DNA of 64,000 nt from Dietzia timorensis (GTDB lineage Bacteria; Actinomycetota; Actinomycetes; Mycobacteriales; Mycobacteriaceae): positions 2,542,001 through 2,606,000 of the forward strand of contig NZ_CP015961.1 in assembly GCF_001659785.1 (NCBI RefSeq), given 5' to 3'. Positions 1 to 64,000 of this stretch are shown piece after piece. The position numbers and the translations under genes were made by a program. Below the pieces are notes generated by a model that was given only the letters and a program-made list of their open reading frames with translations, ran no database searches and was not told the DNA's origin. Position 1 is the first letter of the stretch. Each line of letters starts with the position of its first letter.

Positions 1-766
1 CGGTGAGCACGATGTCCCAGCGGTATCCGGTCGACCATTCCGGGGTGGTGAGGTCATGGTCGTAGGTGGCGATGAGGCGCTCACGGGACTTCGGGTCGAC
101 GATCGACTGGTAGATCGGATCGAGGGAGAACAGCGGGTCGCCGGGGAAGTACATCTGGGTGACCATGCGCTGGGTGAAATCGGTGCCGAACAGCGAGAAA
201 TGTACGTGCGCCGGGCGCCAGGCGTTCGCGTGATTCTTCCACGGGTACGGGCCGGGCTTGATCGTGTGGAAGCGGTAGTTGCCGTTTTCGTCGGTGAGGC
301 AACGGCCGGCGCCGGTGAAGTTCGGGTCGAGCGGGGCGGGGTGCTGGTCGCGCTTGTGCACGTAGCGCCCTGCCGAGTTCGCCTGCCAGATCTCCACGAG
401 CTGGTTGCGCACGGGACGCCCGTCGCCGTCGACGACACGTCCGGCGATGGTGATGCGCTCGCCGAGCGGCTCGCCGGCGTGCTGGATCGTCAGGTCCGCT
501 TCGAGGGGGCTGACGTCGCGGTGTCCGAATGCCGGGGACGTGAGCTCGATCGCCTCCGGGTCGACCTTCGCGAACGCGCGGGTCGGGTGGCGCAGAAGAG
601 AGCTGCGGTAGGGCGGATAGTCCAGACGCGAGGACAGCTCGTGGCCGGTGGACTCGCGACTGTCGAGGTACTCGGACTCGATGTCGGCGATCTGCCGCGA
701 GATCTCGGCCTGGGTGTCGGCCGCGTCGTCCGGTCCGGGCTGTGTGGTGTGCGCGGGAGCGCTCAT
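1..766 (-). CDS. pcaH: Protocatechuate 3,4-dioxygenase beta subunit, partial (3' end outside window)
   Basis: Iron(III) ring-cleavage enzyme of the beta-ketoadipate pathway; the beta chain carries the metal and opens protocatechuate to 3-carboxy-cis,cis-muconate. The reading frame runs off the left edge after 255 codons. Visible signatures are GRYVHKRDQHPAPLDPNFTG, GPYPWKNH and WRPAHVHFSLFG, which hold the two tyrosine and two histidine iron ligands expected of PcaH. The ATG overlaps the pobA stop by 4 bp (ATGA) and has a GAAAGGA ribosome site, so it is translationally coupled to pobA. pcaG presumably follows beyond the edge. PobA makes protocatechuate, the substrate of this enzyme, which fits the operon. 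Confidence 0.95.
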   Translation of the reverse strand, partial: MSAPAHTTQPGPDDAADTQAEISRQIADIESEYLDSRESTGHELSSRLDYPPYRSSLLRHPTRAFAKVDPEAIELTSPAFGHRDVSPLEADLTIQHAGEPLGERITIAGRVVDGDGRPVRNQLVEIWQANSAGRYVHKRDQHPAPLDPNFTGAGRCLTDENGNYRFHTIKPGPYPWKNHANAWRPAHVHFSLFGTDFTQRMVTQMYFPGDPLFSLDPIYQSIVDPKSRERLIATYDHDLTTPEWSTGYRWDIVLT

Positions 767-1950
767 GAGTGTGTCCTTTCGTTCGGCCAGCCGGTGTAGC
801 TTTCGGCGAGCCAGGCTTTTCCGTGTTCGGATTCGACGACCGTGCGTAGCTCGGCGACGGAGCGGCGCTGATCGAATTCCGAGGCCTCGGGGTTGGCGTG
901 GAGCATCGACGTCATCCAGTAGGAGAAGTTTTGTGCCTTCCACACGCGGCGCAGGCACCGTTCGCTGTAGGCGGTCAGCGCGGAGTCGGAACGGGCGGAA
1001 TGCCACTCCGCGAGCGATTCGGCGAGGATGCGCACGTCTTGAAGCGCGAGGTTGAGCCCCTTCGCGCCCGTCGGCGGCACCGTGTGTGCGGCGTCGCCGG
1101 CGAGCAGGAGGTTGCCCCACCGCATCGGCTCGGACACGAAGCTGCGGAAGCCGAGCACGCTCTTGTGCACGATCGGTCCCTCATTGAGCTCGAAGCCGCC
1201 GAAGTTGACGCGTTCCCTGAACGTCGCCCAGATATCCTCGTCCGTCCAGGCGTTCGGGTCGGTGCCCGGGTCACACTGGAAGTAGAGGCGCTGCAACTTC
1301 GGGGTGCGCTGGCTGATGAGCGCGAATCCGGCTTCACTACGGGCGTAGATCAGCTCGTCGTGGCTCGGCGGTGTCTCGGCCATGATGCCGAACCACGCGA
1401 ACGGGTACTCGCGGTAGAACGCGCGGCGCTCCCCCTCGGGGATCGAGCGGCGGCACGTGCTGCGAGAGCCGTCCGTACCGACGAGCAGCTCGCACTCGAT
1501 TTCGATGCGCTCGCCGCTTTCCGGATCGACATACGAGATGAGCGGCGAGCCCGTCAGGTCGTCGACGTCCACGGGGCCGAGTCCGAAACGGACGTCGCGT
1601 CCGTCCTCGACAGCCTTGTCTGCGAGGTCGATGAACACGTCGGTTTGTGGATACAGGAACGTCGAGGCGCCGACGAGCCCCTGGAAATCGACGTGATGGG
1701 ACTCGCCGTTGATACGGATGTCGATTCCATCGTGGCGTGCGCCGTCATGAAGCACCCTGTCGCTGACGCCGTCTGTGAGCATGTCCGCAGAGCCCTGTTC
1801 GAGGATGCCGGCGCGGTGGGTGTTCTCGATTTCCTCGCGCGGGCGCGCCTCGACCACGATGTGCTCGATGCCCTCGCGGTGCAGGAGATGGGACAGCATG
1901 AGGCCGGAGGGTCCGCCGCCGACGATGCCAATGGTCGTGCGCTCACGCAT
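763..1950 (-). CDS. pobA: 4-hydroxybenzoate 3-monooxygenase
   Basis: FAD- and NAD(P)H-dependent flavoprotein hydroxylase converting 4-hydroxybenzoate to protocatechuate in the cytoplasm. The 395-residue product has the normal family length. An N-terminal Rossmann GGGPSG (residues 11-16), a central GTDGSRS and the C-terminal FAD ribityl motif LLAGDAAHTVPPTGAKGLN are all present. Its ATG overlaps the stop of the upstream transporter gene by 8 bp and its stop overlaps the pcaH start by 4 bp. Transporter, PobA and PcaH therefore form one tightly coupled operon taking up 4-hydroxybenzoate and passing it to ring cleavage. Confidence 0.95.
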   Translation of the reverse strand: MRERTTIGIVGGGPSGLMLSHLLHREGIEHIVVEARPREEIENTHRAGILEQGSADMLTDGVSDRVLHDGARHDGIDIRINGESHHVDFQGLVGASTFLYPQTDVFIDLADKAVEDGRDVRFGLGPVDVDDLTGSPLISYVDPESGERIEIECELLVGTDGSRSTCRRSIPEGERRAFYREYPFAWFGIMAETPPSHDELIYARSEAGFALISQRTPKLQRLYFQCDPGTDPNAWTDEDIWATFRERVNFGGFELNEGPIVHKSVLGFRSFVSEPMRWGNLLLAGDAAHTVPPTGAKGLNLALQDVRILAESLAEWHSARSDSALTAYSERCLRRVWKAQNFSYWMTSMLHANPEASEFDQRRSVAELRTVVESEHGKAWLAESYTGWPNERTHS

Positions 1951-3211
1951 TGATGGTCCTCCTGTCGTTCTCCTCCTCGATCTCGGCGCGCACCCTGCGC
2001 TCGTTCGGCACGATCCACACGGCCAGGAGGCCGAGGAGCCCGATAGCGGCGAAGAAATAAAAGCCCCACGGGTAGGCGATTCCGGCGGTGACGAGGGCGC
2101 CGGTGACCAGCGGCCCGACTATCGCGCCGAAGCGTCCGACCGAGGCGGCCATGCCCATCGCGGTCGGGCGGGCAGAATCCGGATAGGTCGTGTTGATGTA
2201 GGCGTAAATGAGCACCTGCGAGCTGAACACGAAGACGCCGGTGATGAAGATCATCGCGTTGAGCAGCCACGCACTGGGCACCTGCAACGAAAGTAGAGCC
2301 AGGAAGATCGTGCCCATCGCGAACCACAGCCGCGCGGTGCGGCGGATGCCCGCCCGGTCCGCGACCTGCCCCGCAAGCACGAGGCCGGTAACCGCGCCGA
2401 CGTTGAGCACGAACAACATGACGATGGAGTCGGACACGTCGTACCCGGCAACGCGCATGAGCTGTGGCAGCCACGTGTTGAGTCCGTAGACGAGTAGCAG
2501 CCCCATAAAGCTGCCGACCCACACCGCGATGGTGATCGCGCGCCACCGTCCGCTGAGAATCGACTCCTTGCGCTCCGGCGTCTGGTCCGCCTCGTCGACT
2601 GCGACCGGGGCGGGCGCATGCACCGTGTCGTCCTCGAGTTTGAACCACATGAGCGGAACCGCGACGAGTCCGAGAATTCCGCCGATGAGGAACGGGATGT
2701 GCCAATTCGGGGAGAAGCTCAGCGCGACGAGCGAAGCGGCGACGGCGCCGACGTGATAGCCGGTCATCGTGTAGGTGTTCGCGCGGGAACGCTTCTCGGC
2801 GGGCATGTGCTCGGAGATGATGACGAGCGCCGAGGGTAGGCACGCGCCGAGGCCGATGCCGGCGATGAAGCGGTAGACGCCGAACAGCTCAACCGAGGGC
2901 GCGAACGCGGTGAGGAGCGTGAACAGCGAGAACAGCGCGGTCGCCGCGACGAGGAGCTTGCGCCGACCGATTCTGGCGACGATGACGCCGACGAGCGAGG
3001 CGCCCAGAGCCACGCCGACCAGCGACATCGTCGACACGGTGGTCACCGAGCTGCTGGTGAAACCAAGAACCTCCCCGTCGAGAAGATCGGGGATCACGGC
3101 GCCGAGCGCAACGAGGTCGAACCCGTCGAGGAACACGGCGAACCAGCAGATCAACGCGGGCCATGCAGATCGCGGCGCACGCGATGTGCTCGCGGTGGAG
3201 GCTTGTGGCAT
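1943..3211 (-). CDS. MFS aromatic-acid:H+ symporter (PcaK-like)
   Basis: A 422-residue, 12-helix major facilitator of the AAHS family, likely importing 4-hydroxybenzoate or protocatechuate with protons. Helix 1 carries the AAHS motif DGFD (FLDGFDLVALG), the helix 2-3 loop reads IVARIGRRKLL, and the N-terminus is short and cytoplasmic. The start was placed at the ATG encoding MPQAS because AGGAG lies 8 nt upstream; an in-frame ATG 6 nt earlier sits too close to that site. It is the first gene of the operon with pobA and pcaH and is divergent from a LysR regulator. The exact substrate is inferred from the operon. Confidence 0.88.
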   Translation of the reverse strand: MPQASTASTSRAPRSAWPALICWFAVFLDGFDLVALGAVIPDLLDGEVLGFTSSSVTTVSTMSLVGVALGASLVGVIVARIGRRKLLVAATALFSLFTLLTAFAPSVELFGVYRFIAGIGLGACLPSALVIISEHMPAEKRSRANTYTMTGYHVGAVAASLVALSFSPNWHIPFLIGGILGLVAVPLMWFKLEDDTVHAPAPVAVDEADQTPERKESILSGRWRAITIAVWVGSFMGLLLVYGLNTWLPQLMRVAGYDVSDSIVMLFVLNVGAVTGLVLAGQVADRAGIRRTARLWFAMGTIFLALLSLQVPSAWLLNAMIFITGVFVFSSQVLIYAYINTTYPDSARPTAMGMAASVGRFGAIVGPLVTGALVTAGIAYPWGFYFFAAIGLLGLLAVWIVPNERRVRAEIEEENDRRTINA

Positions 3212-3375
3212 GAGCATTACTCCTCGGACGGAAGATCGAAACGATGGTGCCCGCGGCCCACGAAATGGCCGCGTAACTGTGCTCGAACAGCGCATCTCGG
3301 CGCTACTGAGACCCACACCACAGGACGTTAGTGGTGACCATCACATACGTCTAATCAATACTTTTCGCAAGTCCC

Positions 3376-3390
3376 ATAGACAGAATCTAT
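3376..3390. promoter_or_regulatory. Candidate LysR-type operator in the divergent promoter region
   Basis: ATAGA-cagaa-TCTAT is a perfect 5-5-5 inverted repeat containing a T-N11-A core, the arrangement typical of LysR-type binding boxes. It ends 9 bp before the start codon of the LysR gene, a usual place for autoregulation; a second, activating half-site towards the transporter operon was not identified. Assignment rests on motif and position only. Confidence 0.45.
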
Positions 3391-3399
3391 AGTGACGTC

Positions 3400-4314
3400 A
3401 TGGCGTCGACCGATCTCAATCTGGTGCGGACCTTTGTCGCTGTGTACGACTCGGGTTCGGTGACCGCCGCGGCCGATATCCTCGGCATTACCCAGCCGAC
3501 CGTCACTCATTCGCTCAACCGTCTGCGGCGCACGATGAACGACGAGCTGTTCCTCCGGGCCCCCGGCGGTGTCGCCCCGACGATGGCTGCGCGCCGCGCC
3601 TATCCGAACTTCGTCGAGGCTCTCAACCGGATCGACGCGGCGTTCCGGCTTTCGGCGCCGTTCGTGCCGGACGCCGAGCCCGCGACGTTCCGCATCGCGC
3701 TGTCCGACGCAGGCGAGGTCTCCACACTCCCGCACCTCGCGCACGCGCTTCGCCGCTCCGGCGCGCACCTCTCCCTGGAGGTGCTGCCCCTCGATATCGA
3801 CCAGGTCGAGGATCAGCTCATCCGCGGCGAGATCGACGCATTTATCTCCAGCGCCGTCTACACTTCGCGAAACGTGCAGCGGGAGGTGATGTTCACCGAG
3901 CGCTACGTCGTCGTTCTCGCGGAAAACCATCCACGCATCGGCGCCGAGATCTCCGCCGCCGCCCTCGACGGCGAGCGGCACATCGCCGTCCGCGGCGTCA
4001 CCGGCCACAGCAGCCCCTTCGACCGCCAACAGGCGCGCAAGGTCCGACTCGACGCCGTCGTCCCCCGCTTCACCGCGCTGCCTTATCTACTCGCCGATTC
4101 GGACGCGGTGGCAATCGTCCCGTTGTTCATCGCCGAGTCCTTCGCCGCCTCACACCCGCTGCGCTGGGTGGATTCGCCGTGGCCGATGGAGGAGGTAGAG
4201 GTCGCGCTCTACGCGCGCCAACCGCATTCGCGTTCACCGTCCCAGCAGTGGCTTTTCGATGTCGCCACGGACACGCTGCAGTCGGCGTATCCAGCCACCG
4301 ACGGCGCGGAATAA
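3400..4314 (+). CDS. LysR-family transcriptional regulator of aromatic catabolism
   Basis: A 304-residue LysR-type regulator: winged helix-turn-helix at about residues 4-62 (SVTAAADILGITQPTVTHSL is the helix-turn-helix region), then a periplasmic-binding-protein-like effector domain to the C-terminus. It is transcribed away from the transporter-pobA-pcaH operon, the classic arrangement in which such a protein activates the divergent operon in response to an aromatic acid and represses itself. The effector is probably 4-hydroxybenzoate or protocatechuate; this is inferred from context. Confidence 0.88.
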   Translation: MASTDLNLVRTFVAVYDSGSVTAAADILGITQPTVTHSLNRLRRTMNDELFLRAPGGVAPTMAARRAYPNFVEALNRIDAAFRLSAPFVPDAEPATFRIALSDAGEVSTLPHLAHALRRSGAHLSLEVLPLDIDQVEDQLIRGEIDAFISSAVYTSRNVQREVMFTERYVVVLAENHPRIGAEISAAALDGERHIAVRGVTGHSSPFDRQQARKVRLDAVVPRFTALPYLLADSDAVAIVPLFIAESFAASHPLRWVDSPWPMEEVEVALYARQPHSRSPSQQWLFDVATDTLQSAYPATDGAE

Positions 4315-4316
4315 GC

Positions 4317-5075
4317 CTAGGGCGCCCGCAGCAGGTAGGTGTCCATGATCCACCCGTGCTCGGCCCGCGCCCGCTCGCGCGCCTCGGCGATCTCCGCGCC
4401 GACGTCCCCGACGCGTCCGTGGATGAGGATTTCCCGGGCATCCCCCAGGTAGGCGCCCCAATAGATCTCGGTGTCCTCGCTCGCGACGTCCCGGAACGCG
4501 CATTCGCCGTCGAGCATGACGAAGCAGTTCCGCAGCAGCTCCGGCGCCGTGCCGGGCAGCTTCCTTCCCGTCGTGATGTGGATCGGCTCGCCCACCCGGT
4601 TCGCCGGGATCGCGAACGCGGCGCACAGCGCCATCGGCGCGGCGATCCCCGGGATCGACCGCACCTCGAAAACCTGGCCGGTCTCGCGGACCCGTTCGAG
4701 CATGCGCAGCGTCGAGTCGTACAGCGAGGGGTCTCCCCACACGAGGAAGCCGGCGACCCCGCCGTCATCCAGTTTTTCGCGGATGACGTCGGAGATCTTG
4801 TTCGCCCGGCGCTCGTGCCATTCGGCGACCGCCGCCCGGTAGTCGCGCTTGGCGAGCTCCGGATCGCGTGGGGTGTCCTCGATCGTCACGATTTCGGGTA
4901 GGTCACCGCCGCGGTGTTCGGCGAGCATGTTCGTGCGGAGGGCGCGCATGTCGTCGGTGTCGGTCCCCTTGTCGAGAAGGAGCACGATATCGAGCGAACG
5001 CATGGCGTCGATGGCCTGCGTAGTGAGGTGTGCGGGGTTTCCGGTGCCGATCCCGATGGCGACGATTGTGCGCAT
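4317..5075 (-). CDS. cobF: Precorrin-6A synthase (deacetylating)
   Basis: SAM-dependent tetrapyrrole methylase of the aerobic cobalamin route, methylating C-1 of precorrin-5 with release of acetate. The 252-residue product begins MRTIVAIGIGTGNPAHLTTQ, the glycine-rich N-terminal strand of the family, and contains FLVWGDPSLYDST and RSIPGIAAPMA, both typical of precorrin methyltransferases. It converges on the LysR gene with a 2-bp gap. No other cob gene is adjacent, so it stands alone here, though the window also carries a cobalt uptake module under a cobalamin riboswitch near 37.7 kb. Confidence 0.88.
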   Translation of the reverse strand: MRTIVAIGIGTGNPAHLTTQAIDAMRSLDIVLLLDKGTDTDDMRALRTNMLAEHRGGDLPEIVTIEDTPRDPELAKRDYRAAVAEWHERRANKISDVIREKLDDGGVAGFLVWGDPSLYDSTLRMLERVRETGQVFEVRSIPGIAAPMALCAAFAIPANRVGEPIHITTGRKLPGTAPELLRNCFVMLDGECAFRDVASEDTEIYWGAYLGDAREILIHGRVGDVGAEIAEARERARAEHGWIMDTYLLRAP

Positions 5076-5193
5076 CGCCCCAGCGTATCTAGCCCGCTAA
5101 GGTGCCAAATGCGCAGGGCCGGGGATCGGCGCGGTATCGTGTATACGGTTTAGATTTCCTGATAATGATTGCTGGAAGGTTTCCGGTAGGCCT

Positions 5194-6024
5194 ATGTCCC
5201 CGATTCACACCATTTCGCCCGCGATAGCACGCTCCTGGCTGCTGCTGCCCGCCAATAAGCCCGCGCATTTCGATGCCGCGGTAGCTTCCGAAATGGATGT
5301 TGTTCTCCTCGATGTAGAGGACGGGGTGCCGGCGGCCGAGAAGGTCACGGCGCGCGAGCACGTGCGGGACTGGCTCAAGGACGGCGGCAAGGCGTGGATC
5401 CGCATCAACGATGTGCGTTCTCCCGAGTGGGAGAAGGATCTCGAGATGCTCGGCAATCTCCCGAATCTCCAGGGCGTCATGCTCGCGAAGACCGAGAATT
5501 CCGAGCACGTCTCGCTCACGGCGGCACGCCTGCGCGAGGGCACGCCGATCGTGGCGCTTGTTGAGTCGGCCGATGGCCTGGCCGCGGCGACGCACATCGC
5601 CAAGACCAAGCCGGTCGTTCGTCTCGCGTTCGGTATCGGTGATTACCGCCGCGATACCGGCATCGGCTCCTCCCCTCTCGCGCTCGCGTACACGCGGTCG
5701 CAGTTCGTTGTGTCCTCGCGCGTGGCACGCGTTGCCCCGCCGATCGACGGTCCGACGATCTCCAACGAGGTCGCCGTGCTGCGCGAGGCCGCCGAGCACG
5801 CGGTCGAGATGGGCATGACCGGCAAGCTGTGCCTCCGCGTCGACCAGGCCCCGTACATCAACGAGGTCCTCTCCCCTTCGGCCGCCGATGTGTCCTGGGC
5901 AGAGTCGGTCATCGAGGAGCTCGGCCAGGGTGGCGAGCGCGCGAAGGACGGTTCCGATCTTCCGCGCCTCGCCCGTGCCCAGAAGATCTCCCGTCTCGCG
6001 CACGCCTTCGCCGCGACCGACTAG
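5194..6024 (+). CDS. HpcH/HpaI-type aldolase / citrate lyase beta-like (CoA ester lyase)
   Basis: A 276-residue TIM-barrel lyase of the CitE/HpcH superfamily. The metal-site strand LLDVEDGVP (about residues 34-42), the WIRINDVRSPEW segment, MLAKTENSEHV and ALVESADGL fit this family, whose members cleave or form C-C bonds on CoA esters with Mg2+. The region before the gene contains a possible -10 (GATAAT) about 35 bp upstream of the ATG. The physiological substrate is unknown; no citF/citD partner is present, so a stand-alone malyl-CoA or citramalyl-CoA type lyase is more likely than citrate lyase. Confidence 0.78.
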   Translation: MSPIHTISPAIARSWLLLPANKPAHFDAAVASEMDVVLLDVEDGVPAAEKVTAREHVRDWLKDGGKAWIRINDVRSPEWEKDLEMLGNLPNLQGVMLAKTENSEHVSLTAARLREGTPIVALVESADGLAAATHIAKTKPVVRLAFGIGDYRRDTGIGSSPLALAYTRSQFVVSSRVARVAPPIDGPTISNEVAVLREAAEHAVEMGMTGKLCLRVDQAPYINEVLSPSAADVSWAESVIEELGQGGERAKDGSDLPRLARAQKISRLAHAFAATD

Positions 6025-6039
6025 GTCTCCGTTTCCGTC

Positions 6040-6519
6040 GTGTCTGCGAGTTCCTCGCCCCGGCACAATCAGAGGGTGAAGTCCGGTCGCCGCTGGCTTC
6101 CGTGGAAGAGCAGGACGAGGTCGCTGACATCGCGCGCATGGGATTGGGCACCTGACTGGGGCACGACCGTAGGCGATGGCCCGATATCGTCGATCATCAG
6201 TGCGGTGCTGTTTATCGTGACGTTCCCATTCATGATTCCGGCGCTCTTGATCACCCCGTTCTTCCTGCTGGAATCATTGCTGCAATGGATAGTGTTCCCT
6301 TTTGCGGTCGCCCTTCGCCTGATCGGTGCGATACCGGTCGTCGCGTGGGTGAAAGTCGGCGATCAGGCTCCCTATGAAGAACGCGTCCACGGCTGGAGAC
6401 GAGCCAAGGCACGGAGCGCCGAGCTGGCGGATCTCGCGCGCGCTAATCCGTCGATGGCGACGACGTCCGCCGCGACGATGTCCAGTGTCGACGATCCGTA
6501 CCAGTACGGCCCGCGCTAA
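6040..6519 (+). CDS. Small membrane protein of unknown function
   Basis: Up to 159 residues with one or two closely packed hydrophobic segments at about residues 50-95 (IISAVLFIVTFPFMIPALLI and LLQWIVFPFAVALRLIGAIP), a basic N-terminus and a Ser/Ala-rich C-terminus. No family was recognised. An in-frame GTG at 6076 could be the true start; neither start has a convincing ribosome site. The gene lies 15 bp after the lyase and ends 3 bp before the stop of the convergent WXG100 gene, so a link to the secretion locus is possible but not shown. Confidence 0.5.
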   Translation: MSASSSPRHNQRVKSGRRWLPWKSRTRSLTSRAWDWAPDWGTTVGDGPISSIISAVLFIVTFPFMIPALLITPFFLLESLLQWIVFPFAVALRLIGAIPVVAWVKVGDQAPYEERVHGWRRAKARSAELADLARANPSMATTSAATMSSVDDPYQYGPR

Positions 6520-6522
6520 TAC

Positions 6523-6807
6523 CTACCAACCGGCCGCGAGTTTGCGGTCCATGCTGCTCATGCCGTCGTTGGCTTGCCCCGTGGCTACGGCGACTGACCC
6601 GAGCATAGACGTGAGCTCGGCTGCCGCGGTGTCCCACTGCTGCTGGAGAGCGTGGTAAGCGATCGCCGATTCGCCCTCCCACGTGGCTACCAGCGGCTGG
6701 AGATAGGCGCGAAGCTGGTCGAGCGTGCCGTTGAGATTGCCGACCGACGTGTTGATCTGCGCCACCCCTGCGGCGATGTTCCCGTGGTTGTAGCTGATCG
6801 TTCCCAT
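6523..6807 (-). CDS. esxT: WXG100-family ESX-4 substrate (EsxT-like)
   Basis: A 94-residue helical-hairpin protein of the ESAT-6/CFP-10 family. The turn motif is TWEGESA, a canonical W-x-G, flanked by two predicted amphipathic helices. The start was placed at the ATG giving MGTISYNHG because AAGGGA lies upstream; an earlier in-frame start lacks such a site. It is the last gene of the eccC-led operon, 20 bp behind its likely dimer partner. By order (eccC, associated protein, EsxU-like, EsxT-like) it corresponds to EsxT of mycobacterial ESX-4. No C-terminal YxxxD/E signal is evident, so export probably depends on the partner. Confidence 0.88.
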   Translation of the reverse strand: MGTISYNHGNIAAGVAQINTSVGNLNGTLDQLRAYLQPLVATWEGESAIAYHALQQQWDTAAAELTSMLGSVAVATGQANDGMSSMDRKLAAGW

Positions 6808-6827
6808 GGAGAGTCCCTTCAATTCTT

Positions 6828-7175
6828 TTAGGAGATGTGGAGCGGGCCTGCGGCGCCGACTCGATTGATGGCTGCGGTGTTGGCATCTTCCTCGGCGTCG
6901 TAATTCGTGGAGTTCACTCGCAACTGGTCGGCAATGCCTGCAAGTGCGCCGTTCAGTCGTGCCACTGCCCCGTCCCAGTCCGTCATCACTCGCGCAAAGG
7001 CGGTCGCGGCGGAGCCTTGCCAGCTCGCGCCCGCAAGCTGGTCGACGATTCCGCGGACGTACGTCAGTTGGCCGCCGATCGCTTGATTCGTGGAGTCGAC
7101 ATGGCCTGCGGCCGTCTGGAGCACCGGACTATCGGCCTTGAGCGCTCCACTTCCTCCGGGAGATTGTTCCGTCAT
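6828..7175 (-). CDS. esxU: WXG100-family ESX-4 substrate (EsxU-like) with export signal
   Basis: A 115-residue WXG100 protein with ASWQGSAATAF at the hairpin turn and a longer C-terminal helix containing YDAEE, which fits the YxxxD/E type VII secretion signal. It should pair with the EsxT-like protein encoded 20 bp downstream and dock on EccC. The start has a strong AAAGGACC ribosome site. A 109-bp gap separates it from the upstream gene; within it CACGC and GCGTG form a small hairpin (7196-7212), so independent transcription of the two substrate genes is possible. Confidence 0.88.
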   Translation of the reverse strand: MTEQSPGGSGALKADSPVLQTAAGHVDSTNQAIGGQLTYVRGIVDQLAGASWQGSAATAFARVMTDWDGAVARLNGALAGIADQLRVNSTNYDAEEDANTAAINRVGAAGPLHIS

Positions 7176-7284
7176 CGAGAGGTCCTTTCACATCACACGC
7201 ATCGGAAGCGTGGTGAGTAAGTATTGGTATTCATGCCGTTCACCTATAGCGACGTTCGAGGCACGTCCATCGGTTCCCGAGTTT

Positions 7285-8139
7285 TCACATCGCATCGTTT
7301 TTCTGGCGCGTGTCGGTTTTCGAAGGCAATGGAAGCCTGACGGCGGTTTCGGCAATTGCCTGCGCCGGCACGGGGAAGCTCAGGAGGCGGCGTGCATCGC
7401 ATTCCGCGACGATCTCTCGCGCGCCCTGCCCGCACACGAGCACTTCTTGTGATCCCTTGTGAGCCGGCCGGTGCCCGTCGCGTAGTCCGAGGATGCTGTT
7501 CGCCACGCGTGAGGGAAAACCGTCGATGCGGTCGTCATCCGGATCGACCCGGAGAACGACGCGTGTGGAAATAATTGTCAGAGTCCGCTGTTGACGCTGG
7601 ATGAGAGATACCGTTGCGCCTTTGTTGCTCAGCTCCACCGTGTAATTCCACTTTGCGAACGAACTGTTCAGCGCGTCGGAAAGCAGTAGCGCCGCTCTTA
7701 CCGGTATCGCCTCGATACTCGCATACGTAGCCGCACTCAATGCTCGAGCGATCCGTACGTTCCCCCAACTTGTTGGGATGATCAGGTGCGCTCTCCGAGC
7801 AGACACTCCATCTTGAGTTTCCAGCCATCGGCGTGCCCGGAGAAGCGTGGCGCCCGCTATTTCTTCGAAGTCGATCGCCACGCCATCGATACGGGACTGT
7901 GCGCAATCGACCAGAGCCCACGGCTCGGTGATGACAGCATCGGGTTCTTCCCTTGCGATGTCGTCCACCTCGGGGCTGCACAAGACTCGGTGCGACGGGC
8001 GTTCGACTCCTGTCTGCGAAAGTCTCGGGTCGGATGACAAGATGACGGCGGGGCGCATGCCCACGACGCCCTGCGGGGTCGCGGGAATGAGGTGGCCGCA
8101 TGAGATATCGATGGCGGCATGAGGGTCTGCTTGGAGCAC
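7285..8139 (-). CDS. Type VII secretion-associated protein (Rv3446c-like by position)
   Basis: A 284-residue protein, GTG start with AGGACGACT just upstream, located 21 bp behind eccC and ahead of the two WXG100 genes. This is the position occupied in mycobacterial ESX-4 by the Rv3446c family of secretion-associated proteins. It has no signal peptide and no membrane segment. Stretches such as VIDCAQ-like strands and RAALLLSDAL suggest a mixed alpha/beta cytoplasmic protein, but sequence recognition is weak and the call leans on gene order. The molecular role is unknown. Confidence 0.6.
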   Translation of the reverse strand: MLQADPHAAIDISCGHLIPATPQGVVGMRPAVILSSDPRLSQTGVERPSHRVLCSPEVDDIAREEPDAVITEPWALVDCAQSRIDGVAIDFEEIAGATLLRARRWLETQDGVSARRAHLIIPTSWGNVRIARALSAATYASIEAIPVRAALLLSDALNSSFAKWNYTVELSNKGATVSLIQRQQRTLTIISTRVVLRVDPDDDRIDGFPSRVANSILGLRDGHRPAHKGSQEVLVCGQGAREIVAECDARRLLSFPVPAQAIAETAVRLPLPSKTDTRQKNDAM

Positions 8140-8160
8140 AGTCGTCCTAGTGGTTCTGCA

Positions 8161-11100
8161 TTATTTGATGGCGAGCTGCCACATGGTGGTGCCGGTGTCC
8201 CTGGTATAGAACTGCGCGCGACCGGGTGGGAGCGGCCTTGCAACGAGCTCTCCGACGAGTTTGCCTTCGTCCTTTGTTCCGTCCATGACGATTCCTGCGG
8301 CGCCGAGATCCTTCATCCTCTGCATCACAGGATCGAATGCCGAGCGTGCGGCGCCGGATACTCGACGTGTGAGGACAAGCGCGAAGCCGATCTCCGCGGC
8401 ATGCGCGAGCAAAGGAACCAGTGGCGCCAGAGGGTTTCCTGCCGACCCGACCACGAGGTCCATGTCGTCTACGAACACGATGACGCGTGGGCGTGGCTGA
8501 GGCTCGGAGGCGCTGGCTGCCGAACGCTCCTTGAGGACGCTTGTGAGGTGATCGATCATCGGGGAGAGTTCCTCTTCGGTACTCGCGATTCCAGCCAAAT
8601 AGGAGTCGCTCACGATGTTGCGCAGCTTCCGCCGGTAATCGACCAGAAGAATTCGAATGTCGCTGTCGGAGGCACTCGCCATCGCGGCTGTCACCATGAC
8701 GTCGACGAGCGTGCTCTTGCCACTTCCTGCGTTTCCGAATGCGAGGACAAGCGGCGTGGCGACGAGATCGATGTATGCGGGCGCGAGGTTTTCTTCCTCG
8801 ATTCCGACAGGGAGTGGCAATGTCGAGTTGTCGCTCGCCCGAGACCGCGCCGTGGCGAGAATGCCGGACAAATCGGCAAAGTGCACCTTTTCGGGAAGCA
8901 AACGAATCTGGGGTGCTCGCTCCCCTGGACGAGCAGTCGCCCATGCACCGGAGATGCCGTCAAGCTCGCCGGCAACATCGAACGCTTCGTCGGGCACGTC
9001 CTCGGCGCCCTCGCGCCGCAGAGTGTGTTCGGGGGCCAGAATCTGAATGAGCTGGCCGGTGCCGACCATTCCTCGACCTGGGTACTCGGGAGGAATCACT
9101 TGCGCCGCTCGGCGGCCGAACATGGAATCCGCCGGGTCAACGATGCGTAGTTCGATTCGTGTCGACAAGGAATCACGAACGATGGGTCGCACGTCCATCC
9201 ACCGAGTTGCGGCGACGACAACATGGACCCCTACCGCGAGTCCTTGTACGGCGATGTGGCCGATCGTGTCATCAAGGTCGGGAATCTCGGAGCGGGCAGC
9301 ACCCCAGCCGTCGATTAGCATTATGATCTCGGCGAACGCCTCGAAATCGTCGCAGGATCGCGTGCGACACTGCCCGATAGAAGTGAGTCCTCGTGTACGA
9401 AATGTCTCTTCACGCCTAGTGATCTCGGCCTCGATGCTCCTCACTATTCGTCGTTGTTTGTCCCGCTCGCCTTTGCGCGCAATTCCTGCTGTGTGAGGTA
9501 GCCGCTCCAGCGCTGAGATCACCCCACCGCCGAAATCGAGACCATAGATATGCACATGGCTCGGTCGCACGCGGAGAGCTGCCGACATCGCCAATGCGAG
9601 AAGCGCGAACGACTTTCCGCTTCTCGGGGCACCGACCACTAGCGACGAACTCCCGGCGCTTGAGAAGTCGATCTCGAAAATGCTTTGCCGCTGTTGGAAT
9701 GGCAGGTCCATGACGGCCCACGGGACGGCGGGGAACGCGCTGTTCTCCCCTGACGCGGTCACGTGCTCTACGCCGCCGAATCGGCCGACTCCGATCCGTG
9801 ATTCCAGCGGGGGAAGCCAGATTTCGTGCGCCTTGATCCCGACACCGGCGAGGCCCTCATTGAGCAGCTCCCAGTCGCTTGCTCGTGGTGGCAACTCTTC
9901 CGGTTCGCGCGACGCGGAAGGGTCGAGAGGGATAGGCGCGGCCTGGGTATATCCGGCGGAAAAGGCCACGATTTGAGGCACCGCCGACACGAAAGACAGC
10001 GCGCGTGGAGCCGCCACACCGCATTGCCGATTGGATTCCGACACGAAAAATGAATCAAACCGTTGGGCCGACCCCGCATCGGTCTTGAGATAACCTGCGC
10101 CGGGGGTGGCCGGCAGGTTATACGCATCTGAGTTTCCCAGCACCACGCGCGATTCGGCCGCAGAGAACGTCTTCAGCGCTATTCGATACGACAGGTGACT
10201 CTCCAGTCCACGAAGTCGCCCCTCTTCCAATCGTTGCGAGGCCAAAAGAAGGTGGATGTGCAGGCTTCGCCCGAGTCTTCCGAGCTGGACGAACAGGTCG
10301 ACGAAGTCGGGTCGTGCCGTGAGCAGTTCGGAGAACTCGTCGACCACGAGCACGAGCGCAGGAAGCGGCGGTCCGGTAAACCCTGGGTCGGCCCGCCGCG
10401 CAGCCTCGTAGTCGTCCACTTTTGCCACCTGGTACAAACGCAATAGTTCCTGACGACGGACGAGCTCTCCTTCGAGCGCCTCCCGCATGCGGTCGACGAG
10501 GAACTGTTCATCCGCGAGGTTCGTAATCGACGCAGCTACATGGTGCATTCGATCCATGCCGGTGAACGTCGCGCCGCCTTTGAAGTCGACGAGAACGAGA
10601 TTGAGCTGTTCCGGACTGTGCGTCGCGACCAGCCCGAGCACCAAGGACCGGAGGAACTCCGACTTTCCCGATCCCGTTGCGCCGATGCACAGGCCATGCG
10701 GCCCGTGTCCGCCATGCGCCGATTCCTTCAAATCGAGAAACACGGGCGCGCCTGCCCCGTCGACTCCCACGGCAGCCCGCAATTTCTCTGTGCCCGAGCG
10801 GTATGGCCACGGCTCGATCAGCGCATCCGGTGAAGTGGCTCGTCCTGCAAGGATTGCAGCGATCGGCCCTTCACCGTCCCCGCCGACAAATTCGGCGAAT
10901 GGCCGCGACGCCGAACCACCGCTTCGTCCTGGTCGACCATTGGGGCCAGCACCTAGACTCCGATTGCTTGCGAGACGTCCCGCTGGGCTGGATCGCCCAC
11001 GGAGCACTTTCGCAAACAGTGCCACACTCTCCGCTACAGAGAGCTGGTCGGCGCGAAAGAGCTCGTCCCCTTCGACCACCTGGTTGGCATACACAAGATT

Positions 11101-12201
11101 CTGTCCCCCGCTCGAATCGAGATGGAGAGCAAGTCCGTCCCTCTCGGCAAGGCGTCGCAACCGCGTCGATGGCGACGCGCATACCTCGACGAACGTGACG
11201 TGTTCAAGCGGAAGCGTGGGAGATAGCCAGGTGGCATCGCCCCTGCCGGCGTCGTCGCAGATGATCAGTAGATGGGGTTCCGCGCTCGTTGGCTGCGAGC
11301 CGACCAGGAGCTCGAGTCGTTCCAGAGACTCCTCGTGCAGCCTCGCTGGCCCGGAGGCGTCGAGAAATTCGCCGTCCCAGTGATGGGGCAACCACTTGAG
11401 ACAGTCCCATTCGCTCGCCGCTTCCTTGCTACCCGCCACCACAGCGATCCGAATCCGCCGTTCGCTATACCCCACCGCCAGCTGACCGAGCATTGCCCGC
11501 AGCATCCCGCGAACTCGAGCGGGCTCGCCGAAAACGCTCACCACCTGATAGCTGGGAATCTCCACGGCTACGGGCGCGTGGCGAACAAACGAATGAGCCC
11601 GCACAAGGCGGCGAAGAGCGGCCACCGATACCGGCTCCAAATCCTCTACCGGCCCCGTTTCGGGCGCGACAAGCGGGCGATCCAGCACCACCGTACCGAC
11701 TCCGAGCCGCACCGAAATCTGCTCGTCCGGCACTGTCTCGCCTTCGCGGTGCGAACCCATTTCGCCGCCTATCGAGGCAAGAAGCTCCCCGGGGTGCGGA
11801 TGTCTACGAAGGAGCGCCTTACGTTGATCGTCCGCTGCGTCGATGAGGTCGCGGCGGGTCAAGTCCAGGTAACGAAGATAGTCTCTACGCTTTTCCGACA
11901 TTTCCAACTTGCGGCTACCGCCCTGCCAGTTGCCGACGAGCATCGCAATGGTCGACATCGCCATCATCGCCGGAAACATGAACATCATCGGATTGCGCCC
12001 TGCACCCGAGGTCACCATCACGACGATGATTCCGCCAGTGGCCAGCAGCATCATCACCGGCATCAGACGGACGATCATCGCCTGCGGGATCGGGCGAGCC
12101 AGCTGTGGAGGTGCCTGCAGCACGAATGGCAACCCGCCGCCCTGACCGATCTTTTCGGTCGTACTCGGCGTTGCTTTCTCGGCCGCCTCGGCGATCGTCA
12201 T
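8161..12201 (-). CDS. eccC4: ESX-4 secretion ATPase EccC (three FtsK/SpoIIIE domains)
   Basis: Motor of the ESX-4 type VII system, 1346 residues from the chosen ATG. Two membrane helices lie near residues 41-66 and 72-93, followed by a linker domain and three nucleoside-triphosphatase domains with Walker A motifs GATGSGKS (507-514), GAPRSGKS (857-864) and GNAGSGKS (1156-1163). Only the first has a full Walker B with catalytic Glu (LVLVVDE, 616-622); the second reads LIDGW and the third FVDDMD, as expected for regulatory or substrate-binding domains. An in-frame extension to 12387 looks non-coding. It heads the operon with the associated protein and both WXG100 genes and is divergent from eccD. 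Confidence 0.95.
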   Translation of the reverse strand: MTIAEAAEKATPSTTEKIGQGGGLPFVLQAPPQLARPIPQAMIVRLMPVMMLLATGGIIVVMVTSGAGRNPMMFMFPAMMAMSTIAMLVGNWQGGSRKLEMSEKRRDYLRYLDLTRRDLIDAADDQRKALLRRHPHPGELLASIGGEMGSHREGETVPDEQISVRLGVGTVVLDRPLVAPETGPVEDLEPVSVAALRRLVRAHSFVRHAPVAVEIPSYQVVSVFGEPARVRGMLRAMLGQLAVGYSERRIRIAVVAGSKEAASEWDCLKWLPHHWDGEFLDASGPARLHEESLERLELLVGSQPTSAEPHLLIICDDAGRGDATWLSPTLPLEHVTFVEVCASPSTRLRRLAERDGLALHLDSSGGQNLVYANQVVEGDELFRADQLSVAESVALFAKVLRGRSSPAGRLASNRSLGAGPNGRPGRSGGSASRPFAEFVGGDGEGPIAAILAGRATSPDALIEPWPYRSGTEKLRAAVGVDGAGAPVFLDLKESAHGGHGPHGLCIGATGSGKSEFLRSLVLGLVATHSPEQLNLVLVDFKGGATFTGMDRMHHVAASITNLADEQFLVDRMREALEGELVRRQELLRLYQVAKVDDYEAARRADPGFTGPPLPALVLVVDEFSELLTARPDFVDLFVQLGRLGRSLHIHLLLASQRLEEGRLRGLESHLSYRIALKTFSAAESRVVLGNSDAYNLPATPGAGYLKTDAGSAQRFDSFFVSESNRQCGVAAPRALSFVSAVPQIVAFSAGYTQAAPIPLDPSASREPEELPPRASDWELLNEGLAGVGIKAHEIWLPPLESRIGVGRFGGVEHVTASGENSAFPAVPWAVMDLPFQQRQSIFEIDFSSAGSSSLVVGAPRSGKSFALLALAMSAALRVRPSHVHIYGLDFGGGVISALERLPHTAGIARKGERDKQRRIVRSIEAEITRREETFRTRGLTSIGQCRTRSCDDFEAFAEIIMLIDGWGAARSEIPDLDDTIGHIAVQGLAVGVHVVVAATRWMDVRPIVRDSLSTRIELRIVDPADSMFGRRAAQVIPPEYPGRGMVGTGQLIQILAPEHTLRREGAEDVPDEAFDVAGELDGISGAWATARPGERAPQIRLLPEKVHFADLSGILATARSRASDNSTLPLPVGIEEENLAPAYIDLVATPLVLAFGNAGSGKSTLVDVMVTAAMASASDSDIRILLVDYRRKLRNIVSDSYLAGIASTEEELSPMIDHLTSVLKERSAASASEPQPRPRVIVFVDDMDLVVGSAGNPLAPLVPLLAHAAEIGFALVLTRRVSGAARSAFDPVMQRMKDLGAAGIVMDGTKDEGKLVGELVARPLPPGRAQFYTRDTGTTMWQLAIK

Positions 12202-12412
12202 CGTCAGTCGAACTTCCCACTCGGTCGCCTGCGGCGATGTAGCGCCCCCACAGCTGTGCGGCGTCGATGTTGAATATCGAGGCGAAGCCAATGTCGCGAG
12301 CGTCGTCTCGAATCCTCTTCCGTTGAGGATGCTAAGACAGGCCGCCACCAGGTGGGGTGCGCTACTTTTCCGACACGGCTGCCGCATTGGCCCGGAATGA
12401 AAGAGGAGTTCG
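12202..12412. promoter_or_regulatory. Divergent eccC4/eccD4 promoter region
   Basis: This 211-bp spacer separates the minus-strand eccC operon from the plus-strand eccD-mycP pair and must hold both promoters. The eccD ribosome site AAAGAGGAG ends 4 bp before its ATG. No clear -10/-35 pair or operator was identified with confidence. Confidence 0.45.
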
Positions 12413-13945
12413 ATGGTTGCCTCACCCTTTGCCGAGACGTCGACGGACGATTCTTCTGAAGGTGATCCCGCAGCGCCTGTGGCCTACGGTGTCGAACCGA
12501 GGCACGCCCGCCGCGTCTCGGTGGTGTGCGGACGGCATTGCGTCGACCTCACCCTTCCCGCGCACGCACCGGTCTCCTCCCTGTTGGGCGGTACTGCGGA
12601 TATCTTTTTCGAGCGCGCTCGTGCCGAGCCCTCTGACGTCGAAGCTTCACTCGTCGACGAGCTCTGCGGGCCGGGTCCGCACGGTGCCTGGGAGTTGTCC
12701 AAGCTCGGGGGCGAGGTGATCCCCGGCGATCACACCCTTGCCGAGGCCGGCATCGGCGACGGCGACCCGCTGGTACTCGCAGCACCACCGACAGCCACTC
12801 CCTCGCCGCTATGGGACGACTCTCTCGCCGCGTTGTCTGCCCACACCTCTGCTGGTGTGTGGCGGCCAGAGGATTCGAGGCGTGCATCCCTCCTCCTCGC
12901 GGGAGCGATCGCCACGCTTCTCGCCGCGGTTCTCGTCGTAAGCCTCCTCCGTGGTCCGACCGAGGCAACAGCCGCGGTGGCCGTGGTCGTGGCGGTGTCC
13001 ACCCTTGCGTTCACGGTTATCTTTCGCTCCAACGGCGCCGGAGCCGGCACCGCGTTCGTCGGAATCGGCTTTGCGGGCGGGTTCGTCTTTCTCGCCGCGG
13101 CGACGCTCGTCCCAGGAAGTCCGGGCGCACTTCATGTTCTCTCCGGCGCGAGCGCATCTCTGCTCCTGGGCACTCTGGGTGCGGCGGCTTCGGTATTGAA
13201 CCGCGTGGATCCCGAACCCGAACGCGCCGACCGTAGGGGCAACCCGCATCTGGACCGCGCTGCCTTCATTACCGTCGCCGTTCTCGCGGCGTTCGTGCTC
13301 CTGGGGGCCATTCTCGTGCGTTGGGCGGAATTCAGTCCGGAGCAGGTCGGCATCGGGATTGCCACTATCGGGTGGGGCTTCCACCTCTTTTCCCCGTCCC
13401 TGGCGGTGGCATTCTCCGCACTACCGCTCCCCGGCGCGACGATCGATTCGATGTCGGCAGGCGACCCTCTCGACATGGCCGAGGTCCACCATTTTTCCGC
13501 CCGCGCCTCGCGGCTCCTCCTCGCCCTCACCGTCCTTTCCTCTATTTGTGTAGCGGGCGGAGCCGCTGTCGCAGTCCTCGGATCCGATACCAGTCGGTGG
13601 GAACTCGCTTGGTCTCTCGTACTCGCGTTGTGGCTGTTTCTTCGCGTGCGCACGGTCCCCTCGCGTGCGTGCGGAATCGTGTGTATGACGTCGGGCACCG
13701 TCACTATCCTTTCCGCCGCATCCACCGCGTTCTGGAACGCGGAAACGCTCGTGTGGCTGTCGGTTTTCGCTGTCCTGTGCATTGCGGTGGCGGCCATCGT
13801 CGTGGCCGTCGGCTGGTGGGTTCCAGCCAGAGAGTTCTCACCAACCGCCCGTCGAGCGGTAGACGTTCTCGACGTACTGCTCACGTGCGCGATCATTCCG
13901 CTGGCGCTATGCGCCGCCGGCATCGTCCAGGCCGTTCGTGGGTAA
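12413..13945 (+). CDS. eccD4: ESX-4 integral membrane channel component EccD
   Basis: A 510-residue protein with an N-terminal ubiquitin-like domain (about residues 25-110, beginning RRVSVVCGRHCVDLTLP) followed by eleven predicted transmembrane helices. EccD forms the bulk of the membrane vestibule of the ESX core complex. A strong AAAGAGGAG ribosome site precedes the ATG. The stop overlaps the start of mycP by 8 bp (GTGGGTAA), so the two are co-translated. Length, topology and gene order match mycobacterial EccD4. Confidence 0.93.
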   Translation: MVASPFAETSTDDSSEGDPAAPVAYGVEPRHARRVSVVCGRHCVDLTLPAHAPVSSLLGGTADIFFERARAEPSDVEASLVDELCGPGPHGAWELSKLGGEVIPGDHTLAEAGIGDGDPLVLAAPPTATPSPLWDDSLAALSAHTSAGVWRPEDSRRASLLLAGAIATLLAAVLVVSLLRGPTEATAAVAVVVAVSTLAFTVIFRSNGAGAGTAFVGIGFAGGFVFLAAATLVPGSPGALHVLSGASASLLLGTLGAAASVLNRVDPEPERADRRGNPHLDRAAFITVAVLAAFVLLGAILVRWAEFSPEQVGIGIATIGWGFHLFSPSLAVAFSALPLPGATIDSMSAGDPLDMAEVHHFSARASRLLLALTVLSSICVAGGAAVAVLGSDTSRWELAWSLVLALWLFLRVRTVPSRACGIVCMTSGTVTILSAASTAFWNAETLVWLSVFAVLCIAVAAIVVAVGWWVPAREFSPTARRAVDVLDVLLTCAIIPLALCAAGIVQAVRG

Positions 13946-15335
13946 CCGCGTGGCGTCGGCCACGGCCACGGTCGGCATCCTCGCGCTGATCTCCTTGGGC
14001 CCCGCGCATGTCGTAGCCCCGGCCGGCGCTGACCCCGAAGAAGCGTCCGGGAGTTCACAAACTCAGCCGTGTTCCGCGACGTGGCTACATCCGGGTTCGG
14101 ACGTGTTCCCTGGCGAACACCTCGACTACCTGGGAGTGCGCCAAGCGTGGCGCTTCGCCACAGGGCTTGGCACATCGATCGCGGTCATCGACACCGGCGT
14201 CGCTCCGCACCCGCGACTTCCCAGGCTGCGCGGAGGAGGGGACCATGTCGGCGATTCCGATGGGCTGCAGGATTGCGACGCGCACGGAACGTTGATCGCG
14301 GGGCTGATCGCTGCATCCGAACACGCCGACGGGTTTGCCGGCGTCGCCCCGAACGCGGAGATCGTCTCGATTCGCCATTCCAGTGGCAAGTTCTCATCCC
14401 CGCCTCAATCCCAGGACACTCCCGGAGAGGCCATAACCAACGGGTCGGGAAGCGTGACGTCGCTTGCCCGGGCAATCGATGCCGCAGCCGACAGCGGCGC
14501 AAGCGTGATCAATATTTCCGAGGTCGCCTGCGTTCCGAAGTCCACGGTGCTCGATGATTCGGCACTTTCCGCCGCCGTACACGACGCCGTGCTCGAACGA
14601 GACATCGTCATCGTCGCTGCTGCGGGAAACGTCGACGGGGCCTGCGCGAACTCTAATCCCCCGTCTCCTCCCCCGAACGACGGGACCGCAATCGACCCGA
14701 TGGATTCCGTCGTCACGGTCGCTTCGCCGGCCTGGTACGACGACCTCGTGCTCACGGTGGGATCAGTGACGATGGACGGGCTCCCGTCGGAGTTTTCCCT
14801 CCCAGGTCCGTGGGTCGATGTCGCCGCGCCCGGGGAGGGGCTCGCCTCGCTTTCCGTCGCCGCTGTCGGGGAATCCGGACTCGTCCCCGACCTCGCCACC
14901 GCCGTCGTCACCGAAAACGATGCGATGCCCATCGAGGGCTCTAGTTTTTCGGCTCCCTTGGTGGCAGGACTTGCCGCGCTTCTTCGCGAGAGGTTTCCGG
15001 CGCTTACGGCGCCGCAGATCTACGAGAGGATCACTCGCACCGCTACCGGAGGCGGGCACGGTGACGACTGGCGCATCGGCGCGGGAATCATCGACCCCGT
15101 TGCTGCGTTGACGGCGCCGTCAGGATTGTTTCGCCAAGCAGTGGCTGACCCGGTGCCCGTCTCCATCGACGACGGCGCTCCCGATGACAAGGGCCAGCGC
15201 GCGGTCGGCGTCACCATGGCAGCCCTCGCGGCGACCGTGCTGTGCATGACGCTCGGCGGTGCTCTCGTCCTCGCCTCGGTGAGGCGACCCTCAGCGATTC
15301 GGCCCCGCGGTGACTCCGCGAGAATCCACCGCTAG
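13938..15335 (+). CDS. mycP4: Mycosin, ESX-4 membrane-anchored subtilisin-like protease
   Basis: A 465-residue S8 serine protease that stabilises the ESX membrane complex and cleaves exported factors outside the membrane. A signal peptide spans about residues 1-31. Catalytic residues are visible: Asp85 (AVIDTG), His116 (DAHGTLIAG), oxyanion Asn231 (AAAGN) and Ser336 (GSSFSAP). One C-terminal helix (VTMAALAATVLCMTLGGALV) and a short basic tail anchor it. GTG start, overlapping eccD by 8 bp. The last 45 bp are also the 3' end of the convergent eccB gene. Confidence 0.94.
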   Translation: MGNRVASATATVGILALISLGPAHVVAPAGADPEEASGSSQTQPCSATWLHPGSDVFPGEHLDYLGVRQAWRFATGLGTSIAVIDTGVAPHPRLPRLRGGGDHVGDSDGLQDCDAHGTLIAGLIAASEHADGFAGVAPNAEIVSIRHSSGKFSSPPQSQDTPGEAITNGSGSVTSLARAIDAAADSGASVINISEVACVPKSTVLDDSALSAAVHDAVLERDIVIVAAAGNVDGACANSNPPSPPPNDGTAIDPMDSVVTVASPAWYDDLVLTVGSVTMDGLPSEFSLPGPWVDVAAPGEGLASLSVAAVGESGLVPDLATAVVTENDAMPIEGSSFSAPLVAGLAALLRERFPALTAPQIYERITRTATGGGHGDDWRIGAGIIDPVAALTAPSGLFRQAVADPVPVSIDDGAPDDKGQRAVGVTMAALAATVLCMTLGGALVLASVRRPSAIRPRGDSARIHR

Positions 15336-16709
15336 GAGCGCGTTCCCTCTTCGCATCTCCGGTCCCTCCACCAACCTCTGCAGCAATGGGCTCGGTACGA
15401 CGATCGGTCCGGGATCCAGACCGAGAGCCTCTGCGGACTCGGTGTCTGGAACGGAATGACGTACACCTCCATCGGTGATGAGCGCGAGTCCGGGGCTCGC
15501 CGTGCCGGTTGCGGCGATCGACACAGGTCTGGCCACGACACCTCCCGCAGGGAGAGACACCGCGTCGATTCGCGTGCCGCCGGCATCGGCGCCTGCCAGA
15601 TACGTCGTCGGCCGACCGCTGATTTCGGACAGCTGCCGGGCGGAAAACAGCCCCGACCGCACCGGACCGTCGACATCGTCGGCCACCCACCACGAGCACA
15701 CGATGGCGCCGTCGACGTCGGCGCGCTGGGGCAAGGCCCGGGGCAATCCAGCCAAGTCGAGCGTCTCGACCTTCGGGGCGGAGAGGTTCGCCGGAGCGAC
15801 GACACGGTTGTGAGGAGACCGAGCGCTCGGCCCCTCTGCACGGAGTAGATCGGCCACCAGCGCCGGAATTTTCTGCACGCCTTCGGAAACGACCACATAG
15901 TGCTCGGTCTCGGTTGCTGCCTCGACGGTGAACACCTCGCCGACGACGAATCCCGCGGGGCCTCGGGGTGCGGGCTCGCCGGCGCCCGGAACCTCGATGC
16001 GCCCGAGCGGTGGCCCTTCGGGAAGGAGGTCCAGTACCGCGTCGGAAAGTGTGTGTTGCGGCCAGGAGCTCAATCCGAACACGTCCATGAGGACGCGGTC
16101 GCCGAGGTCGATCCGTGTCCGTCGGCCATCGGCGACGAGCCACCCCTGTCCCCCGCGGTTGACGACGATCCCCTCTTGAGGAGACCACGAATCCGTGGGC
16201 TCGTCTGGCGCGGCGACGATCGCCGTCACATTTTCGCCTCTGCGCGGAATCTCGCCATCGCAGGCCGACCAGGTCAGCGCCCTGCCTGAGGTTGCGGGAA
16301 GAATCGCCGGGCCGCCGGGAATGCCGAGCGCCGGACCGCGCGGGGCTTCGGCAATTGTCTTCTCGGGAACACGCTCCGGCGAGACCGGGGACCCGAGCAC
16401 GAGGCGCGCCGAGGCCAGATCGGGAACGGGATGGAATCGGTCATCGACCCGCACGAATAGCGAACCCGTGTCCTTGGACTGCAGCGCATCCTTGCCGTCG
16501 AGGTTCGGCGCGGGCCGGATAAACGCCAACAACGCGGCGCCGGCGAGCAGCACCGCGCAGATCGCTCCTCCCGCCACTGCCGCACGCACGTGGACGCCGA
16601 GCCTGTCCGAACGCGAGGTCATGTCCCCACCGACGAGCGCCGTGCGTGCACGGGAAAGGATGAACTTGTGCCCGTCCACCTGCTCGGACGAAGTCGGATC
16701 CAGCGGCAT
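15291..16709 (-). CDS. eccB4: ESX-4 membrane component EccB
   Basis: A 472-residue single-pass protein: cytoplasmic N-terminus with QVDGHKFILSRARTALVGGD, the typical EccB opening, one transmembrane helix (about residues 41-62, AGGAICAVLLAGAALLAFI), then a large extracytoplasmic domain of R1-R4-like repeats. It forms the periplasmic dimer of the ESX complex. The start was set at the ATG with GGAGGTGTC directly upstream. It is divergent from eccE (117-bp spacer) and tail-to-tail with mycP, overlapping it by 45 bp. Confidence 0.93.
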   Translation of the reverse strand: MPLDPTSSEQVDGHKFILSRARTALVGGDMTSRSDRLGVHVRAAVAGGAICAVLLAGAALLAFIRPAPNLDGKDALQSKDTGSLFVRVDDRFHPVPDLASARLVLGSPVSPERVPEKTIAEAPRGPALGIPGGPAILPATSGRALTWSACDGEIPRRGENVTAIVAAPDEPTDSWSPQEGIVVNRGGQGWLVADGRRTRIDLGDRVLMDVFGLSSWPQHTLSDAVLDLLPEGPPLGRIEVPGAGEPAPRGPAGFVVGEVFTVEAATETEHYVVVSEGVQKIPALVADLLRAEGPSARSPHNRVVAPANLSAPKVETLDLAGLPRALPQRADVDGAIVCSWWVADDVDGPVRSGLFSARQLSEISGRPTTYLAGADAGGTRIDAVSLPAGGVVARPVSIAATGTASPGLALITDGGVRHSVPDTESAEALGLDPGPIVVPSPLLQRLVEGPEMRRGNALLAVDSRGVTAGPNR

Positions 16710-16826
16710 GACACCTCCAAGTAGCGCCCCCACGAGCGGGGATCACCTCGGTAATCTACTCGGCGCAGCGCAGTTCTTGGGTGCGCTACATTCACCGCCC
16801 CCGGCGAAAGAAGGAGGTCCCGCGCT

Positions 16827-18239
16827 TTGTCCCGATATGTCGATTGCGCGGCGGCGTTCCTCGCGGTCCTGGTGCTCGTGGCCGCCTTCTTCTTGCCCGC
16901 CCCATGGGCGTTTGTGTGCCTGGCGGTCTGGGCGATAGGGCTCGCGATTTTTATCCTTGTCCGCGCGCGAGCTCGAGGGGGTCCGACTGCGGACATGAAT
17001 CTACTCGAAGGCCGTACGCAGCCGGTCGGCGGTCCCGGGTCCTCGGTCGTGGTCGCCCAGCTGGAGGTGCGGTGTTCTCGAGCCCAGCTGTCTCGGTTCG
17101 CCGGGTCCAGACCGGAAGGAGTCGCCGTATCAAGCGACGAACCCGGCCGCACCTTCGATGCGGAGGCGCTGCGCTCGGTCGTGGAATCGGACTTCGTCGG
17201 ACACCGATCCCTTATCGCCTGGAATCTGTGCTCGTTTCCCATGCACCAGTACCCGGGGCATCCGGCAGAACACGCCTACAAGGAACTTCTCGGTCCGCTA
17301 CGAATCGTCGGCAGGATGTGGCACATTCTCGAGCTGCATATCGATACCGCCGAGCTCACCGCGCCTGGCGGTACCGCGACACAGGCAGCGGGTACCGTGC
17401 GAGCGCGCGTGCAGGGGCTGCTCGCCCACCGTGGCTTCTCCACGAGCACGATTCCTGTGCACGACCACGCGGACCTCGTCCGAATGTGGCGTGACGCGCC
17501 TGGTGAACAGCGCATGCTATTGAGTTGCCGGCGCGAACCCGGCGGGGGATTCTCGCTCATCATGGCGGATGGTGCTCTCACTCAGGCACGCCCCCTCGAT
17601 TCGATGACGTCGTACGCGCCGCCCGAGCAGGGCGCGGGCCCCATCGTCGGCGCGGACGAAAACGATCTCGCGGTCTGCATAGACCTCTGCGGCCCACATC
17701 TCCGCACCGTCGTGCTCGCCGGCCGTTTCCAGTCGCTCGAATTCCTCATCTTACGTTCGGCCGCGCTGGGGCAGCGAGCGGTCGCGGTGGCGGACAACCC
17801 AGATCGGTGGCACGGCCTCACGGTTGCGGCGGGAATCGACGTGGTCTACTCGCAGTTCACCATCGACTCTGCGCTCGCTAACGGGCAACCTTCTTCGCTG
17901 CCGGAAGAGCTAGTTCAACTTTGCGACGTCGTATATTGGGACTCGGAGGTCGAGGTTCCACGTCATCTGACTGCTCGCGCAGGAAGCCCCACGATCTGCA
18001 GAGTGCTCACCGGGGATATCGAGGACATCGAACGAAAGTTCGCACGACGAGAATTCCGGGACGCGGACCTCCTCGTGGACGGGCGCGTCTCGGGCTGGTT
18101 CACCATTCATACTCGCGGGGAGCTATCCGACGATCGTCCAAGAAGAGTCACGGTTCAGGCGGTGGAGACCGCTGCGGAAATCGCTTGTTTGGCAGAAGGG
18201 CGATTGGCGCCGAAACCGTTCGCGACGCTTACCGTCTAG
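16827..18239 (+). CDS. eccE4: ESX-4 membrane component EccE
   Basis: A 470-residue protein with two N-terminal transmembrane helices (FLAVLVLVAAFFLP and WAFVCLAVWAIGLAIFILV) and a large soluble domain with PGHPAEHAYKELLGPLR, consistent with EccE, the outer component of the ESX membrane ring. The start is TTG, supported by AAGGAGGT 8 nt upstream. Mycobacterium tuberculosis ESX-4 has no eccE, whereas ESX-4 loci of several other Mycobacteriales do; this locus is of the complete type. Confidence 0.85.
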   Translation: MSRYVDCAAAFLAVLVLVAAFFLPAPWAFVCLAVWAIGLAIFILVRARARGGPTADMNLLEGRTQPVGGPGSSVVVAQLEVRCSRAQLSRFAGSRPEGVAVSSDEPGRTFDAEALRSVVESDFVGHRSLIAWNLCSFPMHQYPGHPAEHAYKELLGPLRIVGRMWHILELHIDTAELTAPGGTATQAAGTVRARVQGLLAHRGFSTSTIPVHDHADLVRMWRDAPGEQRMLLSCRREPGGGFSLIMADGALTQARPLDSMTSYAPPEQGAGPIVGADENDLAVCIDLCGPHLRTVVLAGRFQSLEFLILRSAALGQRAVAVADNPDRWHGLTVAAGIDVVYSQFTIDSALANGQPSSLPEELVQLCDVVYWDSEVEVPRHLTARAGSPTICRVLTGDIEDIERKFARREFRDADLLVDGRVSGWFTIHTRGELSDDRPRRVTVQAVETAAEIACLAEGRLAPKPFATLTV

Positions 18240-18252
18240 GGCCCCGGAGCGC

Positions 18253-19338
18253 TCACGCCCGCAGATGCGCGACGGCCCGCCAGGCTGGGTCCATTTCGGC
18301 GACCGCGATCGCGTCGCCCTGCGGCCACGTCGCCGCGGCGTCAACCAGTTGCTGAGTCGCTTCGGTGAGCGAGTCGGTGTAGAAGTGCATGCGCCGAACC
18401 CCGGGCATTGTCTCCGCGGCCACGCACTCGCCGTGCAGCGCCACCAGATCGATAAGGCCGTCCTCGAACGCGCGCAGCTGCGGCAGCGATTCGGGGCCGG
18501 GGAACCCGCCCTCGGAATCGTCCGAGAACGGCACGTCGATCTGGACGTGCTGGTCGCATTCGGGGCGGATGAGCGGGACCAGCGGCACCCGCGCCATCGC
18601 GACCATCGGCTTGCCGTCGTGGGTGCCCTGAAGGACTCGCCACGCGGGCTCGAGGTCCGCCGACAGGTTGTCTATCGACAGCTCCACGAGCGCCGTGGCC
18701 ACACCCTTCAGGTCCACCGCATCCTCGGAGACCACCTCGGTCGCCGTGACCTGCGCGATCCAGTTCTCCACCGCAGCCTCGCCGCACGCCGCGTCGAGCA
18801 GCACCCTCGCCAGTTCGGTGCGTTCGGGGGCCTCGAGGACGCTCATCAACGGATGCGAGACCGCCGCGCGGAATGTCGTCTCCGACGGGAACAGCCGCAC
18901 CCACGTGTCCTCGATATCGACGTCGAGCCCGCGGAACTTGAGCGTCGTCGCATCGAGGGGGCCGAGAAGATCGGCGAAGCGCCAATACGGATCGGCCTTC
19001 GGCGCCGCGAGCAGCCATCGGCGCGCGAGGCAGCGCAGCTCGGGATGGCCGTTGGCGGTGACGGTGAGCCGGCGCAGCCCGGCGATCGTCGGCGCGATCT
19101 CCCAGGACAGCCGCGAGTCGATGTCCGCGAGGAGAGAATTGAGTGCGTGCTCGACCTCGTGCCGCCGGTTGCGGTCGATGGCCTTGCTCAGTCGGCGTCC
19201 GCCGCCGAGGTCCCACCACTTCCAGAAGGCGTCGATGCCGGCGCTGGGGCGCACCCCGTCCGACGGGAGGGGGATGCGCCGTCCGACGTCGGAGGTGAGC
19301 GGCTGGGCGCGTGGAGTATTTCGGTTCGACTGTTCCAT
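18253..19338 (-). CDS. Unknown protein with DUF695-like C-terminal region
   Basis: A 361-residue soluble protein without signal or membrane segments. The N-terminal part is helical (FWKWWDLGGGRRLSKAIDR, with LTVTANGHPELRCLARRWLL); the C-terminal part ends in RRMHFYTDS...MDPAWRAVAHL, resembling the DUF695 fold. The ATG at 19338 is preferred; a GTG 12 nt upstream is possible. It converges with eccE across 13 bp and lies downstream of truA on the same strand, 227 bp away. No function is assigned; the neighbourhood to ESX-4 may be incidental. Confidence 0.6.
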   Translation of the reverse strand: MEQSNRNTPRAQPLTSDVGRRIPLPSDGVRPSAGIDAFWKWWDLGGGRRLSKAIDRNRRHEVEHALNSLLADIDSRLSWEIAPTIAGLRRLTVTANGHPELRCLARRWLLAAPKADPYWRFADLLGPLDATTLKFRGLDVDIEDTWVRLFPSETTFRAAVSHPLMSVLEAPERTELARVLLDAACGEAAVENWIAQVTATEVVSEDAVDLKGVATALVELSIDNLSADLEPAWRVLQGTHDGKPMVAMARVPLVPLIRPECDQHVQIDVPFSDDSEGGFPGPESLPQLRAFEDGLIDLVALHGECVAAETMPGVRRMHFYTDSLTEATQQLVDAAATWPQGDAIAVAEMDPAWRAVAHLRA

Positions 19339-19565
19339 GATCGCGCTCACCCCTCACGATTTTCGTCTGCACGTGGCTCCTCGGCGCACGGAGCTTGTCA
19401 TCCGAATCGACGCGATCCCACCGCCGGGGCGATGAGTGCGCCGGGCCGATAGGCCCTGTCGATTCCACCATAGGGATTTCGCCACGACCGCGCCGCGCAC
19501 ACACCCCACATAAGCCCAGATTGAACACCTATCCGCGCAGGTGAAGCGGCATGTTATCCATGTTC

Positions 19566-20474
19566 CTAAGAATCGGTGTCGCGCGTGTGTCGCGGGCCCG
19601 GATCGGGCGCGATGGGACCGCGCACTTCGCGGGTCTGGCGGTTGCGCTCGGCGAGGGAATCGGCGTCTGGATAGTCCACGCCGACGAGCGACAGGCCGCA
19701 CGCCGGCGCAACCGGAACCGAGCTCGCCCGCGTTCGCTCCGACAGCAACGCGACGAGCCACTCGTGGGAGCGTCGCCCCTCCCCGACCGACATCACGGCG
19801 CCGACGAGCGAGCGCACCATCGACCAGCAGAACGCGTCGGCCGTCACCGAGCCGATCCACACGCCGTCGTCGTCGATGCGCCACGAGAAGTGTTCGAGCG
19901 AACGCACCGTGGTCGCGCCCTCCCGGTAGCGGCAGAACGCCGCGAAATCGTTGAGCCCGACGAGGCCGGCCGAGGCGTCGTTGACGACGTCGAGGTCCGC
20001 GTCGCGGGCCCACGCAGCAGTATCTCGCACGCGCACGGGGTCCACGCCCCACGAGTGCGTGCTCAACCGATATTCGTAGTGACGGCGCAGTGCCGAAAAT
20101 CTCGCGTCGAAATCCGCAGGCGCCCACGTCGCGGATTTCACCCGCACGTCCTGCGGGAGGAGCCGCGCGAGGCGGCGGACGAGGTTCGCCGGATTGCCGT
20201 CGATGCTGCGCTGGTCGAGGCTTTTCGCGGCGAGATCGAAATGCGCGACCTGCCCGCGAGCGTGCACCCCGGCGTCGGTGCGTCCCGCGACTGTGAGCTG
20301 CACCGGCTCACGCAGCACAAGCCCGAGCTTCTCCTCGATGACCCCGCACACGGTGCGCTGGTTCGGCTGGCGCGCCCAGCCCGAGAAATCGGTGCCGTCG
20401 TAGGCGATGTCCAGGCGGATCCGGCTGTCGGGTTCGGCCCCACGGGCCGCCCCAGAATCGTCGCTAGTAGTCAT
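19566..20474 (-). CDS. truA: tRNA pseudouridine(38-40) synthase
   Basis: A 302-residue pseudouridine synthase that isomerises uridines 38-40 in the anticodon arm of tRNAs. It opens with [20 protein letters not shown] and carries the catalytic Asp in [17 protein letters not shown]. In many actinobacteria truA directly follows rplQ; here rplQ is 4.2 kb upstream on the same strand with four unrelated genes between. The next gene downstream belongs to the ESX-4 neighbourhood, a conserved arrangement in Mycobacteriales. Confidence 0.94.
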
Positions 20475-20578
20475 GACATGGGAAAACTTACACCACCGCC
20501 GTCATAGGCGAACGTGCTGCGAGGCATGGGCGCGCGAGACCGCCCGCCCATGCCTCGAACCGAGCCGAATCGGTGCTG

Positions 20579-21124
20579 TTAGCCGAAGTATTCGGCGGCG
20601 CAGCGCTCGGTCCACCCCGTCGTGCCATCGGCGAACCAGGTCTTACCGCGCTGATCGATGTCGTACTCGTCGGCGGTAGCGCACCGTTCGATCTCCTTGT
20701 CGAGCACCTGCGGATCGCAACCGCGGTTGCCCGGCAGGCAGCCGATCGAGCCGATCACGGGCTCGTTCTCGCGCGGGGAGGTAATTCTCTCGGGGGCCGG
20801 GGTGCCCTCCCAGATGAACGGCAGGGGAAGCACGGGCAGGTCCGCGGCGACCGAGCCGGCCGGCACCGGCACCATCATCGGATCCATGTTCTCGTAGTCG
20901 GGCAGTTGCGGCAGCTGCGGCAGCGCCGGAATCTCCGGCAGGTCGGCGACGCGGAAATCGGTCGATCCGACCTTGGGATCCGACGACCCCATCGCGGGGG
21001 CGGCCGAACCTGTCCCCTGCCCGAGTGATCCGCTGTCGAGCGGCTGGGCGGAGGCGGGCACGGTGAACAACCCGAGGGCGAGCAATCCGGCGGCGCAGGT
21101 GGCGGCTATCTTTTCTCGGCGCAT
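20579..21124 (-). CDS. Secreted Pro-rich protein of unknown function
   Basis: A 181-residue exported protein: signal peptide of about 27 residues (RREKIAATCAAGLLALGLFT, cleavage after ASA), a low-complexity Pro/Leu segment (EIPALPQLPQLPDYE), then a C-terminal domain with four cysteines (GCLPGNRGC, RCATAD, RCAAEYFG) that could form two disulfides. The ATG at 21124 has GGAAGG just upstream, inside a hairpin. It sits 104 bp ahead of truA on the same strand. No family was recognised; location is the cell envelope or outside. Confidence 0.7.
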   Translation of the reverse strand: MRREKIAATCAAGLLALGLFTVPASAQPLDSGSLGQGTGSAAPAMGSSDPKVGSTDFRVADLPEIPALPQLPQLPDYENMDPMMVPVPAGSVAADLPVLPLPFIWEGTPAPERITSPRENEPVIGSIGCLPGNRGCDPQVLDKEIERCATADEYDIDQRGKTWFADGTTGWTERCAAEYFG

Positions 21125-21126
21125 GA

Positions 21127-21146
21127 GGTGCCTTCCGTTCGGCACC
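21127..21146 (-). promoter_or_regulatory. Hairpin overlapping the ribosome site of the secreted-protein gene
   Basis: On the minus strand GGTGCC-gaacggaa-GGCACC lies 2 nt before the ATG at 21124. The 6-bp stem partly pairs the GGAAGG Shine-Dalgarno sequence, so the site would be masked when folded. This may tune translation initiation; whether it responds to anything is unknown. Confidence 0.4.
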
Positions 21147-21418
21147 GACCGGTGGGCCGGCGCGTTAGTCGAGTCGTGCTCCCCGCAGGGCGCCCATATT
21201 CAGTCACACGGCGCGCTCCGCGTAAAGCCGATTCTAAGGCTTCACCCAGGGCGCCGGCGGCGACATTGCCGGATCGTGACCTTTCGTTAGGCTTCGGTAA
21301 CTTTTAGTTGGAACGACGAACACGCAGTTCATGAGGCTTCTGATCAGCTTTTGTGGCGTCTCAAACATCCGGGCGTCCGTAGACACACCGAGTAAGCGGT
21401 GGGCACGATGGCCGTTAA

Positions 21419-21557
21419 GGAAGGGGAGTAGCTCCCACCGCGGCGGACCGACACCGGCCCCCGCCGCACAAGTCGGCGCGTCGACATACTGGAGGATCCG
21501 ATGTCCTCCCGGCGCCCGGGCCTCGCAACCACCGTGGCGAGGCGAGCGAGACCTTCT
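21419..21557 (+). promoter_or_regulatory. yybP-ykoY manganese riboswitch
   Basis: All three conserved modules of the yybP-ykoY aptamer are in order: AAGGGGAGTAGC (21421-21432), the second metal-binding loop TCGACATACTGG (21481-21492), and the 3' closing segment GCGAGACCTTCT (21546-21557). The closing helix pairs GGAAGG (21419-21424) with CCTTCT (21552-21557). A GGAGGA/TCCTCC hairpin follows the CATACT loop. The element ends 72 nt before the exporter start codon. This RNA class binds Mn2+ and normally switches on Mn2+ efflux genes when the ion is in excess. Confidence 0.9.
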
Positions 21558-21629
21558 GTCCCATCCCGCCTGGGGTCGGCGCGCCGTGTGGCGCTGCCGG
21601 TTTCGGCGGAGCAAGGCAGGGAGGCCCCC

Positions 21630-22934
21630 ATGTCCGCCTTTCTCGTGCGCGCAGTCGGTGTCTGCGTCGCGGTCGCCACGCCGGCGATCGTATTGCGAGT
21701 TTCCGGCGCCGCCGTTCCCGCGCCGGTGTCGCTCCTCGCGTTCGGCGCCGCCGTCGTCGCCGCATCGTTCGTGCTCGCCTGGGCCGCCGATGCCGCCCGC
21801 AAGGACATCTCCGGCCCGCTTGCTGTGGCGCTGCTCGCGCTCGTCGCGGTGTTACCCGAGTACGCCGTTGACCTGTTCTACGCGTTCCGGTCCGGTTCGG
21901 ATCCTGCCTATCTACCCTTCGCCGCTGCGAATATGAACGGCTCCAACCGCCTGCTCCTCGGACTCGGCTGGCCGCTGGTGGTTCTGCTCGCGCTATGGGT
22001 GGCCAGGCGGCGACGAGACCCCGGGCAGCGCGGTCCCCGCTTCCTCTCCCTTCCGTCCGCCACCAGGCGAGACATCGCCGTGCTCGCGGTGCTCACCGTT
22101 ACCGCGCTCCTCATCCCCCTCACCGGTTCGATCCCGCTGTGGCTGGGCCTAGTCCTCATCGGGGCGTTCCTCGTCTATCTGTGGTCGACGACCCGTTCCG
22201 ACGACGATTCGGAGGAGCCGTTCGTCTCCGTGGCCGCGCACATCGTCGCGCTCCCCCGACTCGCGCGCCGGCTCACCGTGGCGGCCATGTTCCTCGGCGC
22301 CGCCGCCGTCATCCTCGCGTCTGCCGAGCCGTTCGCCGAGTCGCTCATCGCCTCGGGTACGAGCCTCGGCGTGGACCCGTATTTCCTCGTCCAGTGGCTC
22401 GCGCCCCTCGCCTCGGAGTCGCCCGAGTTCATCGTGGCCGCGCTGTTCGCGCTGCGCGGGCAGGGTGCAATCGCCATCGCCACGCTCATCGCCTCGAAGA
22501 TCAACCAGTGGAGCCTGCTCATCGGCTCGCTGCCGATCGCCCACCTACTCGGCGGCGGCGAGTGGCAACTCGCGCTCGATACACGGCAGGTCGAGGAGTT
22601 CACGCTCACCGCCTCGCAAACGATGCTCGGGGTGGCGATTCTGCTTTCTTTACGGTTCCACCGCGCCTCGGCGATCGCCCTGGCCGCGCTGTTCGCGCTC
22701 CAGTTCGTCATCACCGGCACCCACGGCAGGTACGTGCTCGCCGCGGCCCACACCGCGGTCGCGCTCGCCGTGTTCATCGTCCACCGCAGGCACATCCTGC
22801 CGACACTCACGGCGTTGTGGCGTCCGCCGTCATCCACCGACGACGTCGACGATCCCCGCTCGCCTCGCGGCCGCGAGGGCGAACCCCCGAACGAAACATG
22901 GAACAATCACACCTATGCCGCACAACATCTCTAG
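21630..22934 (+). CDS. CaCA-family cation antiporter, likely Mn2+ (or Ca2+) exporter
   Basis: A 434-residue membrane protein with about eleven helices and the two inverted alpha-repeats of the Ca2+/cation antiporter superfamily: VALLALVAVLPEYAVDLFYA and LAPLASESPEFIVAALFAL, each with the acidic residue that binds the cation. The start was placed at the ATG preceded by GGGAGG; a longer frame would begin inside the riboswitch. Being directly under a manganese riboswitch and overlapping an MntR-like regulator gene by 20 bp, it is most likely a Mn2+ exporter, although classical members carry Ca2+. Confidence 0.85.
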   Translation: MSAFLVRAVGVCVAVATPAIVLRVSGAAVPAPVSLLAFGAAVVAASFVLAWAADAARKDISGPLAVALLALVAVLPEYAVDLFYAFRSGSDPAYLPFAAANMNGSNRLLLGLGWPLVVLLALWVARRRRDPGQRGPRFLSLPSATRRDIAVLAVLTVTALLIPLTGSIPLWLGLVLIGAFLVYLWSTTRSDDDSEEPFVSVAAHIVALPRLARRLTVAAMFLGAAAVILASAEPFAESLIASGTSLGVDPYFLVQWLAPLASESPEFIVAALFALRGQGAIAIATLIASKINQWSLLIGSLPIAHLLGGGEWQLALDTRQVEEFTLTASQTMLGVAILLSLRFHRASAIALAALFALQFVITGTHGRYVLAAAHTAVALAVFIVHRRHILPTLTALWRPPSSTDDVDDPRSPRGREGEPPNETWNNHTYAAQHL

Positions 22935-23571
22935 CGTCACCGAGGACTACCTCACCGCCGTGTTCAAGGCGGAGGAATGGAACGACGCGGCGACCACGAG
23001 CGATCTCGCGGCGGCGCTGTCGGTGACCGCCTCGACGGTCTCGTCCACCCTCAAGCGGCTCGCACACGAGGGCTACCTCGACTACCAGCCCTACGGACAG
23101 ATCACGTTGACGCCGGCGGGGCGCAAAATCGCGGTCGGCGTTCTGCGCCGGCGTCGCATCATCGAAACCTACCTGTTCGACAAGCTGGGACTGAGCCAGG
23201 ATGTGGTGCACGGCGAGGCCGATGTCCTCGAGCACGCCGTCTCGCCGCTCGTGCTCGACGCGATGTATGACGCGGTCGGACGACCCACCCACGACCCGCA
23301 CGGCGATCCCATCCCCACCGAGGCCGGCGAGATCCCCGGGGAACAGGGCACCGCGGTCACCGAGCTTGATAATGGCGCGGCGGGCACGGTCACACGCGTC
23401 CGCGACGGCAACCCGGCGGTAGTGCGCTATCTGTCGAGCCTCGGCGTGGTCGTCGGCGCGAAAGTCGATGTAGTCACCCACCTGCCCGAGGTCGGCACGG
23501 TATCCATCGAGGTTGACGGCGTGGGACGCGACATCCCCGTCGCCGTGGCCTCCGCGATTCGAATCGCTTAG
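22915..23571 (+). CDS. DtxR/MntR-family metal-dependent transcriptional regulator
   Basis: A 218-residue three-domain regulator: winged helix (about residues 5-70, SDLAAALSVTASTVSSTLKR), dimerisation and metal domain, and a C-terminal SH3-like domain (about 150-218). Where DtxR has Met10 and Cys102, this protein has Asp11 (TEDYL) and Asp103 (EADVLEH), acidic as in manganese-selective MntR. Glu106 and His107 are kept, but the conserved ligand His of the KHRLAE region is Arg (LRRRRIIETYL). The ATG lies inside the 3' end of the exporter gene (20-bp overlap), implying coupled translation. It likely senses manganese. Confidence 0.85.
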   Translation: MPHNISSVTEDYLTAVFKAEEWNDAATTSDLAAALSVTASTVSSTLKRLAHEGYLDYQPYGQITLTPAGRKIAVGVLRRRRIIETYLFDKLGLSQDVVHGEADVLEHAVSPLVLDAMYDAVGRPTHDPHGDPIPTEAGEIPGEQGTAVTELDNGAAGTVTRVRDGNPAVVRYLSSLGVVVGAKVDVVTHLPEVGTVSIEVDGVGRDIPVAVASAIRIA

Positions 23572-23597
23572 CCCACCCGCCGTCCGGGTACCCTGGG

Positions 23598-24599
23598 ATG
23601 GCAATGGGAAAGTTCACGCCGCTCGATACGACCTCGCCCGTTCATGGGGACGCCGAACTCGCCGAGAGATTTATGTCCACGCTGGGCAAACGCCGTGTGT
23701 ACGCACTTGCGATCGTGGAGGTCGCCCAAGGAAACACGCGAACGGCGACAGTCGGGGCCGAGCACGACGGAACCTTCGAGCTCGGCTCGCTGAGCATGGC
23801 GATCAATGGCCATATTCTCGCGTCGATGGTCGCCGACGGCACCGTGTCCGCCGACCAGCCCCTCGGCTCTCTGCTGCCGCTCGGGGAGTGCCCCGCCTCC
23901 GCCGTCACACTCGAGGCTCTGGCGACGCACACCTCGGGGCTGCCCGCGCATGGCGGTTCCCGATTCGGGACGTGGCGAAAGGCTCTGCGTGCAGTGCGAG
24001 GGCGGGAGGCCGACGGCGAAACGGTTGAGGACGTGTACGGGGAGCTTCGCCGCGCGCGACTGCACGCATCCGGTTACCGCTATTCGACTCTGGGCGGCGC
24101 CGCGTTGGGACATGCCCTCGCCGCCGCCGACGCCACCTCGTATCCGGCACTCCTTCGTGGGCGCTTCGCCACTCCCCTGGCCCTGCCGACCGCGCTGGTG
24201 CAGACCCCGGATGGCGCCATGTCCGAGCGCGACGTACCCGGGGTGACCTTCTCCGGGAGACCCGCCGATCCATGGACCGGCCCAGGATACGCGCCGGCAG
24301 GCGGACTCCGCGCCTCGGCGGATGACATGGCGCCCTACCTCGAGGCGCTCGTCGCGCACTCGGCACCGGGGATGGACGCGCTTTCCGAGTGGCTCGAGAT
24401 CGACGACGGGTTATCGCTGGGGGCATTCTGGCACATTAGCCGCGGAGAGGGCCGTTCGTTGACGTGGCATAACGGGGAGACCGGCGGCTTCAGTTCGTGG
24501 ATCGGTGTCGATCGTTCCGAACATCGCGCGCTGATGATCAGCTGCGCCGGGCATATCGACCTCGACGGCACAGCGGCCGCGATGCTGCTTGCGCCATAG
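23598..24599 (+). CDS. Serine-hydrolase/beta-lactamase-fold protein lacking the SxxK lysine
   Basis: A 333-residue protein of the class C beta-lactamase/serine-hydrolase fold without signal peptide. The active-site segment reads FELGSLSM (residues 60-67) where FExGSxxK is expected, so Ser64 is present but the Lys is Met67. The tyrosine motif is YST instead of YxN (GYRYSTLGG), while the third motif HNGETGGF (HxG type) is intact, as is the THTSGLP segment. It is probably inactive as a classical hydrolase or works differently. It starts 26 bp after the metal regulator gene and may be cotranscribed; ATG at 23604 is an alternative start. Confidence 0.75.
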   Translation: MAMGKFTPLDTTSPVHGDAELAERFMSTLGKRRVYALAIVEVAQGNTRTATVGAEHDGTFELGSLSMAINGHILASMVADGTVSADQPLGSLLPLGECPASAVTLEALATHTSGLPAHGGSRFGTWRKALRAVRGREADGETVEDVYGELRRARLHASGYRYSTLGGAALGHALAAADATSYPALLRGRFATPLALPTALVQTPDGAMSERDVPGVTFSGRPADPWTGPGYAPAGGLRASADDMAPYLEALVAHSAPGMDALSEWLEIDDGLSLGAFWHISRGEGRSLTWHNGETGGFSSWIGVDRSEHRALMISCAGHIDLDGTAAAMLLAP

Positions 24600-24632
24600 C
24601 TGCCCGCGCTCAACGAGCGACGAAAATGAGGA

Positions 24633-24677
24633 AGCGGGCGCCTCACCCTCCCTGTGGGAAGTGGCGAGACGCCCGCT
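24633..24677 (-). terminator. Terminator after rplQ
   Basis: Between convergent rplQ and the serine-hydrolase gene, AGCGGGCG (24633-24640) pairs with CGCCCGCT (24670-24677), with further pairing CTC/GAG and CC/GG inside. On the minus strand the stem is followed by TCCTCATTTTCG, a weak T-rich tail, consistent with the end of the rpsM-to-rplQ transcript. Confidence 0.55.
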
Positions 24678-24695
24678 CACTGGTGCAGAGCGAGA

Positions 24696-25262
24696 TTACT
24701 TGTTCTCGTCCTCACCGGCGGTGGCGCCACCTTCGGCGGCCGGATCCTCGGCCGGGCTCGCCTCGGCGGCCGCGGCCTCGGCGGTGGTCTCCTCAGCCGG
24801 AGCCTCCTCAGCCTCGGCCTTGGCCTCTTCAGCTGCCTTGGCCTCTTCGGCCGCCTTCTTGGAGGCCGCCGCACGCGTTGCGCGTGCGCCCTCGTTGGCC
24901 ACGGTCTCCTCGGTCACCAGGGCGATAAGCGCCATCGGCGCATTGTCACCCTTGCGGTTCTCGAGCTTGACGATGCGGGTGTAGCCGCCATCGCGGTTGG
25001 CCACGCGGGGGCCGATCTCGTCGAACAGCTTGTGCAGAACGTCCTTGTCGCGCACGATCTTCGCGGCGTTGCGGCGGTCCGCGAGGGTTCCGCGCTTGGC
25101 CTTCGTGATCAGCTTCTCCGCAACCGGGCGAAGAAGCTTCGCCTTGGTCTCGGTGGTGCGGATCTTGTCGTGCTCGAACAGCTGCGTAGCCAGGTTCGAG
25201 ATAATCAGCTTCTGGTGCGAAGCCGACCCGCCGAGGCGGGCGCCCTTCTTCGGCTTGGGCAT
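24696..25262 (-). CDS. rplQ: 50S ribosomal protein L17 with acidic Ala/Glu-rich tail
   Basis: L17, near the peptide exit tunnel. The first ~120 residues are the normal domain ([20 protein letters not shown]). Residues ~121-188 are a low-complexity Ala/Glu tail (repeats of [19 protein letters not shown] type) of negative charge, ending EDENK. The 188-residue length exceeds the usual 116-130 but such tails are common in Mycobacteriales. Last gene of the rpsM-rpsK-rpsD-rpoA-rplQ unit, 85 bp after rpoA. Confidence 0.96.
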
Positions 25263-25347
25263 TTCGTCTACTCCTTAGGGGAACCCCGGATCGACACGGA
25301 CTGCAATGGTCCGGCCCCGGGGTGAGCGGGATGCTATTTGCAGTGAG

Positions 25348-26382
25348 TTACAGCTGCTCAGTCTCTGCGTAGTCTTCGCCGCCCTCGTCCGTCCAGGTGC
25401 CGGTCTCCGGGTCGTAGCCCTGCACCGAGGCGGGGTCGAATCCGGGAGGGGCGTCCTTGAGCGACAGGCCGAGCTCAGCGAGCTTGATCTTGACTTCGTC
25501 AATCGACTTCTGACCAAAGTTGCGAATGTCGAGCAGGTCCGACTCGCTGCGAGCAACAAGCTCGCCGACGGTGTGGACACCCTCGCGCTTGAGGCAGTTG
25601 AACGAGCGCACCGAAAGGTCGAGCTCGTCGATGGCCATGCTGTAGGAAGCGATGTGGTCGGCTTCTGCCGGGCTGGGCCCGATCTCGATGCCTTCGGCTT
25701 CCTCGTTGAGCTCCTGGGCCAGGCCGAACAGTTCAACCAGGGTCTTACCGGCCGATGCCAGTGCATCGCGCGCGGTCATGGAGTTCTTGGTCTCCACGTC
25801 CAGGACCAGACGGTCGAAGTCGGTGCGCTGGTTAACACGCGTGGCTTCGACCTTGTAGCTGACCTTGAGCACCGGCGAGTAGATGGAATCAACCGGGATG
25901 CGGCCGATCTCCTGATCTGCTCCGGCGTTCATGCCGGCCGGAACGTAGCCACGGCCACGCTCGACCACGAGCTCGATCTCCAGGTGACCCTTTTCGTTCA
26001 GGGTCGCGATGTGCATGTCGGGGTTGTGAACCTCGACGCCCGTCGGCGGGACGATGTCGGCGGCGGTGATGACGCCGGGCCCCTGCTTCTTGACGTACAT
26101 GGTGACCGGCTCGTCTTCGGTGGACGAGACGACCAGACCCTTGAGGTTCAAGATGATGTCGGTGACATCTTCCTTCACGCCCGGCACGGTGGTGAATTCG
26201 TGCAGAACACCCTCGATACGGATGCTGGTCACTGCGGCGCCCGGGATGGACGACAGCAGCGTGCGACGCAGCGAGTTACCGATGGTGTAACCGAAGCCCG
26301 GCTCGAGCGGCTCAATGGAGAACTTCGAGCGGTTTTCGGCAACGACCTCTTCGGAAAGAGTGGGTCGCTGGGAGATGAGCAT
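25348..26382 (-). CDS. rpoA: RNA polymerase alpha subunit
   Basis: A 344-residue alpha subunit. The N-terminal domain (about 1-235) holds the dimerisation and assembly region ([20 protein letters not shown]); a short linker leads to the C-terminal domain (about 245-315) with [20 protein letters not shown], which contacts UP elements and activators. The tail is acidic ([14 protein letters not shown]). Located between rpsD and rplQ as in all related genomes. Confidence 0.98.
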
Positions 26383-26494
26383 GTGCTACCTCTTTCGGTA
26401 AACGGCGTCCGCTATTTGACGCCGGTAGGACTGTCGACGACGCCCCGAAGGCGACGCGCTAGCGCGCCACCTCCGGGAATCAACAAGGGGCTTA

Positions 26495-27100
26495 CTACTT
26501 CGAGTAGAGCTCGACGATGAGCTGCTCGGTGAGCGGCACATCGATCTGGGCGCGCTCGGGCAGCTGGTGCACGAGAACACGGAGCGTAGTCGGGACGACC
26601 TGGAGCCAGGCCGGAACCGGGCGCTCGCCGACGGAATCGGCAGCAATCTCGAACGGCAGCATGCTGCGGGACTTCTCCCGGACATCAATGATGTCGTACT
26701 GCGAAACGCGGAAGCTGGGGATGGTCACCTTCTGGTTGTTGACCAGGAAGTGGCCGTGGGCGACCAGCTGGCGAGCCTGACGACGCGTGCGAGCCAGTCC
26801 GGCGCGGTACACGACGTTGTCGAGACGGGTCTCGAGGATCTGAAGGAGGTTCTCGCCGGTCTTGCCCTGGCGACGGTTTGCCTCTTCGTAGTATCCGCGG
26901 AACTGCTTTTCCATGATGCCGTAGGTGAAGCGCGCCTTCTGCTTCTCCTGCAGCTGGAGCAGGTACTCGGACTCCTTGACCCGGGCGCGGCCGTGGTGAC
27001 CCGGCGGGTACGGGCGACGCTCGAACGCCTGATCCTCACCAATGAGGTCGACGCGCAGACGACGCGACTTACGAGTAGCGGGGCCGGTATAACGTGCCAT
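26495..27100 (-). CDS. rpsD: 30S ribosomal protein S4
   Basis: A 201-residue primary 16S-binding protein of the small subunit. The N-terminus (MARYTGPATRKSRRLRVDL) lacks the CxxC zinc knuckle, so it is the zinc-independent form. The S4 RNA-binding domain follows (ETRLDNVVYRAGLARTRRQA). It lies 23 bp after rpsK and 112 bp before rpoA; S4 may regulate this operon in other bacteria, but no leader site was identified. Confidence 0.98.
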   Translation of the reverse strand: MARYTGPATRKSRRLRVDLIGEDQAFERRPYPPGHHGRARVKESEYLLQLQEKQKARFTYGIMEKQFRGYYEEANRRQGKTGENLLQILETRLDNVVYRAGLARTRRQARQLVAHGHFLVNNQKVTIPSFRVSQYDIIDVREKSRSMLPFEIAADSVGERPVPAWLQVVPTTLRVLVHQLPERAQIDVPLTEQLIVELYSK

Positions 27101-27123
27101 GTGTTCTTACCTCTCCTTCCCGC

Positions 27124-27531
27124 TTAGACGCGACGCCGCTTGGGCGGACGGGTTCCGTTGTGTGGCTGCGGGGTGACGTCTGAAATCGATCCGACCTCGA
27201 GGCCGGCGGCCTGGAGCGAACGAATCGCGGTCTCGCGACCCGAGCCCGGGCCCTTGACGAAAACGTCAACCTTCTTCATCCCGTGCTCCTGCGCCTTGCG
27301 GGCGGCGTTCTCAGCGGCAAGCTGAGCGGCGAACGGGGTGGACTTACGCGATCCCTTGAAGCCGACGTGGCCCGAGGAGGCCCACGAGATCACGGCACCG
27401 GTGGGGTCGGTAATCGAAACGATGGTGTTGTTGAACGTGCTCTTGATGTGGGCCTGGCCCTGAACGACGTTCTTCTTTTCCCTGCGGCGACCCGTCTTCT
27501 TCGGGCCCGCAGCGCGTGACTTAGGAGGCAT
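27124..27531 (-). CDS. rpsK: 30S ribosomal protein S11
   Basis: A 135-residue platform protein of the 30S subunit, contacting the E site region. The core [20 protein letters not shown] and the C-terminal [18 protein letters not shown] are diagnostic. Its ATG shares one base with the rpsM stop (TAATG), indicating translational coupling. Confidence 0.98.
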
Positions 27532-27899
27532 TACTTCTTCTTTCCGGCGACGGTCTTCTTCGGTCCCTTACGACCGCGGGCATTGGTCTTGGTGCGCTGA
27601 CCACGAACCGGAAGTCCGCGGCGGTGGCGCAGTCCCTGGTAGCTGCCGATCTCGATCTTGCGGCGAATATCGCCCTGGATCTCGCGGCGCAGGTCACCTT
27701 CGACCTTGTAGTTGCCCTCGATGTAGTCGCGCAAGGTCGTGATGTGCTCGTCGGTGAGATCCTTGGTGCGAAGGTCCGGGCTGATGCCGGTTTCCGCGAG
27801 GATCGCCGTGGCGCGAGTACGACCGATGCCGAAAATGTAGGTAAGCGCAATCTCCATCCGCTTGTCGCGGGGGAGATCAACGCCGGCAAGGCGTGCCAT
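27531..27899 (-). CDS. rpsM: 30S ribosomal protein S13
   Basis: A 122-residue head protein of the small subunit forming bridges to the 50S subunit. It begins [20 protein letters not shown] and ends in a basic tail typical of S13 ([14 protein letters not shown]). In most bacteria rpmJ (L36) lies between infA and rpsM; the 172-bp gap upstream of this gene contains no L36 frame. Confidence 0.98.
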
Positions 27900-28071
27900 A
27901 TGGTGCGTTCCTTCTCTGTACTGCGGTAGGTTTCATCCCGGCCCGTCCCGATAGAGATATGGACTTCTCTCGAAGTGCACAACCCTCAGGCCCCGGCCTC
28001 CGCATCCGGGGGTGTACCGCACCTACGCGTGTTAGGAGCAGCTGGTGCTGGGATTATTGACGTGTGCGGTG

Positions 28072-28293
28072 CTACTTGTACCGGTAGACGATGCGTCCGC
28101 GCGAAAGGTCGTAGGGGCTCAGCTCCACGACGACGCGGTCTTCGGGCAGGATACGAATGTAGTGCTGACGCATCTTGCCGCTAATGTGCGCGAGGACCTT
28201 GTGTCCGTTCTCCAGCTCGATGCGGAACATTGCGTTCGGCAGCGGCTCGATTACGCGACCCTCGACTTCGATGGCTCCGTCTTTCTTCGCCAT
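28072..28293 (-). CDS. infA: Translation initiation factor IF-1
   Basis: A 73-residue OB-fold factor that occupies the 30S A site during initiation. Sequence [20 protein letters not shown] and [16 protein letters not shown] is canonical. The ATG at 28293 is chosen because it matches the family start, although GGAGGAA is immediately upstream; a GTG at 28302 is the alternative. An independent promoter is likely in the 208-bp gap to map. Confidence 0.97.
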
Positions 28294-28501
28294 TTCCTCC
28301 ACTTTTCCCCGGCCGACTCTGACCGTGGTTGTAGGTTGACAGAAGCTGCGCCCCGCGTTGTACCTGCACTTTTACGCGCAGGAAGGCACCGCATTCAGGA
28401 CGCAACCGGTGCGGTCTGCCAGATGATTGGCATACCGACGATCCAGCTTAACCCATTTGCGCAGGCTGAACCAATTCGGCGATGTGAGCCGACGCCGAGG
28501 A

Positions 28502-29299
28502 TCAGGCAGTCGGGCGCTGGGTGAGAATGCGCGCACCGGAATCCGTAGCGGCAACGGTGTGCTCCCAATGCGATGCACGAGACCCATCCGCGGTACGAAC
28601 GGTCCAGTCGTCGGCATCGGTCTTGGTGTGCACGGTCCCACCGGTGAGCATGGGCTCGATTGCCAGCACCGACCCGGCAACGATTCGGGGGCCGCGCCCT
28701 CCCCTGCCCTCGTTCGGCAGGTAGGGGTCCTCGTGCATCGCACGCCCGATGCCGTGCCCGCCGAAGCCGTCGACGATGTAGAGGTCGATACCGAAGTCGT
28801 CCTCCGCCGCCCGGGTCGCCGCCTCGAGCGCAGCGGACACATCGGTCAACCGGTTGCCCGGGACCATCGCCGCAAGCCCGTCGGCGAGAACCTGGGCAGT
28901 GGCATCGTTGAGGGCGGAATCAGCGGCGGAGAGCTCGCCCACGCCAAAGGTCCACGCGGAATCGCCGTGCCAACCGTCGAGGATGGCGCCGCAGTCGATC
29001 GACACCAGATCACCTTCGGAAAGTATGACGGCGGACGACGGGATCCCGTGGACGACGACGTCATTGACCGAGGAGCACACGGAACCCGGGAACCCCTCGT
29101 ATCCCTTGAACGAGGGAATCGCGTCGGCTCCCCGAATGATCTCCTCGGCGATCTCGTCGAGTTCCAGCGTGGACATACCGGGCTTCGCCGCGGAGCGCAC
29201 GGCGACGAGCGCTTCGCCGACGATGCGTCCGGCGGCTTCCATGACGTCGAGCTCGCCCGCCGTGCGGGCCGTGATGGCCTTGTTCTTACGACCGAACAT
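28502..29299 (-). CDS. map: Methionine aminopeptidase type I
   Basis: A 265-residue metalloprotease removing N-terminal methionine from nascent proteins. The five metal ligands are visible: two Asp ([19 protein letters not shown]), His ([13 protein letters not shown]), and two Glu ([10 protein letters not shown] and [10 protein letters not shown]). It lies 35 bp after adk, the normal secY-adk-map order, and ends 208 bp before infA. Confidence 0.97.
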
Positions 29300-29334
29300 C
29301 AGTGCGTCGATTCTCTTCTCGGAGCGCCTTCGCG

Positions 29335-29880
29335 CTACTTACCGAGTGCCTTCATCGCACGGTCGGAGATTTCGTTGACCTCTCCTACGGCGTCGATCTT
29401 CACGACCTTGCCAGCGTAGTAGTCAAGGAGCGGTGCCGTCTCCGAACGGTAGACGTCCATGCGGTGGCGGATAACCTCTTCGGTGTCATCCGCGCGACCG
29501 CGGGCGAGCATGCGCTCTACGACCGTGTCGTCGTCGATGTCGAATTCGAGCACCGCGTCGATGTCGAGGTCGCTCTTGGCCAGCAGCTCGGAGAGCGCAT
29601 CGGCCTGCTCGACGCTGCGCGGGTAGCCGTCGAGGAGGAAGCCCTCTGCTGCGTCGCCCTCGGCGATCCGCTCGGCGACCATGTCGTTGGTCACCGAAGA
29701 CGGCACGAGGTTGCCGGCATCGATATAGCTCTTGGCAGTCTGGCCGAGCTCGGTGTTTTCCGAGATGTTCGCGCGGAAAAGGTCACCGGTCGAGATGTGC
29801 GGCACCCCGAGCTTCTCCGACAGGAGGGCCGCCTGCGTTCCCTTACCTGCTCCGGGGGGACCTACCAGAACGATGCGCAT
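29335..29880 (-). CDS. adk: Adenylate kinase
   Basis: A 181-residue short-type adenylate kinase (no zinc lid) converting AMP + ATP to two ADP. P-loop [19 protein letters not shown] (residues 7-25), the AMP-binding ISTGDLFR and [12 protein letters not shown] are clear. The ATG at 29880 is supported by AAAGGAAGC; an upstream in-frame start lies in the gap after secY. Part of the secY-adk-map unit. Confidence 0.97.
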
Positions 29881-29931
29881 AGAGCTTCCTTTCTTAGCGG
29901 GCAGTGCCCATTGGGCCACCCGGGGAACGAG

Positions 29932-31251
29932 TTACCGCAGAATACCGTCGTAGTTGCGCTGCATGAGCTGCGCTTCGATCTGCTTCACGGTGTCCAGGCC
30001 GACGGACACCATGATCAGCACCGCCGTACCGCCGAACGGCATATTCTGTACGTCGCCTCCCTGGCCCATATCCAGGAAGATATTCGGCAACACGGCGATG
30101 ATGCCAAGATACAGCGAGCCGAACAACAGGATTCGATTGAGCACGTAACCGAGGTACTGTGCCGTCGGCCGCCCGGGGCGGAAGCCCGGGATGAAGCCGC
30201 CGTACTTCTTCATGTTCTCGGCCTGCTCCATCGGGTCGAACTGGATCGACACGTAGAAGTAGGCGAAGAAGATGATCAGCGCGAAGTAGACGACGATGTA
30301 GCCGATGCTGCCCGGGTCGTTGATGTGAGACATCACGACTTCCTGCCACCACCCCGAGCCGGGATCGTTGGGGTCCTGTACGAGCTGGGTGATCAGCGTC
30401 GGGATGTACATCAGCGAGGACGCGAAGATCACGGGGATAACGCCGGCCTGGTTCACCTTGAGCGGCAGGTAGGTCGTGGTTCCACCGTACTGGCGGCGCC
30501 CGACCATGCGCTTTGCGTACTGGACGGGGATGCGACGCTGGCCCTGCTCGATGAACACCACCGCGACGATGATGAGGAGGACGGCACCCATCACGGCGGC
30601 GAACTTGATCGACGAGGCGTTCTGGTAAATATTGACGCCCTCGGCGGGAACGCGTGCGGCGATGCCCGCGAAAATGAGGAGCGACATGCCGTTGCCGACG
30701 CCTCGGTCGGTGATGAGCTCACCGAACCACATGACCATGGCCGCGCCGGCGGTCATCACGACGATGATCGTGATCATCGTGAAGATACTGTCGTCGACGA
30801 GGACGGACTGGCCGTTGCCGAGCAGCTGGCCACGCTGGGCAAGCGCGACGATGCCCGCGGACTGCAGAACGGCGAGCCCGATCGTGAGGTAGCGAGTGTG
30901 CTGGGTCATCTTGGCCTGACCCGACTGCCCCTCCTTCTTGAGCTGCTCGTAATACGGGATGACCACGGTGAGCAGCTGCACGATGATAGACGCCGTAATG
31001 TACGGCATGATGCCGATGGCGAAGACCGAGAGCTGGAGGAGCGCGCCGCCGGAGAACAAGTTGACGAGCGAGTAGAGCTGCCCCTGTTCGCTGCTGAGCG
31101 CGGTGTCCAGTGCTGAATGCAGCTCCGGGTAGTCGACACCCGGCGAGGGGATCTGTGCGCCGATCCGGTACAGGACAACGAGTCCCAGGGTGAAGAGGAG
31201 CTTCTTCCTCAGGTCTACGTCTTTGAACGCAGACACCAGTGCTGAAAGCAC
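29932..31251 (-). CDS. secY: Preprotein translocase subunit SecY
   Basis: The 439-residue, ten-helix channel of the general secretion pathway. It starts with GTG (AGGAGGACAT upstream) and contains the family segments LNLFSGGAL-like NLFSGGALLQLSVFAIGIMP, and FKPGxRPG-like GFIPGFRPGRPTAQYL. It is separated from rplO by a 291-bp gap that includes a strong terminator, so secY-adk-map forms its own transcription unit. Confidence 0.97.
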   Translation of the reverse strand: MLSALVSAFKDVDLRKKLLFTLGLVVLYRIGAQIPSPGVDYPELHSALDTALSSEQGQLYSLVNLFSGGALLQLSVFAIGIMPYITASIIVQLLTVVIPYYEQLKKEGQSGQAKMTQHTRYLTIGLAVLQSAGIVALAQRGQLLGNGQSVLVDDSIFTMITIIVVMTAGAAMVMWFGELITDRGVGNGMSLLIFAGIAARVPAEGVNIYQNASSIKFAAVMGAVLLIIVAVVFIEQGQRRIPVQYAKRMVGRRQYGGTTTYLPLKVNQAGVIPVIFASSLMYIPTLITQLVQDPNDPGSGWWQEVVMSHINDPGSIGYIVVYFALIIFFAYFYVSIQFDPMEQAENMKKYGGFIPGFRPGRPTAQYLGYVLNRILLFGSLYLGIIAVLPNIFLDMGQGGDVQNMPFGGTAVLIMVSVGLDTVKQIEAQLMQRNYDGILR

Positions 31252-31483
31252 ATGTCCTCCTGATAACCGCAGCCTCTTGGCGGCCGCTTCCTAACGTCTA
31301 TCCACCTGGTACATCCGAACCGGGAAAGCGGTTGTTCCCCCGGGCACCAGGTGCTCATTCTGCACACCCACTGACGCTATCGCCGCGGATCCACACAATG
31401 AACCCTATGCACTCTATCAACTCGCCGGCTATTGGCGCCCAACGGTGAGGCACGCCCCAGAAAAATCCGGCAGAGAAATGAAT

Positions 31484-31534
31484 CGAGGCGGAGGACCGAC
31501 AACACGTAGACCGTGTCGAAAGTCCTCCGCCTCG
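31484..31534 (-). terminator. Strong hairpin terminator after rplO
   Basis: CGAGGCGGAGGAC (31484-31496) and GTCCTCCGCCTCG (31522-31534) form a perfect 13-bp stem; the 25-nt interior can pair further (CGACA/TGTCG). On the minus strand it starts 8 bp after the rplO stop and is followed by ATTCATTTCTCT. It ends the rpsH-to-rplO operon. The remaining gap to secY (31252-31483) shows no gene. Confidence 0.75.
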
Positions 31535-31542
31535 GATCCCGA

Positions 31543-31989
31543 TTACGAGCCGAGAACGGTGGCGGTGCCACCGGCGGCTTCGATCTTGCTCTTGGCGGAG
31601 CCGGAGAACTTGTGCGCGGACACCGTGACGGCGACCGACAGCTCTCCCTCTCCGAGAACCTTCACGAGTTCGTTCTTCCGAACCGCGCCCTTGGCGACGA
31701 GCTCGGCAACGCCGACCTGTCCACCCTCGGGGAACAACCGAGCAATATCGCAGACATTGACGATCTGGTACTCGATGCGATTGCGGTTCTTGAAGCCGCG
31801 AAGCTTCGGAAGACGCATGTGAATCGGCATCTGGCCACCCTCGAACGCCGCGGGGACGTTCTTGCGTGCCTTCGTGCCCTTGGTACCGCGACCGGCGGTC
31901 TTACCCTTCGAACCCTCACCGCGTCCGACGCGGGTCTTGTCCGTGTGGGCGCCATCCGCCGGGCGGAGGTGATGCAGCTTGATGGTCAT
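31543..31989 (-). CDS. rplO: 50S ribosomal protein L15
   Basis: A 148-residue late-assembly 50S protein with the glycine/arginine-rich N-terminus typical of L15 ([20 protein letters not shown]). The ATG at 31989 has GGAG five bases upstream; a GTG 6 nt earlier overlaps the rpmD stop and is the alternative. Last gene of the rpsH operon, followed by a strong terminator. Confidence 0.97.
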
Positions 31990-31991
31990 GC

Positions 31992-32174
31992 TCACTCCGT
32001 CTCTTCAACCACAACGAGGTGGCTCACGACGTTGATCAGACCCCGGTTCTGCGCATTGTCCTCGCGGACAACCGACTTACGGATGCCCTTGAGACCCAGA
32101 GTGCGCAGGGAGTCCTTCTGATTCTGCTTGGTTCCGACGGTTCCGCGGACCTGCGTGATCTTCAGTGTTGCCAT
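31992..32174 (-). CDS. rpmD: 50S ribosomal protein L30
   Basis: A 60-residue protein, [20 protein letters not shown], with the L30 signature [18 protein letters not shown]. It lies 3 bp after rpsE and 2 bp before rplO in the usual order. Confidence 0.97.
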
Positions 32175-32177
32175 GGT

Positions 32178-32840
32178 TTAGGCCCCCTGTCCTGCGCGCG
32201 CACGCAGCATGCCTGCCGGTGCGACGTCCTCGATGGGGAGACCGCGGCGCGCCGCGACCTCTTCGGGACGGTGCAGGCCCTTGAGCGCGGCAACGGTGGC
32301 GTGAACCACGTTGATCGCGTTCGCCGAACCCAGCGACTTCGACAGGATGTCGCCGATGCCGGCGGCCTCGAGCACGGCACGAGCCGCACCACCGGCGATA
32401 ACACCGGTACCCGGCGACGCCGGACGCAGGAGCACGACGCCGGCGGCGTCCTCACCCTGGACCGGGTGCGGGATGGTGGCACCGATCATCGGGACGCGGA
32501 AGAAGTTCTTGCGAGCCTCTTCGACGCCCTTCTGGATGGCCGCGGGAACTTCCTTGGCCTTGCCGTAGCCGACGCCGACCATGCCCTGTCCGTCGCCCAC
32601 GATCACGAGAGCGGTGAAGCTGAAGCGACGACCACCCTTGACGACCTTGGACACACGGTTGATGGAGACGACCTTCTCGATGTAGTTCGAGCGCTCGTCC
32701 TCGGCGCGACCACCCTGGCGACGGTCGTCACGGCCACGGCCGCGGCCGCCCCGTCCTCCGTCGCGGTTGCCATCGCGGTTGTTGTTCTTGTTGTCGTCGG
32801 CGGGCCCGTTGCCGCCGTCACGACGCTGACGTCCCGGCAT
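32178..32840 (-). CDS. rpsE: 30S ribosomal protein S5 with Gly/Asn/Arg-rich N-terminal extension
   Basis: A 220-residue protein controlling decoding fidelity and mRNA helicase activity of the 30S subunit. The S5 dsRNA-binding and C-terminal domains begin at about residue 50 ([20 protein letters not shown]). The first ~48 residues are a disordered Gly/Asn/Asp/Arg-rich extension ([19 protein letters not shown] and [17 protein letters not shown]), longer than in Escherichia coli S5 and seen in other high-GC actinobacteria. Confidence 0.96.
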
Positions 32841-32883
32841 CAGACAGTCCTTCCGTTAGCGGTCATTGCGTTGAAATTCGTCA

Positions 32884-33285
32884 TTAGAATCCCAGCCCAC
32901 CTTCGCGGGCGGCGTCGGCGAGCGCCGCGATACGGCCGTGGTACTTGTTACCACCACGGTCGAACACGACGGCTTCGATGCCTGCGGCCTTGGCGCGCTC
33001 GGCCAGGAGCTGGCCGACCTTCGCGCTGCGGGCCTTCTTGTCACCGTCGACGGCCTGGACATCGGCCTCGAGGGTCGATGCGGCGGCGAGGGTGTGGCCA
33101 CGCGAGTCGTCGATGATCTGGGCGTGGATGTGGCGCGAGGAGCGCTTGACGACCAGACGGGGACGAACGGCGGTGCCTTCGACCTTCTTGCGCAGACGGT
33201 TGTGGCGGCGCGCACGCGAGACGCGGCGTGCCGTCGACACATCGGTGCCGAGCGGAGTGCGCTTGTTCTCAGTGGAATTTGCCAT
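32884..33285 (-). CDS. rplR: 50S ribosomal protein L18
   Basis: A 133-residue 5S rRNA-binding protein with [19 protein letters not shown] and the C-terminal [20 protein letters not shown] signature. It lies 3 bp after rplF and 43 bp before rpsE in the standard order. Confidence 0.97.
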
Positions 33286-33288
33286 GAT

Positions 33289-33825
33289 TTACTTACCCGT
33301 CTTTCCGACCTTGCGGCGAACCTGCTCGCCGGCGTAGCGGATGCCCTTACCCTTGTACGGGTCGTGCTTGCGCAGGCGCTTGATGTTCGCGCAGACCTGG
33401 CCGACAAGCTGCTTGTCGATACCGGACACCGAGAACTTGGTGGCGCTCTCGACGGCGAACGTGATGCCCTGCGGGGCTGCGACCGGCACGCTGTGCGAGT
33501 AGCCGAGGTTGAACTCGAGGTCCTGCCCCTTGGCCAGCACGCGGTAACCGACGCCGAAGATTTCCATGTCCTGCTTGTAGCCCTCGGTGACACCGACGAC
33601 CATGTTGTTCACGAGGGAACGGGTCAGGCCGTGGAGGGAACGCGATTCGCGCTCCTCGTCGGGGCGGGTGCAGACAACCTGGTTGTCTTCGACATTGACG
33701 TTGATCAGGCCCGGGAGCTCGCGGGAAAGCTCGCCCTTCGGACCCTTCACGGTGATGTGGCTGCCGTCGACCTTCACGTCCACGCCGGACGGGATGGTGA
33801 TGGGAGCCTTACCGATACGTGACAT
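33289..33825 (-). CDS. rplF: 50S ribosomal protein L6
   Basis: A 178-residue protein near the factor-binding site, with [20 protein letters not shown] and the L6 signature [13 protein letters not shown]. The ATG at 33825 has AGGAGG 7 nt upstream; an in-frame extension into rpsH is not real. It starts 13 bp after the rpsH stop. Confidence 0.97.
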
Positions 33826-33838
33826 TGAAAGGCCTCCT

Positions 33839-34237
33839 CTACCAGACGTAGGCGAGGACTTCCCCGCCCACACCCTTGTTCGTGGCCTGACGGTCCGTCA
33901 GCAGACCCTGCGACGTGGAGATGATCGCCACGCCGAGTCCGCCGAGTACCTTCGGCAGGTTGTCGGATTTCGCGTACACGCGCAGACCCGGCTTCGAGAT
34001 ACGGCGGATGCCGGAAATCGAACGCTGACGGGTGGGGCCGTACTTGAGCTCGATGCTGAGCTCCTTACCAACACGAGCATCGGTGACCTCGTACTCGGCG
34101 ATGTAGCCCTCCTGCTTGAGGATCGCCGCGATGTTCGCCTTCAGCTTGGAAGACGGCATCTTCACGGTGTCGTGATGCGCGGAGTTCGCGTTGCGGACGC
34201 GCGTAAGCATGTCCGCGATAGGGTCTGTCATCGACAT
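33839..34237 (-). CDS. rpsH: 30S ribosomal protein S8
   Basis: A 132-residue primary 16S-binding protein, and in Escherichia coli the autoregulator of the spc operon. The product opens [20 protein letters not shown] (second Met) and ends [11 protein letters not shown]. Here it heads its own operon, since rplE and rpsN are not upstream. ATG at 34231 is the alternative start. A long leader with a nested inverted repeat precedes it. Confidence 0.96.
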
Positions 34238-34664
34238 GCGATGGACCTATTCCTTTCTCGCAACGGTTCCCATGCAACACCGGGGGCGCTCGGCGACTTC
34301 GACGTCATAAACCAAAGGCTTTGTCCTATGACGTCGGAGGCACGCGATTCGCCTGGCGGTGGGCCTATAGCGAAGAGGTTCCATTAATACCTTGGGCTCC
34401 GTGAGGATTCACGGGCCCTGTCCCCCGGCTTGCGACATCAGAACCTGCCCGAAGGGGCTGGCCTGCGGCGTTCCGGGTACAGAATCGAGGGGTGGGATGG
34501 CCTCACGGGATCACTCCCGGCAGGACCCTGTCCGCCGCGACTCTTATCGGGTGAAGCTCCACGCACCAAGGCGCGCTGCATCCCCGATGGGACCTAACTA
34601 CGCTAGCAACAAGGACCCGCAGCACCAAATCGAGCGACCAGCGCAAATATAGGGAGGAACGACC
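34238..34664. promoter_or_regulatory. Divergent leader region of rpsH and the M20 hydrolase
   Basis: A 427-bp spacer without a supported gene. For rpsH (minus strand) a possible -10 TATTAA lies at 34383-34388 with a poor -35 (GTGAAT) 17 bp before, giving a leader of about 140 nt that includes the 34301-34335 inverted repeat. Another hairpin, CCGTGA-ggat-TCACGG (34399-34414), extends by GGGC/GCCC around a bulged T. The plus-strand gene has AGGGAGG before its GTG. Confidence 0.4.
34301..34335. repeat. Nested inverted repeat in the rpsH leader
   Basis: GACGTCATA (34301-34309) and TATGACGTC (34327-34335) are perfect 9-bp inverted arms. Between them CAAAG-g-CTTTG (34313-34323) forms a second inner inverted repeat. 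In RNA this gives one extended hairpin with a small internal loop, about 65 nt upstream of the rpsH start; in DNA it is a two-fold symmetric site. No poly-T follows on either strand, so a terminator is unlikely. Confidence 0.7.
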
Positions 34665-35915
34665 GTGAGCACGCAGACGGAAACCGAATCGGGCAAGGGC
34701 TACGCCGCGGCGGCGGACATCCTCGCGGACCTCGGTACCTCGCAGGGCGAGCGCGAGGAACTCTACAAATGGTTCCATCAGCACCCCGAACTCAGCCTCG
34801 CCGAGAACGAGACCTCGCAGCGCATCGTCGACACGCTGTCCGGATACGGGCTGTCCCCGAAGCGCGTTGGGGACACCGGCGTCGTCGCCGTCATCGCCAA
34901 CGGGGAGGGGCCCGTCGTCGCGATGCGCGCGGACATCGACGCGCTTCCCGTGCGCGAGGCCTCTGGCAAGGATTACGCCTCTACCGCTACCGCCAAGGAT
35001 GCGAGCGGCGAATCCGTTCCCGTCGCGCACGCGTGCGGCCACGACGTGCACATCGTCTCGCTGCTTGGCGCCTGCCAGGCGATGGCCGCGCACACCGATG
35101 CCTGGTCGGGAACCTTCGTCGCGGTGTTCCAGCCAGCGGAGGAGACCGCGGAGGGCGCCGACGCGCTCGTCGCCGCGGGCATCGCCGACGAGATCCCGAC
35201 CCCGGACGTGTACTTCGGCCAGCACGTGCTGTCCTTCCTGCCCGGCGGGCACGTGGGCACGCAGGTCGGGCCGTCGTTCTCGACGTCCGAGCGCATCCGG
35301 GTCACGGTCCACGGGCACGGCACGCACGGCGCGATGGCCTACCTCGGCGTCGACCCCGTGGTCCTCGCGTCCTCGATCGTGATGCGACTGCAGACGATCG
35401 TCTCGCGCGAGATCGATTCGGCGCAGCAGGCCTCGGTCACCGTCGGCGCGCTGCGGGCGGGCTCGCGCGCGAACATCATCGCCGATTCCGCCGAGCTGCT
35501 CATCGACACGCGCGCGTATTCCACGGACGTACAGAAACAGATCCGCGAGGCCATAGAGCGGATCGTGCGCGCCGAGTGCGCCGCGTCGAATTCTCCGAAG
35601 GAGCCGGAGTTCGAGTATTACGAGCACTACCCCATCACCGATAATGACGCCGACGCCACCGGCCGGGTCCACGCCGCCTTCGACGCATACTTCGGCGACG
35701 AATCCGGCGAGCTCGGGCGCGTGCCGGCGTCCGAGGACTTCTCGATCGTCCCGGATTCGATGGGCGTTCCCTACACGTACTGGGGTCTTGGCGGATTCGC
35801 CGATACCTCGCGGGCCGTCGGCAATCACGACCCGGCGTTCGCCCCGGACCTGTGGCCGACGCTCGATCGCGGCGCCGAGGCGATCGTCGTCGCCGCCTGC
35901 GCCTGGCTCGCCTGA
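34665..35915 (+). CDS. M20-family amidohydrolase (N-acyl amino acid / hippurate hydrolase type)
   Basis: A 416-residue metallopeptidase-fold hydrolase, probably cytoplasmic, cleaving N-acyl amino acids. Metal-site motifs are ADIDALPV (MRADIDALPVREASGKDYAS), HACGHDVH, the EETAEGADAL glutamate pair, and a C-terminal NHDPAF region holding the last ligand His. Start GTG with AGGGAGG 8 nt upstream. It begins the accessory block between rpsH and rplE and converges with the phosphatase gene 10 bp away. The natural substrate is not evident. Confidence 0.88.
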   Translation: MSTQTETESGKGYAAAADILADLGTSQGEREELYKWFHQHPELSLAENETSQRIVDTLSGYGLSPKRVGDTGVVAVIANGEGPVVAMRADIDALPVREASGKDYASTATAKDASGESVPVAHACGHDVHIVSLLGACQAMAAHTDAWSGTFVAVFQPAEETAEGADALVAAGIADEIPTPDVYFGQHVLSFLPGGHVGTQVGPSFSTSERIRVTVHGHGTHGAMAYLGVDPVVLASSIVMRLQTIVSREIDSAQQASVTVGALRAGSRANIIADSAELLIDTRAYSTDVQKQIREAIERIVRAECAASNSPKEPEFEYYEHYPITDNDADATGRVHAAFDAYFGDESGELGRVPASEDFSIVPDSMGVPYTYWGLGGFADTSRAVGNHDPAFAPDLWPTLDRGAEAIVVAACAWLA

Positions 35916-35925
35916 GCCGCCTCCG

Positions 35926-36492
35926 CTACAACCGTAGAGTCCAGCGCCAGCCGCGGCGGTGGAGGCCGAGCGCGTGCCCGGGCCCGGCGTCAACCCGGAA
36001 AAACGTCTGTGCAGGCGAGGACAGGCAATGGATGACGGCGGAGCGGAGCGTCGACGGGTGGGCGATGACCACGGCCGACCCCCGCTCCCCTTCGCCGAGC
36101 GCATCGAGCGCGGCGCCGATCCTTCCGCACGCCGCGGCGACGGTTTCACCGGCGTGGCCGCGGAATTCGGGGTCGGTGTTCCAGGAGTAGAGGTCCGCAG
36201 CGGGAATCTCGTCGACTCCCCTGCCCGCCCACTCGCCGAGATCGAGGTCCGCGAAGGATTCCTCGGCTTGAGCGTCGCCGTAGCCGAGAAGCTTCGCGGT
36301 CTGCTGCGCGCGCAGCTCCGGAGCGCACAGCACGAGCTGGCCCCCGGGTTCGCGAGGCAGCTCGCCGGAGTTTGCGAGGCGCTGCGCCGCCCCGCACCCT
36401 GCTCGGCTGAGCTCGTCGCGCGGCGCGGCGAAGCGTGCGGCGTGCGTCGCCTCGGTCGCCGCGTGCGCGATCAGCGTCAGCCGGAACACCAT
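35926..36492 (-). CDS. Histidine phosphatase family protein with altered RHG motif
   Basis: A 188-residue phosphoglycerate-mutase-like protein. The nucleophile His10 is in LIAHAATEA, where the usual RHGxT is AHAAT, so the flanking Arg and Gly are both Ala. Other family segments are ELRAQQTAKLLG, DLDLGEWAGR, and the second His in VVIAHPSTLRSAV (normally SHG). It is the last gene of the cobalamin-riboswitch-controlled cbtB-cbtA unit (14 bp after cbtA), suggesting a cobalamin-related role such as CobC-like dephosphorylation of alpha-ribazole phosphate; this is inference. Confidence 0.8.
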   Translation of the reverse strand: MVFRLTLIAHAATEATHAARFAAPRDELSRAGCGAAQRLANSGELPREPGGQLVLCAPELRAQQTAKLLGYGDAQAEESFADLDLGEWAGRGVDEIPAADLYSWNTDPEFRGHAGETVAAACGRIGAALDALGEGERGSAVVIAHPSTLRSAVIHCLSSPAQTFFRVDAGPGHALGLHRRGWRWTLRL

Positions 36493-36506
36493 GAGACCGC
36501 TACCGC

Positions 36507-37358
36507 CTACGCGGCGACTACGGCACGCTCGCGCGAAGCGATCCCGCGCAGCGCGTCGATCTTCTTCGCCGCAAGGGTGAGCCCACCGGCGATCGAAGTG
36601 AAGATGATCGCCTGCGCGATGAGCGAGTAGAGGCGGAACTGATAAAGATCGTCGGCGTTGAAGCCCTCCAGGATGATGTGCCCTTCGGCGTCAACGACTG
36701 GCCCCGGGGTTTCGAACGAGGAGCCGCTTCCGGCATTGGCCTCGAGGGAGCCGAGCTGCGGCATGACGGCGTAGATGACGATCATGAGGACGATGACGAC
36801 GCCCGCCGCGGCCCACATCGATCCCGCACCGAGGCGGGCGCGCAGCTTCTGCCGGACGAACACGCCGATGAGCACGGCGACGGCGCTGAGCACGATGAGC
36901 AGCAGGAACAGGCCGGTGCGCGCCTCGATGGTGTCGTCGTTGCCCACTGCCGGCGGGTTGGCCGGGTACTTGAGAGTGGGCAGCAGGTAGAACACGGCGA
37001 ACGCGAGCCCGGAGACGGGCAGCGCGTAGCGCCCAGCGGCGGCGCCGGAGCGGTAGTGCATCCACAATGCGAATATGATGGCGGTGATCCCGCCCAGAGC
37101 GAGACCCAGCACGACCATGCCGGTGCCCGCGCCGAGCCCTTCCTGGATGCTGCGGGTGAACAGTTCGTCTTCCCCGCCGTGCGAGTGTCCGCCCGCCTCG
37201 TGAGTATGTTCGAGGGCTTCCATCGCCTCACTGCGTGCTTCCTCGTAATCGATGGCGCGGCCGATGATCGGTTCGGCCATGACGTACATGAAGATCCAGG
37301 CGATGAAGCCGCCGATGGCGCCGAAAAGAAGACCCCGCAGGGTCAGGATTTTTTCCAT
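36507..37358 (-). CDS. cbtA: Cobalt transporter CbtA
   Basis: A 283-residue membrane protein with about seven helices, starting GLLFGAIGGFIAWIFMYVMA and containing a cytoplasmic or periplasmic histidine cluster HTHEAGGHSHGGEDE (residues 51-65) likely to bind cobalt. CbtA works with CbtB in cobalt uptake for vitamin B12. It follows cbtB by 37 bp and both lie under a cobalamin riboswitch. Confidence 0.9.
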   Translation of the reverse strand: MEKILTLRGLLFGAIGGFIAWIFMYVMAEPIIGRAIDYEEARSEAMEALEHTHEAGGHSHGGEDELFTRSIQEGLGAGTGMVVLGLALGGITAIIFALWMHYRSGAAAGRYALPVSGLAFAVFYLLPTLKYPANPPAVGNDDTIEARTGLFLLLIVLSAVAVLIGVFVRQKLRARLGAGSMWAAAGVVIVLMIVIYAVMPQLGSLEANAGSGSSFETPGPVVDAEGHIILEGFNADDLYQFRLYSLIAQAIIFTSIAGGLTLAAKKIDALRGIASRERAVVAA

Positions 37359-37395
37359 GGAATTGTCTTTCGCTCGTGTATGTCTCGGGGCGTGA

Positions 37396-37638
37396 CTAGT
37401 GGCAGGGGAAGCCTGCGAAGTGGCGCGCGTCGTGGACGTACTCGTGGATGTGGGTGTCGGAGCCGAATACCGACACCGCCCCCTGGTCCACCCCGACGAA
37501 GTAGTACGCGAGGATGCACAGCGCGAACACGCCGATGAGGATGAGCGAAGACTTGACGTCGGTGCGGGCGACGGCGACGTCCTTGGATCCGGCCGAGGCG
37601 GTGGCGCCTTGTGGACCGGTAGAGCTGACTGAGGTCAT
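37396..37638 (-). CDS. cbtB: Cobalt transporter subunit CbtB
   Basis: An 80-residue protein with a single transmembrane helix (LILIGVFALCILAYYFVGVD) and the C-terminal histidine motif HIHEYVHDARHFAGFPCH characteristic of CbtB. The ATG at 37638 stands 10 nt after AAGGAG; another in-frame ATG at 37647 is only one base from it. First gene of the cbtB-cbtA-phosphatase unit controlled by the riboswitch. Confidence 0.92.
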   Translation of the reverse strand: MTSVSSTGPQGATASAGSKDVAVARTDVKSSLILIGVFALCILAYYFVGVDQGAVSVFGSDTHIHEYVHDARHFAGFPCH

Positions 37639-37655
37639 GATCGACATTCTCCTTA

Positions 37656-37770
37656 CCGGGTTACGCGCCCGGAACGTGGATGGGATTCGTTCTCAGGGCA
37701 CCAGCTCTGGCTCGGCCCGTAGGCCTTACAGTGGCGCGACCGCCCTCGATTCGCACGAGGTTCCGGTGCC
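37656..37770 (-). promoter_or_regulatory. Cobalamin riboswitch upstream of cbtB
   Basis: Reading the minus strand from 37770: GGCACCGG, a small stem CCTCG/CGAGG, the invariant core GGCGGTCGCGCCACTGTAA, stem GGCC/GGCC, then the B12-box-like GAGCCAGAGCTGGTGCC closing the P1 helix with GGCACC (37697-37770). Downstream, CCGGG-cgcgtaa-CCCGG (37656-37672) sits 3 nt before the AAGGAG ribosome site of cbtB and probably forms the regulatory hairpin that pairs with the aptamer loop. High cobalamin should reduce cobalt uptake. Confidence 0.88.
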
Positions 37771-37842
37771 TTGAGACTTCTTTAAGTTAGCCCCGGCAAA
37801 AACGAAAGACAATAGGCTTTCCGTTCGGGATACCTTGGCCCA

Positions 37843-38502
37843 ATGAATTCCTCCCCCGGAACATTGACCTTCGGCCGCCCGGCGCCCGGCCAGCCGCTGT
37901 TCGTCGTGGCCGCGCGGGCGGAGGCCACGGCCTTCGACCATGCGCTGCCCGTCCTCGTCACCGGCATCGGCAAGATCCGCTCGGCGGCTGCACTAGCCGC
38001 GTGCCTCGCGTCGTACGAAGCCGCGGGCGGGCTGCCGAGTGCGGTCGTCAATATCGGGACCGCCGGGGCGCTGCGCGGCCACATGCTCGGCGTCCACCGC
38101 GTCGAGACCGTGCTTCTCCACGATTTCTCGCACTTCGCCGTCAGGAAAATCACGGGCATGGACGAGTATCCGCCGCTACACGTAGGCCCGCGCGACGACG
38201 AGGGCTCCGAGGGAAAGCCAGGCGCGGCCACCGCCGCGCCCGGCAACGGTGTCGTGCTCGCAACGGGCGACACCTTTGTCGCCGATTCGGCGATGCGGGA
38301 TGCACTCGCTGAGCACGCGGACCTCGTCGACATGGAGGGCTACGCGATCGCGCAGGTCGCGCACGATTTCGGCGTTCCGGTCGAACTCATCAAGCACGTG
38401 AGCGATGCCGCCGACGAAACCTCCGGGGACGTGTGGGCGGCTCGGGCCGCCGAACTCGCCGAGGAAATCGCAGGCCACGCCCGCTCACGCGCCTCGCGCT
38501 AG
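37843..38502 (+). CDS. Nucleosidase of the purine phosphorylase/MTAN superfamily
   Basis: A 219-residue cytoplasmic protein with the nucleoside phosphorylase fold: NIGTAGALRGH in the substrate pocket, VDMEGYAIAQVA supplying the purine/ribose-binding Met-Glu pair, and HVSDAADET with the catalytic Asp. This fits hydrolysis of adenosine-type nucleosides such as methylthioadenosine or S-adenosylhomocysteine, though substrate is not certain. Divergent from cbtB; its promoter must lie within or near the riboswitch region. Confidence 0.8.
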   Translation: MNSSPGTLTFGRPAPGQPLFVVAARAEATAFDHALPVLVTGIGKIRSAAALAACLASYEAAGGLPSAVVNIGTAGALRGHMLGVHRVETVLLHDFSHFAVRKITGMDEYPPLHVGPRDDEGSEGKPGAATAAPGNGVVLATGDTFVADSAMRDALAEHADLVDMEGYAIAQVAHDFGVPVELIKHVSDAADETSGDVWAARAAELAEEIAGHARSRASR

Positions 38503-38655
38503 ACCGCTCCCCGGGGCGAAATTGCAGCACAGCAATGTGCGCGGGTTCGCCGAGAGCGCACCAAGGCGCGCCGCAGCGGTGGCATCGTGGAAGATAGGGC
38601 GCTCGCAAGCGAAAAGATGCGGGCACCCCTATTACCTCAAGGAGCGTGCACTGCG

Positions 38656-39321
38656 ATGAACCCAGGAAACTATCCAGGCGCGGACGATCCGCGCGGCGGC
38701 CCGAATTTCGGGGGCATGCGGTTCACCGGTATCAGCTTCGGCGGCTTCGGCAACCTCCGCGATTCCGGCGTGCTCGGCGAGCGAGCGCAGCGTTTCCTGC
38801 GCCATTCATGGAAGCTGATTCTAGGCCTTGGTATCACGAGCCTGCTCGCCGGGCTGCTCCTGCTCGTGTGGCCGGGCCAGACCACGCTCGTCGTCGCGCT
38901 GCTGTTCGGCATCTACCTCATCGTCGCAGGACTGGGACAGATCGGCGTCGGTTTCGCGCTTAACTTCTCCACCACTGCGAAGGTGCTCACCATCGCGGCT
39001 GGCGCGCTCTCGCTCATCGCCGGGATCCTCTGCGTGGCCAATGGCGACATGGCGATCAGCCTGCTCGGTGCGTTCCTCGGCGTCATCTGGCTGTTGTTCG
39101 GCATCGCCCGCCTCGCGACACTCCCCCGCCCCGGCTTTACCGGCCGCACCACGGCCCTCGTCTCGGGAATCGCCTCGCTCATTGGCGGCCTCGTACTGCT
39201 GGTCAGCCCGATCGGTTCGGTGCTCGTACTCGCCATGGTCACCGGCGCCTTCATGATCGCGTTCGGCGTACTCGCCATCGTCCAGGCGAACGCGCTGCGC
39301 AAGTCGCTACAACGCTTCTAG
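38656..39321 (+). CDS. HdeD-family membrane protein
   Basis: A 221-residue protein with six transmembrane helices arranged as three pairs, typical of the HdeD family (DUF308), such as LILGLGITSLLAGLLLLVWP and LIAGILCVANGDMAISLLGA. The soluble N-terminus is Gly/Pro-rich. Start chosen at ATG 38656 (AAGGAG 11 nt upstream). HdeD proteins are linked to acid or membrane stress; the exact role is unknown. It lies 153 bp after the nucleosidase gene and converges with rplE. Confidence 0.8.
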   Translation: MNPGNYPGADDPRGGPNFGGMRFTGISFGGFGNLRDSGVLGERAQRFLRHSWKLILGLGITSLLAGLLLLVWPGQTTLVVALLFGIYLIVAGLGQIGVGFALNFSTTAKVLTIAAGALSLIAGILCVANGDMAISLLGAFLGVIWLLFGIARLATLPRPGFTGRTTALVSGIASLIGGLVLLVSPIGSVLVLAMVTGAFMIAFGVLAIVQANALRKSLQRF

Positions 39322-39354
39322 CCGAGCGGGCACAGGGTCCGCCCGGAAAAAAGA

Positions 39355-39401
39355 AACTCCGCCGTCATACCCGAAACAAATCCCGGTATGACGGCGGAGT
39401 T
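39355..39401 (-). terminator. Rho-independent terminator of the rplN-rplX-rplE operon
   Basis: A perfect 17-bp stem: AACTCCGCCGTCATACC (39355-39371) and GGTATGACGGCGGAGTT (39385-39401) with a 13-nt loop. On the minus strand it is followed by TTTCTTTTTTCC, an ideal U-tract, 34 bp after the rplE stop. In the plus direction it may also serve the HdeD gene. Confidence 0.92.
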
Positions 39402-39434
39402 CGCTTTACGCTCGGACCGTGCCGAGGCGCCTTC

Positions 39435-39998
39435 TTACTTCTCCTTGAAGGGGAAGCCGATGTGGCGCAGGAGGGCGCGGCCCTCGTCGTTGTTCGTCGC
39501 GGTGGTCACGACGGTGATGTCCATGCCGCGGGGTCGATCGATCTTGTCGATGTCGATCTCGTGGAACATGGACTGCTCGGTGAGGCCGAAGGTGTAGTTA
39601 CCGTGGCCGTCGAACTGCTTGCCCGAGAGTCCGCGGAAGTCGCGGATGCGGGGAAGCGCGACCGTGGTGAGACGGTCGAGGAATTCCCACATGCGGTCGC
39701 CACGCAGGGTGACGCGCACACCGATCGGCATGCCCTCGCGCAGCTTGAACTGTGCGATCGACTTGCGGGCGCGGCGGATCTCCGGCTTCTGACCCGTGAT
39801 GAGGGTCAGGTCGTTGATCGCGCCGTTGATGAGCTTGGCATCGCGGGCGGCGTCGCCGACGCCCATGTTGACGACGACCTTCGTGATACCGGGAACCTGC
39901 ATCACGTTGGTGTAGGAGAACTCGTCCTGCAACTTCGTGCGGATCTCGTTCTTGTACTGCGTCTTCAGACGCGGGATGTACTTTTCGGGAGCGGTCAT
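39435..39998 (-). CDS. rplE: 50S ribosomal protein L5
   Basis: A 187-residue 5S rRNA-binding protein at the central protuberance, with [20 protein letters not shown] and the diagnostic [20 protein letters not shown]. In most bacteria rpsN and rpsH follow; here the operon ends in a terminator 34 bp downstream and rpsH is 5.2 kb away. It starts 3 bp after rplX. Confidence 0.98.
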
Positions 39999-40001
39999 GG
40001 C

Positions 40002-40316
40002 TTACAGGTCCTTCCCGGTCTTGCGCGAGATACGGACACGCTTGCCGTTCTCGTCGGTGCGGGTGCCAACACGGGTCGGGGTACCGTCGGCGTCCACGAC
40101 CATCACGTTCGAGACGTGGATCGGGGCCTCCTGGGTAACGATGCCGCCCGAGGATGCGCCGCGCTCTGCTGCAGAGTCGGCGACGTGCTTCTTGATGCGG
40201 TTAACGCCCTCGACGAGGACACGCTCGGCCTTCGGGTAGGCTTCGATGACCTTGCCCTTGGCACCCTTGTCCTTGCCGGAGATAACCAGCACGGTGTCTC
40301 CCTTATGTACCTTCAT
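40002..40316 (-). CDS. rplX: 50S ribosomal protein L24
   Basis: A 104-residue assembly-initiator protein of the 50S subunit with the KOW motif near the N-terminus ([20 protein letters not shown]). Its ATG shares one base with the rplN stop (TAATG). Confidence 0.98.
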
Positions 40317-40684
40317 TAGAGCACCTCCGGAGCAAGCGAGACGATCTTCATGAAGCGCTTCTCGCGCAGCTCGCGGGCCACGGGGCCGAAGATGCGCGTT
40401 CCTCGCGGATCGTTGTCGTTCTTGATGATGACGGCGGCGTTTTCGTCGAACTTGATGTACGAACCATCGTTGCGGCGGCGCTCCTTGGCGGTGCGCACGA
40501 TAACGGCCTTGACGATGTCGCCCTTCTTGACGTTGCCGCCGGGGATGGCGTCCTTGACAGTGGCGACGATGACGTCACCAATGCCTGCGTAGCGGCGCTT
40601 CGAGCCACCGAGGACACGGATGCAGAGGATTTCCTTCGCACCGGTGTTATCGGCGATCTTCAGCCGCGATTCTTGCTGAATCAC
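40316..40684 (-). CDS. rplN: 50S ribosomal protein L14
   Basis: A 122-residue core 50S protein ([40 protein letters not shown]). Start is GTG with AGGAG 8 nt upstream. First gene of a three-gene operon with its own promoter about 90 bp upstream, since rpsQ, its usual neighbour, is 5 kb away. Confidence 0.98.
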
Positions 40685-40774
40685 TGGAGATACTCCTGAC
40701 TGACCTAGCTATATGGAATGTGCACCGGATTACCGACCCGAGTACACGCGGTCATTGCCGCCTGCGGACACACC

Positions 40775-40804
40775 TGTATAGGGACGCCGCAGACAACTTC
40801 TCAA
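40775..40804 (-). promoter_or_regulatory. Candidate promoter of rplN-rplX-rplE
   Basis: On the minus strand TTGAGA (40804-40799) and TATACA (40780-40775) are separated by 18 bp, a good sigma-70-type pair. Transcription would start about 85 nt before the rplN GTG. CTGCGG and CCGCAG flank the -10 as an inverted repeat. Confidence 0.6.
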
Positions 40805-40948
40805 TATTAGGGCCCGCGGGGGTGGATCCCCAAATCGATGCGGCCTTTTCGGCGATTACGGGTTAGTCTCCAAAGAACACGTTTTAATAACGATTTAATT
40901 GTTGACAGTTATCTCGTTCATGTCAGTCGCGAAAGGTTACCTCGGATA

Positions 40949-42367
40949 ATGGCTCGAACCGCCCGCAAGTCCATGGCCCGAACTTTAGGAACATCTCTAC
41001 TAGCCACGGCAGCGATCGGTGCTCTCGTCGCGACGACCGCCGGCGCATTGGGCGTATCCGAGGCCTCGGCACAGTCGAGCAATTCGGGAGATTCGCTCAA
41101 CCTCCCGCCGCTGAGTTCCGGTCCCGCGGGGTCGGTCGAGTCCGCCGAGACCATTGCCCGGTCCAGCCTTGGTCTGATCGCCAACGGTTCCCTGCTCAAT
41201 TCCGACGCGCCGACCCTTGCTCCCCTGTCGACCGGCGTCGCACCGCTGAGCACCGCGTCGATGTCAGGTCCCGCCGGCAGCCTCGTCACCCCCGCACTCA
41301 TGGGTTCGACGCTCGCGATGTCGCTCATCCCCGTCGGTTCGCTCGCCTCGGGCACCCAGATCCTCGGCACCCTTCTCGGCCCGGACGCCGTGACCCGCGG
41401 CGTCGGCTCGCTCACTGGCCCCGGTTACGCCGTGCCGAAGCCGAACCCGGACATCACCGAGACCAAGGTAGTGAGAAAGAAGACCGAGTCGAATCCCAAC
41501 GTGCGTGACGGCCTCGAGGTCTGGACTGTGTCGTCGGCGAAAATGCAGCGCGAGGTCGATGTCGAGGTCTACCTCCCCACCGACGAGTCCAAGCAGCAGG
41601 ACGCCAACGTCCTCTATTACCTCGACGGCGTCGACACGCTCAATCCCTCGGGCTTCCGCACGCTGACCAGCGGCCCGAACCGGGTGCGCGACGCCAACGT
41701 CATCGGCGTCGCGCCGACCGGCGCACCCGGTTCGAACTGGACCGAGTGGAATCAAGACGACCCGCACCTGGGCCGGAACAAGTGGGACACCTTCCTCACC
41801 GAGGAGTTCCCTCAAATCCTCGACGAGGAGGTCGGTAAGAACGAGGACCGCAAGTACGGCGTGACCGGTGTATCCATGGGCGCCGGTTCCGCGCTGCAGG
41901 TCGCCGCTGCCAAGCCGGGCTTCTTCGCCACGGCCGGCGGCGTGTCCGGCTGCTATAGCACCACGAGCGACCTCGGGTACGAGACGCTCCGACTGAGCAT
42001 CGAGACCCGCGGAGGCAACATGACGAACATGTGGGGCCCCCGTAACGCGCCGGAGTGGCAGGCCCGCAACCTCCCGGACCACCCCGAGAAGCTGCAGGGC
42101 ACGAAGGTCTTCATGTCCGCGGCAACCGGCGCCATCGGCGCCGAGGACGCCAAGCGATACGGCAGTGATCCCGGCGTGCTGTTCTCCGGCTATGTGCTCG
42201 AGGCCGGCACTCGCGAATGCACCAACCAGATGGACTCGGCCCTCAAGGGTGCGGGCGTGGAGCACGAGACATTCCTCATGCCGACCGGGGTGCACAACTG
42301 GTCGACGTTTACCCCCGGCTTCGATAAGGCGATGGACTACATGCTTCCGGAGCTCGCCCAGCCGTAG
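40949..42367 (+). CDS. Secreted mycolyltransferase (antigen 85 / Cmt type)
   Basis: A 472-residue alpha/beta-hydrolase esterase that moves mycolic acids onto trehalose and arabinogalactan in the outer envelope. Signal peptide of about 41 residues (ALVATTAGALGVSEASA, then QS). A ~100-residue Ser/Leu-rich spacer precedes the catalytic domain. Nucleophile Ser309 lies in GVSMGAGSAL; the catalytic His is in TGVHNWSTF; LYYLDGVDTLNP marks the oxyanion region. The upstream stretch is AT-rich with a possible TTAGTC-16-TAATAA promoter. This gene marks the host as a mycolate-producing actinobacterium. Confidence 0.93.
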   Translation: MARTARKSMARTLGTSLLATAAIGALVATTAGALGVSEASAQSSNSGDSLNLPPLSSGPAGSVESAETIARSSLGLIANGSLLNSDAPTLAPLSTGVAPLSTASMSGPAGSLVTPALMGSTLAMSLIPVGSLASGTQILGTLLGPDAVTRGVGSLTGPGYAVPKPNPDITETKVVRKKTESNPNVRDGLEVWTVSSAKMQREVDVEVYLPTDESKQQDANVLYYLDGVDTLNPSGFRTLTSGPNRVRDANVIGVAPTGAPGSNWTEWNQDDPHLGRNKWDTFLTEEFPQILDEEVGKNEDRKYGVTGVSMGAGSALQVAAAKPGFFATAGGVSGCYSTTSDLGYETLRLSIETRGGNMTNMWGPRNAPEWQARNLPDHPEKLQGTKVFMSAATGAIGAEDAKRYGSDPGVLFSGYVLEAGTRECTNQMDSALKGAGVEHETFLMPTGVHNWSTFTPGFDKAMDYMLPELAQP

Positions 42368-42390
42368 TTCTCAGCACCGAGCGTCAAGAC

Positions 42391-42428
42391 GAAAGCCGCC
42401 GCCCGCAAAAAAGTGGGCGGCGGCTTTC
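42391..42428. terminator. Bidirectional terminator between the mycolyltransferase and poxB genes
   Basis: GAAAGCCGCCGCCC (42391-42404) and GGGCGGCGGCTTTC (42415-42428) form a perfect 14-bp stem with a 10-nt A-rich loop, centred in the 81-bp gap between two convergent genes. T-rich sequence (GTTGCTGTTG) follows on the plus strand. Confidence 0.8.
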
Positions 42429-42448
42429 GTTGCTGTTGCGGGTGAATG

Positions 42449-44200
42449 TCACCGGCGGAACGTCGAGGGGCGCGGCACGTTGCGGAGGTTCGAGCGGGCC
42501 AAGTCGATCATCCGGCCGACGCCGCCTTCGAGGACGGTGCGGGAGGCGGCGCGGGCGAAGCCGCTGACTTGCTCGAGGGAGATCTCCGGCGGGATGGACA
42601 GCGCGTTCGGGTCGGTGACGACGTCGACGACCGCCGGGCCATCGTGGGCGAGGGCCTTTTTGATGGCGGGGCGGATCTCGTCCGGCCGGGTGACACGGAA
42701 CGATTCGATGCCGCAGGCCTTGGCGATTGCCGCGAAATCCACCTCCGAGTGGTCGGTGCCCCTGTCCGGGAAGCCCTCCACGAGCATTTCGAGCTTGACC
42801 ATGCCGAGCGAGGAGTTGTTGAACACGACCGCCTTGAGGGGCAACTCGTGGAGCGACACGGTGAGTAGCTCGCCGAGCAGCATCGAGAGCCCGCCGTCAC
42901 CGCACATGGCCACGACCTGCCGGTTGCGATCGGCCGCCTGTGCACCGATGGCCTGGGGAAGGGCGTTCGCCATGGTCCCGTGGCGTAGGGAGGCGAGCAG
43001 CGCACGACCGGGACCCGGGGTGATGTAGCGGGCGTGCCATACGTTGCACATCCCGGTGTCCGCGGTGAACACGGCGTCTTGCGATGCCTCTTCGTCGAGG
43101 ATCCGGGCGACGTACTCCGGGTGGATCGGCACCATGTCCTCTACGTTTGTCGTGTACGCCTCGATCACGTGCTCGAGGTTGGATGCGTGCTTCTTCAGCA
43201 TCGCATCGAGGAAGGACGAATCGTCCTTCGCGTCGAGGAGCGGGAGAAGCGCGTCGATGGTGGCGCCGACATCGCCGTGGACCGGAAAATCGACCTTCGT
43301 TCGGCGCCCGATGTGCGCTCCGTTGATGTCGACCTGCGCGGTCGGGATGCTCGGCAGGAACTCGTTGTATGGGAAATCGGTGCCCAGAAGGATGAGGAGC
43401 TCGGCTTCGTCGAACGCCTCGTCGCAGGCGCCGTAGCCGAGAAGACCGGACATTCCGACGTCATACTTATTGTCGTATTGCAGGTACTGTTTACCGCCAT
43501 AGGCGTGGCCGACCGGAGACTTGATCTTCTCCGCGAGCGCGTAGACCTGCGCGCACGCGTCCTTGCAGCCGGCGCCGCCGAACAGCGTGATCTTCCGGGC
43601 GCCGTTGATGGCGTCGGCGAGAGCGTGAAGCTCCGGGTCCGCCGGGACCGCGAGCGGCACCGAGGTGGTGTAGCGGGAGCGAAGCTGGGGTTCGTCGTGC
43701 GCGGGTTCCTTGGCGAGGTCGCCGGGGATGACGACGACGGACACCCCTCCACCGGCGAGCGTCGATTGCAACGCGTTGTGGAGGATTCTCGCTCCCTGCT
43801 GCGCCGAGTTGACCATCTCGCAGTATCCCGAGCACTCCTGGAACAGTGCCTCCGGGTGGGTTTCCTGGAAGAACTGGGAGCCGATCTGCAGGCTGGGGAT
43901 GTGCGAGGCGATGGCGAGGACCTTGGCCCCGTTGCGATGCGAATCGTAGAGGCCCTGCACGAAGTGCGTGTTGCCGGGTCCGCACGAGGCGGCGCAGACG
44001 GCGAGCTTCCCGGTGACCAGTGATTCGGCTCCGGCCGCGAAGGCTGCGGCTTCCTCATTGCGCACGTGCACCCACGTGATCGAGGAATCGGCAAGTGCGT
44101 CGACGATCGGGTTGAGGCTGTCGCCGACGATCCCGAAAATCCTCTCGACCCCCTGTGCTTCGAGAGTCTCGACGAGCTGCTTGGCGTAGGTCTTGGCCAT
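42449..44200 (-). CDS. poxB: Pyruvate:quinone oxidoreductase (pyruvate dehydrogenase, quinone)
   Basis: A 583-residue peripheral membrane flavoenzyme converting pyruvate to acetate and CO2 with electrons passed to menaquinone. The thiamine-diphosphate fold is complete: activating Glu in VHVRNEEAAAF, FAD-binding middle domain, and GDGGLSMLLGELLTVSLHEL ... FNN as the ThDP/Mg2+ motif. The C-terminal segment after residue ~540 corresponds to the lipid-binding tail. Length and order match corynebacterial Pqo/PoxB rather than acetolactate synthase. Confidence 0.92.
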   Translation of the reverse strand: MAKTYAKQLVETLEAQGVERIFGIVGDSLNPIVDALADSSITWVHVRNEEAAAFAAGAESLVTGKLAVCAASCGPGNTHFVQGLYDSHRNGAKVLAIASHIPSLQIGSQFFQETHPEALFQECSGYCEMVNSAQQGARILHNALQSTLAGGGVSVVVIPGDLAKEPAHDEPQLRSRYTTSVPLAVPADPELHALADAINGARKITLFGGAGCKDACAQVYALAEKIKSPVGHAYGGKQYLQYDNKYDVGMSGLLGYGACDEAFDEAELLILLGTDFPYNEFLPSIPTAQVDINGAHIGRRTKVDFPVHGDVGATIDALLPLLDAKDDSSFLDAMLKKHASNLEHVIEAYTTNVEDMVPIHPEYVARILDEEASQDAVFTADTGMCNVWHARYITPGPGRALLASLRHGTMANALPQAIGAQAADRNRQVVAMCGDGGLSMLLGELLTVSLHELPLKAVVFNNSSLGMVKLEMLVEGFPDRGTDHSEVDFAAIAKACGIESFRVTRPDEIRPAIKKALAHDGPAVVDVVTDPNALSIPPEISLEQVSGFARAASRTVLEGGVGRMIDLARSNLRNVPRPSTFRR

Positions 44201-44277
44201 AGGAGTCCTTCCGGAAGCGTTCGTCGTGCCGCGGCGGCCGGAGCTGCGCCGCAGCTAGGTCTGACCCCAACGTACGC

Positions 44278-45012
44278 CTACTGCGCGAGATGCAGGAGGA
44301 ACTCGATCGCGCCCGAGTCCTCAACCTCGACGAAGCCGAGGTTCGGGGCGTCTAGGCCGAAGTCGGCCCACGTGATGGGCACTGTGCCTGCGACCTCGAG
44401 CCGACCGTTTCGCGAAGCTACTTCTAGCGTCGCCATCACGGGTCGGGTCTCCGCGCCGAGAGTGAGATCTCCGGACACATCGATGGTGGACGGCGATTCA
44501 CCGACCGCGCCAAGGTCGATCGGTTCGGTGATCGTGAACGTCGAAACCGGGTGCTCCTCGACATCGAGTGCGTCGCGGAAGTACGCGTCCCGGCGGCCAT
44601 TGTCGGTGGCGACGGTGGCCATGTCGACCTCGATGGTGGCGTCGGAAACGGCCTCGCCTGCGACGCTGGCCTGGCCGGTCACTTCTTGGGTGCGGCCCAC
44701 GACCGTCACCGGTTCTCCGCGCAGGATCTCGTCCACCCGGTAGCCGGCGTATGACTCCGGCCCGACCGTCCACTCCCCTTCGGCGACATCGACGCCCTCT
44801 CCACTGCCGCTATCTCCGCCCGTTCGGTCTTGTATTTCGCCCGCGAGAGTGGGCGCGGCCTCGTCCGAGGACGCGAAGTTCGAGTACACGCGGGGCCCGA
44901 CCATGAGGGCCGCGACGAGGAGAATGATTGCGAGCAGAGCGGCGACGGCCCACCGCTTGCCCTTCCTGGGCCCCCGTACCTCGGCGCGGTCGGTAACAGG
45001 AGATTCGGGCAT
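44278..45012 (-). CDS. Membrane-anchored YceI-domain protein
   Basis: A 244-residue protein: basic N-terminus, one transmembrane helix (WAVAALLAIILLVAALMVGP, residues ~21-40), a Gly/Ser-rich linker, then a YceI-type lipocalin-like barrel that binds isoprenoid-like ligands (AYFRDALDVEEHPVSTFTI, TLGAETRPVMATLEV and the WADFGLDAPNLGFV end). It should face the periplasm side of the membrane. ATG at 45012 has GGAAG upstream. It lies 77 bp upstream of nothing shared with poxB beyond strand; co-transcription with poxB is unlikely as it is downstream of it. Confidence 0.85.
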   Translation of the reverse strand: MPESPVTDRAEVRGPRKGKRWAVAALLAIILLVAALMVGPRVYSNFASSDEAAPTLAGEIQDRTGGDSGSGEGVDVAEGEWTVGPESYAGYRVDEILRGEPVTVVGRTQEVTGQASVAGEAVSDATIEVDMATVATDNGRRDAYFRDALDVEEHPVSTFTITEPIDLGAVGESPSTIDVSGDLTLGAETRPVMATLEVASRNGRLEVAGTVPITWADFGLDAPNLGFVEVEDSGAIEFLLHLAQ

Positions 45013-45186
45013 GTCGGCTTCCGTTCTGTTGACGAGACTCCAACATACCAAGCGTGCCCTAAGTAGCCATGCCACCTGAACGAAAGTAGGTGGATCTACT
45101 GGGGGTCGACTGAGGAGCCTCGCTATTTGGGATGCGGAAGCGGATCATGGAAGTACACCTTCCGGCTAGTGAAAAGGGAGGACCGG

Positions 45187-45546
45187 ATGAACACCACGAA
45201 TTACGTCGCCCGAGTGGACGTGTACACCCCTCGCGATGAGAACGAGTTGGTCGTCATCGCGATCGAGGCGGAAAGCGCTGATCGCTCGTTCGAAATCCGC
45301 GCGCCGTACGAGTCCGTCTCCGATTACGTCGTCGTGAACACCGACGGCGTGGTCGTCGAAGGTGGAATCGCGGCCTTCGGGCTTGACGACCGAACGCTCA
45401 CCTTCGAATTCTCCAGTGCCGCGGCCGGCGAACTCGGCTTGCCGCAGTCGGTGGCCCTCGAGGTCGACGGTACTGAGGAAGAGATCGCCTCGGCGAGCAC
45501 CTGGATCACCGAAATGCTCGAGGACGTCGAAGCGCGAACGGCGTGA
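45187..45546 (+). CDS. Unknown 119-residue soluble protein
   Basis: A small acidic protein without signal or membrane segments, starting at the ATG preceded by GGGAGG. The sequence (RVDVYTPRDENELVVIAIEA, YESVSDYVVVNTDGVVVEGG, WITEMLEDVEARTA) suggests a beta-rich fold ending in a helix. No family was recognised. It is divergent from the YceI gene and converges with rpsQ across a terminator. Strong ribosome site and normal codon use support it as a real gene. Confidence 0.6.
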   Translation: MNTTNYVARVDVYTPRDENELVVIAIEAESADRSFEIRAPYESVSDYVVVNTDGVVVEGGIAAFGLDDRTLTFEFSSAAAGELGLPQSVALEVDGTEEEIASASTWITEMLEDVEARTA

Positions 45547-45559
45547 GGTCATAAGAAAA

Positions 45560-45600
45560 GCTCCCCCCGGCGTCATCACATTGATGACGGCGGAGGGAGC
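45560..45600 (-). terminator. Terminator of the S10 operon after rpsQ
   Basis: GCTCCC...CGTCAT and ATGACG...GGGAGC arms (45560-45600) form a ~17-bp stem with few mismatches around a cacattg loop. On the minus strand it is followed by TTTTCTTATG, a U-tract, 41 bp after the rpsQ stop. Confidence 0.85.
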
Positions 45601-45641
45601 CTGATCCGGACTGCAGGCCAGCGGCCTGCGGTGCGGCGTTC

Positions 45642-45923
45642 TTACTTCGCGCGCTCGACGATCTCTACCAGGCGGTAGTGCTTCGAGGCGGAAAGCGGGC
45701 GGGTCTCCATGATCCGCACGCGGTCGCCGATGCCGGCGTCGTTGGTCTCGTCGTGCACCTTGACCTTGGTCGTGCGACGCATGATCTTGCCGTAAAGGGC
45801 GTGCTTGACACGGTCCTCCAGCTCGACCACGATCGTCTTCTCCATCTTGTCGGAGACGACGTAGCCCATGCGCACCTTACGAGCATTGCGCTCTTCAGTG
45901 GTGGTCATTTTCTCCTCGCTCAT
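45642..45923 (-). CDS. rpsQ: 30S ribosomal protein S17
   Basis: A 93-residue OB-fold protein binding 16S rRNA ([40 protein letters not shown]). ATG 45923 shares one base with the rpmC stop (TAATG), but an in-frame ATG at 45908 has a better GAGGAG site; either may be used. Last gene of the S10 operon. Confidence 0.97.
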
Positions 45924-46150
45924 TAGCTCTCACCCGGCTCCGCCGACAGGCCGAGCTCGCGCTCGCGCATGACGGTGTAGATGCGGGCAATGTCGTGGCG
46001 CACGACCCGCAGGCGGCGGTTGTTGTTCAGCTGCCCGGTCGCAAGCTGGAAGCGCAGGTTGAACAGCTCTTCCTTGGACTCCCGCAGGCGCTCGGTGAGA
46101 GTCGCGGCGTCGAGCTCGCGCAGCTCGGGGGCGGTGGTTCCGCTAGCCAT
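45923..46150 (-). CDS. rpmC: 50S ribosomal protein L29
   Basis: A 75-residue two-helix protein at the exit tunnel ([38 protein letters not shown]). Its ATG shares one base with the rplP stop (TAATG); an in-frame extension into rplP is not real. Confidence 0.96.
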
Positions 46151-46566
46151 TAGAACTGCTCCTCTCGCGTAACGATACGGGTCTTGCAGGGGAGCTTGTG
46201 CTGCGCGCGGCGAAGGGCCTCGCGAGCCGTCTCCTCGTTCGGGTACGTCATCTCGAACAGGATGCGTCCGGGCTTGACGTTTGCGACCCACCACTCGACG
46301 GAACCCTTACCGGAGCCCATTCGGACTTCGGCCGGCTTCTTGGTGAGCGGGCGATCCGGGAAGATGTTGATCCACACCTTGCCACCGCGCTTGATGTGGC
46401 GGTTGATGGCAATACGCGCGGACTCGATCTGCCGGTTGGTGATGTAGGCGGGCTCGAGAGCCTGGATGCCGTAGTCACCGAAGGTCACCTTGGTGCCACC
46501 CTTGGACTGACCCTTGCGGGACGGGTGGTGCTGCTTGCGGTGCTTGACGCGCTTCGGGATAAGCAT
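46150..46566 (-). CDS. rplP: 50S ribosomal protein L16
   Basis: A 138-residue protein near the peptidyl-transferase centre ([40 protein letters not shown]). It starts 5 bp after rpsC and overlaps rpmC by one base. Confidence 0.98.
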
Positions 46567-46571
46567 TGCGT

Positions 46572-47381
46572 CTAGCCCTCCTTGGTCTCGGCCGGGGCCT
46601 GCTCCGCGCTCGACTTGGCGCGTGCGGTCTCGGTGCTCGTGGCCGTGGTGCCCTGGGCACCGCTGCGGCGCGGGCGACCGGCACCGCGCTCGCGGCGCGG
46701 ACGGTCGTTACGGCCACCGGCCGGCTGGTTGTACTGATCCGACTCGCGGCGTCCACCGACGACATCGCCCTTGTAGATCCACACCTTGACGCCGATGCGA
46801 CCGAAGGTCGTACGGGCCTCGAAGGTGCCGTAGTCGATCTCTGCGCGAAGCGTGTGCAGCGGGACGCGGCCCTCGTGGTAGCGCTCCGAACGGGACATCT
46901 CGGCGCCGCCGAGACGGCCGGAACACATGACCTTGATGCCCTTTACCTGCGGCTGACGCATGGCCGACTGGATGGCCTTGCGCATGGCGCGACGGAAAGC
47001 GACGCGGTTGGCGAGCTGCTCCGCGATTCCCTGAGCGACGAGCTGTGCGTCGGCCTCGGTGTTCTTGACCTCGAGGATGTTCAGGTGAACCTGCTTACCG
47101 GTGAGCTTCTCCAGTTCGCCACGAAGGCGATCGGCCTCGGCGCCGCGGCGACCGATGACGATACCCGGGCGGGCCGTGAAGATGTTCACCGTGACGCGCT
47201 CGTCACGACGCTCGATCTCCACGTTGGAGATGCCGGCCCGCTCGAGGTTGTTCGAGAGCAGGTCGCGGATCTTGATGTCCTCTGCGACGAACGACGCGTA
47301 CTGCTTGTCTGCGTACCAGTGCGACGTCCAGTTAGAGGTGATTCCCAGGCGGAAGCCGTGGGGATGGATTTTCTGGCCCAC
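46572..47381 (-). CDS. rpsC: 30S ribosomal protein S3 with disordered C-terminal tail
   Basis: A 269-residue head protein at the mRNA entry tunnel. The KH domain is clear ([20 protein letters not shown]). After the conserved core ([13 protein letters not shown]) a ~55-residue Arg/Gly then Ala/Glu-rich tail follows ([11 protein letters not shown] at the end), longer than in Escherichia coli. GTG start overlaps the rplV stop by one base (TAGTG). Confidence 0.97.
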
Positions 47382-47785
47382 TACTGAGCACCTCCCTTAC
47401 GGCCATTACCCTCGATCGCTTCGCGAGTGGTGACCTCGATGGTGATGTGGCTCGTGCGCTTACGCACACGGAAAGCACGACCCTGAGCACGCGGGCGGAA
47501 ACGCTTGAGGGTCGGGCCCTCGTCCGCGTATGCAGTGGTCACAACCAGGGTCCGGGGATCCAGGTTGAAGTTGTTCTCCGCGTTCGCGATCGCGGACTCG
47601 AGAACCTTGGCGACCGGCTCGGATGCCGACTGCGGGGCGAAGCGCAGGATGTCCAGCGCTTCCTTGGTGCCCTTGCCGCGGATCAGGTCGACGACGCGGC
47701 GAGCCTTCATCGGCGTCACGCGAACGAACTTGGCGGTGGCCCGTGCCGAAGTGCGGGCCTCATTGGCGGTGGTTTCAGTGCTCAT
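47381..47785 (-). CDS. rplV: 50S ribosomal protein L22
   Basis: A 134-residue protein lining the exit tunnel, where erythromycin-resistance changes occur. [19 protein letters not shown] and [20 protein letters not shown] are diagnostic. ATG overlaps the rpsS stop by 4 bp (ATGA). Confidence 0.98.
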
Positions 47786-48063
47786 CGACGCTTCGCCTTT
47801 CGGTCGTCCTTGATGTGACCCTTGAACGTGCGGGTCGGCGCGAACTCTCCGAGCTTGTGGCCGACCATCGAGTCGGACACGAACACCGGCACGTGCTTGC
47901 GTCCATCGTGGACAGCAAAGGTGTGGCCGATGAAATCGGGCAGGATGGTCGAGCGACGGGACCAGGTCTTGATGACCTGATGCGTGCCCTTGTCGTTCTG
48001 AGCGTCCACCTTGGCAAGGAGGTGCTCGTCTACGAACGGACCCTTCTTAAGACTGCGGGGCAT
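47782..48063 (-). CDS. rpsS: 30S ribosomal protein S19
   Basis: A 93-residue head protein ([40 protein letters not shown]). Coupled to rplV by a 4-bp overlap and 14 bp after rplB. Confidence 0.98.
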
Positions 48064-48077
48064 TCTGGTTTCCCTCC

Positions 48078-48914
48078 TTAACGCTTCTTACCGGTGCGAC
48101 GACGACGGACAATCATGTTGTCGCTCGCCTTCTTGGGCTTACGGGTGCGGCCTTCAGGCTGACCCCACGGGCTGACCGGGTGGCGGCCGCCGGACGTCTT
48201 GCCTTCACCACCGCCGTGCGGGTGGTCGACCGGGTTCATGACGACACCACGGACGGTCGGGCGAACGCCCTTCCACCGCATGCGGCCGGCCTTACCCCAG
48301 CTGATGTTGATCTGCTCGGCGTTGCCGACCTCACCGAGAGTGGCGCGGCAACGGATGTCGACGCGACGCATCTCGCCGGAAGGCAGACGCAGCACTGCGT
48401 ACGGGCCTTCCTTACCGAGAAGCTGGACGCTCGCACCGGCGGAGCGGGCCATCTTGGCGCCGCCGCCCGGGCGCAGCTCCACGGCGTGCACGATGGTGCC
48501 TGCCGGGATGTTGCGCAGCGGGAGGTTGTTGCCGGTCTTGATGTCCGCGCCGACACCGGACTCCACGATCGTGCCCTGCTTGAGGCCACGGGGAGCGATG
48601 ATGTAGCGCTTCTCGCCGTCTGCGTAGTGCAGGAGCGCGATGTTCGCGGTGCGGTTCGGGTCGTACTCGATGTGAGCGACCTTGGCCGGCACGCCGTCCT
48701 TGTCGTTACGACGGAAGTCGATGACGCGGTAGGCGCGCTTGTGGCCACCACCCTTGTGACGGGTCGTGATCCGGCCGTGGCCGTTACGTCCGCCGGACTT
48801 GCTCAGCGGCCGAACGAGCGACTTCTCGGGCTCGGTGCGGGTGATCTGGTCGAACGTCGAAACGCTCGAGCCACGACGACCGGGGGTCGTCGGCTTGTAC
48901 TTACGGATAGCCAT
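48078..48914 (-). CDS. rplB: 50S ribosomal protein L2
   Basis: A 278-residue core protein needed for subunit association and peptidyl transfer. [20 protein letters not shown] at the start and the [20 protein letters not shown] histidine segment are canonical. Standard position between rplW (42-bp gap) and rpsS. Confidence 0.98.
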
Positions 48915-48956
48915 TCGTATCTCGTCCTTAAGCTACTTACGAGCCGGTTACACCGC

Positions 48957-49259
48957 TTACGCGGTGAGCCCCGGGATCTCGATGGGCTTGCTGTCGGCCG
49001 CGAGGGTCACGATGGCGCGCTTGGTGTCCTTGCGCTTGCCGTAACCGAAGCGAGTTCGCTTGCGCTTGCCCTGGCGGTTGGCGGTATTCACAGATGCGAC
49101 CGTGACACCGAAGATTTCTTCGATGGCGATCTTGATCTGCGTCTTGTTCGAAGCCGGGTCCACGAGGAACGTGTACACGTTCTGCTCGAGGAGACCGTAG
49201 GCCTTCTCAGAGACGACCGGGGCGATGATCACGTCCCGGGGATCGGCGACGGTGCTCAC
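48957..49259 (-). CDS. rplW: 50S ribosomal protein L23
   Basis: A 100-residue exit-tunnel protein that docks signal recognition particle and trigger factor ([38 protein letters not shown]). GTG start overlaps the rplD stop by 4 bp (GTGA). Confidence 0.97.
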
Positions 49260-49945
49260 TTGGCAGCCTCCTTAGCGGACGAGCCGGCGAGCTGGCGCTG
49301 GGCCTGCTCGACGTAGGCGTGGAAAGCCTCGACCGTGAACACGACATCGTCGGCGTTAAGCACGTCGTAGGTGTTCAGCTGGTCCGGCGCGATCGGATGA
49401 ACGTTATCCAGGTTCGCCACGCTCTTCCACGCGGCGATGTCCTCGCGGCCGACGACCAGAAGGGTCTTCTTCCGCTCGGAAAGCGAGGCCAGCAGCTTGC
49501 GGACACCGGCCGTGGAGGGCTTCTGCCCCTCGACGATCTCGGTGAACACGAAGAGACGATCGTTGGCGACGCGGTCGCTCAGCGCGGAGCGGAGTGCGGC
49601 GGCGATCATCTTCTTCGGGGTGCGCTGCGCGTAATTGCGCGGCTGCGGGCCGTGCACGGTGCCACCACCGGTGTAGTGGGGTGCGCGGATCGAGCCCTGG
49701 CGGGCGCGGCCGGTGCCCTTCTGGCGGAACGGCTTGCGGCCACCGCCGGCAACGTTGCCGCGGGTCTTGGTGGCGTGCGTGCCCTGGCGGGCCGCGGCCA
49801 GCTGGGCCACGACGACCTGGTGCATGAGCGGCAGGTTCGGCTCGACGCCAAAGATGGCGGCCGGGAGCTCAACCTTGCCGTCCGTGCTACCCGCAGGGGT
49901 ACGGACGTCGAGGGAAAGGTTCACTGCATTCTCCGTTGCGGTCAT
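49256..49945 (-). CDS. rplD: 50S ribosomal protein L4
   Basis: A 229-residue tunnel protein with the conserved extended loop ([24 protein letters not shown] region). In Escherichia coli L4 autoregulates the S10 operon. ATG overlaps the rplC stop by 4 bp (ATGA). Confidence 0.97.
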
Positions 49946-50607
49946 GCGTGAGCACCGCCCTTCACTGCGTTGCGAACCGTCACGAGGCCGCCGTTGCGGC
50001 CCGGGATAGCGCCCTTGATAAGGAGGACGCCGGCGTCGGCGTCAACCTTGTGGAGCTTGAGGTTCTGGGTGGTCACTCGGTCGTTGCCCATACGGCCGGA
50101 CATGCGCATGCCCTTGAACACGCGACCCGGGAAGGACGCGCCGCCGATGGAGCCCGGCATACGGTGCGTCGCCTGGTTACCGTGGGAAGCTCCCTGACCG
50201 GCGAAGCCGTGACGCTTCATGGTGCCGGCGTAGCCCTTGCCCTTGGAGGTGCCGGTGACGTCGACGAACTTGATGTCCTCGAAGATGTCGACACCCAGCT
50301 CCTGGCCCACCTCGTAGGCAGAAGCTGCCTCGGCGGACGGCAGACGCAGTTCGGACACGTGACGGCGCGGGGTGGCGCCGGCCTTCTCGAACTGGCCCGT
50401 CTCGGGCTTGTTCACGCGACGCGGGTCGATGGCGCCAAACGCGATCTGAATGGCGTTGTAGCCATCGATTTCTTCGGTACGGATCTTGGTCACCACGCAC
50501 GGACCGGCCTTGATGACGGTCACCGGGACGACCCGATTGTTCTCGTCAAAGACCTGGGTCATGCCGAGCTTGGTGCCCAAGAGGCCCTTGATCTCGGAAT
50601 TACTCAT
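49942..50607 (-). CDS. rplC: 50S ribosomal protein L3
   Basis: A 221-residue 50S assembly protein reaching the peptidyl-transferase centre ([40 protein letters not shown]). It follows rpsJ by 40 bp. Confidence 0.98.
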
Positions 50608-50647
50608 TGTTTACTGTCTCCGCTGCACAGATAGGTCGGCGAATAAA

Positions 50648-50953
50648 TCACTGAATGTTGACGTCGACGCTGCCCGGCAGGTCGATTCGCATAAGTGCGT
50701 CCACGGTCTTCGGCGTGGGATCGAGAATGTCGATCAGACGCTTGTGGGTGCGCATCTCGAAGTGCTCGCGCGAGTCCTTGTACTTGTGCGGCGAGCGGAT
50801 TACGCAGTAGACGTTCTTCTCGGTGGGCAGCGGCACCGGGCCGACAACACGCGCACCGGTACGGGTCACTGCATCAACGATGATGCGTGCCGACTTATCG
50901 ATGGCTTCGTGGTCGTAGGCCTTGAGCCGGATGCGGATCTTTTGTCCCGCCAC
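50648..50953 (-). CDS. rpsJ: 30S ribosomal protein S10
   Basis: A 101-residue protein, also the transcription-antitermination factor Nus[21 protein letters not shown] and the [20 protein letters not shown] loop are canonical. The true start is the GTG at 50953, preceded by GAGGACCAA; a longer in-frame stretch upstream is untranslated leader. First gene of the rpsJ-rplC-rplD-rplW-rplB-rpsS-rplV-rpsC-rplP-rpmC-rpsQ operon. Confidence 0.98.
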
Positions 50954-51268
50954 TTGGTCCTCTTCTTCTCCCTGCCCCCGGATTCCCGAGAGCAGATGTT
51001 GGTCCTTTGTTGTCGTGGCCGAATCGAAGTGGTTTCCCACTCGACTCGACAACGCCAGGTTCATCGGTGCTTCGTCTTGGGTGAACCGTTTGCCGTGACG
51101 CAGACACAAAGTCAGCAATGGCGAAGGATCTCTCCCAGAGGACGCAGCAAAAACCTCGTGTGGCACCCTCCGAAGAGAGATAACCAGTGGTTCTCACCGA
51201 TCCGCTGCCGCTGTGAATGTGTCACGACTTGGTCCACGCGGTCGGGCGTGTCGCCTTCCCGCTTTTGC

Positions 51269-51300
51269 GGCAAACGAAATTCCTAGGAGTTTCGTCTGCC
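51269..51300. repeat. 32-bp near-perfect palindrome in the rpsJ leader
   Basis: Arms GGCAAACGAAATTCCT (51269-51284) and AGGAGTTTCGTCTGCC (51285-51300) are complementary at 14 of 16 positions, with one A/C mismatch and one T/G wobble, around a central CCTAGG. It has no spacer, so it looks more like a dimer-binding DNA site than an RNA hairpin, though the leader RNA could fold it with a small loop. No poly-T follows. Confidence 0.65.
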
Positions 51301-51387
51301 ACTCGTCGTGCTCGCCCCGCCATCGTGCCCCGCGTACGGCCGTTTTGGACGCACGCGTATGGGTCACCATGTCGAGGCAACTTGATT

Positions 51388-51416
51388 AGTATGCACCAGC
51401 CGCAGATCGAGGGCAA
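51388..51416 (-). promoter_or_regulatory. Candidate rpsJ operon promoter
   Basis: Minus strand TTGCCC (51416-51411) and CATACT (51393-51388) are separated by 17 bp. Each matches the sigma-70 consensus at four of six bases. It would give a ~430-nt leader ahead of rpsJ. Alternatives nearer the gene cannot be excluded. Confidence 0.4.
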
Positions 51417-51658
51417 ATCGGCCCAACTTCGGATTCTGTGGCGTTCCTCTCCCGCTCTCGCCCGTGCGGCGCCACCTGTTATCGCACTCGTCGCCTGCGC
51501 CGAGCCCCCGCGCGCATGTTGCCGAATGGCAGTGCATGGTTTCTACATTCGCAGTAATGTCATAGACAAGGTGTCCTGGCGCCAACATTGTGCGACCAGC
51601 TAGCCTTGTTGTCCCGAAACACGCACTCCCACAGTCGATCTCCCAAGGAGTTCAGATC

Positions 51659-52177
51659 ATGGCAAATAATCAGAACGCATCCGGCTCGCAGTCGAGCGGC
51701 GCGAACGCGGACGCAGGCAAGGCCGCCTCGACATCGACATCGGAGGGAGCTCTCGACACCACTCGCGGCAACACCACGATCGCCGACGTCGTCGTTTCCA
51801 AGATCGCCGGGATCGCCACGCGCGAGGTCGGTGGGGTGCATGACGTCGGAGGAGGCCCTGCTCGCATGGTCGGTGTCCTCCGCGAGCGCATCCCCGGCGC
51901 GCGCACGAACGTCAGCCAGGGCGTCTCGGTCGAGGTCGGCGAACGACAGGCTGCCGTCGACGTCAGTCTCATCGCCGAGTACGGCGTGGCGATCCACGAG
52001 CTCGCCGAGGCGGTACGGCAGAACATCATCGCCGCGGTCGAGGGCATGACCGGCCTTGAGATGACCGAGGTCAACGTCGAGATCACCGACGTCTACCTGC
52101 CGGGTGAGGACGACGAGGACGACGATGCCGATCAGCAGAAGACGCAGTCGCTCGAAACGCGCTCGCGCGTTCAGTAG
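51659..52177 (+). CDS. Asp23/Gls24-family envelope stress protein
   Basis: A 172-residue Asp23/Gls24 protein. The domain occupies about residues 38-150 (TTIADVVVSKIAGIATREVG, VEVGERQAAVDVSLIAEYGV, then the VEITDVYLP end), flanked by a Ser/Ala-rich N-terminus and an acidic C-terminus. In Gram-positive bacteria Asp23 proteins bind the membrane through AmaP and act in envelope stress. The ATG has AAGGAG upstream. It leads a seven-gene operon with two further Asp23-like or related proteins, a J-domain-like peptide and membrane partners. Confidence 0.9.
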   Translation: MANNQNASGSQSSGANADAGKAASTSTSEGALDTTRGNTTIADVVVSKIAGIATREVGGVHDVGGGPARMVGVLRERIPGARTNVSQGVSVEVGERQAAVDVSLIAEYGVAIHELAEAVRQNIIAAVEGMTGLEMTEVNVEITDVYLPGEDDEDDDADQQKTQSLETRSRVQ

Positions 52178-52205
52178 TCACTGAGCCGTCGAAACGACAG
52201 TCGAT

Positions 52206-52625
52206 ATGACCCACCCACACCACGCACGAAACACCGGCCAGGTGCGCCGCGTCGTCACGCCCGCGCAGGCAGGGCGACTCTCCGTTTCCGGAGCGAGTGG
52301 CGCACCGACGGCCTCGAAGGTACGGACGCCGGCGCAGGTTAACGCCGAGGCGGCGCATCTGGCGGCCGAGACGATCTCCGGCGTGCCGGGGATTGTTCGT
52401 GTCATCAGCCCGTTTCTGTCCGCGCACTCTCCTCGCTCTGTCGGCGAGCCGCGCGTAGAGGTCCGCGGGGATAGGCTCCGTGCCTCCGTCGTCATCGATG
52501 GGCAGCGTCCCATTCCGGAGGTCGAGCGGGACGTGCGGTCGGCGCTTGCACGTCAGTGGGAGGGCGAACTCGATTTGGTGTTCGCCGACCTCGAGCTTCC
52601 GGACGAACCGGCCGAGGATGAGTAG
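52206..52625 (+). CDS. Asp23/Gls24-like protein, divergent paralogue
   Basis: A 139-residue protein 28 bp after the first Asp23 gene. The segment VNAEAAHLAAETISGVPGIV followed by VEVRGDRLRASVVIDGQRPI and a final VFADLEL has the strand-helix order of the Asp23 domain with a shorter N-terminus. No membrane segment. Likely an associated or modulating paralogue; the family link is moderate. Confidence 0.65.
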   Translation: MTHPHHARNTGQVRRVVTPAQAGRLSVSGASGAPTASKVRTPAQVNAEAAHLAAETISGVPGIVRVISPFLSAHSPRSVGEPRVEVRGDRLRASVVIDGQRPIPEVERDVRSALARQWEGELDLVFADLELPDEPAEDE

Positions 52626-52627
52626 CG

Positions 52628-52924
52628 ATGGCCGAACAGCGAAGTAGCTCGGGACGGACGCCGAAGGACGAGTCGGCGTATCGCAGGGATCGGCGCGCCG
52701 CCGTCCTCGCCCACCACCCGGATCACGGCGGATCCGCCGACGCGCTGATCGAGGCGCTGGAAGCGGTCGACCGCAAGCACGGGTTGACCCCGGACCGAGA
52801 CAAGGCGAAGGCCGCCTCCGAGCAGTCGTTCGACCAGGCGCTCGCGGTCGTCGTCACGGCCGCCGCCGGGATCGTGGCCGTCGGGGCATCGTTGGCGCTA
52901 TCCATCGCGTCGCGAAAACGATAG
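52628..52924 (+). CDS. Small membrane protein with J-domain-like HPD segment
   Basis: A 98-residue protein, 2 bp after the previous gene. Residues ~17-52 (AYRRDRRAAVLAHHPDHGGS, then DALIEALEAVDR) resemble helix II, the HPD tripeptide (30-32) and helix III of a DnaJ domain, without helices I and IV. A linker leads to a C-terminal transmembrane helix (ALAVVVTAAAGIVAVGASLAL) and a short basic end. It could recruit Hsp70 to the membrane complex, or merely preserve the fold; function is inferred. Confidence 0.65.
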   Translation: MAEQRSSSGRTPKDESAYRRDRRAAVLAHHPDHGGSADALIEALEAVDRKHGLTPDRDKAKAASEQSFDQALAVVVTAAAGIVAVGASLALSIASRKR

Positions 52925-52971
52925 TCGCTAGGAAGAATCACCAGACCATGTTCAAAGCACCGGGAGAGACC

Positions 52972-53151
52972 ATGAAATACACCGCAATCTGCGCGGTGAT
53001 CGGGCTTTTGCTCGCGATCGCCGGGATCATCGGCGGCGTCGGCGCCTTCGTGTTTGCGCTTCTGCTCGCCGTCATCGGTGGCGTCGCCGGAGCTCACCTC
53101 GACGGCCTGATCGATCTGTCCGCGGTGGTCCGCGGGCGTGGCCGTGGATAG
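52972..53151 (+). CDS. Small integral membrane protein, DUF2273-like
   Basis: A 59-residue protein with two hydrophobic helices (AICAVIGLLLAIAGIIGG and AFVFALLLAVIGGVAGAHL) and a basic tail, matching the small DUF2273 proteins that accompany Asp23/AmaP genes. The ATG at 52972 has GGGAGAG upstream; an in-frame ATG at 52948 is less likely. Its end overlaps the next gene by 14 bp. Confidence 0.7.
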   Translation: MKYTAICAVIGLLLAIAGIIGGVGAFVFALLLAVIGGVAGAHLDGLIDLSAVVRGRGRG

Positions 53152-53866
53152 CTCGACGGCCGGCGCCGACGAGGGAACCAACTGGGACGTCGAACGCTCG
53201 GCGACCGATCGAGGATCCACCGAAGCTTCCACCCGTTCGCTACGGCGCGTGGTGAGGCAGGCCGCGCTGTCGGTCTCCGGGTCCATCGAACACACATCGG
53301 GACTCAATCGGCTCACCGGCCGCTCGTATCCGCGCGTCGAGGTCGGAACCGGACGCGACCGCGTCAGCGCGGAGGTCCATATCGCCGCGATGTGGCCGGC
53401 TCCGATCACCGAGCTCGCAACGTCGGTACGCAGTGCGATCCGCGAGGTTCTCAAGGCGCACACTGCCGCCGAGAGCATCCAGGTCGATGTCCACGTCGGC
53501 GCTGTCGTGCCTGGCCAGACAGTGCTCGACGATGTTGCGCTGCCGCTTTCCGAGCCGGTCACCTCTTCACGCCTGGCCCCGCGGCCGGCGGTGATGCCCA
53601 GTCCTCACGCGGCGAAGGCGCCCGCGACGCCGCGTCCGAAGCAGCTGCACACCCCGGAGGTCTCGGAGCTGCATTTCCGTTCGCCGCGTATCCCGGTACC
53701 GGCGAAGGTGGCATCGGTGTCCGCGCCGACCCGTACCAAGGTCGACGTCCCGTCGGCGCCCGAGCGGCCGCCACTGTTCGTCCCGCAGGCTCCGCCTCCC
53801 CCGCCGGTACGACACCCGAACATCGACCTCGCCGAGGAACGACGCCGAAAAGGGGGACGGAAATGA
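53138..53866 (+). CDS. Asp23-like protein with long Pro-rich C-terminus
   Basis: A 242-residue protein, GTG start, overlapping the previous gene by 14 bp. Residues ~35-125 (RRVVRQAALSVSGSIEHTSG, VEVGTGRDRVSAEVHIAAMW, IQVDVHVGAVVP) fit an Asp23-type domain; the remainder is a disordered Pro/Ala/Arg-rich tail ending AEERRRKGGRK. No membrane segment. The third Asp23-like member of the operon; the tail could mediate protein or surface contacts. Confidence 0.6.
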   Translation: MAVDSSTAGADEGTNWDVERSATDRGSTEASTRSLRRVVRQAALSVSGSIEHTSGLNRLTGRSYPRVEVGTGRDRVSAEVHIAAMWPAPITELATSVRSAIREVLKAHTAAESIQVDVHVGAVVPGQTVLDDVALPLSEPVTSSRLAPRPAVMPSPHAAKAPATPRPKQLHTPEVSELHFRSPRIPVPAKVASVSAPTRTKVDVPSAPERPPLFVPQAPPPPPVRHPNIDLAEERRRKGGRK

Positions 53867-54534
53867 ATGACGACTCCACCGCCGCGTCCGATTCGGCCAC
53901 CACCGACGAGGACAGCCGCATCACCTTCACCCCAGGTGGAAAGATCGGCCAGACATCAACGATCTACACCAACGAGGAGCTCGCCACCGCGCCCAACGCT
54001 GTGACGGTCGGGCGGGAGCCGCGACGGGCGCCCGCAGCCAGGCCTGTCCTCGTGCTTCTCTCGCTCGCCCTGCTGGGGCTCGCGGGTTTCGCCGGATACG
54101 AGCTGTACGCCACCCTGCGCGAGGGCTGGACCCCGATCCTCGGGCCGTGGGTCGAGAACGGACTCGACGGGCCACTGTCCTGGCGCCCACTCCCCTGGGT
54201 CGCTGGCGCGGTTGCCGTGCTCGGGCTATTGATGTTGATTTCCGCCCTCCGCCGCCGTCAACGTTCCCATGTCGGATACGGCGAGGACTCCGCGCTCTGG
54301 CTGACCCCGACGTCCATCGCCCGGCTGTGCTCGCAGCACGCCGGCCGCGTCTCCGGGGTCACCGGATGCACCACGGTCGTCGGCCGCAAGAAGGTCGTCG
54401 CCAACGTGCACGCCGGCGGTCGAGACCTGTCGGACGTGGAATTGGCCGTCCGGCAGGAACTCGCGCCGATCGTCGGCTCGCTCGCGGGAAACAAGACACT
54501 TGTCGTTCGTACTCGGGGAGGTGAAAGCCGATGA
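53863..54534 (+). CDS. Membrane protein of the Asp23 operon, DUF6286-like
   Basis: A 223-residue protein: acidic N-terminus (~65 residues), two transmembrane helices (VLVLLSLALLGLAGFAGYEL and WVAGAVAVLGLLMLISAL), then a C-terminal alpha/beta domain (SIARLCSQHAGRVSGVTGC, DVELAVRQELAPIVGSL) similar to those of actinobacterial AmaP/DUF6286 proteins. The ATG overlaps the previous stop (ATGA) and GGGGGA lies upstream. Probably anchors Asp23 proteins to the membrane. Confidence 0.68.
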   Translation: MNDDSTAASDSATTDEDSRITFTPGGKIGQTSTIYTNEELATAPNAVTVGREPRRAPAARPVLVLLSLALLGLAGFAGYELYATLREGWTPILGPWVENGLDGPLSWRPLPWVAGAVAVLGLLMLISALRRRQRSHVGYGEDSALWLTPTSIARLCSQHAGRVSGVTGCTTVVGRKKVVANVHAGGRDLSDVELAVRQELAPIVGSLAGNKTLVVRTRGGESR

Positions 54535-55094
54535 CTACTCGCGCTTCCGTCCTCACACGTCTGACCGTCATCGTCTTCTCGCTGATCATTCTGGCGGCGG
54601 GTCTTGCGCTCCTCGCGTGGCACTTCGACGTGGCCGACGTTCGGGATCGCTTGACCGGCGGTCCCGTCCCCGACGTCACCGCATGGCCGGAGGCCAACTG
54701 GTGGCCCTGGGCGCTGGGCATCACGTGCGCGGTAGCCGCAGTCGTCGCACTCTCCAGCCTGTTTGGTCTCGCCGCACGGCACGGTATCGGCACCTGGGTG
54801 CTTGACGGCGCATCCCCGTCGGGTGAGCTGAGCGCCGACGTCCACGCCGTCGCCAGCGCCACCGCGCAATCCTTCACCCGGATCGAGGGCGTTCGTAAGG
54901 CAAGCCATCGGGTTCACGAACGCGAAGGCGTGCCAACGATGGAGATCACGTTGCGTTGCGCCCCTTCGGTGGCGCTCGACCGAGTCGAAAAGGCCGCCCG
55001 CATCAACGGCGCGGTGCTCGCTAAGTCCTTCGACAAGCCGCACCTGGCGCAACGCGTGTTCGTGCGAATCGAGAAGGCCGCGCGCGAGCAGTAG
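54531..55094 (+). CDS. AmaP-like membrane anchor of the Asp23 operon
   Basis: A 187-residue protein with two N-terminal transmembrane helices (LTVIVFSLIILAAGLALLAW and WALGITCAVAAVVALSSLFGL) and a C-terminal soluble domain (VASATAQSFTRIEGVRKASH, ALDRVEKAARINGAVLAKSF). This is the layout of AmaP, which holds Asp23 at the cell membrane. Coupled to the previous gene by a 4-bp overlap; last gene of the operon. Confidence 0.72.
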   Translation: MTTRASVLTRLTVIVFSLIILAAGLALLAWHFDVADVRDRLTGGPVPDVTAWPEANWWPWALGITCAVAAVVALSSLFGLAARHGIGTWVLDGASPSGELSADVHAVASATAQSFTRIEGVRKASHRVHEREGVPTMEITLRCAPSVALDRVEKAARINGAVLAKSFDKPHLAQRVFVRIEKAAREQ

Positions 55095-55113
55095 CGCACG
55101 TTGGCGGGCCGCT

Positions 55114-55854
55114 CTACCCGGAGAACGTTCCGAAGAGAAGGCTCACCGTCATCGCCACGACTACGGCGTTAAACATGAACGCCAGCAGGGCATGGGTGCG
55201 CATCGCGTTGAGGACGCTCCGCGAGCGCACCCGCGCCTGTGGCCCCAGAAACGTCGAGACGAAGACCGCATGGGAGAGAAAGTCCTCGAACACCGGCGGT
55301 TCGTCGAACGGGAACTCCACGACCTCTCCCGCACCATGCGCGCGCATATAGGTCAGCGAATACGAGTAGGCCATGAGCACCCAGGACCCCGCCGCGACCG
55401 CCAGGCCCAGAAAAATGTAGATCGAATCCTCGCGGCTATACCCGTTCTGTGCGAGGACGACGACGAACACCGTGGCCACGATCGCGCCGAGAACGGTCCA
55501 CCCCGCCGGGTCGGTAGACCCAACCCACGAGTGCCACCATTTGTTGTCCGCCCGCGCCTTCGATTGCGCGGTCTCTCGGAATTCGTCCGGCCCCATTTTC
55601 GCGAACACTCGGTGCGTGAGCCCGCAGTAGATCGCACAGAAGGCGACCCATCCCGGCAACGCGAACTGGATGACGTAGTCGGGCACGCCCGCCCAGCCCT
55701 CGTTGTCGGCGTCGCCGATTCCGCCGTCGTTGAGCCGCACCGCGAAGAACACCCCGGCGCACACGAGCGCCAGCAACGCGGAGACGTTTTGCCGCCAATA
55801 GTCGTTGGTCATCGACGGTAGGAATCTGCGTATCCGCGAAAAATCAGCAGGCAT
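55114..55854 (-). CDS. DUF1345 membrane protein
   Basis: A 246-residue protein with five to six transmembrane helices (FALPGWVAFCAIYCGLTHRV, VLGAIVATVFVVVLAQNGYS, FLGLAVAAGSWVLMAYSYSL) and the conserved SLTYMRAHGAGEVVEFPFDE and LNAMRTHALLAFMFNAVVVA segments of DUF1345. Function unknown. The ATG at 55854 has no strong ribosome site; the next Met is 13 codons later. It converges on the Asp23 operon. Confidence 0.75.
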   Translation of the reverse strand: MPADFSRIRRFLPSMTNDYWRQNVSALLALVCAGVFFAVRLNDGGIGDADNEGWAGVPDYVIQFALPGWVAFCAIYCGLTHRVFAKMGPDEFRETAQSKARADNKWWHSWVGSTDPAGWTVLGAIVATVFVVVLAQNGYSREDSIYIFLGLAVAAGSWVLMAYSYSLTYMRAHGAGEVVEFPFDEPPVFEDFLSHAVFVSTFLGPQARVRSRSVLNAMRTHALLAFMFNAVVVAMTVSLLFGTFSG

Positions 55855-55885
55855 GTGTTCATTGTGCCCAGGATGACAACGCTGC

Positions 55886-55921
55886 AGGGCGCCTTCTCGA
55901 TTCGTGTCGAGAAGGCGCCCT
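55886..55921 (-). terminator. 15-bp hairpin after the 22-residue peptide gene
   Basis: AGGGCGCCTTCTCGA (55886-55900) and TCGAGAAGGCGCCCT (55907-55921) form a perfect 15-bp stem with a TTCGTG loop, 40 bp downstream of the peptide stop and 32 bp before the DUF1345 start. It lacks a clear U-tract, so it may be a terminator helped by Rho or a transcript-end stabiliser. A perfect 12-bp palindrome CGTTGATCAACG (55926-55937) precedes it. Confidence 0.6.
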
Positions 55922-55960
55922 GAAACGTTGATCAACGATTCCCGCGGGAATTATTCGTCG

Positions 55961-56029
55961 TTACAGACCACCGAGCAGCAGATGAAGAAGGTCGCCGACG
56001 ATACCGACAAGTCCAGATACCAAACCCAT
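55961..56029 (-). CDS. 22-residue hydrophobic glycine-zipper peptide
   Basis: A very short gene in the gap between DUF1345 and the VOC gene. AAAAGGA lies 6 nt before the ATG. The product starts MGLVSGLVGIVG and ends LLLGGL; Gly at 2, 6, 9 and 12 forms a glycine-zipper face, Asp13 and His16 are the only chargeable side chains, and it could span or coat a membrane as one helix. Composition resembles phenol-soluble-modulin, delta-lysin or type I toxin peptides, but no family is assigned. A hairpin (56055-56076) precedes it in the leader and a 15-bp hairpin follows, consistent with a small independent transcript. Confidence 0.6.
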   Translation of the reverse strand: MGLVSGLVGIVGDLLHLLLGGL

Positions 56030-56054
56030 GGGGAATCCTTTTCGTAGTTCGAAA

Positions 56055-56076
56055 CGGAGGGCCGAATTGCCCTCCG
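56055..56076 (-). promoter_or_regulatory. Leader hairpin of the 22-residue peptide gene
   Basis: CGGAGGGC-cgaatt-GCCCTCCG is a perfect 8-bp stem, 26 bp upstream of the peptide start codon on the minus strand. It may control translation or mRNA stability. The rest of the gap to the VOC gene (56077-56218) holds a possible -10 (CATAAT at about 56142) but no gene. Confidence 0.5.
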
Positions 56077-56218
56077 CGACTATGTTTCCCCGAGAAGATC
56101 TCCTCCCCGAGGAACACTGTCGAGATTATGGGCCTGCTATTACGTCGCCGGGTCGTCGGCGAAACGAATACTTTACGGCCGAAACCATTGCGGTAATCCG
56201 CCGTTAACAGGTCTTCGT

Positions 56219-56629
56219 TCAGGCGCCGGCGTACGAGCCGATGCACCAGGAGTTTCCGTCGAAGTCGACGAAGGAGAAGTCGATCCCGCCGTAGGGCTTG
56301 GATTCCGGCGCCGCCTCGACCTTCGCGACGTCGTTGCCCATGCCGTCGATCACCGCGTGGAGCCGGTGGACCTCGGCGTCGTCCACGGCGACGAGGTACA
56401 GCATCGCTCCCCCGGTCCGGTCCCAGATCGAGCTGTCTCCGCGGGCGCTGCCGAACATGAGCCCACCGGTCTCGCGCCAGCGGTACTCCGCGTGCACCAC
56501 GCGGGCTGGGTCCTTGTCGTCGCGGACGAGGATGCGCTCGGCGAACCCGAGCGAGTCGAGAAGGCCGATCATCGCTTCGGCGTCGGAGGTCTGGAAGGAG
56601 GGAAACACTGTGGGCGAGTACGTAGTCAT
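56219..56629 (-). CDS. VOC-superfamily protein (glyoxalase/bleomycin-resistance fold)
   Basis: A 136-residue single-module VOC protein (FPSFQTSDAEAMIGLLDSLG; FSFVDFDGNSWCIGSYAGA). Such proteins are metal-dependent isomerases, dioxygenases or drug-binding proteins; the substrate is unknown. It starts 4 bp after the AraC-family gene and is presumably cotranscribed and regulated by it. Confidence 0.82.
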   Translation of the reverse strand: MTTYSPTVFPSFQTSDAEAMIGLLDSLGFAERILVRDDKDPARVVHAEYRWRETGGLMFGSARGDSSIWDRTGGAMLYLVAVDDAEVHRLHAVIDGMGNDVAKVEAAPESKPYGGIDFSFVDFDGNSWCIGSYAGA

Positions 56630-56633
56630 GGAC

Positions 56634-57476
56634 CTAGTATGCGCTCGCTCCAGGGGGCAGGTCTTGAAGAATTGGGAACGGGTTACCTACAGACAGGCTC
56701 GGGGGCAGCCCGGCGATCTTCGCCCATTCGCGGCTCATATGCGCCTGGTCCGCGTAGCCGGCCACAGCAGCCGCCTCGGTGAGAGGCGTGCCGGATTCGA
56801 CGAGGTCGCGGGCGCGGCAGAACCGAAGCACCTGCGCTTCTTCCTTCGGGCCCACCCCGAACTCTCCGCGGAAACCCGCGAGCAGAGTCCGCCTGCTCAC
56901 GCCCACCGTCGAGGCGAGCTCCGACACTCGCGCGTTCCCCCGCGAACGGTGAAGCAACCACCACGCCTCCGCCGCCGCGCTTCCGGCTATGCCGAGCCCG
57001 TCCCCGAGCGACGATCGCTCGACACCGCCGGCAACGCGTTCCTGGAGAAAGCCACGCAAGATCGCCAAGCGCGCGTCCCACGTGGTCGTTTCCGCTATTC
57101 GCTCGTGGAGGGCGACGAACGCGTTGTCGCCGAGCATGTCGGCGGTGACGAGCTCCCGCGCGAGCTCGCCGCACGGCATGCCGAATAGCGCGCGGCATCC
57201 CAGCGGGGTCAGCGCTATCTGAATTCCGCGTTGTATCCCGTGGGTGCGGACGAGGGACGGCGTGGTGTGGAGCCCGGCCACGAGGACGGGGAATGTGCTC
57301 GATTCGTCGTCACCCGCCCAGCCGATATCGAAGGGTTCGTCGATGGAGATGAGCACGGTGAGCACGCCACTGGGCACGCCGAAGTGGATCGCGGCCTCGG
57401 GCACGGTGAGGTCGAAGGCCTCGATCCGTTCGACGAAGCCGCTCAAGTCGGCGGCGTCGCTATCGAGCACGAACAT
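56634..57476 (-). CDS. AraC-family transcriptional regulator
   Basis: A 280-residue regulator: an N-terminal beta-rich sensor domain (FVLDSDAADLSGFVERIEAF; ALTPLGCRALFGMPCGEL) and a C-terminal double helix-turn-helix (about residues 190-270, RVSELASTVGVSRRTLLAGF, EAAAVAGYADQAHMSREWAK). Start at ATG 57476 supported by GGAGGTGA 8 nt upstream; an in-frame extension is not needed. Operon with the VOC gene 4 bp downstream, so it probably controls that enzyme in response to a small compound. Confidence 0.85.
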   Translation of the reverse strand: MFVLDSDAADLSGFVERIEAFDLTVPEAAIHFGVPSGVLTVLISIDEPFDIGWAGDDESSTFPVLVAGLHTTPSLVRTHGIQRGIQIALTPLGCRALFGMPCGELARELVTADMLGDNAFVALHERIAETTTWDARLAILRGFLQERVAGGVERSSLGDGLGIAGSAAAEAWWLLHRSRGNARVSELASTVGVSRRTLLAGFRGEFGVGPKEEAQVLRFCRARDLVESGTPLTEAAAVAGYADQAHMSREWAKIAGLPPSLSVGNPFPILQDLPPGASAY

Positions 57477-57627
57477 GACGGATTCACCTCCGTTGTGCGT
57501 GGACGCCATTATTCTCCGCGGCCCCTCCCCACGCCACCGCTCGACCACCGACGCGCACGAAAACACCCGTCCATGACGGCGGACATGCCGCGCACCCGGC
57601 GCCGGTCCGGGTACGCGGCTATCGCTG

Positions 57628-59103
57628 CTAGGTCCGCGCTCGCCGGATCAACGCAATCGCTACGTCGAAAAGGACGAAGGCGGCCAGCGAGATCCCGAGC
57701 AGAGGGACCGCGACACAGAGCCCGACGACAAAGATCGCGGCGCCCGCCGTCATGAGTGGTCGTGCTTGTGCCAGGCGGAGCAGCGCGCCCGGGCGGGGCA
57801 TCGTGGGCAGGGCGCCTCCTCGAGAAGGCCGTCGCTTCCACCACATCGCGTAGCCACGAAGGACGATGAGCGCGAGCGCTGCGGCGACCGCGGCCAGCAG
57901 GATCTGGTTGGCGATGCCGAAGAGGAAGCCCATATGTGCCCGGATGCCCCAGTCGGCGAGTTTCGCGGCGAGCGGATAGTCGGCGAAGTCGAGGTGTTCG
58001 ACGACCTCCCCGGTGTGCGGGTCCACCGCTGCGGAGTCCGGTCCGTATGCGTAGGAGCGTCGTGTTTCTGTAGCCGTCCACTCCTCGCCGGGGCCGGCGG
58101 GAGGTGTGAGTTGGATCGGATCAGTGAGTCCTGCGTCGAGTGCCGAGGCGTGAATGTCGTCGACCGTCGCAGCCTCGTGGTGGCCCGCGCCGGCGGCCAT
58201 GTGGTCGGCGTGTTCGGTGTGGGCCGCGCCTGCGCCGTGGTCGGCGTGCTCTCCGGCTCCGGCGGTGGCCGCCATGGTCGGCGTGGTCCAGTTGAGGGCG
58301 GCGCGCAGATCGGAGACGTTCGCGCCGGCGTAGGTGGACCACGTCAGTCCCGTCGCCGACAGGCCGAGGAACCCGATGGCGACCCAGGTGCCGAGGACGG
58401 CGTGCTTCGACCGGGTGCTCGACCTGCTGCCGCGGCGGGCATTGCGGTCGGCGGCTGTCCTGCGGAGCATGGACGCTCCGCTCCTGCGGCGTTGATCCCA
58501 CCAGATGTAGAGGCCGAAGAGGGTGATCGGCGCGAGCCAGGATGCCACGAGTTCGGAGTAGAGTCGGCCGGGCTCGCCGAGGTGGAGGCGTCGGTGCATC
58601 TCCGACAGCCACGTCCGTAGAGGCAGGGCCTGTCCGCTGCCGTATTGGACCGATTCGCCGTCGACGTTGCCGGTCGCCGGGTCGATGAAGGCGACCCGGG
58701 TGTAGGACTCGGATTCCAGGGTGGGGTCGTCGAAGAGGACGCGGGTGTTCTGGCCGTCGGTTCCCGGGAGTACCGAGTTGAGTTCCAGGGCGGGAAAGAC
58801 CTGCCGCGCAGTCGCGACTTGGTTCTCGAGGTCGACGTTGTGTTCGGACGAGGACGCGGTGGTCAGGTCGTGGTAGACAACCTTTTCGATCGACGGTGAT
58901 AGGGCGTAGAAGAACCCCGATACGGCGGCGATCAGGAGGAACGGGCCGATGAACAGGCCCGCGTAGAAGTGGACGCGACGCGCGAGGGCGCGAAGTGCCG
59001 CGGCGGCGTCGTCGGTCGTGGGTGGTGTCTTCGGGGCAGGGACGGTGGGATCCGGGTCGTGCCCCGGTCCCTCGAGTGGACGTGCGGAATCGATTTGGGT
59101 CAT
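57628..59103 (-). CDS. PepSY-domain membrane protein
   Basis: A 491-residue protein of the PepSY-associated transmembrane family: N-terminal helix (GLFIGPFLLIAAVSGFFYAL), extracytoplasmic PepSY region, helices near residues 200 and 260 (VLGTWVAIGFLGLSATGLTW), a Gly/His-rich loop (GEHADHGAGAAHTEHADHMA), a second PepSY segment, then helices at 380-490. The His-rich loop suggests metal binding, and relatives often act in iron or copper handling; the substrate is not established. It lies 191 bp downstream of a His-rich membrane protein gene. Confidence 0.82.
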   Translation of the reverse strand: MTQIDSARPLEGPGHDPDPTVPAPKTPPTTDDAAAALRALARRVHFYAGLFIGPFLLIAAVSGFFYALSPSIEKVVYHDLTTASSSEHNVDLENQVATARQVFPALELNSVLPGTDGQNTRVLFDDPTLESESYTRVAFIDPATGNVDGESVQYGSGQALPLRTWLSEMHRRLHLGEPGRLYSELVASWLAPITLFGLYIWWDQRRRSGASMLRRTAADRNARRGSRSSTRSKHAVLGTWVAIGFLGLSATGLTWSTYAGANVSDLRAALNWTTPTMAATAGAGEHADHGAGAAHTEHADHMAAGAGHHEAATVDDIHASALDAGLTDPIQLTPPAGPGEEWTATETRRSYAYGPDSAAVDPHTGEVVEHLDFADYPLAAKLADWGIRAHMGFLFGIANQILLAAVAAALALIVLRGYAMWWKRRPSRGGALPTMPRPGALLRLAQARPLMTAGAAIFVVGLCVAVPLLGISLAAFVLFDVAIALIRRART

Positions 59104-59294
59104 GTCGAGCTTTCGTAGTCGTCCGCATGCAGACGGCGACGCATGGAGCCGAGCGCGAGTTATGCAGTCGCTCAAGGCCCGGCCGCCGCAGGTGAGATGC
59201 GGTGGTAGATGAGAGTTGCCGCGCGAGGGCTGGGGCCTTCGGGCACGGTGATGCCCTCCCGGAAGGAAGCCTTAGCCGGGAGGAGTGCGGGTAT

Positions 59295-59957
59295 CTACGA
59301 AAGCGCGGGCGGTGCCCTACCGCCCAGGACGACGAGGAAGGGCTCCTTCGGAGTCGCCACGCGTGTAGCGCGCGGCGCGCGTGCGGACGGCGGCGTCTCG
59401 GGAACGACGATGCGCAGGATGACGGCGAGTACCGTGCCCGCGGCGCGGCGAAGTCCCCGGAGACCGGCGGTGACGAGCCACGCGGTGACCAGCGCCGCAA
59501 GAAGGTGGGCGAACGCCATCCCGGCACCCATACCCGTGATGTGTCCGAGAACTGCGTCGTTAAACGACCACTGCGTGCCGTCGCCGGTCATGATCGCTGC
59601 CTGGTGGTGGGCTGCGTGGGAACCGTCGAGGTGCGTCGTCGCCGCGGCATGCGAGGCGGCGTGGTGGGCAGGCGTGACGATGCTCAGCGCGACGTGGGCG
59701 GTGAGCTGTCCGAGCAGTCCCGCGAAAAGCAGGGCGATGGGAACGTGCGCGAAACGATTGACGGCGAGCGCGAGCGGCCCGAGCGCAAGTCCGGTAACGA
59801 GAAGTCCTCCGGGGCCCGGTGCCATTCCTCCGGCCTGGGTGTGAGCGACGATCGACGTCAGGAGGCAAGAGAGCAGGAGCACGATTCCCGGGGCAGCCTC
59901 GAAACCGGTATCGGCCGCTGGCCCGCGGTCGCGGCACGAGGACGGGAGCAAGCTCAC
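59295..59957 (-). CDS. Histidine-containing membrane protein of unknown function
   Basis: A 220-residue protein with about five helices (GIVLLLSCLLTSIVAHTQAG, VPIALLFAGLLGQLTAHVA, GMGAGMAFAHLLAALVTAWL) and a loop rich in histidine (HHAASHAAATTHLDGSHAAH). GTG start with GGAGG upstream. It precedes the PepSY gene on the same strand with a 191-bp gap containing the hairpin CCTCCCGG/CCGGGAGG (59255-59283). A joint role in metal (copper or iron) handling is plausible; no family name is assigned. Confidence 0.65.
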   Translation of the reverse strand: MSLLPSSCRDRGPAADTGFEAAPGIVLLLSCLLTSIVAHTQAGGMAPGPGGLLVTGLALGPLALAVNRFAHVPIALLFAGLLGQLTAHVALSIVTPAHHAASHAAATTHLDGSHAAHHQAAIMTGDGTQWSFNDAVLGHITGMGAGMAFAHLLAALVTAWLVTAGLRGLRRAAGTVLAVILRIVVPETPPSARAPRATRVATPKEPFLVVLGGRAPPALS

Positions 59958-60060
59958 TCGACCCTCCTCGTCGCGGTGTTCAAACGGCGCAATTGCTTGA
60001 GGAAAGTATATGAGGGCACACTGGGCTCGCCTCGCGGCGCCCCTGTGTATGGAAATGCCG

Positions 60061-60098
60061 AGAGCCCCCTCTCCCCGTGCGGGGAAAGGGGGCTCTCT
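60061..60098 (-). terminator. Terminator downstream of tuf
   Basis: GAGAGCCCCC...CCCC and GGGG...GGGGGCTCTC arms form a 17-bp stem with one C/A mismatch and a GTGC loop. It stands 47 bp after the tuf stop on the minus strand. A clear U-tract is missing, but position and strength favour transcription termination. Confidence 0.7.
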
Positions 60099-60144
60099 GA
60101 GCTCGCTGCGGAGCCTTAGTGCCTCACAAGGGCGTCAAGAATAA

Positions 60145-61335
60145 TTACTTGACGATCTTGGTGACCTGGCCGGCGCCGACCGTACGTCCACCCTCACGGA
60201 TGGCGAAGCGGAGGCCCTCGTCCATAGCGACCGGCTGGATGAGCTCGACGCTCATCTCGGTGTTGTCGCCCGGCATGACCATCTCGGTGCCCTCGGGGAG
60301 GGTAACAACGCCGGTCACGTCAGTCGTACGGAAGTAAAACTGCGGACGGTAGTTGTTGAAGAACGGCGTGTGACGGCCGCCCTCGTCCTTGGACAGGATG
60401 TAGGCCTGGCCCTCGAAGTTGGTGTGCGGGGTGTAGGCGCCCGGCTTGATGACGACCTGGCCGCGCTCGACCTCTTCGCGCTTGAGACCACGCACGAGGA
60501 GACCAACGTTGTCGCCGGCCTCGCCGTAGTCGAGAAGCTTACGGAACATCTCGATGCCGGTGATGGTGGTCTTGGTGGCCTTGTCCTTGATGCCGATGAG
60601 CTCGACATCCTCGTTCACGTTGATCTGGCCGCGCTCGATACGACCGGTAACGACGGTGCCACGACCGGTAATCGTGAACACGTCCTCGACCGGCATGAGA
60701 AACGGCTGATCGGTGGCACGCTGCGGGTCCGGGATGGACTCGTCGCAAGCCTCCATGAGCTCAACGATCGACTTCGACCACTTCTCGTCGCCCTCGAGCG
60801 CCTTGAGCGCCGAGATCTGAACGACCGGAGCCTCCTCGTCGAACTCCTGCGAAGCGAGGAGCTCGCGGACCTCCATCTCGACGAGCTCGAGGAGATCGGC
60901 GTCGTCGACCATGTCGCACTTGTTGAGCGCGACGAGGATGTAAGGAACGCCGACCTGGCGCGCGAGCAGCACGTGCTCACGGGTCTGCGGCATCGGGCCG
61001 TCGGTGGCGGCCACAACGAGGATAGCGCCGTCCATCTGGGCAGCACCGGTAATCATGTTCTTGATGTAGTCGGCGTGGCCCGGAGCGTCGACGTGAGCGT
61101 AGTGCCGCTTCGGCGTCTGGTACTCGACGTGGGAGATGTTGATCGTGATACCACGAGCCTTCTCCTCAGGAGCCTTGTCGATCATGTCGAACGCGAACGC
61201 CGAGTTCTCCTCGGGGTATGCGTCTGCAAGCACCTTGGTGATGGCCGCGGTCGTGGTGGTCTTACCGTGGTCAACGTGACCGATGGTGCCGATGTTTACG
61301 TGCGGCTTCGTCCGCTCGAACTTCGCCTTCGCCAC
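60145..61335 (-). CDS. tuf: Elongation factor Tu
   Basis: A 396-residue GTPase delivering aminoacyl-tRNA to the ribosome. G-domain motifs [18 protein letters not shown] and NKCDMVDD are intact, followed by the two beta-barrel domains. GTG start with AGGAGG 8 nt upstream. It follows fusA by 192 bp and has its own leader with a hairpin. Confidence 0.98.
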
Positions 61336-61361
61336 TTGTTTGTCCTCCTGGACTGGTATGG

Positions 61362-61380
61362 GCTCACGTGGTTCGTGAGC
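61362..61380 (-). promoter_or_regulatory. Hairpin in the tuf leader
   Basis: GCTCACG-aacca-CGTGAGC on the minus strand is a perfect 7-bp stem ending 26 bp before the GTG of tuf, just upstream of its ribosome site. Possibly controls translation or marks the 5' end of the tuf transcript. Confidence 0.45.
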
Positions 61381-61432
61381 ACATTCGGTTTCAGCTTGTA
61401 CTGACTTTACTTACTGTGCCTGACGGCACGTT

Positions 61433-61470
61433 CCGGCGGCCACCCGGAGGTTTCGACCGAAGGCCGCCGG
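61433..61470 (-). repeat. Inverted repeat between fusA and tuf
   Basis: CCGGCGGCC (61433-61441) and GGCCGCCGG (61462-61470) are perfect 9-bp inverted arms with a 20-nt loop, 57 bp after the fusA stop. It could attenuate read-through from fusA. A second hairpin GTGCC-tgac-GGCAC lies nearby at about 61417-61430. Confidence 0.5.
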
Positions 61471-61527
61471 TAAGGCGTGTTGCCTGTTGAGACAGGGTGC
61501 CTCGCAGGTTAACACACCCCTACCGGA

Positions 61528-63639
61528 CTATTCCCCGGTCGCCTTGGCGATGATCTCCTTGGACACAGAAGCCGGAACCTCTGCGTAGTGTCCGAAGACC
61601 ATCGAGTAGTTGGCTCGGCCCTGCGTACGGGACCGGAGGTCACCGACGTAGCCGAACATTTCGGAAAGCGGCACATAGGCCTTGACGACGCGGGCGCCGG
61701 TGCGCTCCTCCATCGACTGGACCTGGCCGCGGCGGGAGTTGATGTCGCCGATGACGTCACCCATGTAATCCTCGGGGGTCGTCACCTCAACGGACATCAT
61801 CGGCTCGAGGATGACGGGCTTCGCCATCCGAGCCGCTTCCTTGAACGCCATGGAACCGGCAACCTTGAAGGCCATCTCCGAGGAGTCGACCTCGTGGTAC
61901 TGACCGTCGAGGAGCGTCGCCTTGACGTTGACCATCGGGTAGCCGGCGAGGATGCCGTACTGCATCGAGTCCTGGATACCGGCGTTGACCGAGGGAATGT
62001 ATTCCTTCGGCACGCGGCCACCGGTGACCTTGTCCTCGAATTCGTAGGTCTCGCCCTCTTCGATCTTCTCGTCCTCGAGGGGCTCGAGGCGAATCTGGAC
62101 CTTGGCGAACTGACCCGAACCACCGGTCTGCTTCTTGTGGGTGTAGTCGTACTTCTCGACGACGCCCTTGAGCGTTTCGCGGTAGGCGACCTGCGGCATG
62201 CCGACGTTGGCCTCGACCTTGAACTCGCGCTTCATGCGGTCGACGAAGACGTCGAGGTGAAGCTCGCCCATGCCGCCGATGACGGTCTGGCCGGTCTCCT
62301 CGTCGAGGCGAACGGTGAAGGTCGGGTCCTCGTCGACGAGACGCTGGATCGCGGTCGACAGCTTCTCCTGGTCGGCCTTCGTCTTCGGCTCGATGGACAC
62401 GTGGATAACCGGATCCGGGAAGCTCATCGACTCGAGGACGATCTGGTCGTTGATGTCACACAGGGTGTCACCTGTGGTGACGTCCTTGAGACCGATGAAG
62501 GCGTAGATGTTGCCGGCCACGGCCTCTTCGACCGGGTTCTCCTTGTTGGCGTGCATCTGGAAGAGCTTGCCGATGCGCTCCTTCTTCCCCTTGGTCGAGT
62601 TCTGTACCTGGGTGCTCGGGGTAACCCGACCGGAGTAGACACGCGCGTAGATGAGGTTGCCGAAGAACGGGTGCGAGGCAACCTTGAAGGCGAGGGCCGA
62701 GAACGGCTCTTCCTTCGAGGGCTTACGCGTCATCTCGACCTCTTCGTCGCCGACCTTGTGTCCGTGGACCTCGCCCACATCGAGCGGGGTCGGGAGGTAG
62801 TCGATGACGGCGTCGAGCATGGGCTGAATGCCCTTGTTCTTGTAGGCGGTGCCACAGAGAACCGGGTAGATCTCCGAGTTGATCGTGAGCTTGCGGATTG
62901 CAGCCTTGATCTCGTCGAGGGAGAGCTCCTCGCCGCCGAAGTACTTCTCCATGAGCTCGTCATCGGACTCGGCAACGGCCTCGATGAGCTGCTCGCGGTA
63001 CTGCTCGGCCTTCTCCTTGAGATCCTCGGGGATCTCTTCGTAGGTCGGCTCCGCGCCGATCTCGACCTTGCCACGCCACGTGATGGCCTTCATCGTGAGC
63101 AAGTCGACGACGCCGTCGAAATCGTCCTCGGCACCGATCGGCAGCTGCATGACCAACGGCTTCGCGCCGAGGCGGTCGACGATGGTCTGCACCGTGTAGT
63201 AGAAGTCCGCGCCGAGCTTGTCCATCTTGTTGACGAAGCAGATACGCGGAACGTCGTACTTCTCGGCCTGACGCCAGACCTGCTCGGACTGCGGCTCGAC
63301 GCCTTCCTTGCCGTCGAAGACCGCGACTGCGCCGTCGAGGACGCGGAGCGAACGCTCGACCTCGACCGTGAAGTCGACGTGGCCGGGGGTGTCGATGATG
63401 TTGACCTGATGGTCATTCCAGAAGCAGGTCACCGCGGCGGAGGTGATGGTGATGCCGCGCTCCTTCTCCTGCTCCATCCAGTCGGTGGTCGACGCGCCAT
63501 CGTGGGTCTCGCCGATCTTCCGGTTGACGCCCGTGTAGTACAGAATTCGCTCGGTGGTCGTCGTCTTACCGGCGTCGATGTGCGCCATGATGCCGATGTT
63601 GCGGACCTTGTTCAGGTCGGTCAGCACGTCCTGTGCCAC
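61528..63639 (-). CDS. fusA: Elongation factor G
   Basis: A 703-residue translocase GTPase. GTG start. G motifs [23 protein letters not shown] and [10 protein letters not shown] are complete, followed by domains II-V ending [20 protein letters not shown]. It follows rpsG by 283 bp, a gap with a large inverted repeat, so it may have its own promoter. Confidence 0.98.
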
Positions 63640-63847
63640 GGAATTACCCCGATCGTGTCTGGTCGTTTGAGGCCGTCCACGTGGTTAACGCGTCCATGGC
63701 CTCCTGATTAGCAGTTGCCGTTTATTTTTTAGCTTGCGCCTGTAGACGGCAGAAGATGTAAATCCTCCGACCATTCAGACTACTGCCCGGCTCGGCGATG
63801 TGCAGCATCGGAGCCAGAAGTTTATTGTGCCCTCCCCGGGCACCACT

Positions 63848-63904
63848 CGGGCCGGTCACTTCTCCCGCGCGGCGAAGCGCCGGCGGCAGGAAAGTGATCG
63901 GCCC
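63848..63904. repeat. Long inverted repeat between rpsG and fusA
   Basis: CGGGCCGGTCACTT (63848-63861) and AAGTGATCGGCCCG (63891-63904) pair over 14 positions with one G/T wobble; the 29-nt interior can form a further GC-rich stem (GCGCGGCGAAGCGCC). On the minus strand it begins 19 bp after the rpsG stop. It may act as a partial terminator or processing site for the rpsL-rpsG transcript. The rest of the gap shows no gene. Confidence 0.5.
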
Positions 63905-63922
63905 GGGTGCATCACTGGAATA

Positions 63923-64000
63923 TCACCAGCGGTAGTGCGCGAAGGCGCGGTTGGCCTCGGCCATCTTGTGGGTGTCCTCGCGGCGCTTGACCGCGGCACC
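63923..64000 (-). CDS. rpsG: 30S ribosomal protein S7, C-terminal fragment (5' part outside window)
   Basis: The last 25 codons of S7 up to the TGA. The sequence GAAVKRREDTHKMAEANRAF and the final AHYRW are the canonical C-terminus, which contacts the E site. It lies upstream of fusA as in all bacteria. Confidence 0.95.
   Translation of the reverse strand, partial: GAAVKRREDTHKMAEANRAFAHYRW

Follow-up and report, generated by a model that had tools for sequence, protein, structure and literature searches.

A conserved gene for a 22-residue peptide, with its own predicted promoter and end hairpin, in scattered members of one bacterial family

Results

A small reading frame bracketed by its own signals

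The window, by which we mean the whole stretch of 64,000 nucleotides analysed here, carries on its minus strand a 69-nt frame (56029-55961) that translates as MGLVSGLVGIVGDLLHLLLGGL. A sequence-only reading had proposed this frame, with AAAAGGA in front, and the translation bears it out, as it does the spacing of the glycines (residues 2, 6, 9, 12, 20 and 21) and the restriction of chargeable side chains to Asp13 and His16. Frames of 22 residues fall below the size kept by most annotation. The features of the unit, in the direction of transcription, are:

56120..56153, minus strand: predicted promoter, an 11-bp direct-repeat box and a -10 box (de novo motif in 20 upstream regions)
56055..56076, minus strand: 5' leader hairpin of 8 bp with a 6-nt loop (arms 56055-56062/56069-56076, exact)
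56036..56042, minus strand: AAAAGGA, ribosome-binding-site-like, six bases ahead of the ATG (from the sequence)
55961..56029, minus strand: ORF of the 22-residue peptide, stop included, encoding MGLVSGLVGIVGDLLHLLLGGL (comparison and translation)
55926..55937, no strand assigned: 12-bp perfect palindrome CGTTGATCAACG, partly overlapping the 3' inverted repeat (from the sequence of the window copy)
55877..55930, minus strand: terminator-like inverted repeat 3' of the ORF with a 16-bp core stem and no T-run (repeat search and folding)

The exact pairing of the leader hairpin and the perfect palindrome confirm what the sequence-only reading had described. The 15-bp end hairpin that it had placed at 55886-55921 is real and forms the core of an inverted repeat with 24-nt arms (55877-55900/55907-55930, 92% match). 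Of the proposed unit of ~190 nt with an end hairpin of its own, the hairpin stands but the length does not: with the promoter predicted farther upstream, at 56153-56120, the unit would run from about 56153 to 55877, with a predicted leader of about 85 nt and a predicted transcript of about 240 nt. Folded as a 221-nt strand, the region reaches -95.1 kcal/mol (z = -5.48), a value as low as none of 200 shuffles attained. Rfam at gathering thresholds gave no match in the window, and ARAGORN called neither a tRNA nor a tmRNA.

Comparison shows the predicted terminator hairpin to be kept in most copies of the gene: a strong hairpin follows the stop codon in 34 of 38 (best 45-nt fold at or below -29 kcal/mol, 120 nt searched), and the median fold after the stop is -35.5 kcal/mol versus -20.2 in 152 random windows from the same loci, 2.6% of which reach the former value. 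Leader folds of -5 to -18.5 kcal/mol, local values without a random baseline, precede the frame in other copies, where their sequences are unrelated.

Distribution among genomes

A full frame is present in 9 of the 23 genomes of the window's genus, namely the window's own and eight others at 91-95% identity; the conservation in relatives by which the sequence-only reading had proposed to judge its gene was thus found. A tenth match, in G017, is a fragment within a 436-residue frame and was left out of the count. The remaining 14 genomes are without a full match, and among those at least 90% complete the gene occurs in 6 of 15 (G017 again left out). With the 401 bases that surround the site as a DNA query, four genus matches from other genomes fell below E 1e-5, and these cover the frame plus at most 18 bases beside it.

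Across the family, a 16-row profile (threshold E <= 0.001) matched 37 of 401 genomes in 10 of 31 genera, each at 7e-8 or better and each once per genome. The order and phylum samples contain members of the window's family: 5 of 397 genomes matched in the former, all from that family, and 1 of 396 in the latter, the window's own genome, with no matching genome outside the family in either. Plasmid, phage and viral contig collections, searched by tblastn with a low-complexity filter, gave no match. Judged by these counts, the gene is an accessory function, missing from most sampled species. Bacteria of this family make mycolic acids. Named copies are found in Corynebacterium variabile NBRC 15286, where the peptide is identical, in Candidatus Corynebacterium avicola and in Rhodococcus sp. 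HNM0569. The window's family is presumably the Mycobacteriaceae, in which an abstract (PMC12021427) places the corynebacteria. Ca. C. avicola has two divergent tandem copies (L064:3837-3905 and 4001-4069), each preceded by a purine-rich run; the pair stands upstream of an HSP70 gene.

Genomic place and empty sites

The flanking genes vary from lineage to lineage. In the eight other genus members the gene follows trpS (tRNA-synt_1b by Pfam), and in the seven examined an RNase H-domain gene lies convergent on its far side, with the RNase_H Pfam family found in the one scanned. In genera g27 and g9 it has glgE on one side and a glucan phosphorylase gene on the other in the six loci examined of 12 (GlgE_dom_N_S and Phosphorylase in the one scanned with Pfam), while HSP70 and MFS genes come after it in two named corynebacteria. 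As the neighbours differ in this way, synteny was dropped as a functional clue. A scan of a neighbouring protein against the genome contigs gave no match.

In the window itself, the gene has upstream of it an AraC-type gene and a 136-residue frame that Pfam does not match; directly downstream, on the same strand, comes a DUF1345 gene (55114-55854, minus). Among the 23 genus genomes this membrane protein gene occurs in the window's genome alone (E 1e-20), which puts the peptide gene in a genome-specific place. Convergent to the DUF1345 gene ends a plus-strand cluster (51590-55094) with Asp23 cell-envelope proteins: Asp23 is matched at 51590-52174 (E 1.1e-27) and, slightly under the cut-off, at 53138-53863 (E 7.1e-6), and it is not matched at 52206-52622 or 54531-55091. 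The TrpS of the window's genome (L111, G000:C1:1060900-1062900) has 74% identity to that of G016, versus 87-98% for the 19 other matched genomes, and no peptide frame follows its gene. On this evidence, the window's species seems to have branched off deep within its genus.

Two genus genomes, G004 and G010, preserve the flanks that surround the gene at the trpS site of G005, with a single gap in its place. What is missing runs from the -10 box through leader and gene to the terminator; of the promoter motif, the left edge is still there. Since both genomes keep the flanks without the gene, the gene is dispensable; we infer that they have lost it, rather than that G005 gained it.

Selection on the peptide

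We compiled 39 copies, that is, 38 plus a copy with a GTG start in G1059, which together represent 17 distinct peptides over 22 positions. Thirteen of the 22 positions (M1, G2, L3, V4, G6, L7, V11, G12, L15, L18, G20, G21 and L22) are invariant, an invariance that is partly ascertained, because the profile used to find the copies represents the conserved form. Position 9 can be G, T, A, D or E, and at position 13 the copies show D, G, E, S or N; the changeable polar places thus fall on one face of a helix. At position 5 the window has Ser but 35 of the 39 copies have Ala, and Lys and Arg are absent from every variant. The frame ends at residue 22 in 38 of 39 copies; in the remaining one (L047:1501-1569) TGC replaces the stop codon and the frame runs longer, which may reflect drift, an error or an extension of the peptide.

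Between the window and the eight other genus copies there are 11-16 synonymous changes over ~20 sites and 1-3 non-synonymous changes over ~43 sites. Equal rates of the two, which the sequence-only reading had named as evidence against its gene, are not what we see: pN/pS is 0.054 in the genus (nine copies). Over all 38 copies it is 0.14, with 0.061 in g27 (nine copies), 0.095 in g23 (three) and 0 in both g9 and g24 (three each); higher values come from three small groups, namely g20 (0.31, four copies), g5 (0.24, two) and Corynebacterium (0.38, three). A frame conserved at 91-95% while most synonymous sites differ from the window is more than chance would leave, and comparison of the copies shows strong purifying selection on the peptide.

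A promoter motif and its candidate regulator

Twenty of the 38 upstream regions, each taken from -200 to -30 and picked to span the lineages, were given to an expectation-maximisation search, which returned a 34-bp motif of roughly nAAC-n6-GnAAC-n8-CCaTAgnnTCG, with a log-likelihood of 207.9 versus 96.1-114.2 in eight shuffled sets. The real set had 60 restarts here, and 50-60 in the motif searches as a whole, against 25 for each shuffled set. The T, A and T of its -10 box are found in all 20 aligned sites. When lineages were held out in turn and all positions of a locus scanned, the upstream site ranked first in 16 of 20 loci and 2, 2, 2 and 5 in the remaining four; at L060, one of these four, a different upstream site outscored that of the motif. 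Among the window's 127,934 positions, its own site comes first when the window's genus is withheld from the matrix, whose training sites had been located by a search that took in the window. Here, the second half-site is GTAAT (56143-56139) and the -10 box TAATCT (56128-56123). The predicted promoter is without a TTGACA-like -35, and a consensus sigma-70 scan found no promoter. Comparison shows this putative promoter motif to be common to the lineages tested.

Direct repeats just upstream of a -10 box suit activators of the OmpR/PhoB type. The nAAC-n6-GnAAC form of the motif resembles the 11-bp direct-repeat boxes of OmpR-type regulators (MtrA, GlnR), followed by a TAnnnT -10 box. Excerpts of the respective papers give the GlnR box of M. 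smegmatis as t/gTAAC-n6-Gc/aAAC (PMC10704036) and the MtrA box of C. glutamicum as (A/G)TAACAATttn(A/G)TAACAAT (PMC3353115), each with an 11-bp period. Both the period and the AAC cores agree with either published box, and the cores do not separate the two regulators (mean core match 6.85 of 10 for GlnR and 6.35 of 10 for MtrA). The full published MtrA and Streptomyces consensus boxes score weakly against shuffles (mean z 0.96 and 1.15, 25 regions). MtrA or GlnR boxes are the best-fitting known ones, which makes these two the candidate regulators.

The peptide as a helix and its database matches

The peptide is predicted from its hydrophobic moment to be a hydrophobic amphipathic helix: at 100 degrees the moment exceeds that of composition shuffles in all 16 variants tested (p <= 0.009, 2000 shuffles), with mean hydrophobicities of 0.63-0.74. 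The predicted helix is short and leaderless, the whole frame amounting to 22 residues in 38 of 39 copies. One face would gather small residues (G2, A/S5, G6, position 9, G12, D13, H16 and G20) and the opposite face would be aliphatic. That V4, L7, V11, L15 and L18 are unchanged in 39 copies favours specific packing over a generic surfactant.

Searched singly against Pfam, the 16 variants matched one family only, PSMalpha (PF17063), in 6 cases with a best E of 0.013. Five of the ten listed variants match, their first 15 residues aligned to the first 15 of the model's 21 positions, with scores of 12.8-15.9 bits, so that even the best falls short of the 23-bit cut-off. The variant nearest the PSMalpha profile is a copy from g20 (L066:3977-4045) with E9, S13 and S16. 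NCBIfam gave PSM_alpha_Shaem for one variant (E 0.077) and a SecE-type model for one (E 0.27). For comparison, none of 20 natural hydrophobic 22-residue segments taken from frames of the window matched PSMalpha; three matched other models (SecY, 0.026; PepSY_TM, 0.019; DUF7550, 0.42), of which the SecY and PepSY_TM matches are probably the segments' own families. A whole-genome search with the PSMalpha model hit the peptide locus in one of 37 carrier genomes (G098, E 0.56), another place in one more carrier, and something in 5 of 14 control genomes, with none of the 37 carriers above the cut-off.

The window's own peptide is unmatched by PSMalpha, as by Pfam, NCBIfam and PDB when searched singly. 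A single PDB match through the profile (E 3.5) and one of 16 members in PHROGs (E 2.8) were taken as chance, and PADLOC gave no match. The strings MGLVAGLI, GLVSGLVG, GLVAGLIG, GDLLHLLLGG, GLVAGLVG and LLHLLLGG were not found in the papers searched. The peptide gene is not described in the literature or the curated protein families searched.

Discussion

What does this locus encode? On comparative grounds, the minus-strand frame 56029-55961 is a real gene, and the proposal of a free-standing gene for a short, membrane-active-looking peptide is strongly supported by the conserved frame, selection, the end hairpin and the promoter motif. Its best reading is a stand-alone unit for a 22-residue leaderless peptide with a predicted role in a membrane. 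In the mechanism that we propose, an OmpR/PhoB-type response regulator would occupy the direct repeats that adjoin the -10 box on its upstream side and turn on a short mRNA. The peptide would fold into a single amphipathic, mostly hydrophobic helix and insert into the membrane; its glycine-rich small face would pack against itself or a partner membrane protein, and the packed peptide would adjust the membrane or the partner under the inducing condition. We put the probability of this whole account, that is, a stand-alone, regulator-switched, membrane-inserted packing peptide whose partner, membrane and regulator are all presumed, at about one half.

Our preference for a small membrane peptide, one that has a specific partner or associates with itself, comes from V4, L7, V11, L15 and L18: a surfactant would not need these positions to be invariant. 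A role like that of a PSM or of a pore nevertheless competes seriously with it. A secreted amphipathic peptide of the PSM-alpha kind would be exported without a leader and either serve as an extracellular surfactant (spreading, de-aggregation, lipid or hydrocarbon contact) or act on other cells. The start-to-start matches to PF17063, the one to PSM_alpha_Shaem, the silence of all control segments against PSMalpha, the significant helix moment and the tandem copies in one species are consistent with such a peptide, but every score lies below the cut-off, the whole-genome model reports the locus in a single carrier while also matching in controls, and the variants are without Lys or Arg and more fixed in sequence than a surfactant requires. 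Our leaning is against this reading, though it keeps a sizeable minority chance. The PSM/delta-lysin analogy of the sequence-only reading survives in the sub-threshold matches of 6 of 16 variants and fails for the window's own peptide and at all but one of 37 genomic loci: the peptide may work like a PSM-type helix, and a PSM identity would rest on sub-threshold matches. A bolder form of the idea, tentative and in our view rather doubtful, would make it the mycolic-acid bacteria's own counterpart of PSM-alpha, a leaderless 22-residue helix controlled by a response regulator. Produced in response to nutrient or osmotic stress, it would assemble with itself on or within the mycomembrane and act there as a surfactant or a pore. 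A peptide that forms a small pore or channel in the mycolate outer membrane, much as the leaderless amphipathic helices of PorA/PorH form an oligomeric channel, would suit matches that fall within one family only, with named copies in Corynebacterium and Rhodococcus, a terminator of the gene's own and an amphipathic helix, both also described for C. jeikeium PorA with its 40 residues (excerpt of PMC3792995), and the tandem copies of Ca. C. avicola. According to the same excerpt, porA/porH are located between groEL2 and ppk2 and porA is hard to find by sequence across species, so their place is fixed and their sequence elusive; the peptide gene is the opposite. The window's flanks are the 136-residue frame and DUF1345 rather than groEL2-ppk2, which is likewise absent in four other loci (Pfam neighbours tRNA-synt_1b, RNase H, GlgE, phosphorylase, HSP70 and MFS). 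The peptide is also about half the length of PorA, Ser5 as a conceivable mycoloylation site is the window's residue and Ala in most copies, and no porin family appears among the Pfam and NCBIfam matches of the 16 variants, where PorA/PorH models are possibly absent. We consider a pore unlikely; the analogy with corynebacterial porins drawn earlier finds no support in these family matches or in gene place and rests on habitat and anatomy.

The same data bear on two further readings. A type I toxin-antitoxin pair, in which an antisense RNA restrains a membrane-damaging peptide, would account for a short hydrophobic peptide, strong leader and end hairpins, and the gene's absence from related genomes. 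However, a search for a 22-bp motif in 20 downstream regions (150 nt after the stop) gave an antisense motif scoring 80.0 versus 67.3 +/- 2.5 in shuffled sets, which is above chance, resembles the terminator stems and has no -10-like element; the sense promoter scored 118.2 versus 69.1 in the same kind of search, and the upstream antisense strand 121.1 versus 70.2, with a motif that we read as the sense promoter reversed. Copies are absent from the plasmid, phage and viral collections. With no antisense promoter in the flanking regions searched and one match per genome in all 37 carriers, though a tandem pair in one species, the toxin analogy of the sequence-only reading finds no backing, and we hold a toxin to be very unlikely. 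An attenuator leader peptide, whose codons or translation would set read-through into the next gene, could be suggested by a short ORF with a terminator directly after it and, in the window, a DUF1345 gene next on the same strand. Yet the downstream genes of different lineages are unrelated, those of the seven other genus members examined run convergent to the peptide gene, and it is amino acids, not codons, that are conserved; largely contradicted by the comparative data, this explanation retains hardly any credit with us.

The small membrane peptide with a specific partner or self-association that we prefer offers a testable entry point, as there are related genomes with and without the gene, the predicted box for its regulator is defined in sequence, and the peptide is accessible to synthesis. 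The peptide is almost letter-for-letter fixed among Corynebacterium, Rhodococcus and the window's genus and has a recognisable promoter of its own; sequence, predicted promoter and end signal are kept in scattered family members despite differing places in the genome. If it does act at the mycolate envelope, that structure, whose smallest proteins easily escape notice, would gain a layer of peptide.

How does this gene compare with known systems? To PSM-alpha (PF17063, NCBIfam NF033427) it is linked by the sub-threshold, start-to-start match to a 21-position model and by a short amphipathic helix, and it differs in having no basic residues, a near-fixed sequence, scores below the cut-off and other bacteria as hosts. 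Staphylococcal PSM genes stand in operons, according to an excerpt of PMC12445096, whereas the peptide gene is usually alone. With PorA/PorH, as portrayed in the excerpt of PMC3792995, it has in common a short amphipathic helix, an autonomous unit with a terminator and a home in mycolic-acid bacteria. The difference lies in 22 as opposed to 40 or more residues, and in a fixed sequence at variable places where PorA/PorH show the reverse. Type I toxins are likewise short and hydrophobic with a structured mRNA; here, in contrast, the flanking regions searched hold no conserved antisense promoter, the plasmid, phage and viral collections gave no copies and the gene has a single match in each of 37 genomes. 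MgrB and KdpF exemplify small membrane proteins whose target is a larger membrane protein and which are often controlled by a two-component system. Set against these, the peptide gene has no shared partner gene nearby between unrelated lineages, and it resembles them in a predicted single hydrophobic helix, conserved residues on both faces and a promoter box of the response-regulator type.
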